From Candidatus Zixiibacteriota bacterium (GTDB lineage: Bacteria > Zixibacteria > MSB-5A5 > UBA10806), in NCBI GenBank assembly GCA_024641335.1, contig JAHEDG010000027.1:1-38151 (forward strand): DNA of 38,151 bases, given 5' to 3'. The notes beneath the pieces were generated by a model. That model was given only the letters and a program-made list of their open reading frames with translations. It was not told the origin of the DNA and searched no databases. The position numbers were made by a program, and so were the translations under genes. This document shows positions 1 to 38,151 of the stretch, one piece after another (the stretch's first letter is position 1; every line of letters begins with the position of its first letter).

Positions 1-160
1 GGTAAGGGCGGTACTGGAATCAGCCGGAATTCAGGATATCCTGACCAAGTCGTTGGGTTCTCCTAATCCTCACAATGTGGTCAGGGCCACAATGGAGGGA
101 TTATTGCGTTTGAAGGAGATCGAGCAACTTGATATTCACAGGCAGGAAGCGAGTAAATAG
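1..160 (+). CDS. rpsE: 30S ribosomal protein S5, C-terminal part (partial)
   Basis: The 5' end lies outside the window. Reading from base 2 gives 52 residues and a TAG stop. They begin [20 protein letters not shown] and continue with a [12 protein letters not shown] segment, the typical C-terminal end of ribosomal protein S5. S5 sits in the small subunit body near the decoding centre and affects translational fidelity. It is followed after two bases by rpmD, as in the standard spc operon. Identification is firm from both sequence and gene order. Confidence 0.95.
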
Positions 161-162
161 GT

Positions 163-354
163 ATGACCGGTAAACTGGAGATTAAACAGATACGATCGGT
201 GGCCGGGTCCAGCGAAAAGCAGAGGAGAAATCTCAAGGCTTTGGGTCTTCGTCATCGTGAACAGGTTGTCGTGCATGGCGACTCCCTGACGATTCGCGGC
301 ATGATACAGAAGGTAGCGCATATGGTTAAAGTCACAAAACTGGCGGGTGAATAA
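163..354 (+). CDS. rpmD: 50S ribosomal protein L30
   Basis: This is a 63-residue protein, the usual size for bacterial L30. It has the expected opening (KLEIKQIRS) and the KTLGLR-like core seen here as KALGLRHREQVV, followed by a basic helix (IRGMIQKVAHMVKV). L30 is a small large-subunit protein, not essential in all bacteria. It lies between rpsE and rplO, and its TAA stop shares one base with the rplO ATG, so translation is probably coupled. Confidence 0.97.
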   Translation: MTGKLEIKQIRSVAGSSEKQRRNLKALGLRHREQVVVHGDSLTIRGMIQKVAHMVKVTKLAGE

Positions 355-857
355 TGGATCTTTCAAGCCTGAAGCCCAGCCCCGGTTCTGTCAGGAACCG
401 AAAGAGACTCGGTCGGGGAACCGGTTCCGGTCTGGGAAAAACATCCGGTAAGGGTCACAAGGGTCAGAAGGCCCGCAGCGGATACAAGAGCAAGTCCTGG
501 AATGAAGGCGGCCAGATGCCTCTTCAAAGACGTTTGCCGAAGCGCGGTTTCACCAATATATTCCGCGTGGATTACCAGGAAGTGACATTGGAGAAACTGG
601 CCAGGCTGGGCGCCGGCGAAATAACTCCGGAGCTGCTTCGCAAGGCGAGGCTGGCCAACAGGAAGAATAAACCTATTAAGATTTTAGGCAACGGCGAAAT
701 AGATAAGGCCATTGTTGTCAGGGCTCACGCGTTTACGAAGTCGGCTATCGAGAAGATAGAAAAGGCCGGCGGTAAAACAGAGAAAGTAAATTTCAGGGTC
801 TCGACAAACGCGATGAAATCCGGGTCGGGCAATGGCGAGAAAGCCGATCAGGGATAG
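354..857 (+). CDS. rplO: 50S ribosomal protein L15
   Basis: This 167-residue protein has the highly basic glycine-rich N-terminus of L15 (RNRKRLGRGTGSGLGKTSGKGHKGQKARSG) at about residues 15-45, then the GGQMPLQRRLPKRGF segment. L15 binds 23S rRNA and helps late assembly of the large subunit. The protein is somewhat longer than the usual ~145-150 residues because of a short polar C-terminal tail. Its ATG overlaps the rpmD stop by one base, and secY follows after 16 bases. Confidence 0.97.
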   Translation: MDLSSLKPSPGSVRNRKRLGRGTGSGLGKTSGKGHKGQKARSGYKSKSWNEGGQMPLQRRLPKRGFTNIFRVDYQEVTLEKLARLGAGEITPELLRKARLANRKNKPIKILGNGEIDKAIVVRAHAFTKSAIEKIEKAGGKTEKVNFRVSTNAMKSGSGNGEKADQG

Positions 858-873
858 AAGGTGAGGACCGTTA

Positions 874-2199
874 GTGCTTGATAGCGTAAGAAATATATTC
901 AAGATTCATGAGCTTCGTCAACGTATTCTATTCACGCTGGGGCTTTTGGTTGTTTATCGTATCGGCGGTCACCTGCCCACTCCTGGAGTTGATCTCAAGG
1001 CTATTGAGCAGTTCAATCCCGGAGGGTTATTCAATTTGTATGATCTTTTTGTCGGGGGCGCGTTTACCAAGGTAACCATATTTTCGCTGGGAATCATGCC
1101 TTATATCTCGGCTTCGATTATTATTCAGCTTTTGGGCGCGGTTATACCGTTTTTCCAGAAGCTTCAGAAAGAGGGCGAGGAAGGCCGGCGCAAGATCACT
1201 CAGTATACCCGTTACGGGACTGTGCTGATCGCCGCCCTGCAAGCTATGGGTACGGCCATATTTCTGGCGGGCCAGACCAACCCATCGTTATTGCTGGAGG
1301 GTATGTCGAGGATCAATTTTATAATGATAACGATTCTTACCTTTACATCCGGGACCATTTTTATCATGTGGCTCGGCGAGAGAATAACCGAGAGAGGCAT
1401 AGGCAACGGCATTTCGTTGATAATATTCATCGGTATTATCGCCCGTCTTCCCCAGGCCATCATTGATGAAATCCAGAAGTTTTTTCCGTCGCTTTTCGGT
1501 ATGGCGGGGGCGGCCAGAGGGAATATTATCAAGGAATTGATCATTATCGCCTTTATGATAGTTATCGTGGCCTCCATTGTATTGGTGACCAGATCGCAGA
1601 GGAAGATACCTGTTCAGTACGCCAAGCGTGTTGTTGGACGCAAGGTATACGGCGGGACCAGCACTCATATTCCGCTTTCGGTCAACACGGCCGGCATTAT
1701 TCCGATAATTTTCGCTCAGTCGATTATGTTCGCTCCGCAGACGATTTTATCGTTTTTCCCGGACAGCGGTTTTATGGTTATGGTGTCGACCTGGTTCGAT
1801 CCGGGCCATCCTCTTTATATGATCATTTACGGTTTGATGATCATTTTCTTCGCCTATTTTTACACGGCCATAGTTTTCAATCCGGTCGATCTGGCTGACA
1901 ACATGAAGAAGCAGGGTGGTTTTATTCCGGGGATCAGACCCGGTCAGAGAACTGCTGAGTATATAGATCGGGTACTTACCAGGATTACGTTGCCGGGCGC
2001 TATCTTTTTCGCCATTATAGCGATATTGCCGAATATTATGTCGAGAATGACCGACGTACAGTTTTATTTCGGCGGCACCGGCTTACTGATTGTGGTCGGT
2101 GTGGCTCTCGACACGCTTCAGCAGATTGAATCGCACCTCTTGATGAGGCATTATGACGGTTTTATGAAGAAGGGCCGCATGAAGGGAAGATACAGCTAA
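874..2199 (+). CDS. secY: Protein translocase subunit SecY
   Basis: This is the 441-residue channel-forming subunit of the Sec translocon in the inner membrane. About ten hydrophobic membrane segments are visible. Hallmarks include the LGIMPYISASIIIQLL segment, the cytoplasmic loop ending RKIPVQYAKR, and the PGIRPGQRTAEYIDRVLTR motif near residue 360. Translation starts at GTG 874, preceded by a good ribosome binding site (AAGGTGAGG at 859-867). It is followed one base later by adk, the common spc operon continuation. Confidence 0.98.
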   Translation: MLDSVRNIFKIHELRQRILFTLGLLVVYRIGGHLPTPGVDLKAIEQFNPGGLFNLYDLFVGGAFTKVTIFSLGIMPYISASIIIQLLGAVIPFFQKLQKEGEEGRRKITQYTRYGTVLIAALQAMGTAIFLAGQTNPSLLLEGMSRINFIMITILTFTSGTIFIMWLGERITERGIGNGISLIIFIGIIARLPQAIIDEIQKFFPSLFGMAGAARGNIIKELIIIAFMIVIVASIVLVTRSQRKIPVQYAKRVVGRKVYGGTSTHIPLSVNTAGIIPIIFAQSIMFAPQTILSFFPDSGFMVMVSTWFDPGHPLYMIIYGLMIIFFAYFYTAIVFNPVDLADNMKKQGGFIPGIRPGQRTAEYIDRVLTRITLPGAIFFAIIAILPNIMSRMTDVQFYFGGTGLLIVVGVALDTLQQIESHLLMRHYDGFMKKGRMKGRYS

Positions 2200-2200
2200 A

Positions 2201-2842
2201 ATGCGTCTGGTGTTTCTGGGAGGCCCCGGCAGCGGCAAGGGGACGCAGGCCAAGAAACTGGTGGAGAAATTCGGCCTGGCTCATATCTCCACGGGCGATC
2301 TTTTAAGGAAAGCGATAAAGGAAGAAACGAAATTGGGTTTGACGGCTAAAAAATATGTGGATTCCGGGGAACTGGTTCCGGACGATGTAATTCTGGGGAT
2401 GATAAAAGAAGAATTGACTCGGGAACGCCGGGGGTTTATATTTGACGGTTTCCCCAGAACGCTGGCGCAGGCCAACGGTCTGGAGAAGATCCTGGGCGAG
2501 ATGTCTTTGGATATCGATTATGTCGTTAATCTGCAGGTGGCCGACGATTTAATAATTGAACGACTGGGAGCAAGACGTCTTTGCAAGGGTTGCGGTTTTG
2601 AGTATAACCTCAAAACCAGGCCTCCGCAGGCCGGGGGCAAGTGCGATCAGTGCGGCGGAGAGCTGTTCAGGCGTTCCGATGACAACGACGAGGTGATCAA
2701 GAATCGTCTTTCTGTTTACCGCGAGAAAACCAAGCCGATCGAGGAATTTTACCGTGTCAGGGGAAAACTGGTCGAGATCGATGGCAGTCTTGATTTCGAT
2801 GAGGTTTTCGAGGCCATTACCAAATCGGTCGGAGTTGGATGA
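2201..2842 (+). CDS. adk: Adenylate kinase, zinc-binding long form
   Basis: This 213-residue cytosolic enzyme interconverts ATP + AMP and 2 ADP. The P-loop GGPGSGKGT is at residues 7-15, the AMP-site STGDLLR at 30-36 and FDGFPRT at 81-87. The LID domain carries four cysteines (128, 131, 148, 151) in a CxxC...CxxC arrangement, so it is the zinc-stabilised long type. The gene starts one base after secY and its end overlaps map by four bases (ATGA), which implies coupled translation. Confidence 0.98.
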   Translation: MRLVFLGGPGSGKGTQAKKLVEKFGLAHISTGDLLRKAIKEETKLGLTAKKYVDSGELVPDDVILGMIKEELTRERRGFIFDGFPRTLAQANGLEKILGEMSLDIDYVVNLQVADDLIIERLGARRLCKGCGFEYNLKTRPPQAGGKCDQCGGELFRRSDDNDEVIKNRLSVYREKTKPIEEFYRVRGKLVEIDGSLDFDEVFEAITKSVGVG

Positions 2843-3588
2843 AGATACATTACAAATCGCCTCGGGATCTGAAAAAAATGTCCGAGGCGGGGCGTGTAGT
2901 AGCCGAAGTATTAGATCTGATCTCTGAAAACGTAAGACCCGGTGTTACCACCAAGAGGCTTGACGATTTAGCTGCCGGATACCTTAAGAAAAGGAAAGCC
3001 ATCGCGGCTTTTCTGGGATATCAGGGATTCCCGGCCAACATCTGTGTTTCTGTCAACAACGAAGTTGTTCACGGGATACCGGGGGATCGCAAGCTGGTCG
3101 AGGGAGAAATTGTGAGCGTGGATGTGGGGGCAATTGTCGACGGGTATTTCGGCGATTCGGCCCGGACGTTCCCGGTAGGGGAGATAAATCCTGACGCGAG
3201 GAGGCTTCTGGAGATCACCAGTGAATCTCTGGCCAGGGGAATCAAAGCCTGCGCAGTCGGCAATCGGCTGGGGGATCTTTCGGCTGCCATACAGAGTTTT
3301 GTAGAGTCGAAAGGATTTTCGGTGGTGAGGGATCTGGTAGGGCACGGTATCGGGCGGAGTATGCACGAAGAGCCTCAGGTGCCGAACTTCGGAGAGCCGG
3401 GCACAGGAATACAAATCAAAGAAGGGCTTGTGCTGGCAATCGAACCAATGATCAACGCCGGCGGACACAAGGTCCGGATGTTAGCCGACGGTTGGACGAT
3501 TGTAACGGATGACGGCTCGTTATCGGCGCATTTCGAGCACACAGTCGCGGTAACGTCAAACGGACCGGAGATATTAACAAGAAGATAG
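2839..3588 (+). CDS. map: Type I methionine aminopeptidase
   Basis: This 249-residue enzyme removes the initiator methionine from nascent proteins. Metal-ligand motifs of the pita-bread fold are visible: the two aspartates in [17 protein letters not shown], the histidine in [13 protein letters not shown], the glutamate in AIEPMI, and the final glutamate in FEHTVAV. The length matches the short bacterial type I enzymes. It starts inside the adk stop (ATGA overlap), and infA follows after one base. Confidence 0.97.
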
Positions 3589-3589
3589 T

Positions 3590-3808
3590 ATGGGAAAAGA
3601 AGATGTAATTGAAGTCGAGGGTAAGGTGCTTGAGCCGTTGCCCAATGCCATGTTCAAGGTAGAGCTTGACAACGGGCATCAGGTGCTGGCTCATATTTCC
3701 GGCAAGATGAGGATGCATTTTATCAAGATTCTCCCCGGGGATAAGGTGACTCTCGAGTTGTCGCCATACGATTTAAATAGAGGCCGGATTACGTACCGGC
3801 ATAAATAG
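3590..3808 (+). CDS. infA: Translation initiation factor IF-1
   Basis: This 72-residue protein is a single OB-fold. Typical IF-1 segments are present: [38 protein letters not shown], and the C-terminal [15 protein letters not shown]-1 occupies the ribosomal A site during initiation. It lies between map and rpmJ, as in many bacteria. Confidence 0.98.
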
Positions 3809-3820
3809 CTCGGAGAAGAA

Positions 3821-3934
3821 ATGAAAGTTCGTTCCAGTGTTAAGGCGCGTTGCGAGAAATGCAAGATTATCAAGCGCCACGGAGTGGTAAGGGTAATCTG
3901 CACCAATCCCAAGCATAAGCAGCGTCAGGGATAG
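3821..3934 (+). CDS. rpmJ: 50S ribosomal protein L36
   Basis: This is a 37-residue protein beginning [20 protein letters not shown]. It has the C+ zinc-ribbon form of L36, with ligands C11, C14, C27 and H32. That form needs zinc, unlike the cysteine-free paralogue some bacteria induce under zinc starvation. A purine-rich ribosome binding site (GGAGAAG, 3812-3818) precedes the ATG. The position between infA and rpsM is canonical. Confidence 0.97.
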
Positions 3935-3946
3935 AAGGAGGTTTTT

Positions 3947-4315
3947 TTGGCACGTATCGCAGGCGTCGATCTGCCGCGTGAAAAGAGGATAGAAGCGGCC
4001 CTTACATATATATTCGGCATAGGGCAGGCATCGTCGCGCAGTATTCTTTCCAAGACGGGTGTCAGTCCAGATACCCGGGTAAAGGATTTGAGCGAAGATC
4101 ATATTTCCAGGATCCGGGCAATAATCGATCAGGATCATAAAGTAGAAGGTTCTCTGCGGACCGAGATCAACATGAATATCAAGCGTTTGATCGATATCGG
4201 TTCTTACAGAGGTTTGCGGCATAGAAGGGGTCTTCCAGCTCGGGGGCAAAGGACAAAAACCAATGCCAGAACGAGGAAGGGTCCCAAGAAGACAATCGGA
4301 AGAAAAGTTAAGTAG
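3947..4315 (+). CDS. rpsM: 30S ribosomal protein S13
   Basis: This 122-residue small-subunit head protein contacts the P-site tRNA and forms an intersubunit bridge. Seen directly: the [13 protein letters not shown] opening, the GIG helix-hairpin-helix, and the [26 protein letters not shown]-terminal region. The start is the unusual TTG at 3947, supported by a strong ribosome binding site (GAAGGAGG at 3934-3941) and by alignment of the next residues with the family. It is the first gene of the classical alpha operon portion. Confidence 0.97.
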
Positions 4316-4335
4316 AAAAATAAAGGAAGGGTTCG

Positions 4336-4728
4336 TTGGCTGATCCCAAGGCAAAAAAAGTAAAGAAAAAAGGGCGTAAGGTCGAATCTATGGGTGTAGC
4401 CCATATTCAGGCTACGTTCAACAATACCATAGTTTCTATTTCGGATAAATCCGGAAACGTAGTCTCCTGGTCGTCCGCCGGCAAGAGCGGATTCAAGGGT
4501 TCCAAGAAATCTACGCCTTTCGCGGCTCAGTTGGCCGCTCAGTCCTCGGCTAAAGAGGCTATCGAGGCTGGTGTACGCAGAGTGGAAGTCTGGGTAAAGG
4601 GTCCCGGTTCTGGACGCGAGGCGGCGATCAGATCATTACAGGCGGCCGGATTGGAAATTGTGGCGATCAAAGACGTGACACCCATTCCTCATAACGGTTG
4701 TCGTCCGCCGAAAAGGCGCAGGGTTTAG
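4336..4728 (+). CDS. rpsK: 30S ribosomal protein S11
   Basis: This 130-residue protein of the 30S platform has the standard motifs: [58 protein letters not shown], and the C-terminal [13 protein letters not shown] type of ending (here [14 protein letters not shown]). Translation begins at TTG 4336, with GGAAGGG at 4325-4331 as ribosome binding site. The N-terminus is a short lysine-rich extension. It sits between rpsM and rpsD. Confidence 0.97.
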
Positions 4729-4737
4729 GGAGAATAT

Positions 4738-5367
4738 ATGGCCAGGTACAGAGATGCTAATTGTAAATTATGCCGTCGCGAGGGAATGAAGCTGTTTCTA
4801 AAAGGGAACCGCTGCACATCCGATAAATGCGCCTTCGAAAGAAGGGGATACGCGCCGGGTCAGCACGGCCAGACCGGCAGACGCAAGGGTTCGGAATACG
4901 GATTGCAGCTTAGAGAAAAGCAGAAGATGCGTCGTATCTACGGGATTCTGGAACGTCAATTCAGGAATTATTTCCATGCCGCGGCCCGTCAGAAAGGGAT
5001 AACCGGCGAGAACCTTTTGGTTCTTCTGGAATGCAGGCTGGATAATCTGGTTTACCGTCTTGGTTTCGCGCCGTCGAGAAAGGCGGCCCGTCAGCTGGTG
5101 TTGCACCGTCATTTTTCGGTGAATGACCGGGTTGTGGATATACCGTCATACCAGACCAGACCGGGCGATGTCATCAAGGTTCGGGAAAACAGCCGGAATC
5201 TCGATATAATTCATTCGGCCATGAAAGAGGTCGGAAAGACGTTTGATTATGCCTGGCTTCGGCTGGACAAGGCCAAGATGGAGGGCGAACTTTTGGAGCA
5301 GCCCAAGCGCCTTGATATTCCGGTCACGGTACAGGAGCAGATGGTGGTGGAGTTGTATTCCAAGTAA
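4738..5367 (+). CDS. rpsD: 30S ribosomal protein S4, zinc-binding form
   Basis: This 209-residue primary 16S rRNA-binding protein is a likely autoregulator of the alpha operon. It is the C+ form, with a zinc knuckle of C9, C12, C26 and C31 near the N-terminus. It also has the conserved YAPGQHGQ motif and the S4 RNA-binding domain ([29 protein letters not shown]) around residues 95-125. It begins nine bases after rpsK. Confidence 0.98.
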
Positions 5368-5395
5368 AAGGTTGATATTTCCGGAGGCGATATAG

Positions 5396-6385
5396 ATGAA
5401 GTGGAAAAGTATGCAAATGCCCAAAGAGTTGGCGTGGGACGAACAGTCCAATACCGACAGCTATGGGAAATTCGTTGTCGAACCGTTAGAGAGAGGATTC
5501 GGTCATACTCTGGGGACATCCCTTAGAAGAGTGCTTCTTTCTTCCATACAAGGCGCGGCCGTGGTGGCCATAAGGATCGATGGCGTGATGCACGAATTCT
5601 CTACCATCGCCGGGATGCAGGAAGACGTTACCGAAATAGTCTTGAATGTCAAGAAGCTAAGGTTGAAGCTTTTGGGTGACGAGCCCAAGACTATCACTCT
5701 CACGGCGTCGAAGAAAGGCACATACAAGGCGAGCGATATCGAAGCCGATGCCGGGGTGGTTATTTCCAATCCAGATCAGCATATTATGACATTGAGCGAC
5801 GATATCAAATTCAGGATGGAAATGGATGTCGATTTCGGGCGCGGGTATGTCAGTGCCGAGCAAAACAGCAAGTCCGGCAAGCCGGCCGGTACGATATTTC
5901 TGGATACCCGGTTTTCCCCTATACTCAAAGTCAATTACACTATTGAGGAGACCAGGGTAGGCCAGAGGACAGATTATGACAAGCTGGTGATGGAGGTTTG
6001 GACCGATTCCACAATTCAGCCCGAGGAGGCTGTAGGGTTTTCGGCCAAGCTGGTCAGGGACCATCTGGCGGTATTCTCCGGAGGCGAGCAGGAGATGGAG
6101 ATGGCCGAGGAGGAGGAGATTGACGAGGAGGTACTAAGGATCCGCAATCTGCTTAAGATGAGGGTGGATGAGCTGGAGCTTTCGGTTCGTTCATCGAATT
6201 GCCTGCACGCGGCGAATATAGTAACTTTGGAAGATCTGGTACGCAAATCGGAGCCGGAGATGTTGAAATACCGTAATTTCGGCAGAAAATCGTTGAATGA
6301 ATTGAACGCTATTCTCGGTGAATTGGGCCTTTCATTCGGTATGGACGTGGACAAATTCAAAGAGATTGAAGAGGCAAAGGCGTAA
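5396..6385 (+). CDS. rpoA: DNA-directed RNA polymerase alpha subunit
   Basis: This 329-residue subunit nucleates RNA polymerase assembly and contacts promoters and activators. The N-terminal dimerisation domain (GFGHTLGTSLRRVLLSSIQGAAV) is at about residues 33-60. The C-terminal domain (LRIRNLLKMRVDELELSVRSSNCLHAANI, then RNFGRKSLNELNAIL) has two helix-hairpin-helix elements. The interdomain linker is strongly acidic (MEMAEEEEIDEEV). The length is normal. GGAGG (5383-5387) precedes the ATG. Confidence 0.98.
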   Translation: MKWKSMQMPKELAWDEQSNTDSYGKFVVEPLERGFGHTLGTSLRRVLLSSIQGAAVVAIRIDGVMHEFSTIAGMQEDVTEIVLNVKKLRLKLLGDEPKTITLTASKKGTYKASDIEADAGVVISNPDQHIMTLSDDIKFRMEMDVDFGRGYVSAEQNSKSGKPAGTIFLDTRFSPILKVNYTIEETRVGQRTDYDKLVMEVWTDSTIQPEEAVGFSAKLVRDHLAVFSGGEQEMEMAEEEEIDEEVLRIRNLLKMRVDELELSVRSSNCLHAANIVTLEDLVRKSEPEMLKYRNFGRKSLNELNAILGELGLSFGMDVDKFKEIEEAKA

Positions 6386-6388
6386 TCG

Positions 6389-6862
6389 ATGCGACATGGA
6401 AGATTAGTAAAGAAGCTGGGCGTCAAACAGCCGCATCGGAAGGCGATGCTTTCCAATATGGCCTGTTCGCTCATAAAGCACGGCAAGATAAAAACCACAA
6501 CCGCCAGGGCCAGGGTGCTTCAAAGCGATGTCGAGAGTTTGGTGACATTGGCCAAAAAAGGGGATCTGCATTCCCGCCGGCAGGCTGTTTCCGCGCTGCG
6601 GGACAAAGATGTGGTCAAGAAGCTTTTCGAGGAGATCGCGCCTGAGTTTAAGAATGTGAATGGCGGTTATACCAGGAAGGCATTTTTCGGCAGACGTCTC
6701 GGAGACGGGGCTTCGCTTTCGATCGTGGAGCTGACCATAGAGAAGAAAGTGGTTGAGGAGCCCAAAAAGGAAGGCAAGAAAGCCAAAGGCAAGAAGGCCG
6801 ATTCCTCCGAGGCTGAATCCAAGCCTAAAGCCAAAGCCAGGAAAAAAGCGGCGGCCAAATAA
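6389..6862 (+). CDS. rplQ: 50S ribosomal protein L17 with basic C-terminal tail
   Basis: The N-terminal ~115 residues match L17 (MRHGRLVKKLGVKQPHRKAM, then LIKHGKIKTTTARA and GGYTRKAFFGRRLGDGASLS). The remaining ~40 residues form a Lys/Ala/Glu-rich low-complexity tail, making the protein 157 residues against the more usual ~120-130. L17 lies near the exit tunnel of the large subunit. This is the last gene of the operon and is followed by a strong terminator. Confidence 0.96.
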   Translation: MRHGRLVKKLGVKQPHRKAMLSNMACSLIKHGKIKTTTARARVLQSDVESLVTLAKKGDLHSRRQAVSALRDKDVVKKLFEEIAPEFKNVNGGYTRKAFFGRRLGDGASLSIVELTIEKKVVEEPKKEGKKAKGKKADSSEAESKPKAKARKKAAAK

Positions 6863-6890
6863 TAAGCCGATAGCTTTATAATAGATAAAG

Positions 6891-6920
6891 AAACCCGGGC
6901 AAACTGTCCGGGTTTTTTAT
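6891..6920 (+). terminator. Rho-independent terminator after rplQ
   Basis: An eight-base stem AAACCCGG (6891-6898) pairs with CCGGGTTT (6908-6915) around a short loop. A T-rich run follows directly. It closes the spc-alpha ribosomal operon. Confidence 0.9.
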
Positions 6921-6985
6921 TGTCTGTTTTTCAGGCATTCCTTTTCTCTTTACATCCCTCAGGATATATAATAGCGTAAAGGAAT

Positions 6986-8146
6986 ATGAGGGCGGTTGTA
7001 ATCATTTTGGATTCGTGCGGCGTGGGAGAACTGCCTGATGCCGCTCGGTACGGAGATTCCGGTTCCAATAGTATCCGCAATGTGGCTTTGAAAACCGGGG
7101 GCTTGAAAATGCCCTCGATGAGAGATCTCGGACTTGGAAATATTATAGATATCCCCGGCGTTCCGCCGGTCGGCAGCCCGGTTCTCTCTTACGGGAAAAT
7201 GGCGAGTTTATCCGAGGGGAAGGATTCCACAATCGGGCATTGGGAGCATTTCGGGATTATCACTGAGACACCGTTTCCCACATACCCTGACGGATTTCCG
7301 GGGAGCCTGATAGATGAATTCTCTATCAGAACGGGCAGGCGGGTAATCGGCAATAAAGCGGCATCAGGCACGGATATTATAAAAGAATTAGGGGAGGAGC
7401 ATCTTCGATCCGGCGATCTGATAGTTTATACTTCCGCCGATTCGGTTTTCCAGATAGCCGCGCATAAGAAGGTGGTGTCGATCGAGGAGTTGTACAAGTA
7501 TTGCGGAATAGCCAGGGAGATGCTCGCCGGAGAACATGCCGTATCCAGGGTCATAGCCAGGCCGTTCGACGGTGAGCCGGGGAGTTTTGTCCGAACATCA
7601 GAACGTCATGATTTCTCACTGACCCCTCCGGTCCCGACTGGTCTGGATATATTATCAGGCGCGGGATATGAAGTTATTTCCGTTGGGAAGATTAATGATC
7701 TTTTCGCCGGGGCGGGCATTACCGATTCTTATCCCACAGAGTCGAACGCTGACGGGATCGATACTCTTATCGAGCTTCTAAAAACCGAATTCAATGGTCT
7801 GCTATACATCAATCTGGTGGATTTCGATATGCTCTGGGGTCATCGCAATGATTACCTCGGCTTCGCCGGCGGACTGGAGTATTTTGACAACAGGCTCAAA
7901 GAGATTCTTGAATCGCTCAAAGAAAAGGATCTATTCATTATATCGGCGGACCACGGTTGTGATCCGACAACTGTGTCGACGGATCATTCCAGGGAGTATG
8001 TTCCGATATTGGCCGGTGTGGCGCCGTTCGGGAAAAAAGGCGTGAACTTAGGAATCAGAAAAACATTCGCTGATCTCGGGGCAACGACGCTGGATTATTT
8101 CGGGTTGAAGCAGCCGGCGGGTCTGAGTTTTTTGGGGGAATTATAA
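6986..8146 (+). CDS. deoB: Phosphopentomutase
   Basis: This 386-residue alkaline-phosphatase-superfamily enzyme interconverts (deoxy)ribose 1-phosphate and 5-phosphate. Seen directly: the metal-binding LDSCGVGELPDA opening, the phosphorylated-threonine motif KDSTIGHWEH, and the metal-ligand motifs SADHGCDPTT and TDHSREYVP near residues 320-340. It heads a salvage operon with cdd, deoC and the phosphorylase. A TATAAT box at 6967-6972 and a short AAAGGA ribosome binding site precede the start, but I see no convincing -35. Its stop shares a base with the cdd start. Confidence 0.96.
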   Translation: MRAVVIILDSCGVGELPDAARYGDSGSNSIRNVALKTGGLKMPSMRDLGLGNIIDIPGVPPVGSPVLSYGKMASLSEGKDSTIGHWEHFGIITETPFPTYPDGFPGSLIDEFSIRTGRRVIGNKAASGTDIIKELGEEHLRSGDLIVYTSADSVFQIAAHKKVVSIEELYKYCGIAREMLAGEHAVSRVIARPFDGEPGSFVRTSERHDFSLTPPVPTGLDILSGAGYEVISVGKINDLFAGAGITDSYPTESNADGIDTLIELLKTEFNGLLYINLVDFDMLWGHRNDYLGFAGGLEYFDNRLKEILESLKEKDLFIISADHGCDPTTVSTDHSREYVPILAGVAPFGKKGVNLGIRKTFADLGATTLDYFGLKQPAGLSFLGEL

Positions 8147-8532
8147 TGATCGATTGGGATAGCCTGATAAAAGCGGCCAGGCGGGCCAGGGAGCTTGCGT
8201 ACTCCGAATATTCGGGATTCAGCGTGGGAGCCGCGGCGGTAACATCCGACGGCAGGATATTCACCGGCTGCAATATAGAGAATTCATCGTTCGGGCTGGC
8301 AATATGCGCTGAACGAACGGCTGTTTTCAAGGCTGTTTCTGAAGGTTATAGAGAAATAGCCGGATTAGTAATATTAACGGACAATACGCCTCCATCCAGA
8401 CCATGCGGCGCGTGCAGGCAGGTGCTTTTCGAGTTCAATCCGTCCATGGAAATTTTGTGTGTAAACCTCGATGGCCGACGCGATATGTTCCGACTGGGGG
8501 ATCTTTATCCCGAGCCTTTCACCATCGATTAG
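8146..8532 (+). CDS. cdd: Cytidine deaminase
   Basis: This 128-residue enzyme deaminates (deoxy)cytidine to (deoxy)uridine. The tetrameric-type zinc site is visible as the CAER motif (cysteine plus catalytic glutamate) and PCGACRQ (two further cysteine ligands). The substrate motif SGFSVGAA and the NIENSSFG segment are also present. It starts on the last base of the deoB stop. Its product feeds the phosphorylase encoded downstream, so the four genes form one route to deoxyribose 5-phosphate. Confidence 0.96.
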   Translation: MIDWDSLIKAARRARELAYSEYSGFSVGAAAVTSDGRIFTGCNIENSSFGLAICAERTAVFKAVSEGYREIAGLVILTDNTPPSRPCGACRQVLFEFNPSMEILCVNLDGRRDMFRLGDLYPEPFTID

Positions 8533-8536
8533 CCGA

Positions 8537-9394
8537 ATGAAAATAGATATGACCGCCAATGAGACATTAGAAAGTGAAATCGCCCGGCAGATAATTTCCC
8601 TCGGCGGTTTGCGGAGCGGCCAGGAGAAGCGGGAATCGGTTTCTGAATCTATTGACCGTATTATAAGCGGGGTCAGGCAGAATCTTAAAAGGCTCGATCA
8701 AGAAAAGGGCTGGGCTGAAATGTTGGGGTTGACCTCCGAAAAATTAGCCGGGTTGATCGATCATACCCGGCTTTCTGCCGACGCGTCCGCCGCTGATATA
8801 GAGAGACATTGCGCGGAAGCCAGGGAGTACGGTTTTTACGCGGTTTGCGTGAATTCCTCGAATATCCGAAAATGCCGCGCAAGCCTGAAAGGGTACGATA
8901 TCAAAATTTGCACGGTAGCGGGTTTTCCCCTGGGAGCGAATCTGACATCTGTGAAGGTTGCGGAAGCCCGAAATGGGGAATCGGAAGGGGCCGATGAAAT
9001 AGACATGGTGATCAATATAGGCGCTTTGAAGGACGGCGATCTATCTTATGTTTACGACGATATCTGCTCGGTTGTCGAGGCGGTATCGGATCAGGTTGTT
9101 ATCAAGGTGATTTTGGAAAACTGTTATTTGACATCCGAAGAGAAGATCAAGGGGTGTCTTCTGGCCAGGATGGCCGGGGCCGATTTCGTTAAGACATCCA
9201 CCGGTTTTGGTCAATCGGGGGCGACATTGGAGGATGTGGCGTTGATGCGGTTCGCAGTGGGAAACAGTATGGGAGTCAAGGCGGCCGGAGGGATTAAGGA
9301 TACTATGACAGCTCTAAAGCTGGTCTCGGCCGGGGCCAACAGGATCGGATCATCGGGTTCGGCAAAATTGGTTTCCGGGATCGCGGATATTTAG
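8537..9394 (+). CDS. deoC: Deoxyribose-phosphate aldolase with N-terminal extension
   Basis: The enzyme cleaves 2-deoxyribose 5-phosphate to acetaldehyde and glyceraldehyde 3-phosphate. Class I aldolase residues are seen: D156 in DEIDMVIN, Schiff-base K219 in VKTSTGF, and K248 in VKAAGGIK. The catalytic domain begins only near residue 65 (LAGLIDHTRL at about 70-79). The 285-residue protein therefore carries ~65 extra, charged, mostly helical N-terminal residues compared with typical ~220-residue bacterial enzymes. I chose ATG 8537, four bases after cdd; an earlier in-frame ATG at 8471 would overlap cdd. Confidence 0.95.
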   Translation: MKIDMTANETLESEIARQIISLGGLRSGQEKRESVSESIDRIISGVRQNLKRLDQEKGWAEMLGLTSEKLAGLIDHTRLSADASAADIERHCAEAREYGFYAVCVNSSNIRKCRASLKGYDIKICTVAGFPLGANLTSVKVAEARNGESEGADEIDMVINIGALKDGDLSYVYDDICSVVEAVSDQVVIKVILENCYLTSEEKIKGCLLARMAGADFVKTSTGFGQSGATLEDVALMRFAVGNSMGVKAAGGIKDTMTALKLVSAGANRIGSSGSAKLVSGIADI

Positions 9395-9414
9395 ATGAGC
9401 ACAGGAGCGCTGGT

Positions 9415-10719
9415 GTGAACGCGGTAGAGATCATCGCGAAAAAGCGGGACGGCGGGAAGCTCTCCAGAGGTGAGATCGGCGTTTTCATCAATCTTTATGT
9501 GAGCGGGAAAATCCCGGATTACCAGATGTCGGCTTTTTTGATGGCCGTCTTTTTCAGGGGGATGGATTTTGAGGAGACGGGCTGGCTGACCGAGATAATG
9601 CTGGATTCGGGCGAGAAAGTAACCTTTCAGAAGCCTGACAATATCTATGTAGACAAACATTCGACGGGCGGAGTAGGTGATAAGGTTTCCCTTATTCTGG
9701 CTCCCCTGGCGGCGTCCTGCGGAATCAAGGTGCCTATGCTTTCTGGCCGGGGATTGGGGTATACCGGCGGCACTCTCGATAAACTTGAATCGATTCCCGG
9801 CTTCAGGACCGATCTTTCATTGAAAGAATTTCAGGATGGAGTGGAGCGGGTAGGCTGTGTGATATCGGGCCAGACAGCGTCGATAGCGCCCGCGGATCGT
9901 TTGATGTACGCATTACGAGATGTAACCGGAACGGTCGAATCGATCCCTCTTATATGCGGTTCGATACTCTCCAAAAAGTTCGCGGCCGGTCCGAGGGGAA
10001 TAGTATTCGATGTCAAATGCGGCAACGGGGCGTTCATGAAAAACGAAGTTTCGGCGGAAGTTTTGGCGGAGAATCTAATCGCGGTCGGCAAGGGTATGGG
10101 GAGGAAAGTTACGGCCCTGATTACGGATATGAATCAGCCTCTGGGAGAGACCGTCGGCAACCTCCTTGAATTGGTGGAGGCCATGGATTTTCTTAAGGGA
10201 AAACAGGCTCCTGATCTTTACGGAATCATCCTTGAGTTGTCGGCGGAAATGCTGATAGTCAGCGGCCTGAGATCGGATTATGATGAGGCCAAAATTCTCA
10301 TTAAATCGAAATTGGAAGATGGCTCGGCCTGGAGCAAGTTCGAAGAGATGGTAAGTTACCAAAGAGGGGATTTATCGATCTTCGCAAAAACCTCAGATCT
10401 TCCCCAGGCGGCGATTGTGGATACCTGCAAATCGTCCCGAAGCGGTTGGTTGACCGGGATGGCGACAGAGGAGATAGGCCGGTTGATAGTGGAATTGGGC
10501 GGCGGAAGGAAAACCAAAGAATCAGGTATAGATCGTCTTGTAGGATTCAAATTTTTTAAGAAGATCGGGGACGAAATTAAATCCGGCGAACCTCTTGCCG
10601 AAGTTCACGCCGGGACCAGGGAACAGGCCGGGATGGCTATTGACCGGTTGAAATCTATTATTACCATAGGACCTGAACCGCCGGAAATTCCGGCTTTGAT
10701 ATATAGACGTCTTTCTTAG
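9415..10719 (+). CDS. Pyrimidine-nucleoside (thymidine) phosphorylase
   Basis: This 434-residue enzyme phosphorolyses thymidine, and probably uridine, to base and (deoxy)ribose 1-phosphate, the substrate of deoB. Family signatures: the phosphate-binding KHSTGGVGDKVS at about residues 81-92, SGRGLGYTGGTLDKLESIPGF, and KKFAAGPRGIVFDVKCGNGAFM. The start is GTG 9415 with AGGAG upstream (9402-9406). The length fits both DeoA and Pdp, so exact pyrimidine specificity is not resolved. Its TAG stop interlocks with the TAA of the convergent penicillin-binding protein gene. Confidence 0.95.
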   Translation: MNAVEIIAKKRDGGKLSRGEIGVFINLYVSGKIPDYQMSAFLMAVFFRGMDFEETGWLTEIMLDSGEKVTFQKPDNIYVDKHSTGGVGDKVSLILAPLAASCGIKVPMLSGRGLGYTGGTLDKLESIPGFRTDLSLKEFQDGVERVGCVISGQTASIAPADRLMYALRDVTGTVESIPLICGSILSKKFAAGPRGIVFDVKCGNGAFMKNEVSAEVLAENLIAVGKGMGRKVTALITDMNQPLGETVGNLLELVEAMDFLKGKQAPDLYGIILELSAEMLIVSGLRSDYDEAKILIKSKLEDGSAWSKFEEMVSYQRGDLSIFAKTSDLPQAAIVDTCKSSRSGWLTGMATEEIGRLIVELGGGRKTKESGIDRLVGFKFFKKIGDEIKSGEPLAEVHAGTREQAGMAIDRLKSIITIGPEPPEIPALIYRRLS

Positions 10720-12863
10720 AATCTGTCTTTTTTGCCGTTGCGTTTATCATCGATTCTGAACCGTTTTTCGTTCTCTTTTTTCGATTGCGAAGAGGAATGA
10801 TCCAGCGGGCACTCGATTTTCGGCAGGGTTTCCTCGGTAAAAATATCGGTCACGGTTCTGATGCATTCCGCTTTGGCCAATTCTCCCGAATCGAGGCAGA
10901 TAGTAGCGGTGTAGATTCCGGGCGGAACCGGGAATTCGCGGACAGCCATAGTATCGGTGACAGTTTTCATGAATTCGGTCCAGACAGGCAGCGCGGTTGA
11001 GGCTCCCACCTCGCCTCGGGTGGTGCCGATTTTGGTTTTATCGTCAAAACCGATCCAGACGCCGCAGGTTATCTGGGGGATATAGCCTATGAACCAGTTG
11101 TCGGTATGACTATTGGTGGTCCCGGTTTTGCCTCCGGCCGGACGTTTGAATCCCCGCAGTCTGGCTCCCACGCCGGTGCCGTTATTGACTACAGTTTCCA
11201 TCATGTTGGTTACGATATATGCGGTTTGTTCGGAAAGGACCTCTTCCTGATCGGCTTTGGATTTTTCATATTTGACGTAACCGTTGCGATCGACGATTTT
11301 GGAGATATAGAACGGTTTTTTCAGGATGCCGCCGTTGGGGAAGACGGAGAAGGCCGGTACGATTTCCCACATATAAACTTCGGACGAGCCTATGGCCAGG
11401 GCAGGCACCGGATTCAATGGAGAGGTTATACCGAACCTGCGGGCGTATTCGACCACCTGTTGCGGTGTAATCAGGGGGTCCATCATCAGTTTGATGGCAA
11501 TCAGATTGCGCGATTGCCTGAGACCGTCTCGAAGGGTCATTTCTCCTTTGAAGGTCATATCGAAATTCGACGGCCGCCATTCCTCGCCGCCGGATGTCAA
11601 TACAATGGGGGAATCCAGGAAGAGATCTGATGGCGAGAAACCGTTATCGATGGCGGTGGCGTAGACGATTGGTTTGAAAGCTGAGCCGGGTTGGCGAAGG
11701 GATTGTACCACGAGATTGAATTTACTTGTTTTGAAATCTCGTCCTCCGACGAAGGCGAGGACGGCTCCTGTTCCGTTATCCATAGCCAGCAGCATACCCT
11801 GAATCTGCTTATAAACCCTGATACTATCCGGTCCTCCGAGGGTATCGGGAACTATGATAGTGTAGTTTTCGTCGTCGGGAGAGTAATAGGATTCCAGATC
11901 GACCTGACGGTTATTTATTTCTTTATAGAGGGTGCTTTCGGCCACAGCCTGCATGTTATAATCGAGCGTGGTATAAATCGACATACCGGAAGCGTAGAGC
12001 GCGTCCTCACCGTATTCCTGCAGTATATGCTGACGAACCATCTCGGTGAAATAAGGGGCCTTGCCGATTCTATCCTTATTGGGATTCAGTTCCATAGGGA
12101 GTTGTTTTAGGCTGTCGGCCATAGATTTTGATATTTTGCCGTAATCGACCAGGGAGTTCATGACGATATTTCGGCGCATGGTCGCTCTTTCGGGGTAATC
12201 GATGGGCGAATATCTGCTGGGCGCTTTCAATAGCCCGATGAGAATAGCGCAATCGGAGAGAGTCAATTCGGTGGCGTCCTTGGAGAAATAGAGCTGGGAG
12301 GCCGCCTGGATACCGTAAGCGCCGGGGCCGAGATAACAGTGATTGAGGTACATCTGGAGTATTTCGTTTTTGGAATAAGTTCTCTCGATCCTTAAGGATG
12401 TCAGGGCTTCCTTCAGTTTTCTGGTCAGGGTTTTTTCCGGCGTCAGGAAGAGCATACGGGCCAATTGTTGAGTTATGGTCGAGGCACCTTCGGCGGTCAT
12501 ATCGAATTTTACCATATTATGGACTATGGCTCCCACGATCCTTCGTGTATCGACTCCCCAGTGTTCGAAGAATTTTCTATCTTCGGTAGCCAGCAGGCAA
12601 TCTATAAGGTATGGAGGTATCTCGCTGTATGGGATCAGGATACGTCGTTCGGTATAAAATTCCATGAGGACTTCACTATTACGATCGTACACCCTGGTAA
12701 TCAAGCGGGGCTGGATGTTGTTAAGCTGAGCCGGTGAGGGGAGATCTTTCTGCAGGAGGATAGCCATAGAGATGCCCAGGAGAACGGTAAAGAGTATTAG
12801 CCCCATGCCCATGAAGTAGTACTTATTCCATTTGCCCCGGGTGTATTTATAAACTATCGACAT
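10716..12863 (-). CDS. Class A penicillin-binding protein (PBP1A family)
   Basis: This 715-residue bifunctional peptidoglycan synthase is anchored by one N-terminal membrane helix (about residues 16-37). The glycosyltransferase 51 domain has catalytic E94 in ATEDRKFFEHWGVD and the EGASTITQQLARM motif. The transpeptidase domain has S394-A-F-K397 (nucleophile), SRN at 451-453 and KTGT at 579-582, all intact. Both reactions should therefore be possible in the periplasm. The gene is monocistronic and divergent from tyrS. Its ATG lies six bases beyond a -10 box, suggesting a leaderless transcript. Confidence 0.96.
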   Translation of the reverse strand: MSIVYKYTRGKWNKYYFMGMGLILFTVLLGISMAILLQKDLPSPAQLNNIQPRLITRVYDRNSEVLMEFYTERRILIPYSEIPPYLIDCLLATEDRKFFEHWGVDTRRIVGAIVHNMVKFDMTAEGASTITQQLARMLFLTPEKTLTRKLKEALTSLRIERTYSKNEILQMYLNHCYLGPGAYGIQAASQLYFSKDATELTLSDCAILIGLLKAPSRYSPIDYPERATMRRNIVMNSLVDYGKISKSMADSLKQLPMELNPNKDRIGKAPYFTEMVRQHILQEYGEDALYASGMSIYTTLDYNMQAVAESTLYKEINNRQVDLESYYSPDDENYTIIVPDTLGGPDSIRVYKQIQGMLLAMDNGTGAVLAFVGGRDFKTSKFNLVVQSLRQPGSAFKPIVYATAIDNGFSPSDLFLDSPIVLTSGGEEWRPSNFDMTFKGEMTLRDGLRQSRNLIAIKLMMDPLITPQQVVEYARRFGITSPLNPVPALAIGSSEVYMWEIVPAFSVFPNGGILKKPFYISKIVDRNGYVKYEKSKADQEEVLSEQTAYIVTNMMETVVNNGTGVGARLRGFKRPAGGKTGTTNSHTDNWFIGYIPQITCGVWIGFDDKTKIGTTRGEVGASTALPVWTEFMKTVTDTMAVREFPVPPGIYTATICLDSGELAKAECIRTVTDIFTEETLPKIECPLDHSSSQSKKENEKRFRIDDKRNGKKDRF

Positions 12864-12869
12864 ATTACA

Positions 12870-12898
12870 TCTTTACCTTTCGTTCCGGCCTCTGTCAA
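12870..12898 (-). promoter_or_regulatory. Promoter for the penicillin-binding protein gene, likely leaderless
   Basis: On the minus strand, TTGACA (12893-12898) and TAAAGA (12870-12875) are separated by 17 bases. The ATG begins after six more bases, at the expected transcription start. No Shine-Dalgarno is visible in that gap. Confidence 0.6.
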
Positions 12899-12917
12899 GG
12901 CAAAACCATATATTCCC

Positions 12918-12946
12918 TTGCCAAGATCGGCCACGCGTGATAGTTT
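12918..12946 (+). promoter_or_regulatory. Probable promoter for tyrS-prfB
   Basis: TTGCCA (12918-12923) and TAGTTT (12941-12946) are spaced by 17 bases. The predicted start near 12953 leaves a ~20-base leader containing AAAGGAG (12961-12967) before the tyrS ATG. It lies back to back with the minus-strand promoter, 20 bases away. Confidence 0.5.
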
Positions 12947-12973
12947 TATGCCTTATTCATAAAGGAGTTCCTG

Positions 12974-14200
12974 ATGACGATGCTGAATCCTGAAAAACAG
13001 TTGGAATTGATAAAACGAGGCACGGTAGAAATTATCCGCGAGGAAGAGCTTGTGGACAAGCTTAAGGAATCATATTCGACCGGGAAGCCGCTGATAATCA
13101 AGCAGGGATTCGACCCTACGGCACCGGATCTTCATATAGGACATATGGTTTCGATTAATAAGCTGAAGACCTTTCAGGATCTCGGGCATAGGGTTGTTTT
13201 CCTGATCGGCGATTTTACCGGCATGATCGGGGATCCGTCGGGACGGACCGCTACCCGCAGGGCGATGACCCGCGAGCAGGTGGTAGAAAACGCGGAAACA
13301 TATAAAAAGCAGGTTTTCAAGGTACTGGATCCGGAGAAAACAGTTATCGATTTCAATTCCAGGTGGTGTTCACCTATGAAGTTCGAGGATGTCTTAAGCC
13401 TGACATCAAGATACACCGTAGCCCGCATATTAGAGAGGGACGATTTTTCCAAACGTTATACCGAGGGTCGTCCTATAAGCATCCTGGAATTCATGTATCC
13501 TTTGGTACAGGGTTACGATTCGGTAGCCCTGAAAGCCGACGTGGAGCTTGGCGGAACCGATCAGAAATTCAACCTGTTAGTTGGCCGCGATCTTCAGAGG
13601 GAGTACGGACAGGCGCCGCAGGTTGTCATCACCATGCCGCTTTTGATAGGTACGGATGGAGTAGATAAGATGTCCAAATCTCTTGGTAATTATATCGCTA
13701 TCGAGGACCCGGCCGATGAGATATTCGGCAAGACCATGTCTATTCCGGACAGTCTGATATTCGATTATTTCAAGCTGGCTACGGATGTCGACGAGGCGGA
13801 GCTGGCCGAGATAAAGAAAAACCTTTCGTCGGATAAGATTAATCCCATGATTCTGAAGAAAAGGCTGGCCTGGAAGCTGGTGGAGTTTTATCATGATTCC
13901 GACCGGGCTGATAAGGCCAAAGCCAATTTCGAGAAACAGTTTTCGAAACGTGAAGTTCCGGACGATGTCCCGGTATTGGCTGTGGAATTCGATGAAAACA
14001 ACCAGGCCTGGCTGCCCAAGGTAATTTGTGATTCCGGGGTGGCGTCATCGAGCAGCGCGGCTATACGTTTGATCAAGCAGGGCGGAGTCAAGATCAACAA
14101 CGAGACGATTAACGATAAGGATCATAAAATTTCGGGTGATGACGAGGTTATAATCAAGATAGGCAAGAAAAACTATTTTAGGATAGAGAAGAAGAATTAG
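12974..14200 (+). CDS. tyrS: Tyrosyl-tRNA synthetase
   Basis: This 408-residue class I aminoacyl-tRNA synthetase charges tRNA-Tyr. HIGH is at residues 54-57 in [18 protein letters not shown] at 232-236, and a C-terminal S4-like RNA-binding domain ([22 protein letters not shown]) from about residue 350. The form of the first motif and the ~400-residue length resemble the TyrZ-like subgroup. ATG 12974 is preceded by AAAGGAG. A second ATG two codons on is also possible. prfB follows after two bases. Confidence 0.96.
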
Positions 14201-14202
14201 AG

Positions 14203-15298
14203 ATGGAAAAGACGACAGATATCAGTAGTTTGAAATCGCGGCTGGCCAGGCTTCGGGGGTATCTTTGAGATTGATAAGTTAGCGTCTGATGCCAGGGAAC
14301 TGGAAGAGAAAACGCAATCCGGCGATTTTTGGAACGATAACCAGAAAGCGCAGTCGATATTAAAGAAGTTGAATTTCATAAAGAAGATTATAGCCGATTG
14401 GGAAAGACTGGATAAGGATATTCATGACTCGGAGGAATTGCTGGCCCTGTCGGAATCGGAGGGGGATGAATCGATAGCGGTTGAGATCGGCGCTCATACC
14501 GAGAATATCAGCAAAAATCTCGATGATTTCGAGTTTCGGAGTTTCCTTTCCAATGAAGAGGATGAGTTGGACGCTATACTCACCATTCATCCCGGGGCCG
14601 GAGGAACCGAATCGCAGGACTGGGCCTCGATGCTTCTTCGTATGTATGTTCGTTGGGCGGAGGAACACGGCTATACCACTGAAATGATGGATTATCAGAG
14701 CGGAGACGAAGCCGGGATCAAATCGGCCACAGTGGAGATCAAGGGAGAATACGCCTACGGATATCTAAAATCGGAATCGGGAGTCCATCGGCTGGTCAGG
14801 ATCTCTCCGTTCGACGCCAACAGCAGGCGTCATACATCGTTTGCCTCGGTCTTTATATATCCCGAAAGCGGCGACAATATCAGTATCAGCATCAATCCCG
14901 ACGATCTCAAGATCGATACTTATAGGGCGTCGGGCGCGGGAGGACAGCATGTCAACAAGACGTCCTCGGCGGTCAGAATAACCCATCAACCATCGGGGAT
15001 AGTGGTTCAATGCCAGACGGAGCGTTCGCAGTTTAAGAACCGCGAATCGGCCATGAAGGTTTTGAAAGCCCGTTTGTATCAGAAGGCGTTGGAGGAGGAA
15101 CGGGCCAAGTTAGCCGAAGTGGAGGCATCGAAGAAGAAGATCGAATGGGGATCTCAAATCAGATCCTATGTTTTTCATCCATATAATCTGGTCAAGGATC
15201 ACCGCACCGACTGTGAGACATCGAATACCAGCGCGGTAATGGACGGGGATATCGACCGGTTCATTCACGCGTTCTTAGGGCACAAAGACGACAGCTGA
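14203..15298 (+). CDS. prfB: Peptide chain release factor 2, programmed +1 frameshift
   Basis: RF2 terminates at UGA and UAA. The gene is read as 14203-14265 joined to 14267-15298, giving 364 residues. The first 21 codons end CTT followed by in-frame TGA (14266-14268). A +1 shift continues into EIDKLASDARELEEK and the rest of the protein. The stop-recognition motif SPF (in RISPFDANSRRHTS) and the catalytic GGQ (GAGGQHVNKTSSAVRI) are intact. It lies two bases after tyrS, so they are probably co-transcribed. Taking only the later in-frame TTG at 14369 would lose the N-terminal domain. Confidence 0.96.
14251..14269 (+). promoter_or_regulatory. RF2 autoregulatory frameshift site
   Basis: The site reads CTTCGGGGGTATCTTTGAG. 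It contains a Shine-Dalgarno-like GGGGG three bases before the slip codon CTT and the in-frame TGA at 14266-14268, essentially the canonical RF2 frameshift cassette. Low RF2 slows termination and promotes the +1 shift. Confidence 0.95.
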
Positions 15299-15357
15299 CG
15301 GCCATATTCAGGGGCCTAATTCAGCTTCTGGTCGGTAATATCCAAAACTGATTTAGG

Positions 15358-15371
15358 TTTTTCGCGAAAAA
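15358..15371. repeat. Perfect 14-bp palindrome in the prfB-downstream gap
   Basis: TTTTTCGCGAAAAA is a perfect palindrome in the 201-base gap between prfB and the Yip1-type gene. It lies about 30 bases upstream of a possible promoter, so it could be an operator. No binding protein is known. The rest of the gap is A/T-rich with no gene that I can see. Confidence 0.35.
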
Positions 15372-15400
15372 TGGAAAATATAAAAATACCAAATCACAGC

Positions 15401-15430
15401 TTGCGTTAATTTGGAATTTTGTGGTAACAT
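15401..15430 (+). promoter_or_regulatory. Possible promoter for the zinc-ribbon/Yip1 gene
   Basis: TTGCGT (15401-15406) and TAACAT (15425-15430) are spaced by 18 bases. The predicted start is about 60 bases upstream of the TTG start codon. The match is moderate. Confidence 0.35.
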
Positions 15431-15499
15431 TGAAGCGAGGGATACGTAATCCTAATGAGAATAATGGAATTTTGATAGACAGGCGAAAGGAGCGGCGGA

Positions 15500-16348
15500 T
15501 TGAATTTTCAGGAGAAATGTTCAAATTGCGGCGGCCCGAAAAACGAAGGGGCGACCTTCTGCGGCAATTGCGGCAAGCCGTTTGAAGAACCAAAAAACCA
15601 AGAGGAAAATCAGTCTTTCGAACCTGCTTCCGAGCAACCATCGATGACGCCGTCTCCACAACCGCAATCTCAGGAAGAGCGGAAATATGTGGCCTGGGAG
15701 GATCGCGAGAATAAGGGATTTTTCGACGCTCTTTGGGAGACCTGGAAGGAATCGGTATTCTCTCCGGACGAGTTTTATTCCAAACTGCCGTACAGGGGAG
15801 GAATAGGCGGGCCGCTTCTTTACGCCATTATTGTCGGTTGGGTGGGAATCGCTATTTCCCAGATAATCGGCATGATGTTTTCGGCCGCGTGGATGGGGAT
15901 GCTGTCGCCGTATATTGATAACGCCGAGATTTTCATGGGCGGGGGGATGCAGATGTTCGGGGCTTTTACGAATATCATACTGGCCCCGGTTCTTATAGTG
16001 ATCGTTTTATTCTTTCTGGCCGGAATTTATCATCTCCTTTTACTCATATTCGGTTGGGCGGAGAGAGATTTCGAGGCCACGTTCAGGGCATTGGCTTACG
16101 CCGAAGGGCCGATCATATTTTCGATTATTCCGTTGTGCGGCGGCCTGGTTGGCGGGATATGGTCGATAGTCATGGGGATATTCGGCATCAAGCATATGCA
16201 AAAGACAACCGGCGGGAAAGCCGCTTTAGTTTATTTTTTGCCGATGGCGCTTTGCTGCTGCCTGGTTTTGATCCTGGTTTTTATATTCGGAACGGCACTT
16301 TTGAGCCTTTTCCAGGAAATGATGAATACCGGCGAAATCTATTATTAG
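15500..16348 (+). CDS. Zinc-ribbon Yip1-family membrane protein
   Basis: This 282-residue protein has three parts. A double CxxC zinc ribbon (CSNCGGPKNEGATFCGNCGKPF) is at residues 7-28. A disordered Gln/Pro/Glu-rich linker runs to about residue 65. A hydrophobic domain of about five membrane helices follows, starting after a WKESVFSPDEFYSKLP segment typical of bacterial Yip1-like proteins. The function is unknown; members are thought of as membrane-organisation proteins. The start is TTG 15500 with AAAGGAGCGG (15487-15496) upstream. The DUF2752 gene follows 24 bases later and is probably in the same operon. Confidence 0.8.
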   Translation: MNFQEKCSNCGGPKNEGATFCGNCGKPFEEPKNQEENQSFEPASEQPSMTPSPQPQSQEERKYVAWEDRENKGFFDALWETWKESVFSPDEFYSKLPYRGGIGGPLLYAIIVGWVGIAISQIIGMMFSAAWMGMLSPYIDNAEIFMGGGMQMFGAFTNIILAPVLIVIVLFFLAGIYHLLLLIFGWAERDFEATFRALAYAEGPIIFSIIPLCGGLVGGIWSIVMGIFGIKHMQKTTGGKAALVYFLPMALCCCLVLILVFIFGTALLSLFQEMMNTGEIYY

Positions 16349-16372
16349 GACGCCTCGCGGGAAACTCGGAAA

Positions 16373-16780
16373 ATGAATATCAAGCTGACCGAAAAATCTG
16401 GCGGCCAGGCGGTTCATATTGTCTGGGGTCCTATGGCGATAATATTCGTGCTGGCAGCGGGGATTCTAAAGCCTTTGGCCGGGCTGATTCCGTCTTGTGT
16501 ATTTCATAGAATTACCGGTTTTCCCTGTCTGACCTGCGGAGGGACCAGGTCGATATTAGCGCTTTCCCAGTTCGATCCGGGGATGTCTTTTTTACATAAC
16601 CCGTTGGTTACGCTTTTCATCGCCGGGCTTATCCTCTTTTCTATCCTGTCCTTATTAAGTCAGGTGACCGGCCGGTCGGTTAAAATTGAACTGGCGGGTC
16701 GGGAAAAAAGAGGATTGAGAATATTGATAATTCTGGCTGTTTCTTCTAACTGGATCTACTTGATTTTAGCCGGCAAATAG
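16373..16780 (+). CDS. DUF2752 family membrane protein
   Basis: This 135-residue protein has three hydrophobic segments (about residues 17-38, 78-100 and 115-133). Between the first two lies the family motif CxxxxxTGFPCLTCGGTRS, with paired cysteines and the TR dipeptide typical of DUF2752. The biochemical role is unknown. It lies just downstream of a zinc-ribbon/Yip1 protein, and such genes are often clustered with small zinc-ribbon or membrane proteins. Confidence 0.82.
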   Translation: MNIKLTEKSGGQAVHIVWGPMAIIFVLAAGILKPLAGLIPSCVFHRITGFPCLTCGGTRSILALSQFDPGMSFLHNPLVTLFIAGLILFSILSLLSQVTGRSVKIELAGREKRGLRILIILAVSSNWIYLILAGK

Positions 16781-16824
16781 GCTCCAGAGCGATTCCCGCG
16801 TTATAGGCGATTATTTTTAGACGG

Positions 16825-16853
16825 TTGTTTTAAAAGGGTAAATTTATTATAAT
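16825..16853 (+). promoter_or_regulatory. Promoter for the deoxyribosyltransferase-like/FmdB pair
   Basis: TTGTTT (16825-16830) and a perfect TATAAT (16848-16853) are spaced by 17 bases. The predicted transcript starts near 16860, leaving a leader of about 47 bases that contains AAGAAGGAG (16885-16893). Confidence 0.55.
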
Positions 16854-16906
16854 TGTCATTTGTTTTCGGGACCCGCAGGTAATAAGAAGGAGTTATTGGT
16901 ATTCTG

Positions 16907-17335
16907 ATGAGAAAGATTTTTTTGGCCGGGGTAATTCAAGGATCCAAACGCGATGATTCGATTTGTCCGCAGGATTATCGGGGAAGGATTATCGATCTGG
17001 TCAGGCAGGTTTCGCCGGAAACAGAGATTTATAACCCGTTGGACGGCCATGAACATTCGATCAGCTACGACGACGACAAGGGGAAAGCGGTTTTTTTCGA
17101 AGCCATCGATAAGATCGGTGAATGCGATTTGATGATCGCTTATCTGCCGGAAGCCTCGTTAGGCACAGCCATTGAAATGTGGGAATGCCACAGGTTGAAT
17201 ATTCCGGTATGGACTTTAACCCCGATGGCCAAAAACTGGGTGGTTCGATTTTTTTCTGAGAGAGTATTCGCGGATGTCGAATCGTTCGCCGCGTATTACC
17301 GAAACTCCCGGGCCACAACTTTTAAGGAGAATTGA
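16907..17335 (+). CDS. Nucleoside 2-deoxyribosyltransferase-like protein
   Basis: This 142-residue protein opens with KIFLAGVIQGSK. In the middle it has CDLMIAYLPEASLGTAIEMWEC followed by IPVWTLTP. This is the Rossmann-like pattern of the deoxyribosyltransferase superfamily, where the glutamate after GT is the usual nucleophile position (here E in TAIEMWE). The substrate is unknown, and many such proteins act on nucleotides other than deoxynucleosides. The ATG is 13 bases from the AAGGAG, a slightly long spacing. The FmdB gene starts one base after the stop. Confidence 0.65.
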   Translation: MRKIFLAGVIQGSKRDDSICPQDYRGRIIDLVRQVSPETEIYNPLDGHEHSISYDDDKGKAVFFEAIDKIGECDLMIAYLPEASLGTAIEMWECHRLNIPVWTLTPMAKNWVVRFFSERVFADVESFAAYYRNSRATTFKEN

Positions 17336-17336
17336 G

Positions 17337-17654
17337 ATGCCGACTTATGAATATAAATGTCTTGCCTGCGAAGAGAAATTCGATGAATTTCAAAGGATGA
17401 CCGAGGCTCCGTTGACCACCTGCAAATTCTGCGGCGGCCAGGTGGAACGTCTGATTTCTGCCGGATCGGGTTTTCTTTTCAAAGGCTCCGGATTTTATAT
17501 CACCGATAACCGTTCGGAGAAATACAAGAGCGCGGCATCGAACGATAAGCCGGTAGAGACCAAAAGCGGTTCGCCGTCAACGGATAAAAAGCCCGCATCG
17601 GATAAAAAGCCCGCTGATTCGCCTCCTCAATCCGGTGTCAAACCGGCCAGTTGA
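17337..17654 (+). CDS. FmdB/PSERP-type zinc ribbon protein
   Basis: The first ~60 of 105 residues match the FmdB zinc-ribbon family: MPTYEYKCLACEEKFDEFQ, a second CxxC at TCKFCGGQ, and the GFYITD motif. The C-terminal ~45 residues are a Lys/Pro/Ser-rich low-complexity tail with a short internal repeat (DKKPA twice). The function is unknown, possibly regulatory. The ATG at 17337, after AAGGAG (17324-17329), is preferred over an upstream in-frame start inside the previous gene. The 3' end overlaps the convergent rlmN by 28 bases. Confidence 0.85.
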   Translation: MPTYEYKCLACEEKFDEFQRMTEAPLTTCKFCGGQVERLISAGSGFLFKGSGFYITDNRSEKYKSAASNDKPVETKSGSPSTDKKPASDKKPADSPPQSGVKPAS

Positions 17655-18655
17655 CCGCAGGCCCCCATGATATCCAGTCCTCTGCTTTCCCTAATAGTAA
17701 CGGCGTAGGTTCGCGGATATAAATAATCCCGGAATTTAAGGACATCATCTTCCCGTGGTTTATCGAACGGCAATCCGTCCACCGGATTGTAAATAATCAG
17801 ATTTATCTTGCAGGGTATTCCATGAATGGCTTTGATCAGTTTTTTGGCGTCGGCGATAGAATCGGTAACGCCTCCCAGCATGAGATACTCAAAGCTCACC
17901 CGCCGTCCTGAAAGCTCGGTATAACGTTTAGCTTCGGCCATAATTTCCGGGATGGTGTTTTTCTCCGCCGACGGGATAATTTTTTTGCGTATCTCTTCAT
18001 CGGCCGAATGAAGCGAAATGGCCAGACCTAATTTGCCGGCGGAGGAGACGAATTTTTTCAAGGCATGAATCACGCCCACAGTGGAAACCGTAATTCTTTT
18101 TTTGGATAGCGACGGTCCGAAATCGTCGCTGATAATTTCGCAGGCCTTGAGCACATTTTTCAAATTGAGCGTCGGTTCACCCATGCCCATAAAGACTATA
18201 TTAGTGATGTCCCGCCCGGCGTATTTTCGCGCTTTCAGGAACTGGTCGACAATCTCTCCGGTATCGAGATTCCGTTTGAACCCTAGTCGACCGGTAGCGC
18301 AGAATTTACAGGCCATAGCGCAGCCTGCCTGGCTGGAGACGCAAAGTGTCAGCCGTTGTTTTTCCGGTATCAGGACCGATTCGACGTAGTAACCGTCGTA
18401 AAGCCCGAAGAGGAATTTCGAGGTACCGTCGATCGATTCCAGACGCTGAATCAATTTGAGCCCTCGGATAGAGGCGTTTTCGGCCAGACCCGATCTGATA
18501 TTTTTGGAGATATCGGTCATGGAGTCGAAAGTTTCGATTCCCTCCTGGTAGATCCAGCGGAATATCTGTCGTCCCCGGAAAGGTTCGAGACCCGCGCGTA
18601 CGGCGAATTTTTCCAATTCTTTTCGGTTTAATCCTATCAGTTCGGTTTTCTCCAT
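17627..18655 (-). CDS. rlmN: Dual-specificity 23S rRNA/tRNA adenine-C2 methyltransferase
   Basis: This 342-residue radical SAM enzyme methylates C2 of A2503 in 23S rRNA and A37 of some tRNAs. The iron-sulphur cluster motif is C112-x3-C116-x2-C119 (GCAMACKFCATGRLGFKRNL). The methyl-carrying cysteine is in the C-terminal MGACGQL. I chose the ATG at 18655 (MEKTELIGLNRKELE) over a TTG three codons upstream. No Shine-Dalgarno is evident. A weak promoter (TTGAAT-16-TAACTT) ends seven bases before this ATG. Confidence 0.96.
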   Translation of the reverse strand: MEKTELIGLNRKELEKFAVRAGLEPFRGRQIFRWIYQEGIETFDSMTDISKNIRSGLAENASIRGLKLIQRLESIDGTSKFLFGLYDGYYVESVLIPEKQRLTLCVSSQAGCAMACKFCATGRLGFKRNLDTGEIVDQFLKARKYAGRDITNIVFMGMGEPTLNLKNVLKACEIISDDFGPSLSKKRITVSTVGVIHALKKFVSSAGKLGLAISLHSADEEIRKKIIPSAEKNTIPEIMAEAKRYTELSGRRVSFEYLMLGGVTDSIADAKKLIKAIHGIPCKINLIIYNPVDGLPFDKPREDDVLKFRDYLYPRTYAVTIRESRGLDIMGACGQLAGLTPD

Positions 18656-18701
18656 GGACAGCAAGTTATTGATTTGAGAATAAAATTCAACAAATTTCAG
18701 C

Positions 18702-18730
18702 TTGACCCGGCAGGGGTAAACTTTTATTGT
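18702..18730 (+). promoter_or_regulatory. Promoter for the carbon-nitrogen hydrolase gene, likely leaderless
   Basis: TTGACC (18702-18707) and TATTGT (18725-18730) are spaced by 17 bases. The ATG begins at 18736, five bases past the -10, with no room for a ribosome binding site. Confidence 0.55.
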
Positions 18731-18735
18731 CGGAT

Positions 18736-19527
18736 ATGCGTGTAGCCGCCGTACAGTTTCATCCGGAATTCGGCCGGGTCGAGGATAATATCCGGAGGGT
18801 GTCGTCCATGATCCGAGATACCAGGGCGGATCTATATGTGCTGCCGGAACTCTGTTTTACCGGGTACGCTTTCCGTTCGAAACAGGAGGCCATGGATTTA
18901 GCGGAATCTGTTTCGGATAGTTTCAGTTTGAATCATATAAGGGAGTTGGCATCGGAACATAAATGCGGGATAATTTACGGGTTTGCGGAGCTTTCCGGTG
19001 AGAAGGTTTACAATTCCTGTTGTTTTGTTTCCCCAGACGGAGGTCATTATATTTACAGGAAGCTGCATCTATACTACCAGGAGAAAGAGTGGTTCAGCCC
19101 GGGCGATAAACCGTTGGGATTGGTGGAATTTCGCGGCTGCCGTATAGGCATGATGATATGTTTCGATTGGATATTTCCCGAAGTGGCCCGCAGTCTGGCA
19201 CTTATGGGCGCCCACCTGATTTGCCATCCGTCGAACCTGGTAATGCGGTATTGCCAGACGACCATGGTTACCCGGTGTGTGGAGAATACGGTATTCGCGG
19301 TTACGGCCAATCGGATAGGACGGGAAACCAGGGGAGAATACGATTTTGATTTTACCGGCGGCAGCCAGATTTTATCAGTTCGGGGAGATATTCTTTACGA
19401 TGGATCCAGGGATAAAGAAGAGATCGGGATTGCCGATATAAATTTCAGAGAGAGTGAAGATAAGAGGATCAACCCCAAAAATGACCTCTGGAATGACCGC
19501 AGACCTGAATTTTACCGGGTGAATTAA
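18736..19527 (+). CDS. Carbon-nitrogen hydrolase (nitrilase superfamily)
   Basis: This 263-residue cytosolic amidase-type enzyme has the full catalytic triad. It comprises E38 in LPELCFTGY, K109 in YRKLHLYYQEKEWF and C142 in MMICFDWIFPE. The substrate cannot be told from sequence; relatives act on omega-amides, carbamoyl compounds and nitriles. I chose ATG 18736; a TTG three codons earlier lies inside the -10 box. The receiver-domain gene follows after one base. The divergent rlmN start is 80 bases away. Confidence 0.88.
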   Translation: MRVAAVQFHPEFGRVEDNIRRVSSMIRDTRADLYVLPELCFTGYAFRSKQEAMDLAESVSDSFSLNHIRELASEHKCGIIYGFAELSGEKVYNSCCFVSPDGGHYIYRKLHLYYQEKEWFSPGDKPLGLVEFRGCRIGMMICFDWIFPEVARSLALMGAHLICHPSNLVMRYCQTTMVTRCVENTVFAVTANRIGRETRGEYDFDFTGGSQILSVRGDILYDGSRDKEEIGIADINFRESEDKRINPKNDLWNDRRPEFYRVN

Positions 19528-19528
19528 G

Positions 19529-19915
19529 ATGGCAAAGTTAGGGCAAAAAATTCTCGTGATAGACGACGAGCCGGAAATCACCGATATCGTCAAGGCTTTT
19601 CTAACCAACGCCGGATATGAAGTTATGGTGGAAAATTCGCCGGTCAACGGGGTGGAGAAAGCCAAATCGTACCAGCCGAATCTCATTTTACTGGATATTA
19701 TGATGCCGTTTATGGATGGCTATGAAGTTTGTACCGCTATCAAGAAAGATCCCGAGATGTCGGGTGTTCCAATTCTGTTTTTGACCGGCAAGGACGCGGG
19801 CGACGATGGTGGCAAGAGTTTCGAATCGGGCGGCGACCTTTTTATCAAGAAGCCGTTTTCATGCGAACGATTGTTGCAGATGGTGAAGATGGTTTTGATG
19901 TCTGTCACTAAATAG
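19529..19915 (+). CDS. Stand-alone response regulator receiver domain
   Basis: This 128-residue CheY-like protein has no output domain. All phosphorylation-site residues are visible: the acidic pair in VIDDEPE, the phospho-acceptor aspartate in LLDIMMPFMDGYE, the threonine in LFLTGKD, and the lysine in FIKKPF. No histidine kinase is encoded in the window, so it probably receives phosphate from a distant partner. It is closely coupled to the carbon-nitrogen hydrolase gene (one-base gap). Confidence 0.92.
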   Translation: MAKLGQKILVIDDEPEITDIVKAFLTNAGYEVMVENSPVNGVEKAKSYQPNLILLDIMMPFMDGYEVCTAIKKDPEMSGVPILFLTGKDAGDDGGKSFESGGDLFIKKPFSCERLLQMVKMVLMSVTK

Positions 19916-19959
19916 CGCCGACCTGAAATAATCAAAAGACAGTTATTATAGCTTTTCAA

Positions 19960-19989
19960 TTGACCGCAGGCGGTTATTAGGACTATAAT
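19960..19989 (+). promoter_or_regulatory. Promoter for the TPM-domain gene, likely leaderless
   Basis: TTGACC (19960-19965) and perfect TATAAT (19984-19989) are spaced by 18 bases. The ATG at 19996 begins after six bases, at the expected transcription start. Confidence 0.62.
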
Positions 19990-19995
19990 GAAACT

Positions 19996-20742
19996 ATGAG
20001 ACGATTTTGCCTGACAGCGATTATTCTGATGTTGCTGTCTTCAGCCGCATCAGCCGATCTGCCGAAACCGCAGGGTTGGGTATCGGACTATGCCGGCATA
20101 ATAGACAGAGAAAACGCGTCGCGAATTGCGGACGCTATCGGGGCCATAAAGAATTCGACCGGAGCGGAAGCGGCAGTGATAACCCGGAACTCTCTGGAGG
20201 AATTCGGATCAATCGAGGAGATGGGACTGGCCTATCTGAAAGGTTGGGGGATCGGGCAAAAAGGGAAAGATAACGGTCTTGTGATTCTGGTCGTTATTGA
20301 CAACAGCGTCGGTTACCGGCGTTATAGATTCGAAACCGGCCTGGGGCTGGAAGGGGATCTTCCCGACGGGTTGCTGGGAGAAATAGGCAGGGACGAACTA
20401 ATGCCCCGATTTATCAATGGCGATTACGGCGAGGGTATATTGGCGTCGATTTACCGTATCGGGGGCATTCTGGGGGCCGATATGAGCGCGATTCCCGTTC
20501 CGAAAAAAGTTCCCGGAAGAAAAAAAGGTATCGGATCTCTTTTATTTTTTATGGCGATACTATTTCTATTGGGGGGCAGAGGGCGGCGATCCGGCCTGCT
20601 GCCGCTGTTATTGTTTAGCAGTTTAGGCGGTTTTCAGGGCAGATCAGGTGGATTTGGGGGCGGAGGATTTGGCGGGGGTGGTTTCGGAGGTTTTGGCGGT
20701 GGCGGCGGTGGAGCTGGCGGCGGAGCGACAGGCGGCTGGTAA
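19996..20742 (+). CDS. Secreted/membrane TPM-domain protein with Gly-rich tail
   Basis: This 248-residue protein has four parts. A signal peptide occupies about residues 1-20 (ending ASA). A TPM domain follows at about 22-150 (WVSDYAGIIDREN, GLGLEGDLPDGLLGEIGRDELMPRF). Next are a hydrophobic stretch near 178-192 and a tail made almost only of Gly and Phe (GGFGGGGFGG type). This layout matches the YgcG-like TPM family, often linked to membrane or photosystem repair but functionally unsettled. It is monocistronic, with a likely leaderless start. Confidence 0.88.
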   Translation: MRRFCLTAIILMLLSSAASADLPKPQGWVSDYAGIIDRENASRIADAIGAIKNSTGAEAAVITRNSLEEFGSIEEMGLAYLKGWGIGQKGKDNGLVILVVIDNSVGYRRYRFETGLGLEGDLPDGLLGEIGRDELMPRFINGDYGEGILASIYRIGGILGADMSAIPVPKKVPGRKKGIGSLLFFMAILFLLGGRGRRSGLLPLLLFSSLGGFQGRSGGFGGGGFGGGGFGGFGGGGGGAGGGATGGW

Positions 20743-20780
20743 GACTATCATTTTTTTGAACATTTTATGGTGCAGCGCAC

Positions 20781-20786
20781 TATAAT
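20781..20786 (+). promoter_or_regulatory. -10 box for the PhaR-like gene, likely leaderless
   Basis: Perfect TATAAT at 20781-20786 with the ATG starting at 20794, seven bases on. The upstream TTGAAC at 20756-20761 is 19 bases away, slightly too far for an ideal -35. Confidence 0.45.
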
Positions 20787-20793
20787 TAAATAT

Positions 20794-21357
20794 ATGAGAT
20801 TGATCAAGAAATACAAAAACCGCCGTCTCTATGATGTCGAGCTCAAGAAGACGATAACGGTCGAAGAATTAAGGAAATATATTCTCGACGATATCGATTT
20901 GAAGATCGTGGAAAACGCTACCGGCAGGGATATATCGATTCCGGTTCTTTCAGGGCTGATAGGACGGTCGGCGGCGGATTTTCGGGAGTACGGTTGGAAA
21001 GTTACTAGCGTTATAATGAAAAAAGGAGGAATCGGAGCGATGGATATTTTCAAGAAACTGGCATTGGCCGGGATCGGGGTGGTGAACATGACCAGCGAGA
21101 AACTGGAAGAGCTTTTCGATGAAATGGTCAAGAAGGGGGAGATGACCAAGGATGAGCGAGCCGAGGCGATAAAGACATTTGTAGACAAATCGGTGGAGAA
21201 ATCCGGTCAGGTCAGGGAAAAGGCCGAGGATCTGGCTCAGAAAATCTATGAGAAGTTCTCATCGAAATTCAACGATCAGATAACGGAATTGGCTGTGAAG
21301 ATCGAAGATCTGTCCAAAAAAGTATCCGAATTGGAGAAGAAGACAGGCGGGAAATAG
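20794..21357 (+). CDS. PhaR-type DNA-binding domain fused to phasin-like helical module
   Basis: Residues 1-60 of 187 match the PHB/PHA accumulation regulator DNA-binding domain (MRLIKKYKNRRLYDVELKKTITVEEL). From about residue 83 (MDIFKKLALAGIGVVNMTSEKLEELFDEMVKKGEMT) the protein resembles the small phasin-like 'PHA synthesis regulator' family. It ends in a long amphipathic coiled coil. It probably ties granule or membrane binding to gene control, though no PHA synthase is in the window. ATG 20794 begins the domain; an in-frame ATG at 20767 lies upstream of the -10 box. A strong ribosome binding site plus ATG at 21040 could start the second module alone. Confidence 0.8.
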   Translation: MRLIKKYKNRRLYDVELKKTITVEELRKYILDDIDLKIVENATGRDISIPVLSGLIGRSAADFREYGWKVTSVIMKKGGIGAMDIFKKLALAGIGVVNMTSEKLEELFDEMVKKGEMTKDERAEAIKTFVDKSVEKSGQVREKAEDLAQKIYEKFSSKFNDQITELAVKIEDLSKKVSELEKKTGGK

Positions 21358-21384
21358 GATCGAGGTTTTATTTCTGATAATAAT

Positions 21385-21414
21385 ACGGGAGCCGTCAATG
21401 GCTCCCGTTCTTTT
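21385..21414. terminator. Bidirectional terminator between phaR-like and binding-protein genes
   Basis: A nine-base perfect stem, ACGGGAGCC (21385-21393) with GGCTCCCGT (21400-21408), and a six-base loop is followed by TCTTTT on the plus strand. It lies between two convergent genes and may serve both. Confidence 0.85.
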
Positions 21415-21434
21415 ATGTCTGCCTTAAGTCGATT

Positions 21435-22559
21435 TCAGGGCGCGACCGTATCGACATATTCGAATTGGCTATGGGATATTTTCAGAATAACGGCCGGTTT
21501 AACGGCGTTTCTTTCCGGGTCGATAGTGATGGGTCCGACTACTCCGGGGAAAGCGACGGTTTGTGCCAGGGCTTCTTTGATCTTCTCGGGTTTCGCGATT
21601 CCCGCGCGCTTGATGGCGTCGAAGAGCGTCCGGGCGGCATCGTAGGCTAAAACCGCCATAGCGTCGGGGGTAACATTGTAAAGCGCCAGATAATCGGCGA
21701 CGAATTTATCAACCGATGCGGAACCGACATTAGGGGAAAAATGATTGGAGAAGTAGCTTCCCTCCAGTTGACGTCCGGCGGTTTCCAGAAGACGTGGAGA
21801 ATCCCAGCCGTCGGTTCCCAGGAACATGGCCTTGATGCCGGCTTTTCTCGCCTGTATAGCGAACATGGAGACTTCGCTGAAGTAACCGGGGATAAAGATG
21901 GCCTGGGGGGCCGCTGCTTTGATCGTCTTGATCTGATTGGTGAAATCGACGTCGCCTTCGCTATAGAATTCGGTGGATAGTATTTTCCCCCCGAGCCGCG
22001 AGAATTTGTCATCGAATACCTGTCCGAGGTTCATGGAGTATTCGTTTTTAAGATCCATCAGGGAGCAGATCGATTTGATTTTCAGAGTATTAATAGCGAA
22101 ATCGGCCATAACCTCGCTTTGGAACGGATCGATGAAGCAGGTTCTGAAGATATAGTCTCCGATTCTGGTAACCTCGGGATGGGTGGATGATGGTGTGACC
22201 ATAGGGATACCGGCGTCCTGGCAGGCCGGGGCGGCGGCCAGTGATCTGGAGCTGACCACCTCTCCGAGTATAGCGACTACTTTATCCTTTTGTATCAAGT
22301 CCTTGACTGCGGATAAAGCCATACTGGATTTGGATTGATCGTCCACGGTAACGAAAGTTACCTTTTTGCCCAGGATTCCTCCGGCTGCGTTGATTTCATC
22401 GAGGGCCATTTTGAAGCCGTTATTGGCCGAGGCGCCGAAAGAATCCATAGAGCCGGTCAATGAAAGATATACTCCGATTTTTATATCGGATTCTTTATTC
22501 CCGCAAGATGATAAGACCATAGTCAGAGTAAGAAGAACACTCATAATCGATTTTGTCAT
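21435..22559 (-). CDS. ABC-type substrate-binding lipoprotein (branched-chain amino acid type)
   Basis: This 374-residue periplasmic-binding protein of the Peripl_BP_6 (LivJ-like) class has a lipoprotein signal with lipobox LSSC followed by GNKES. The family opening is IKIGVYLSLTGSMDSFGASANNGFKMALDEINAAGGILG. The ligand may be an amino acid, amide or other small molecule. No permease or ATPase gene is nearby. I chose the ATG at 22559 because GGAGGC (22564-22569) is correctly spaced; an upstream in-frame ATG at 22571 is not. Confidence 0.9.
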   Translation of the reverse strand: MTKSIMSVLLTLTMVLSSCGNKESDIKIGVYLSLTGSMDSFGASANNGFKMALDEINAAGGILGKKVTFVTVDDQSKSSMALSAVKDLIQKDKVVAILGEVVSSRSLAAAPACQDAGIPMVTPSSTHPEVTRIGDYIFRTCFIDPFQSEVMADFAINTLKIKSICSLMDLKNEYSMNLGQVFDDKFSRLGGKILSTEFYSEGDVDFTNQIKTIKAAAPQAIFIPGYFSEVSMFAIQARKAGIKAMFLGTDGWDSPRLLETAGRQLEGSYFSNHFSPNVGSASVDKFVADYLALYNVTPDAMAVLAYDAARTLFDAIKRAGIAKPEKIKEALAQTVAFPGVVGPITIDPERNAVKPAVILKISHSQFEYVDTVAP

Positions 22560-22586
22560 TAAAGCCTCCAATGCTCAATTTTCCTG

Positions 22587-22615
22587 ATCGTATTGAAAAT
22601 TCACGTTTATGTCAA
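22587..22615 (-). promoter_or_regulatory. Promoter for the substrate-binding lipoprotein gene
   Basis: On the minus strand TTGACA (22610-22615) and TACGAT (22587-22592) are spaced by 17 bases. The predicted leader is ~20 bases and holds the GGAGG ribosome binding site. Confidence 0.6.
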
Positions 22616-22710
22616 GGCAAAATCTGTTGACCGTCGGGCGGAGATGGTATAGATTTGAATTTGATTTTGGATGGGCTGTTACACCCTTAAGCCGACGGAG
22701 CCTAACCGGC

Positions 22711-24387
22711 ATGCCGATTCCCAGACCTGATAAGACAATCAGAAATATAAAACGTTATAGGGCGATAGCAGGAGTTTTGGGGAAATACGGATTCGGCGAG
22801 ATAGTGGATCGACTTAATCTGAAGACCGCGTACAAGCTGGGCCGGAAGATATTTTTCAGGAAACCGGCTCCTGATCTTTCCATACATGAGCGGATCCGGC
22901 TGGCGTTGGAGGAACTGGGTCCGACATTTGTCAAGCTGGGTCAGGTTCTTTCCATGCGGCCTTTTCTGATACCCTACGAGCTGGTATTGGAATTGACCAA
23001 GCTGCACGATCAGGTGCCTCCCATGCCCGCCGATATTGCCCGCGAGGCGATAGAAGAGAATATGGGAAAGAGTATAGCGGATGCATTTTCATCGTTCGAT
23101 CCATTGCCGATAGCCTCGGCGTCATTATCTCAGGTTCATAACGCCTCGCTTCATGACGGTACTCCGGTGGTGGTCAAGATCCAGAGGGTGGGTATTGAAC
23201 AAACTATCGAGGCCGATATGGTCATTTTGAAGGATCTGGCCGTTTTGCTGGAAAGGCATGTTCCCGAAATCAGGACGTATGAACCTGTCGGGTTGGTGGA
23301 GGAATTGTCCAGATCCACCAGAAAAGAGATAAATTTTCTTTACGAAGCCCGCAACATGGAGATCTTCGGCCGAAATTTATCCGATGACGGCAGGGTATTT
23401 ATCCCCAGAGTATTCTGGGACTATACAACCCGGAAGATGCTGGTAATGGAGAGAATCGACGGAGTGAAAATCAGCGATATCGGAAGGCTGAGAGAGTTGA
23501 ATATCGATCCGGAGGTGATCTGCAAGATAGGAGGCGAACTTGTTTTCAGGACGGTTTTCGAGCAGGGATTTTTCCATGCCGATCCTCATCCGGGCAATCT
23601 TTTTGTAACAAAAGACGGCCGATTGGCGCCGGTCGATTATGGAATGATGGGTGTGTTATCGCAATCGCAGCTGGGCGAATTGGGGGATATACTCTCGGCG
23701 GTTGTTTCCAATGACGCGTCGATGGTGGTTTATTCATTTTCCCGGGCTTCGGCTCTTCCTGAAGATGTCAACAGGCAGGCTTTGGAGGCTGAGATCAGCG
23801 AGCTGTTGATGCGTTATCACCAGATTCCTTTGGCTCAGATCGATATGTCGACGCTGTTCGACGAGTTTTTCGATATTATTCATCGGCACAGGATACGTGT
23901 AAAATCGGAGTTTATGCTGTTCGGCAAGGCGATAGTCACCTATGAGGAGGTTGCCAGGTCGCTGTATCCCGGCTATGATCTGATCGGGAGCGCGGCGCCG
24001 TTTGTCAAGAAACTGGTTTTTAGCCGGATCGGATTTTCCAGTATATTGAGAGATATCAGGATCGGAACCGCGGAGCTGCGGGATTTTGTCACCACGGTTC
24101 CCGGCGAATTACGTGAACTGATATTCAAGCTAAACCGGGGAGAAGCCAGAATCGGTTTGGATATTATGGGTATGTCCAGGATGATCGGAGAGCTTGATAA
24201 ATCATCGAACCGGCTGGCATTTGCCCTGGTTATCGCCGCGATAATCGTAGGATCTTCGATGGTTTTGACAATCGATGTTGGAATAAAGGTTTACGGTTTG
24301 CCGGTTGTCGGATTGATCGGTTATCTTTTCGCCGGGATATTAGGAGCGGGTCTGGCCATATCGATTCTACGGTCAGGAAAGTTGTAG
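22711..24387 (+). CDS. ABC1/UbiB-family atypical kinase
   Basis: This 558-residue membrane-associated kinase-like protein of the UbiB/ADCK family is linked to quinone lipid metabolism. Motifs: PTFVKLGQVLSMRP (KxGQ motif), SASLSQVHNA (replacing the usual Gly-rich loop), VVKIQRVGIE (ATP-site lysine), HADPHPGNLFV (catalytic loop) and PVDYGMMG (metal-binding DYG). Two C-terminal membrane helices follow from about residue 505. I prefer ATG 22711 (GGAG ten bases upstream) over the in-frame ATG at 22609. The gene stands alone, so a strict UbiB role is not shown. Confidence 0.87.
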   Translation: MPIPRPDKTIRNIKRYRAIAGVLGKYGFGEIVDRLNLKTAYKLGRKIFFRKPAPDLSIHERIRLALEELGPTFVKLGQVLSMRPFLIPYELVLELTKLHDQVPPMPADIAREAIEENMGKSIADAFSSFDPLPIASASLSQVHNASLHDGTPVVVKIQRVGIEQTIEADMVILKDLAVLLERHVPEIRTYEPVGLVEELSRSTRKEINFLYEARNMEIFGRNLSDDGRVFIPRVFWDYTTRKMLVMERIDGVKISDIGRLRELNIDPEVICKIGGELVFRTVFEQGFFHADPHPGNLFVTKDGRLAPVDYGMMGVLSQSQLGELGDILSAVVSNDASMVVYSFSRASALPEDVNRQALEAEISELLMRYHQIPLAQIDMSTLFDEFFDIIHRHRIRVKSEFMLFGKAIVTYEEVARSLYPGYDLIGSAAPFVKKLVFSRIGFSSILRDIRIGTAELRDFVTTVPGELRELIFKLNRGEARIGLDIMGMSRMIGELDKSSNRLAFALVIAAIIVGSSMVLTIDVGIKVYGLPVVGLIGYLFAGILGAGLAISILRSGKL

Positions 24388-24394
24388 ATCGGGT

Positions 24395-24426
24395 AATTTC
24401 CCTGGAAATTCGATAATATATATCGA
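24395..24426. repeat. Two adjacent palindromes upstream of hrcA
   Basis: AATTTCC-CT-GGAAATT (24395-24410) has perfect seven-base arms. TCGATA (24410-24415) and TATCGA (24421-24426) form a second perfect six-base inverted repeat with a five-base spacer. They lie 22-53 bases upstream of the hrcA -35 box. Neither resembles the CIRCE operator (TTAGCACTC with N9). Confidence 0.45.
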
Positions 24427-24447
24427 TACCGAGGGAACCTTAATCCC

Positions 24448-24475
24448 TTGACTGGTTATAGAGGTTGGTTATATT
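24448..24475 (+). promoter_or_regulatory. Promoter for hrcA
   Basis: TTGACT (24448-24453) and TATATT (24470-24475) are spaced by 16 bases, giving a leader of about 20 bases before ATG 24502. Confidence 0.55.
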
Positions 24476-24501
24476 TAGAAGATGAGACAGGCGGATAGAG
24501 T

Positions 24502-25545
24502 ATGTTCAGCAATTTGAGCGATCGGGAAAGAAGTATTCTGAAAATACTTATAGACCATTATATCTCTACGGCCGAACCGGTGGCTTCGCGGGTGATCGCC
24601 AAAAGGCATAATCTCAATCTGTCATCGGCATCGATCAGGAATACTATCAAGGATCTGGAGGAGATGGGATTGGTCAAGCAGCCTCATACGTCGGCCGGCC
24701 GGGTGCCGACCAACGAAGGGTATCGTTTATATGTAGACTATCTGCTTCGTCCGGAGCATTTGACCGAATCCGAGATAGACCGTATAAACAAGAACATTAA
24801 GAAAGATTTATCGGGGATAGACCAGATACTGGAGCAGACATCGAGGGTATTGGGAGACGTTTCCCTCCAGCTCGGGGTGACTATCGCGCCACGTTTTGAA
24901 TCGGGAGTTATAACCCGGCTGGAACTTATGCCTGTCGCCGAGAATCGTGTACTGGTGGTCATGGCCTTGAAATCGGGTTTGGCCAAGACGATACTCTTGG
25001 AGGTCGAGACCAGGCTCAAGGAGATCGAGTTGCGGGAGACGGCATCGATATTAAACGAACGGTTATGCGGATTGAGTCTGGGAGAACTGCAAACTACCCT
25101 GAAGAAACGTCTGGCCGAATCCACGAAAGGGGATCCTCGTCTTATCAAGCTATTTATCGAATCATCCGCCGAGCTTCTGAATTTTTCATCGGAATCGAAT
25201 ATTCACTGGGGGGGTACGCGGAATATTTTAAATCAGCCTGAATTCAGCGATTCGGAGAAAATCAGGGAGTTGATATCACTTATCGAAGAACGTCAGATAG
25301 TGCGTGATCTTGTCGCCCGGGCCGGGATTACCGAGGGAATAACGATCACGATCGGCGCTGAAGGGCAGTCGGAGGATAATGAGTCAGTTCAATCGGCCCA
25401 GCTTTCCATGCTGTCGTCGACATATTCTGCCGGGAAGTTCAAGGGGGTATTGGGGATAATCGGCCCGACCCGTATGCCATATTCGAAGTTGATGGGGATA
25501 GTCGATTTTACGGCCAAACGGCTTTCGCGAATTTTATCAGAATAG
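24502..25545 (+). CDS. hrcA: Heat-inducible transcription repressor HrcA
   Basis: This 347-residue repressor normally binds CIRCE operators of chaperone genes. The N-terminal winged helix-turn-helix is clear (LSDRERSILKILIDHYISTAEPVASRVIA, then SSASIRNTIKDLEEMGLVKQPHTSAGRVPTNEGYRLYVDYLL). The C-terminal part has the family's GVLGIIGPTRMPYSKLMGIVDFTAKRLS motif. It is followed by grpE, the common order. I do not see a CIRCE element in front of hrcA, grpE, dnaK or dnaJ. Confidence 0.96.
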   Translation: MFSNLSDRERSILKILIDHYISTAEPVASRVIAKRHNLNLSSASIRNTIKDLEEMGLVKQPHTSAGRVPTNEGYRLYVDYLLRPEHLTESEIDRINKNIKKDLSGIDQILEQTSRVLGDVSLQLGVTIAPRFESGVITRLELMPVAENRVLVVMALKSGLAKTILLEVETRLKEIELRETASILNERLCGLSLGELQTTLKKRLAESTKGDPRLIKLFIESSAELLNFSSESNIHWGGTRNILNQPEFSDSEKIRELISLIEERQIVRDLVARAGITEGITITIGAEGQSEDNESVQSAQLSMLSSTYSAGKFKGVLGIIGPTRMPYSKLMGIVDFTAKRLSRILSE

Positions 25546-25549
25546 ACAC

Positions 25550-25579
25550 TTGACATAAATTGTAAATTACCCATAGAAT
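25550..25579 (+). promoter_or_regulatory. Promoter for grpE
   Basis: Consensus TTGACA (25550-25555) and TAGAAT (25574-25579) are spaced by 18 bases in the short hrcA-grpE gap. grpE and the downstream parA and selenoprotein genes can therefore be transcribed independently of hrcA. Confidence 0.55.
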
Positions 25580-25596
25580 AAGAAACTTCTATAAGG

Positions 25597-26118
25597 ATGC
25601 GTGACTCGATGAAACCGAAAAAATTGCATCCCGCGGCCGAGCTGGCGGCCTACAAGACGGGATTACTGAAATCGAAAACAGAGCAGAGCGACGATGATAA
25701 ATATCTTCGTCTGGCCGCGGAGTTCGATAATTTCAAAAGGAGAACAGCCAGGCAATATTCCGAGATGGTCAGGAACGCCAACGAGGATTTGATACTGGAG
25801 ATTTTGGGAGTAGTAGATGATTTTGAGCGGGCGCTGGATTCGGTATTGTCGAATGGCGAAGAAAAGCAGGCCGAAGAATACCAGAGCATGATAGCCGGAA
25901 TGAAGCTGATTTACGGGAAGATGATGGCGGCATTGAGGACCAGGGGTGTCGAGCTAATGGACGCTCTGAATAAGCCGTTCGATCCTCATTTTCATGAGGC
26001 CGTCATGCAAACGCCATCGGAAGATAAAGACGCGGGTACGGTAATAGGTGTTGTCGCGCCGGGATATCTTCTGGGCGGCAAGGTAATCCGGCATGCCAAA
26101 GTAGTAGTGGCCGCGTAG
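25597..26118 (+). CDS. grpE: Nucleotide exchange factor GrpE
   Basis: This 173-residue co-chaperone releases ADP from DnaK. It has a charged N-terminal helix, then the family core LRLAAEFDNFKRRTARQY, and the C-terminal beta domain with FDPHFHEAVMQ and VIGVVAPGYLLGGKVIRHAKVVV. ATG 25597 is used. An ATG four codons later is also possible, since the AAGG ribosome binding site (25592-25595) fits that one better. Confidence 0.95.
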   Translation: MRDSMKPKKLHPAAELAAYKTGLLKSKTEQSDDDKYLRLAAEFDNFKRRTARQYSEMVRNANEDLILEILGVVDDFERALDSVLSNGEEKQAEEYQSMIAGMKLIYGKMMAALRTRGVELMDALNKPFDPHFHEAVMQTPSEDKDAGTVIGVVAPGYLLGGKVIRHAKVVVAA

Positions 26119-26180
26119 GGCAGATATTAATTGAAATGAATATACATTTAATTCTCCAACTACCAAGAAAGGTGTAACTC

Positions 26181-27083
26181 ATGGCCACGATTATTGCTGT
26201 AATGAATCAAAAGGGAGGGGTAGGTAAGACCACGACCAGTGTGAACCTGGGCTCGGCTTTGGCGGAAAAGTCATTCAAGACCTTACTGGTCGATTTGGAT
26301 CCCCAAGGGAGCCTGTCGAACTGGTTGACCGGCGATCATACCAACGGCGATTCCGGTTTGGGAGAATTTCTTTTCGGTGAGGCGGATTTCACGGATGTTC
26401 TCCGGGAATCCAATCCTTTGGGAGTGGATTATATTATAGCCGGCAACAATCTTCAGCGTCTGGCCCCCAACGGCCGTATCGATACATATACGTTGAAGAT
26501 CCGTCTGAACAGCATCAGGGATAACTATGATTTTATAATAATCGATTGTCCGTCGGCTTCGGATATTCTGATCAGCAACGCTCTTATGGCAGCGGACTCT
26601 ATATTGATTCCGATACAGACCGAGGCTATGCCATTACAGAGCGGCATCAGATTTCTGGACTGGCTGGAGAATTTCATGACCCGCAATCAGAGTTCGGTAA
26701 ATATTTTAGGAATTCTGCCCTGTATGTTCGATTCTCGCACCAGGCTTTCGGGTGTTATTCTCGACGCCATGCGTGACAGCGAAAATCTGGGGCCGCTGGT
26801 TTTCAAAACTGTGGTCAGGAAGAATGTCAGGCTGGCCGAGATGCCCGGATCGGGCAAGTCGATTTTCAAATCGGCATCAACCAGTTTCGGGGCAAACGAT
26901 TACGCCGATCTGGCCGATGAGGTATTGGAGAGAACCGGAGTAAGCGTGGAAAGTTCGATAGCGAGAATGGCCGCGGAGAGTTCCGAAAGTGAATACGAGA
27001 GTGACGATACCGGGGAACTTATCGGTTTGGAGCAGGGTTTTGAATCTCAAATAGACAAGGTTTCGGATATCGGGGAGAAATAG
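26181..27083 (+). CDS. ParA/Soj-family ATPase with acidic C-terminal tail
   Basis: This 300-residue deviant-Walker ATPase has KGGVGKTT at about residues 11-18, DLDPQGSLSNWL and IIDCPSASDILISNAL. Members position chromosomes, plasmids or protein cargo on the nucleoid. No parB is in the window, so cargo positioning is as likely as chromosome segregation. The last ~45 residues after the ATPase fold are acidic and Ser/Glu-rich. GAAAGGTG precedes ATG 26181. The selenoprotein gene begins one base after the stop, implying co-translation. Confidence 0.9.
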   Translation: MATIIAVMNQKGGVGKTTTSVNLGSALAEKSFKTLLVDLDPQGSLSNWLTGDHTNGDSGLGEFLFGEADFTDVLRESNPLGVDYIIAGNNLQRLAPNGRIDTYTLKIRLNSIRDNYDFIIIDCPSASDILISNALMAADSILIPIQTEAMPLQSGIRFLDWLENFMTRNQSSVNILGILPCMFDSRTRLSGVILDAMRDSENLGPLVFKTVVRKNVRLAEMPGSGKSIFKSASTSFGANDYADLADEVLERTGVSVESSIARMAAESSESEYESDDTGELIGLEQGFESQIDKVSDIGEK

Positions 27084-27084
27084 G

Positions 27085-27312
27085 ATGAAGATTTCTATCG
27101 AATACTGCGTTGTTTGACATTACGATCCTCAAGCCGTCGGTCTGGCGGAGGCGATAGAAGGCAGATACGGAATCAAGCCGGATTTAGTGAAATCGGGTGG
27201 AGGGGCGTTCGAGGTAAGCGCGAACGGCGATAAGATATTCTCCAAGCGCGAAACCGGCAGATTTCCCGATAACAGTGAGATATTCATGGCGATAGATAAG
27301 ATCGGGGTGTGA
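27085..27312 (+). CDS. SelW/Rdx-family selenoprotein (in-frame UGA = selenocysteine)
   Basis: Read through one TGA at 27115-27117, this frame encodes 75 residues of the Rdx (SelW/SelT/SelH) thioredoxin-like family. It opens MKISIEYCVVU, with redox motif C8-V-V-U11, followed by HYDPQAVGLAEAI and then GGGAFEVSANGDKIFSKRETGRFPDN, all family-typical. The UGA sits exactly where the second redox residue belongs. A hairpin with GGUCU in its loop follows 21 bases on. The role is probably thiol/selenol redox in the cytosol. The start is one base after parA. Ordinary gene callers would miss or split it. A pseudogene is unlikely because the downstream frame is intact. Confidence 0.9.
27127..27151 (+). 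promoter_or_regulatory. Bacterial SECIS-like hairpin
   Basis: CCTC (27127-27130) pairs with GAGG (27148-27151). After a small internal loop, GCC (27133-27135) pairs with GGC (27144-27146). The apical loop GTCGGTCT contains GGTCT at 27139-27143. The GGTC begins 21 bases after the TGA. Stem position and guanines in the loop match the bacterial SECIS plan recognised by SelB. Confidence 0.7.
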
Positions 27313-27366
27313 GACCTCGAAGGTTTTACGTTTCCGATCTTTGTGTTTTAGAGGAAGAGGTTTTCT

Positions 27367-27414
27367 GGCCGGATTAATATCCGGCCGGCGGCCACTTTCG
27401 TTTTATTAATCCGG
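27367..27414 (+). terminator. Hairpin with alternative pairing after the selenoprotein gene
   Basis: GGCCGGAT (27367-27374) and ATCCGGCC (27379-27386) form a perfect eight-base stem with a four-base loop. The overlapping arm CCGGATTAAT (27369-27378) is also perfectly complementary to ATTAATCCGG (27405-27414). The two folds exclude each other. The T-rich stretch after the first hairpin starts nine bases downstream, so it is a weak terminator or part of a switch. A run of nine T lies at 27446-27454. The rest of the gap 27313-27579 holds only the -10 box and short ORF listed separately. Confidence 0.4.
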
Positions 27415-27513
27415 TGTTTCCAGGCGATAAAGCGGGATATTGGCCTTTTTTTTTCGAGATTGACGGTCGATAGTTATCATTCCTTGAAATTCGATTCGAT
27501 TTTGGTTATTATT

Positions 27514-27519
27514 TATAAT
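27514..27519 (+). promoter_or_regulatory. -10 box upstream of the SRPBCC gene
   Basis: Perfect TATAAT at 27514-27519 in a very A/T-rich stretch. The best-placed -35 hexamer (TCGATT, 27491-27496, 17-base spacer) is poor. Confidence 0.4.
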
Positions 27520-27525
27520 ATGAAT

Positions 27526-27579
27526 ATGCCGGCAATCAAGGCCGGGTTATTTAGCTTTAGCCGGGATTTTGGAGGTTAA
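27526..27579 (+). other. Possible 17-codon leader ORF before the SRPBCC gene
   Basis: An ATG at 27526 lies six bases past the TATAAT box. It opens a frame of 17 codons (MPAIKAGLFSFSRDFGG) whose TAA (27577-27579) directly abuts the GTG start at 27580. Codons 2-7 form a small hairpin (CCGGC 27529-27533 with GCCGG 27541-27545). This could be a coupling leader peptide, but so short an open frame can arise by chance. Confidence 0.2.
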
Positions 27580-28380
27580 GTGTTTACTTTGGTCAGATAC
27601 GCGATAAGCGTTTTAATCTGGGTGGGGATAGCGGCCCTTCTTCTGGTTTTGGGTAAAGTAGTTTATTTGATTTTCTGGACTCTGGTCGGATTGCTGTTGC
27701 TGGTAATCTGGCTCGGCCATATGACTTATCATGTCGCCTGTTGGTTTAATCCGGATTTCAAGCCGATTAAAATTATACTCGCGTTTGCCGTAGTTTTGAT
27801 CGCGGGCCTGGCGTATTTCAAATATTTCGCGGCTCCTGTCTGGAACACCTGGGGTTCCACCAAAGAGGAAATCGAGGAACATTATAAGGCCGATGATTAT
27901 TGTCCCGACGCGGAACTGAGGACAGTGCGGACCATTGAGATAAATGTACCCAGGGATTATATTTTCGGCTGGGTTCGGCAGTTGCCCGAAGTTGATACTT
28001 ATGGTTTCGATTTTTTTGATTTCAGGGGGAAGAAGAGGTTTGAGCGGCTGGTCGAGGATCTTCCTGATTTGGAGGAAGGGGATAAGTTTTTACTGGGCAG
28101 GATTGTCGAGATCAAGAAGGGGAGGAGCATCACATTCGATATAGGTCTGGATCCGAAATTCCCTCGGCTGGGTGTAAACTGCATTTACGGGGGATATTAT
28201 TTTAGAGATATCGGGGGTGACAGAACCCGGATCAATATGGTAATGCGCGCGGATTATGACGGATTCTGGGGTTGGTTTTATTCGCAGGTGGTAATAGAAT
28301 TCGGCGATTTTTTCATCGCCTCAAAGCAGCTTTCCAAGCTCAAAAAAAGCGCGGAGAATAGTTTTAACAAAAAGGAATAG
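27580..28380 (+). CDS. Membrane-anchored SRPBCC-like protein
   Basis: This 266-residue protein begins with three hydrophobic segments (about residues 8-27, 29-48 and 63-82). A soluble region from about 105 to the end follows. The stretch NTWGSTKEEIEEHYKADDYCPDAELRTVRTIEINVPRDYIFGWVRQL and the later GRSITFDIGL strands resemble the START/polyketide-cyclase (SRPBCC) lipid-binding fold. The ligand is unknown. The start is GTG 27580 with GGAGG at 27570-27574. A small membrane protein and dnaK follow in the same direction. Confidence 0.65.
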   Translation: MFTLVRYAISVLIWVGIAALLLVLGKVVYLIFWTLVGLLLLVIWLGHMTYHVACWFNPDFKPIKIILAFAVVLIAGLAYFKYFAAPVWNTWGSTKEEIEEHYKADDYCPDAELRTVRTIEINVPRDYIFGWVRQLPEVDTYGFDFFDFRGKKRFERLVEDLPDLEEGDKFLLGRIVEIKKGRSITFDIGLDPKFPRLGVNCIYGGYYFRDIGGDRTRINMVMRADYDGFWGWFYSQVVIEFGDFFIASKQLSKLKKSAENSFNKKE

Positions 28381-28431
28381 CAGGCATTCCCCCGGGCGAT
28401 CGGCCCCGGAATCAACGACTGGAGATTATAA

Positions 28432-28890
28432 ATGGCCAAATCATTCGAGGTAAATGAAAAAGCGTTCTGGTGGACATCCGCGGCGGTAACGATATGCTGG
28501 ATATTGATAGACAAAGTTTTCGAGATGTTCAATCGGATGCTGAACAGGGACGCGTTCGAATCGATGAGAGGCTATTTCGCCCAATCGCAGCCGGATTATT
28601 TTCCGCTTATCTACCTGGTGGTGATGTTTTTGGCGACCGCCGTGGTGATCAGGCTGTATATCATGCTTATTCCCGAGCTGCCTGCCAGTTGGATCACCCG
28701 CGGGATTCTGGCGGGGCTGGTTCTATTTGCCGCGGTCGATCTACCCAACATTATACAGGCTGGTTATACCACCATGCTTCCCGGAGCCGCGGCTCGTGGT
28801 ATGGCGATCATGGGATTGTTGAGCAATCTGGTTAATGGTTGTATGATGACTTATATTTATAAGAGGATCAGCGGATCTTTGAGCAAGTGA
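28432..28890 (+). CDS. Small membrane protein of unknown function
   Basis: I do not recognise this 152-residue protein. It has four predicted membrane helices (about residues 11-29, 56-78, 88-108 and 118-140) and a short cytosolic C-terminus ending KRISGSLSK. The [32 protein letters not shown] region has polar residues inside the membrane span. GGAGA (28421-28425) precedes ATG 28432. It lies between the SRPBCC-like protein and dnaK, separated from dnaK by 61 bases. Confidence 0.75.
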
Positions 28891-28951
28891 TTATGAACGG
28901 GCCGTGAACGCGGCGAAAACGAATAGATATTTTAGGGAGGATTCAGATAAA

Positions 28952-30880
28952 ATGGGAAAAGTGATTGGAATCGATCTGGGAACCACCAATTCCTGCGTGG
29001 CTGTAATGGAGGGAGGCGATCCGGTAGTTATTCCAAATCCTGAAGGAGGCCGGACAACACCGTCGATCGTGGCTTTCTCGAAGGACGGTCAGAGACTGGT
29101 GGGGCAGGTAGCCAAACGTCAGGCCATAACCAATCCTGAGAACACGATATTCTCTATCAAGAGGTTCATGGGCAGACGTCATTCCGAAGTATCATCGGAG
29201 GAGAAGATAGTGCCGTATAAGATCGTAGGCGCTCCCACAGACGATTGCCGGGTCAGGGCCGAGGATAAAGAATACGCTCCTCCGGAGATATCCGCGATGA
29301 TCCTGCAATATCTTAAGAAGACCGCGGAGGATTATCTGGGATCTGAGGTCAGGCAGGCGGTAATAACAGTGCCGGCCTATTTCAATGATTCTCAACGTCA
29401 GGCGACCAAAGACGCCGGCCGGATTGCCGGTTTGGAAGTTTTGCGTATTATCAACGAGCCGACGGCGGCGGCGTTAGCTTATGGTTTGGATAAGAAGAAG
29501 GATCAGAAAATAGCGGTCTTCGATCTGGGCGGCGGTACGTTCGATATATCCATACTGGAACTCGGCGAAGGAGTATTCGAGGTTCGTTCCACTAATGGTG
29601 ACACACATCTGGGCGGGGATGATTTCGATCAGAAGATAATCGACTGGATGGCCGATGAGTTTAAGAAATCGCAGGGTATAGATCTTCGCCAGGATCGGAT
29701 GGCTCTTCAAAGGCTCAAAGAAGCGGCGGAAAAAGCCAAATGCGAGCTTTCCACGACTATGCAGACATCGTTGAATCTGCCGTTTATAACCGCCGATCAG
29801 AGCGGCCCGAAGCATCTCGATCTGACCCTCTCCCGCGCCAAGCTGGAGCAATTGGTTGACGATCTTATCGAGAGAACGGTTAATCCGTGCAAACGGGCGT
29901 TGGCCGACGCCAAACTAAACCCCTCTGATATAGACGAGGTCATACTTGTCGGGGGGATGACCCGGATGCCGAAAGTGCAGGAGGTAGTGAAGAGCCTATT
30001 CGGCCGCGATCCTCACAAAGGAGTGAACCCGGACGAGGTAGTGGCGGTCGGAGCGGCTATTCAGGGGGGTGTATTAGCGGGCGACGTGAAGGATGTTCTG
30101 TTGCTCGATGTTACGCCATTGTCTCTGGGCATCGAGACCCTGGGAGGAGTATTCACCAAGCTGATCGAGCGTAACACGACCATTCCGACGAAGAAATCAC
30201 AGATATTTTCCACTGCCTCGGACAATCAGACGGCCGTATCGATACATGTGCTGCAGGGAGAGCGGGAGATGGCGTCGCATAACCGCACTTTAGGACGGTT
30301 TGATCTGGTGGGTATTCCGCCCGCTCCGAGGGGGATTCCGCAGATCGAGGTATCATTTGATATAGACGCCAACGGGATATTTAATGTAGCGGCCAAGGAT
30401 ATGGGCACCGGCCAGGTGCAATCGATCAAGATCGAGTCATCATCGGGGCTATCCGAGAGCGAAGTGGAAAAAATGGTCAAGGACGCCGAGTCTCACGCGG
30501 CTGACGATAAGACAGCCCGGGAACTTATAGACGCCCGGAACAAACTCGATTCGGCTCTTTACCAGGTGGAAAAGAGCATGAAGGATTTCGGCGATAAGCT
30601 CACCGAAGATGATAAAAATAAGATTAAAGAGGCTATGGAGAAAGCCTCGAAAATGAAGGACTCATCCGATGCCGCGGAGATAAATAAAGCGGTGGAGGAG
30701 CTCTTTTCAGCGTCGCACAAGATGGCCGAGGAGATGTATAAGCAGCAATCGGCTCAACAGCCCGGCGCCGGCGCGGAAGCGGGCCAGGCCGAATCTCCGA
30801 CGGGGGAAAGCCAAGGGGATGACGGCGCGGTCGACGCTGATTTCGAAGTGGTCGATGAAGACGAGAAGAACAAGAAATAA
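28952..30880 (+). CDS. dnaK: Chaperone DnaK (Hsp70)
   Basis: This 642-residue ATP-driven chaperone has [18 protein letters not shown] at the N-terminus, the [14 protein letters not shown] phosphate loop, the [12 protein letters not shown] adenosine motif, and the substrate domain from about residue 390 ([26 protein letters not shown]). The tail ends in an acidic EEVD-like [18 protein letters not shown] 28952 is chosen because AGGGAGG lies at 28934-28940 and the family opening begins there; an upstream in-frame start would add 16 unrelated residues. It is followed by a strong terminator. Confidence 0.97.
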
Positions 30881-30903
30881 TAGTATTTCAAACTAAAAAA
30901 AAT

Positions 30904-30939
30904 AAACCCCGGTTCGCTTTCGCTGTCCGGGGTTTTTTT
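30904..30939. terminator. Bidirectional terminator between dnaK and the dockerin-like gene
   Basis: AAACCCCGG (30904-30912) pairs perfectly with CCGGGGTTT (30927-30935), followed by a T run on the plus strand. An A-rich tract on the left gives a T run on the minus strand, so it can end both convergent transcripts. Confidence 0.9.
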
Positions 30940-30955
30940 CTTTCAATTTTCATTA

Positions 30956-32641
30956 TCAATCTATGGGAGGGCAGTCGGGGCAGGGCTGCAAAGCCGAGCC
31001 GCCTTTGAGATAGGATACGCCATAGGTGATATCCAGGCCGTTGTATGAGCAGCTTCCGTTAACGTCGCCGGAAACAAACCAGGTATTCCCGGTCGGGCAT
31101 TCGCATTCGAACGCGGGAGGCGTTCCACCCTTGAAGTAAGCTACTCCGAAAGTAATATCCAACCCGTTGTAGGTATCGCTGCCGTTGACATCACCGACGA
31201 CATAATCGCAGCCCGGAGGAACGGATGGGCCAATGGTACCGTCGGGATTGATATTTTGCAGGTATATATCCCCGCTGGAATCGCCGCGTTTATCTCCCCA
31301 GACCGCGATTACTCTGACCGCTTCGGTTCCGTTGGCCGTAAAATGGATCTTTTCGCTCATAGTCGAGCAGATGGTAATAGGAGAAGGATCCCAGACCGGC
31401 GAACCGGCGCCGTCGATTTTAATGGCCTTAATGATACTATTGACTCCTCCGGTGGGAGTTTCTTCATAGACCACGATAGCGCCGTCTCCGTCTTTGAATC
31501 CGGTAGCGAAGTTGCGATCCTGATCACTCAGCGGGACAAGGGTGACGCCGTCGGTACCCCATTGAAGCGCTCCGGCGGAATTCAGTTTCTGGGCGCAGAT
31601 TCCGAATTGTGACTGATTGGTATTGGTGATTTTGTAAGTGACGATTATGTCGTTGCTTTCATATATACGCGCGAGTGAAGGGTTCATTTGGAGCTGCCCG
31701 GCGGCGGATGAGACGAGTACTCCGTTGGTTGTCCAGGCGGGTATGCCGCCGTTCGTGATATGCTGGGCGTAAACATGGTGAACGCTGTTCCTGGTATCGT
31801 ACCAGAAGGAGTACGATCCACCGGCTCCGTCGGATTTTAAATCCGGTTTCATATAAACGGCGATTCCTCCGGCAGTGGAAACAGGGACTCCGCCGCCGCC
31901 CCAGAGATCGGTTCCGATAGAATCGAATTTATGCTGATAAATATATTTGGGATTATAATAGTTCGGCCCGGAGGCGTCCAGGACCTGCAGAATAATCCCG
32001 TCATTCTCGGTCGGTACGATTCTAGGGACCGACAGTCCATAGGTCGAAGTAAGGGTAATAGTCGGCGGATCCCAGACATCCAGGCCGGAGGGAGTCAGTT
32101 TTCTTAAGTGAACCACCAAATCTTCCTGCCAGGCAATGACTATATTGCCGCTGGAGGTCACCGCGACTCGCGGATCGGGCTCGAAACCGTCATTGGCCGA
32201 GATAGTGATACCGTCGGGCCCCCAGACGAAATTTCCCGCCGGACTGATCCGATAGGCATAGATATCCCGGTCGCTGCCGTTGCGGGAATCGTTGAAGGTA
32301 AGGATAGCGTGATCGGCGCCGTCGACCGCCATATCGTAATCGGTGATCCAGGATTCCTGAATATGGTTGCTAATCAAGATTCCGTTAGCCAGCCATTGAA
32401 TCTGGCCGTCGCCATTAAGTCTTTGCAGGTAAACGTCGTAGTTGCCCGAAGCGTGATCATGCCAGCTGACGTAGCAGCCGCCGTCCGAGGTCATGCTTAT
32501 TTTTGGCAGGGTTTGTTCTCCCATGCGATCGCAGATGATTTTATTCAGCGCCGGATCGTCAGGCCATTGAGCCGAAACGGGGCCCGCGGCCATGATAATC
32601 AGCCAGGCAGGCAAACCTAACCATACTGTTTTTATTTTCAT
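30956..32641 (-). CDS. Secreted repeat protein with two C-terminal dockerin-like repeats
   Basis: This 561-residue exported protein has a signal peptide at about residues 1-24 (ending VSAQ). The body holds about seven copies of a ~60-residue repeat built on the pattern W.D.R.G..DIY...L...G...W...G..I, for example WHDHASGNYDVYLQRLNGDG. A beta-propeller fold is plausible. At the C-terminus are two calcium-loop dockerin-like repeats, GDVNGS..YNGLDIT.GV.Y.KGG, at residues 483-506 and 525-548, each next to paired cysteines. The role is unknown, probably at the cell surface or extracellular. AAGGA precedes the ATG. Confidence 0.85.
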   Translation of the reverse strand: MKIKTVWLGLPAWLIIMAAGPVSAQWPDDPALNKIICDRMGEQTLPKISMTSDGGCYVSWHDHASGNYDVYLQRLNGDGQIQWLANGILISNHIQESWITDYDMAVDGADHAILTFNDSRNGSDRDIYAYRISPAGNFVWGPDGITISANDGFEPDPRVAVTSSGNIVIAWQEDLVVHLRKLTPSGLDVWDPPTITLTSTYGLSVPRIVPTENDGIILQVLDASGPNYYNPKYIYQHKFDSIGTDLWGGGGVPVSTAGGIAVYMKPDLKSDGAGGSYSFWYDTRNSVHHVYAQHITNGGIPAWTTNGVLVSSAAGQLQMNPSLARIYESNDIIVTYKITNTNQSQFGICAQKLNSAGALQWGTDGVTLVPLSDQDRNFATGFKDGDGAIVVYEETPTGGVNSIIKAIKIDGAGSPVWDPSPITICSTMSEKIHFTANGTEAVRVIAVWGDKRGDSSGDIYLQNINPDGTIGPSVPPGCDYVVGDVNGSDTYNGLDITFGVAYFKGGTPPAFECECPTGNTWFVSGDVNGSCSYNGLDITYGVSYLKGGSALQPCPDCPPID

Positions 32642-32779
32642 GAATAATTCCTTTTCTCGCCGGAGGATTCATCCCGGCAGTAACGACGTTTTACTTCCCT
32701 CGAAAGATGGATAAAGAAGAATATAGAAGAAAGGAACGGATAGCGCGACAGGCATCGATCGATCCCGGAAGCGCTTTCC

Positions 32780-32830
32780 TTGACAGACAGTTCATACAAT
32801 TAATAATACTCGGAAATTTTCTTTTGTCAA
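32780..32830. promoter_or_regulatory. Symmetric divergent promoter with shared -10
   Basis: Plus strand: TTGACA (32780-32785), 17 bases, ATAATA (32803-32808). Minus strand: TTGACA (32825-32830 complement), 16 bases, TATTAT on the same six base pairs (32803-32808). The minus side would drive the dockerin-like gene with a leader of about 155 bases. The plus side points to dnaJ 200 bases away. Apart from this, the 369-base gap 32642-33010 holds only the dnaJ promoter. Confidence 0.6.
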
Positions 32831-32938
32831 AACAAATCAGCGGTTATGAGTAAGAGTTATCTTTGGGCATTTCGAGTCATTTGGGCGAGGCTTCAAGGTA
32901 TGGCCGGGCCTGGCGATACCCATAATGGCCGGGGCATG

Positions 32939-32967
32939 TTGACTTGAGGGAACCATACTCATATATT
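32939..32967 (+). promoter_or_regulatory. Promoter for dnaJ
   Basis: TTGACT (32939-32944) and TATATT (32962-32967) are spaced by 17 bases. The predicted leader is about 37 bases. No CIRCE operator overlaps it. Confidence 0.6.
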
Positions 32968-33010
32968 AACGGTTCGCGGAGAAGTCGGATCATCAAAATA
33001 GAAAGCGAAA

Positions 33011-34165
33011 ATGGCTAAAAGAGACTACTACGAAATACTGGGAATCGGTCGGGACGCCGACGAAGATTCGATCAAGAAGGCTTATCGCAGGATGGCGGTA
33101 AAGTACCATCCGGATAAGAATCCGGGAAATAAAGCGGCCGAGGAGTCATTTAAGGAAGCTACCGAGGCTTATGAGATTTTAAAGGATTCTCAGAAACGTC
33201 AGATATACGATACCTACGGTCATGACGGTTTACGGGGCGGAGGCGCGGGTGGCTTCAACGGATTTGCCGGGTTTGATCTTTCCGACGCTCTGAGGGCGTT
33301 TATGAGGGATTTCGGCGGTTTTGGGTTCGATGATATTTTTGATTTCGGCTCCTCGAGATCCCGCCGGTCCGGTCCTCCGAAAGGTCAGGATTTGCAGGTT
33401 AAGTTGGGATTGACTCTCGAGGAGATCGCTTCGGGGGTGGAAAAGACTATCAAGATAAAACGCCTGGAAGCCTGCGGGAATTGTTCCGGCAGCGGAGCCG
33501 CTCCGGGATCGTCGAAAAGCACCTGCCCGACCTGCGGCGGACAGGGGCAGGTACGCAGAGTTTCGAAAACATTATTCGGGCAGTTTGTCAACGTTCAGCC
33601 TTGTCCCAACTGCGGCGGGGCGGGAAGTGTTATAGATCACAAGTGCAGGGAATGCGGGGGAAGCGGGGTCACCAAAGGAGAATCGACGATCAAGGTCAAG
33701 ATTCCTGAAGGAGTGGCGGCCGGCAATTATCTGACGGTGAGGGGGAGCGGCAATTTCGGTCACAACGGCGGGACGCCCGGGGATGTGATAGTCATAATCG
33801 ACGAAGTAGATCATGAGCATTTCACCCGCAGGGGGGACGATATAATTTGCGAGGTTCCTCTTTCTTTCTCCCAGGCGGTTCTGGGAGCGGAAATCGAGAT
33901 TCCAACCCTTGATAAAAAGACATCGCTCAAAGTTCCTTCGGGCACTCAATCCGGCAAAGTATTCATGTTGAAAAACAAAGGAATACCTCATTTGAACAGC
34001 TATGGTCGGGGGAATCAGCTGGTCAGGGTAGTTGTCTGGACTCCCACTAAACTCTCTCAGGAGGAGAAAGAGCTTTTCAGGAAGCTGTCTTCATTTGACG
34101 GCGAAAAACCTCCAGGCGCTAATAAATCGTTTTTCGAAAAACTCCGGCAGACGCTGGGAGTTTAA
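33011..34165 (+). CDS. dnaJ: Chaperone DnaJ (Hsp40, type I)
   Basis: This 384-residue co-chaperone stimulates DnaK ATPase. The J domain has HPD at residues 33-35. A Gly/Phe-rich linker (about 76-112) follows. Four CxxCxGxG-type zinc motifs begin at C155, C172, C198 and C212. Then come the C-terminal substrate domains. All key elements are intact. The gene is followed closely by rsmE and a HIT gene and is separated from dnaK by the convergent dockerin-like gene. Confidence 0.97.
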
Positions 34166-34184
34166 GAGAGGTGCCGATATCGAG

Positions 34185-34931
34185 ATTACTGTCACGAATT
34201 TCATAGTCGAGCCGTCGAATATCACCGATGATTCGCTGATATTGACCGGTGACGAGGCCAGGCACCTAAAGAGAGTTTTGCGGGCCGGAGCGGGGGATTC
34301 GTTTTACGCTATTGACGGCGCCGGGAAAAAATACCGGGCGGTTATCGATTCGGTATCAGGAGCGACAGTCAGGGGGATAATCACCAATATTACCCGGCTG
34401 GAAAATGAGCCCTTTCACCAAATAACCGTGGCTATGGGGATATGCCGTCCGGCCAGGATGGATGATATAGTCGAGAAAGGGACGGAAAACGGGGTATACT
34501 CATTTCAGTTTTATTATTCTGACAAGAGCTATTCTCGTATGAAGGAAGAGCCGCGATCAGATCGTAAGATTACCCGTTTGAAAAAAATAGCCAGAGCCGC
34601 AGCCAAGCAATCCCGGCGGTCCCTGATTCCCACGATACATGAAATGATAATGTTCAATGAAGCGTTGAAGGAGGCCGGAGAATACGATCTGGCGCTTTTT
34701 GCGGAGGCGGGGCAGGGATCGAAACCGGTAGAAGCTTATCTCGGCAAATCTCCCGAATCGAAAAAAATACTTCTTCTGGTCGGGCCGGAGAGCGGGCTGT
34801 CGTCTGATGAGGTGATTTCCGCCCGGGGAGCCGGATTCAAGCAGGTCAGTCTCGGGCCGAGAAGACTTCGGGCCGAAACCGCCGGAATGATATTTCCGGC
34901 GTTGGTTCTCAATCATCTGGGAGATCTGTGA
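34185..34931 (+). CDS. rsmE: 16S rRNA uridine-N3 methyltransferase, uncertain start
   Basis: This SPOUT-fold enzyme methylates U1498 of 16S rRNA. Family features: LTGDEARHLKRVLRAGAGD near the N-terminus, then GTENGVYSF, LLVGPESGLSSDEV and the SAM-site GPRRLRAETAGMI at the C-terminus. The start is a problem. In this frame no ATG, GTG or TTG lies between the dnaJ stop and the domain. The only upstream ones (TTG 34032 and 34092) are inside dnaJ. The listed start is ATT 34185, after GAGGTG. GTG 34171, just after the dnaJ stop, opens MPISRLLSRIS in the +1 frame and meets a stop. Its GTGA end overlaps the HIT gene. Confidence 0.85.
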   Translation: MTVTNFIVEPSNITDDSLILTGDEARHLKRVLRAGAGDSFYAIDGAGKKYRAVIDSVSGATVRGIITNITRLENEPFHQITVAMGICRPARMDDIVEKGTENGVYSFQFYYSDKSYSRMKEEPRSDRKITRLKKIARAAAKQSRRSLIPTIHEMIMFNEALKEAGEYDLALFAEAGQGSKPVEAYLGKSPESKKILLLVGPESGLSSDEVISARGAGFKQVSLGPRRLRAETAGMIFPALVLNHLGDL

Positions 34932-35263
34932 CAGGCTGCGTTTTCTGCGGCATAGTCGATAAAAGACTGAAAGCGTCCATTATTTACGAGGACGATTTCT
35001 GTCTGGCCTTCGAGGATATCAATCCGCAGGCTCCGGTGCATTTTTTGGTGATACCGAAAAGGCATATCGCCGATGTATTGGAAGCCGACAAGGAGATCAA
35101 GGGCAGGCTTTTAGAGGCCGCCACGATAGTTGCCAGGGAAAAAGGGCTTGCTGACGACGGTTTCAGGACGGTTATAAACTGCAAACGTCACGCCGGGCAG
35201 TCAGTAGACCATCTTCATATCCATATACTGGGCGGCCGCTGGTTCACGTGGCCACCGGGGTAG
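34928..35263 (+). CDS. HIT-family nucleotide hydrolase
   Basis: This 111-residue protein of the HINT branch has CVFCGIVDK at residues 4-12 (zinc-type cysteines), FEDINPQAPVHFLVIPKRH in the middle, and the catalytic triad HLHIHILGGR near the C-terminus. Such proteins hydrolyse nucleoside phosphoramidates and related adenylates. The start is GTG 34928, overlapping the rsmE stop by four bases. It is the last gene of the dnaJ-rsmE-HIT cluster. Confidence 0.95.
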   Translation: MTGCVFCGIVDKRLKASIIYEDDFCLAFEDINPQAPVHFLVIPKRHIADVLEADKEIKGRLLEAATIVAREKGLADDGFRTVINCKRHAGQSVDHLHIHILGGRWFTWPPG

Positions 35264-35317
35264 GCCCGGCTGAAGAATATGATTCGACGCAATTTTCCAT
35301 GATTATCAGTTTTAATA

Positions 35318-35346
35318 TTGACATACAGGCCCGGTATAATTAATTT
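35318..35346 (+). promoter_or_regulatory. Promoter for the EF-G2-type gene
   Basis: TTGACA (35318-35323) with TAATTT (35341-35346) at 17 bases. A perfect TATAAT at 35335-35340 overlaps it but lies only 11 bases from the TTGACA. The leader contains GGAGG at 35370-35374 before ATG 35379. Confidence 0.5.
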
Positions 35347-35378
35347 GGTTTTTTGTTTGATAATTTGACGGAGGCAAG

Positions 35379-37460
35379 ATGAAGGACTTTCCAACTGACA
35401 AGATCAGAAATATCGCGCTACTGGGCCATGGCGGAACCGGGAAAACCTCCTTTAACGAAGCCATGCTGTTTGTGGCAAAGGTTACCAGCCGTATAGGTTC
35501 TGTGGACGACGGCACGACGGTTTCGGATTACACGGAAGATGAAATCTCGAGGAAGATTTCGATAGGACTTGCCCTGTCTCATCTGGAATGGAAAGGTCAT
35601 AAGATAAATATAATAGATACTCCGGGTTACGCGGATTTTTGCGGGGAGATGATGGCCGGGTTGAGCCCCGCCGATTTTGCCCTGAATGTAGTCAATGGGG
35701 TATCCGGTCCGGAGGTCGGCACCGATGCCGGCTGGCGCAGTGTCTCCAAAGGAGCTCTTCCGAACGGTTTTTTGATAAACCGGATGGATAAGGAAAACGC
35801 CGATTTTTCCAGGACTGTCGAGCAGATTCAATCGAACTATTCCGATAGAGCCATTCCGGTTTCTATGGCTTGGGGTTCGGGTCCGACCTTTAAGGGGATA
35901 ATCGATATAATAGGTCTTAAGGCTTTTACTTTCGATAAGGCCGGTAATGTGACCGAGCAGGATATGCCCGGCGATTTGAAACCATTGGCCGAATCATACC
36001 GCGAGAAACTTGTGGAGGCGGCGGCCGAATCGGATGATGCCCTTTTGGAGAAGTTTTTCGAAGCCGGGAACTTATCCCCGGAAGATCTTAAAAGCGGTTT
36101 GACCAAAGGCATAGCATCCGCGAAGATTTTCCCCATTTTTGGGGCGGCGTCCACTGAACTGGCCGGAGCAGCGTTGTTTTTGGATTTTGCGGTCAGTTTC
36201 CTGCCCGCGCCCGATTATCTTGGAGAAAAGATCGGATTTAAACCGGGTACCGATGAGATTATAAGGAGAAAGATATCGACCGACGAGGCGGCTTCGCTCT
36301 ATATTTTCAAGACCATATCCGAGGCTCACGTCGGCGAGCTTTCATTTTTCAAAGTATTTTCCGGAAAGATATCGAACGGTCTGGATCTTGAGAATGTCAA
36401 CAGCAGGTCGAGCGAGAGAATCGGGCAGATATTTTTGATGAACGGCAAGGATCGCAAGGAGAGCGGAGAGATAGGCGCCGGCGATATAGGGGCGTTGGTT
36501 AAATTGAAGACGACTCATACGGGTCATACATTATGCGATAAGAAATCACAGATTCAATATGAGCCGGCTCCGATTCCAGCCCCGGTAATAGGGATGGCTA
36601 TCCGGGCCAAGACCAAGGGTGACGAGGATAAGGTCGGCAGCGGCCTGACTCGTTTGAGGGAAGAGGACCCGTCGATCATGCTCAAGGTCGATTCCGAGAT
36701 CAAGCAAACGATCTTGTCGGGCCAGGGAGAGCTGCATTTGGAGGTTATCACCGCCAAGCTCAAGAGGAAATTCGGGGTGGAAGTAGAGCTTGATAAGCCC
36801 CGAATTCCATACCGAGAGACGATCAGGAAAAAGGTGGAGATACAGGGCAAATACAAAAAGCAAACCGGCGGCCGCGGGCAGTTCGGGGATTGCTGGCTCC
36901 GCCTGGAGCCGATGCCTCGGGGCGGCGGATTCGAGTTTGTCAATGAGGTAGTCGGCGGTGTTATTCCCACCAAGTTTATTCCATCGGTGGAAAAAGGAGT
37001 GGTCGAAACTCTGGATTCCGGAGCGTTATCGGGGAGCCGGGTTGTTGATGTAAAAGTGGCCGTATATTTTGGATCTTACCATACCGTGGATTCGTCGGAT
37101 ATGGCTTTTAAGGTCGCCGGATCGATGGCTTTCAAGGATGGATTTTTGAAGGCTGATCCTTATCTTCTGGAGCCGATTTATAATGTGGAAATCCTGGTTC
37201 CGGAGGAATATATGGGAGATGTCATGGGGGATATCTCATCGAAACGGGGTAAAATCCTCGGTATGGATCCTGACGGCTCCAATCAGAAGATCAGGGCCCA
37301 GATACCATTAGCCGAGCTCTACAAGTATTCCACCACCCTGCGATCATTGACGCAGGGAAGGGGAATTCATACCAGGGAGCTTTCGCATTACGAGGAAGTA
37401 CCCAGGGAATTCGCGGCCAAGGTGATCGAGGAGGCCAGGAAGGCTAAAGAAGAAGAATAG
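35379..37460 (+). CDS. EF-G2-type translational GTPase
   Basis: This 693-residue five-domain protein of elongation factor G architecture belongs to the divergent EF-G2 class. It lacks the canonical GHVDAGKT, DTPGHVDF and NKMD signatures. Its GTPase motifs are GHGGTGKT (16-23), DTPGYADF (80-87) and NRMD (134-137). The canonical catalytic histidine after DTPG is tyrosine. C-terminal segments are EF-G-like (GQGELHLEVITAKLKRKFGVEVELDKP, then SSKRGKILGMDPDG). It is not next to rpsL, rpsG or tuf, so the housekeeping EF-G should be elsewhere. The exact role is unknown. Confidence 0.9.
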   Translation: MKDFPTDKIRNIALLGHGGTGKTSFNEAMLFVAKVTSRIGSVDDGTTVSDYTEDEISRKISIGLALSHLEWKGHKINIIDTPGYADFCGEMMAGLSPADFALNVVNGVSGPEVGTDAGWRSVSKGALPNGFLINRMDKENADFSRTVEQIQSNYSDRAIPVSMAWGSGPTFKGIIDIIGLKAFTFDKAGNVTEQDMPGDLKPLAESYREKLVEAAAESDDALLEKFFEAGNLSPEDLKSGLTKGIASAKIFPIFGAASTELAGAALFLDFAVSFLPAPDYLGEKIGFKPGTDEIIRRKISTDEAASLYIFKTISEAHVGELSFFKVFSGKISNGLDLENVNSRSSERIGQIFLMNGKDRKESGEIGAGDIGALVKLKTTHTGHTLCDKKSQIQYEPAPIPAPVIGMAIRAKTKGDEDKVGSGLTRLREEDPSIMLKVDSEIKQTILSGQGELHLEVITAKLKRKFGVEVELDKPRIPYRETIRKKVEIQGKYKKQTGGRGQFGDCWLRLEPMPRGGGFEFVNEVVGGVIPTKFIPSVEKGVVETLDSGALSGSRVVDVKVAVYFGSYHTVDSSDMAFKVAGSMAFKDGFLKADPYLLEPIYNVEILVPEEYMGDVMGDISSKRGKILGMDPDGSNQKIRAQIPLAELYKYSTTLRSLTQGRGIHTRELSHYEEVPREFAAKVIEEARKAKEEE

Positions 37461-37508
37461 CCTCGTCGGCTTACAGTTTTTCGGCGAGGGAATATGACAA
37501 ATATCATA

Positions 37509-37538
37509 GGGGCCCGGATCTCGCCGGGTCCTTTTTTA
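37509..37538 (+). terminator. Rho-independent terminator after the EF-G2-type gene
   Basis: GGCCCGG (37511-37517) pairs with CCGGGTC (37524-37530), including one G-T pair, around a six-base loop. A run of six T follows. Confidence 0.85.
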
Positions 37539-37573
37539 TTTCGGATTTCAGGGCGATTCCCGGCAAAAAGCGC

Positions 37574-37602
37574 TTGCATATATTGAGTCAGCTGACTATA
37601 AT
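37574..37602 (+). promoter_or_regulatory. Promoter for the last gene, likely leaderless
   Basis: TTGCAT (37574-37579) and perfect TATAAT (37597-37602) are spaced by 17 bases. The ATG starts at 37610, seven bases on, at the expected transcription start. Confidence 0.65.
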
Positions 37603-37609
37603 ATAATTG

Positions 37610-38151
37610 ATGAGAAGGTTTCTTTTCATAATATTGTGTTCATTTACTCTTGTGCCGATCGGCGGTATCTTGAGGGCGTCTGATATCGGGACTATATCCG
37701 GCAGGGTGTTATCGTCGCAGGATAGTATTCTGCTTTCCGAGGCCACTGTTTATTTGCGCGATCTCGAAAACAAGGTAATAGGCACAGCGGTAACATCCGA
37801 TGTCGGCAGGTTTGTTATCTCGGCGGTTCCGGGTCGGTATATGATATCGGCGGAGAAGGAAAGTTATATCGAAAGATATTTCCCCACCGCCTATCGTCAT
37901 TCGGAGGCGGGGGTTGTTGAGATCTTTCCCAATCAAAATGTTGATATTATTTTCCGGCTGGAATTCGGCGGCTGGATCGGCGGGATGATTGAAACCGGCG
38001 ATCGTGATTTAAGCCGGGGGCTGATTACGGCATTAAAGGTCGATCAGCCTGATGCCGGATGGTATAAGAGTGTCGAATGCAATGGTCCGTATCCTGACGA
38101 GTATATTCTATCCGGGCTGATACCGGGAGTATACAAGATTTTGGCCAGGGG
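37610..38151 (+). CDS. Exported carboxypeptidase-regulatory-like domain protein (partial)
   Basis: The gene runs off the end of the window, with 180 residues visible. It opens with a signal peptide (MRRFLFIILCSFTLVPIGGI). A domain follows with the pattern GTISGRVLSSQDSILLSEATVYLRD, then TSDVGRFVISAVPGRYMISAEKESY. This is the carboxypeptidase regulatory-like (CarboxypepD_reg) beta-sandwich, common in exported proteins of the Bacteroidetes/FCB group. A second similar unit seems to begin near residue 122 (GGWIGGMIETGDRDLSRGLITALK). The function is unknown; a surface or adhesion role is plausible. Confidence 0.82.
   Translation, partial: MRRFLFIILCSFTLVPIGGILRASDIGTISGRVLSSQDSILLSEATVYLRDLENKVIGTAVTSDVGRFVISAVPGRYMISAEKESYIERYFPTAYRHSEAGVVEIFPNQNVDIIFRLEFGGWIGGMIETGDRDLSRGLITALKVDQPDAGWYKSVECNGPYPDEYILSGLIPGVYKILAR

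Follow-up and report, generated by a model that had tools for sequence, protein, structure and literature searches.

A predicted SelW-like selenoprotein gene at a fixed place beside an orphan parA in the heat-shock cluster of a Zixibacteria order

The selW-like gene and its reading frame

The window, a stretch of 38,151 nucleotides from a Candidatus Zixiibacteriota bacterium, carries a heat-shock gene cluster with the order hrcA-grpE-parA-selW-X-(Y)-dnaK-dnaJ (Table 1), in which X encodes a membrane protein without a Pfam match and parA a protein of 300 residues. Between dnaK and dnaJ, on the minus strand (30956-32641), lies a gene for a secreted-looking protein of 561 amino acids with two C-terminal dockerin-like repeats (GDVNGS...NGLDIT).

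Table 1. Features of the heat-shock cluster and of the selW-like gene, in window coordinates.
Feature	Position	Strand	Basis or remark
hrcA, heat-shock repressor	24502..25545	+	profile match
grpE	25597..26118	+	profile match
parA, orphan ParA/MinD-superfamily ATPase (KGGVGKTT Walker motif), no parB beside it	26181..27083	+	profile matches; canonical parAB elsewhere
Shine-Dalgarno-like GGGGAG	27072..27077	+	7 bases 5' of the selW ATG, within the end of parA
selW-like (Rdx family), predicted selenoprotein gene	27085..27312	+	75 aa, Sec at residue 11; profile matches
Predicted redox motif Cys8-Val-Val-Sec11 (CxxU)	27106..27117	+	sequence; kept in 104/104 loci
Predicted Sec UGA codon (codon 11)	27115..27117	+	sequence and conservation
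Alternative hairpin (CCUC/GAGG lower stem, loop UCGGUC)	27127..27151	+	RNAfold preference, window sequence alone
Predicted SECIS core, 5-bp stem CCGUC/GGCGG, loop GGUCU (27139-27143)	27134..27148	+	comparative helix and loop, energies
X, 266-aa membrane protein, order-wide neighbor downstream of selW	27580..28380	+	conservation, 29-63% identity
dnaK	28904..30880	+	named from sequence

The stop codon of parA (TAG, 27081-27083) is followed by a single G (27084) and then by the ATG of selW (27085), leaving a gap of 1 base between the two genes. The selW frame has a TGA at codon 11, followed by 64 sense codons and a terminal TGA (27310-27312); in all of these details the sequence agrees with the earlier note, which had proposed a hidden SelW/Rdx-family selenoprotein at this position. 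The GGGGAG upstream of the ATG is plausibly the gene's own putative ribosome-binding site, and purine-rich sites were also found upstream of selW in several relatives.

Read through the in-frame TGA, the translation is MKISIEYCVVUHYDPQAVGLAEAIEGRYGIKPDLVKSGGGAFEVSANGDKIFSKRETGRFPDNSEIFMAIDKIGV and passes the cut-offs of both family models, scoring 61.5 bits against Pfam Rdx (PF10262; E 9e-17, cut-off 22.6) and 55.3 bits against TIGR02174 (cut-off 34.2). This match is far beyond chance, and it bears out the CVVU motif and complete family-like body that had been noted on readthrough. In a comparison with PDB sequences, the nearest solved structure was 2ljk (Protein C17orf37; E 7e-10, residues 2-71), followed by several SelW-related proteins, with selenoprotein W itself (2npb) matching weakly (E 0.79). 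By homology to 2ljk, the product would be a small thioredoxin-fold protein.

Conservation of the UGA and the Sec-decoding machinery

A comparison set of 104 selW loci from many phyla was assembled, and in every one of them a UGA occupies the CxxU position. At closer range, selW with the TGA is present in all five genomes (5/5) of the window's family, and a relative occurs in 25 of the 132 genomes of the phylum, with the TGA in 25 of 26 matches. A scan of one genome per species across 84,980 species yielded loci from Planctomycetota, Thermodesulfobacteriota, Neomarinimicrobiota, Gemmatimonadota, and other phyla, and the 80 that were kept all have CxxU, a count in which Cys forms would be under-sampled because the query patterns favor close relatives. 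Beyond the UGA, most substitutions are synonymous (pN 0.10-0.31 versus pS 0.55-0.87), indicating that purifying selection acts on the sequence downstream of this codon. Thus, alignment with SelW-like relatives showed both the UGA and the protein body to be kept, with the random post-UGA substitutions of a decaying gene absent.

The genome to which the window belongs (2.86 Mb, 98 contigs) is rated 100% complete and contains a complete Sec-decoding set, namely selB (355 bits), selA (440 bits), selD (354 bits), and a tRNA-Sec (selC; 68.5 bits) with the anticodon UCA (TCA in DNA), all within about 10 kb on one contig (C69). The selD gene on that contig (1393-2469 of locus L018) has an in-frame TGA of its own as a Sec codon, in the motif CAGUASK, the familiar Sec form of the SelD enzyme. 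With all four genes present, the suggestion that this organism makes selenoproteins is supported. Furthermore, SelB is present in 116 of the 132 genomes of the Zixibacteria phylum.

These observations bear on two other readings of the in-frame TGA. The first is that the gene is a decaying Cys-form Rdx gene, that is, a pseudogene in which the TGA arose by chance or error. The unremarkable folding energy of the window sequence, described below, would be compatible with decay, but 104 loci from many phyla carry the TGA at this very codon, the Sec machinery is complete, and the loop and helix following the UGA are constrained at synonymous sites. As pN (dN) is well below pS (dS) after the UGA, a pseudogene is therefore excluded, and readings by chance or sequencing error are likewise ruled out by conservation of the UGA and the SECIS element in independent genomes; the probability left to decay is negligible. 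The second reading is that UGA is decoded as a standard amino acid, such as Trp. No supporting point was found for this proposal, and it is opposed by the presence of tRNA-Sec(UCA) and SelB and by the fact that selW itself ends in TGA, with relatives stopping at TAA, TAG, or TGA at approximately the same place. Such a reassignment is scarcely credible.

The hairpin downstream of the UGA

The GGUCU loop starts 21 bases past the UGA, as had been described, and the helix that carries it is borne out by covariation and by loop constraint across the family. In the family alignment, columns +17-21 after the UGA pair with columns +27-31 around a five-base loop (+22-26). In about 102-103 sequences, 92.4% of the core cells were found to be paired, versus 66.0% (sd 1.6, maximum 69.8) in synonymous controls with codons redrawn from each locus's own usage, and sliding the partners by one base lowered the pairing to 47%. 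In a set thinned to less than 85% identity, 56 compensatory cells were counted versus a maximum of 27 in 1000 shuffles, with most of the compensatory changes held by two core pairs (26 cells each); these counts are uncorrected for shared ancestry. The loop itself is nearly fixed as R-G-U-Y-U, with RGUNU occurring in 90 of 102 sequences versus 15 expected. The constraint is also visible at the codon level: of the 96 Ser/Gly codons at +8, 91 end in GT, versus 15 expected, and where the codon at +8 specifies Ser it is AGT in 74/74 cases, compared with 58 of 591 (about 10%) elsewhere in the same genes. In two ParA-linked relatives (L021 and L028), the core helix is only partly formed. Overall, the comparative data point to a SECIS element that follows the UGA family-wide.

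Energetically, the window's own sequence of this hairpin behaves differently. RNAfold preferred a shifted hairpin (-10.4 kcal/mol) over the family helix (-6.8 kcal/mol, or -7.3 kcal/mol with a three-pair extension), placing the GG two bases deeper, at positions 3-4 of a 6-nucleotide loop. The folding-energy z-score of the window sequence was +0.79, which is nothing unusual, and across the 104 loci the per-sequence energy was only modestly shifted relative to synonymous controls (mean z -1.2). A scan of the window with Rfam returned nothing at gathering thresholds. Single-sequence folding energy was rejected as uninformative evidence for a SECIS element, and the comparative tests described above were used instead. 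It is the comparison across the family, and not folding energy, that supports the hairpin. The family helix became the best fold once the sequence up to +16 was omitted; with the sequence freed from +11 to +16, other pairings were still preferred. The case of E. coli fdhF (PMC4513850) may, by analogy, be carried over to these competing folds.

In the published model of bacterial SECIS elements, the loop comprises 3-9 nucleotides with G in the first two positions and frequently a G or U next, and the hairpin lies 16-37 nucleotides from the UGA with a minimum free energy of -7.5 kcal/mol or lower (PMC13188914). The family helix in the window resembles this model in its 21-nucleotide spacing, its 5-nucleotide loop starting with GG, and its 5-bp stem, but differs from it in stability, with -6.8 to -7.3 kcal/mol falling just short of -7.5 kcal/mol and the shifted hairpin being more stable.

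On the family match, the conserved UGA, the complete Sec set, and the family-wide SECIS element, the proposal of a hidden SelW/Rdx-family selenoprotein in a Sec-decoding organism holds up well, and we assign a probability of about 0.96 to the reading that 27085-27312 is a functional SelW-like selenoprotein gene of this Zixibacteria species. By analogy with the E. coli system, SelB with GTP and Sec-tRNA-Sec would bind the hairpin 3' of the UGA, so that Sec would be delivered at codon 11 in a SelB-dependent manner. The predicted Cys8-Sec11 pair may then perform thiol/selenol redox chemistry. With this gene, a candidate phylum that almost universally carries SelB gains an almost certain selenoprotein belonging to a class often overlooked in annotation, and the relatives of the gene show that the SECIS loop of the SelW-like family (RGUYU) is both broadly distributed and sharply constrained.

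The fixed genomic place and comparison with known SelW-like systems

Ten loci of the order were sampled, from families f1 and f2, and in every one parA and selW are adjacent and followed by X, although ParA identity to that of the window falls to as low as 42% and an extra gene separates selW from X in one locus (L021). The organism groups with Candidatus Zixibacteria: the gene order recurs in candidate division Zixibacteria 4484_95 (L028), whose selW is identical to the copy in G115, a genome from the taxonomic order to which the window's genome belongs; since the selW genes of L028 and L107 are identical, about nine of the ten linked loci are independent. In the SelW tree, a branch with 82/93 support sets the ParA-linked copies apart from those of the remaining Zixibacteria, with most forks unresolved in a protein so short.

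The neighboring ParA is distinct from the genome's other ParA, which lies in a gidA-gidB-parA-parB setting on contig C97 (genes named from sequence, with a parB-like gene). At the window locus, the parB and parS expected beside parA in a ParA-ParB partition system are lacking, no parS having been found in the window at up to 3 mismatches. With the canonical parAB on C97 and no parS in the window, the ParA next to selW is to be regarded as an orphan paralogue. A plasmid origin of the parA-selW pair was considered and rejected, as PLSDB contained no similar DNA. In a further family of the same class (f17), the same type of ParA occurs without a selW match, and in 2 of 4 genomes it lies beside grpE. 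Judged by titles and occurrence counts, none of the literature joining SelW-like proteins with ParA was evidently on a ParA ATPase.

The earlier note had described selW as translationally linked to parA and had regarded the pairing with a ParA-type ATPase as unusual. The adjacency is indeed constant among the sampled loci of the order, but the 1-base gap is found in only 3 of 10 loci and is replaced by 44-72 bases in the other 7, and translational coupling is therefore at most a local feature. The pairing, likewise, has a conserved and lineage-specific place, but its setting is the hrcA-grpE-dnaK-dnaJ heat-shock cluster more than a ParA-SelW pair. SelW and the adjacent ParA might nevertheless form one functional module, in which the gap of 1 base would allow coupled translation and SelW would, for example, serve a positioning system built on the orphan ParA, either as its redox regulator or as its cargo. 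The adjacency in all sampled loci of the order despite ParA divergence, the separateness of this paralogue from the canonical parAB, and the short gap in three loci speak for such a module; the longer gaps in seven loci, the ParA without a selW match in f17, the position of selW away from ParA in the other loci examined, and the generally lineage-specific character of selW neighbors speak against it, and we consider it unlikely.

No common functional neighbor of selW was found across the 104 loci, the neighbors being lineage-specific and ParA occurring only in this order. In many Thermodesulfobacteriota loci (L045-L103, Desulfobulbales-type), selW is flanked by a recN-like gene and a divergent DtxR-like regulator. 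In other Zixibacteria families (L116, L121, L122, and L123), SelW domains are preceded by a small gene that looks like an ArsR-type repressor, and most of these domains have C-terminal extensions, reaching about 350 amino acids in L123; these may represent a metal- or arsenic-linked SelW variant.

In this Zixibacteria order, selW has been passed on in one constant position within the hrcA-grpE-dnaK-dnaJ cluster, with the orphan parA on one side and the membrane-protein gene on the other. Given this fixed place, selW is probably co-transcribed with the chaperone genes, and its product would be available under protein-folding stress. A stronger proposal is that selW belongs functionally to the heat-shock regulon, being controlled by HrcA and assisting the DnaK system as a redox helper. 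Its fixation between grpE and dnaK throughout the order is consistent with this role, but no CIRCE (HrcA-binding) site or promoter was mapped here, other lineages place SelW in other contexts, and unrelated genes also gather in housekeeping clusters; membership of the regulon is thus conceivable, if doubtful. It is considerably less probable that SelW and the orphan ParA, perhaps with the downstream membrane protein, work together in this one order as a component of the DnaK chaperone system that responds to redox state. The conserved position of selW among the heat-shock genes offers a testable lead to the role of SelW in bacteria.

Bacterial SelW-like selenoproteins have been known since a 2005 report on the Sargasso Sea (PMC1088965), and SelW-like is among the listed known selenoprotein families (PMC13188914). 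An epsilonproteobacterial SelW has also been described, and such genes are often missed by annotation (PMC4607533); the gene in the window is genuine and has probably been missed by standard annotation. The best-scoring NCBIfam model was NF041051 (SelTWH_Campy, SelT/SelW/SelH family (seleno)protein), with 82.2 bits under a curated cut-off of 88, placing the protein outside that equivalog. It resembles the SelW-like bacterial selenoproteins of PF10262/TIGR02174 in its length, in CxxU near the N-terminus, in the FEV...KIFSK and GRFP elements of its body, and in a predicted SECIS hairpin directly after the UGA. Thus, the window SelW is a further member of an already well-known family, differing from other SelW-like genes only in its fixed and mildly interesting location in the hrcA-grpE-dnaK cluster, where it is flanked by an orphan parA and a membrane-protein gene.
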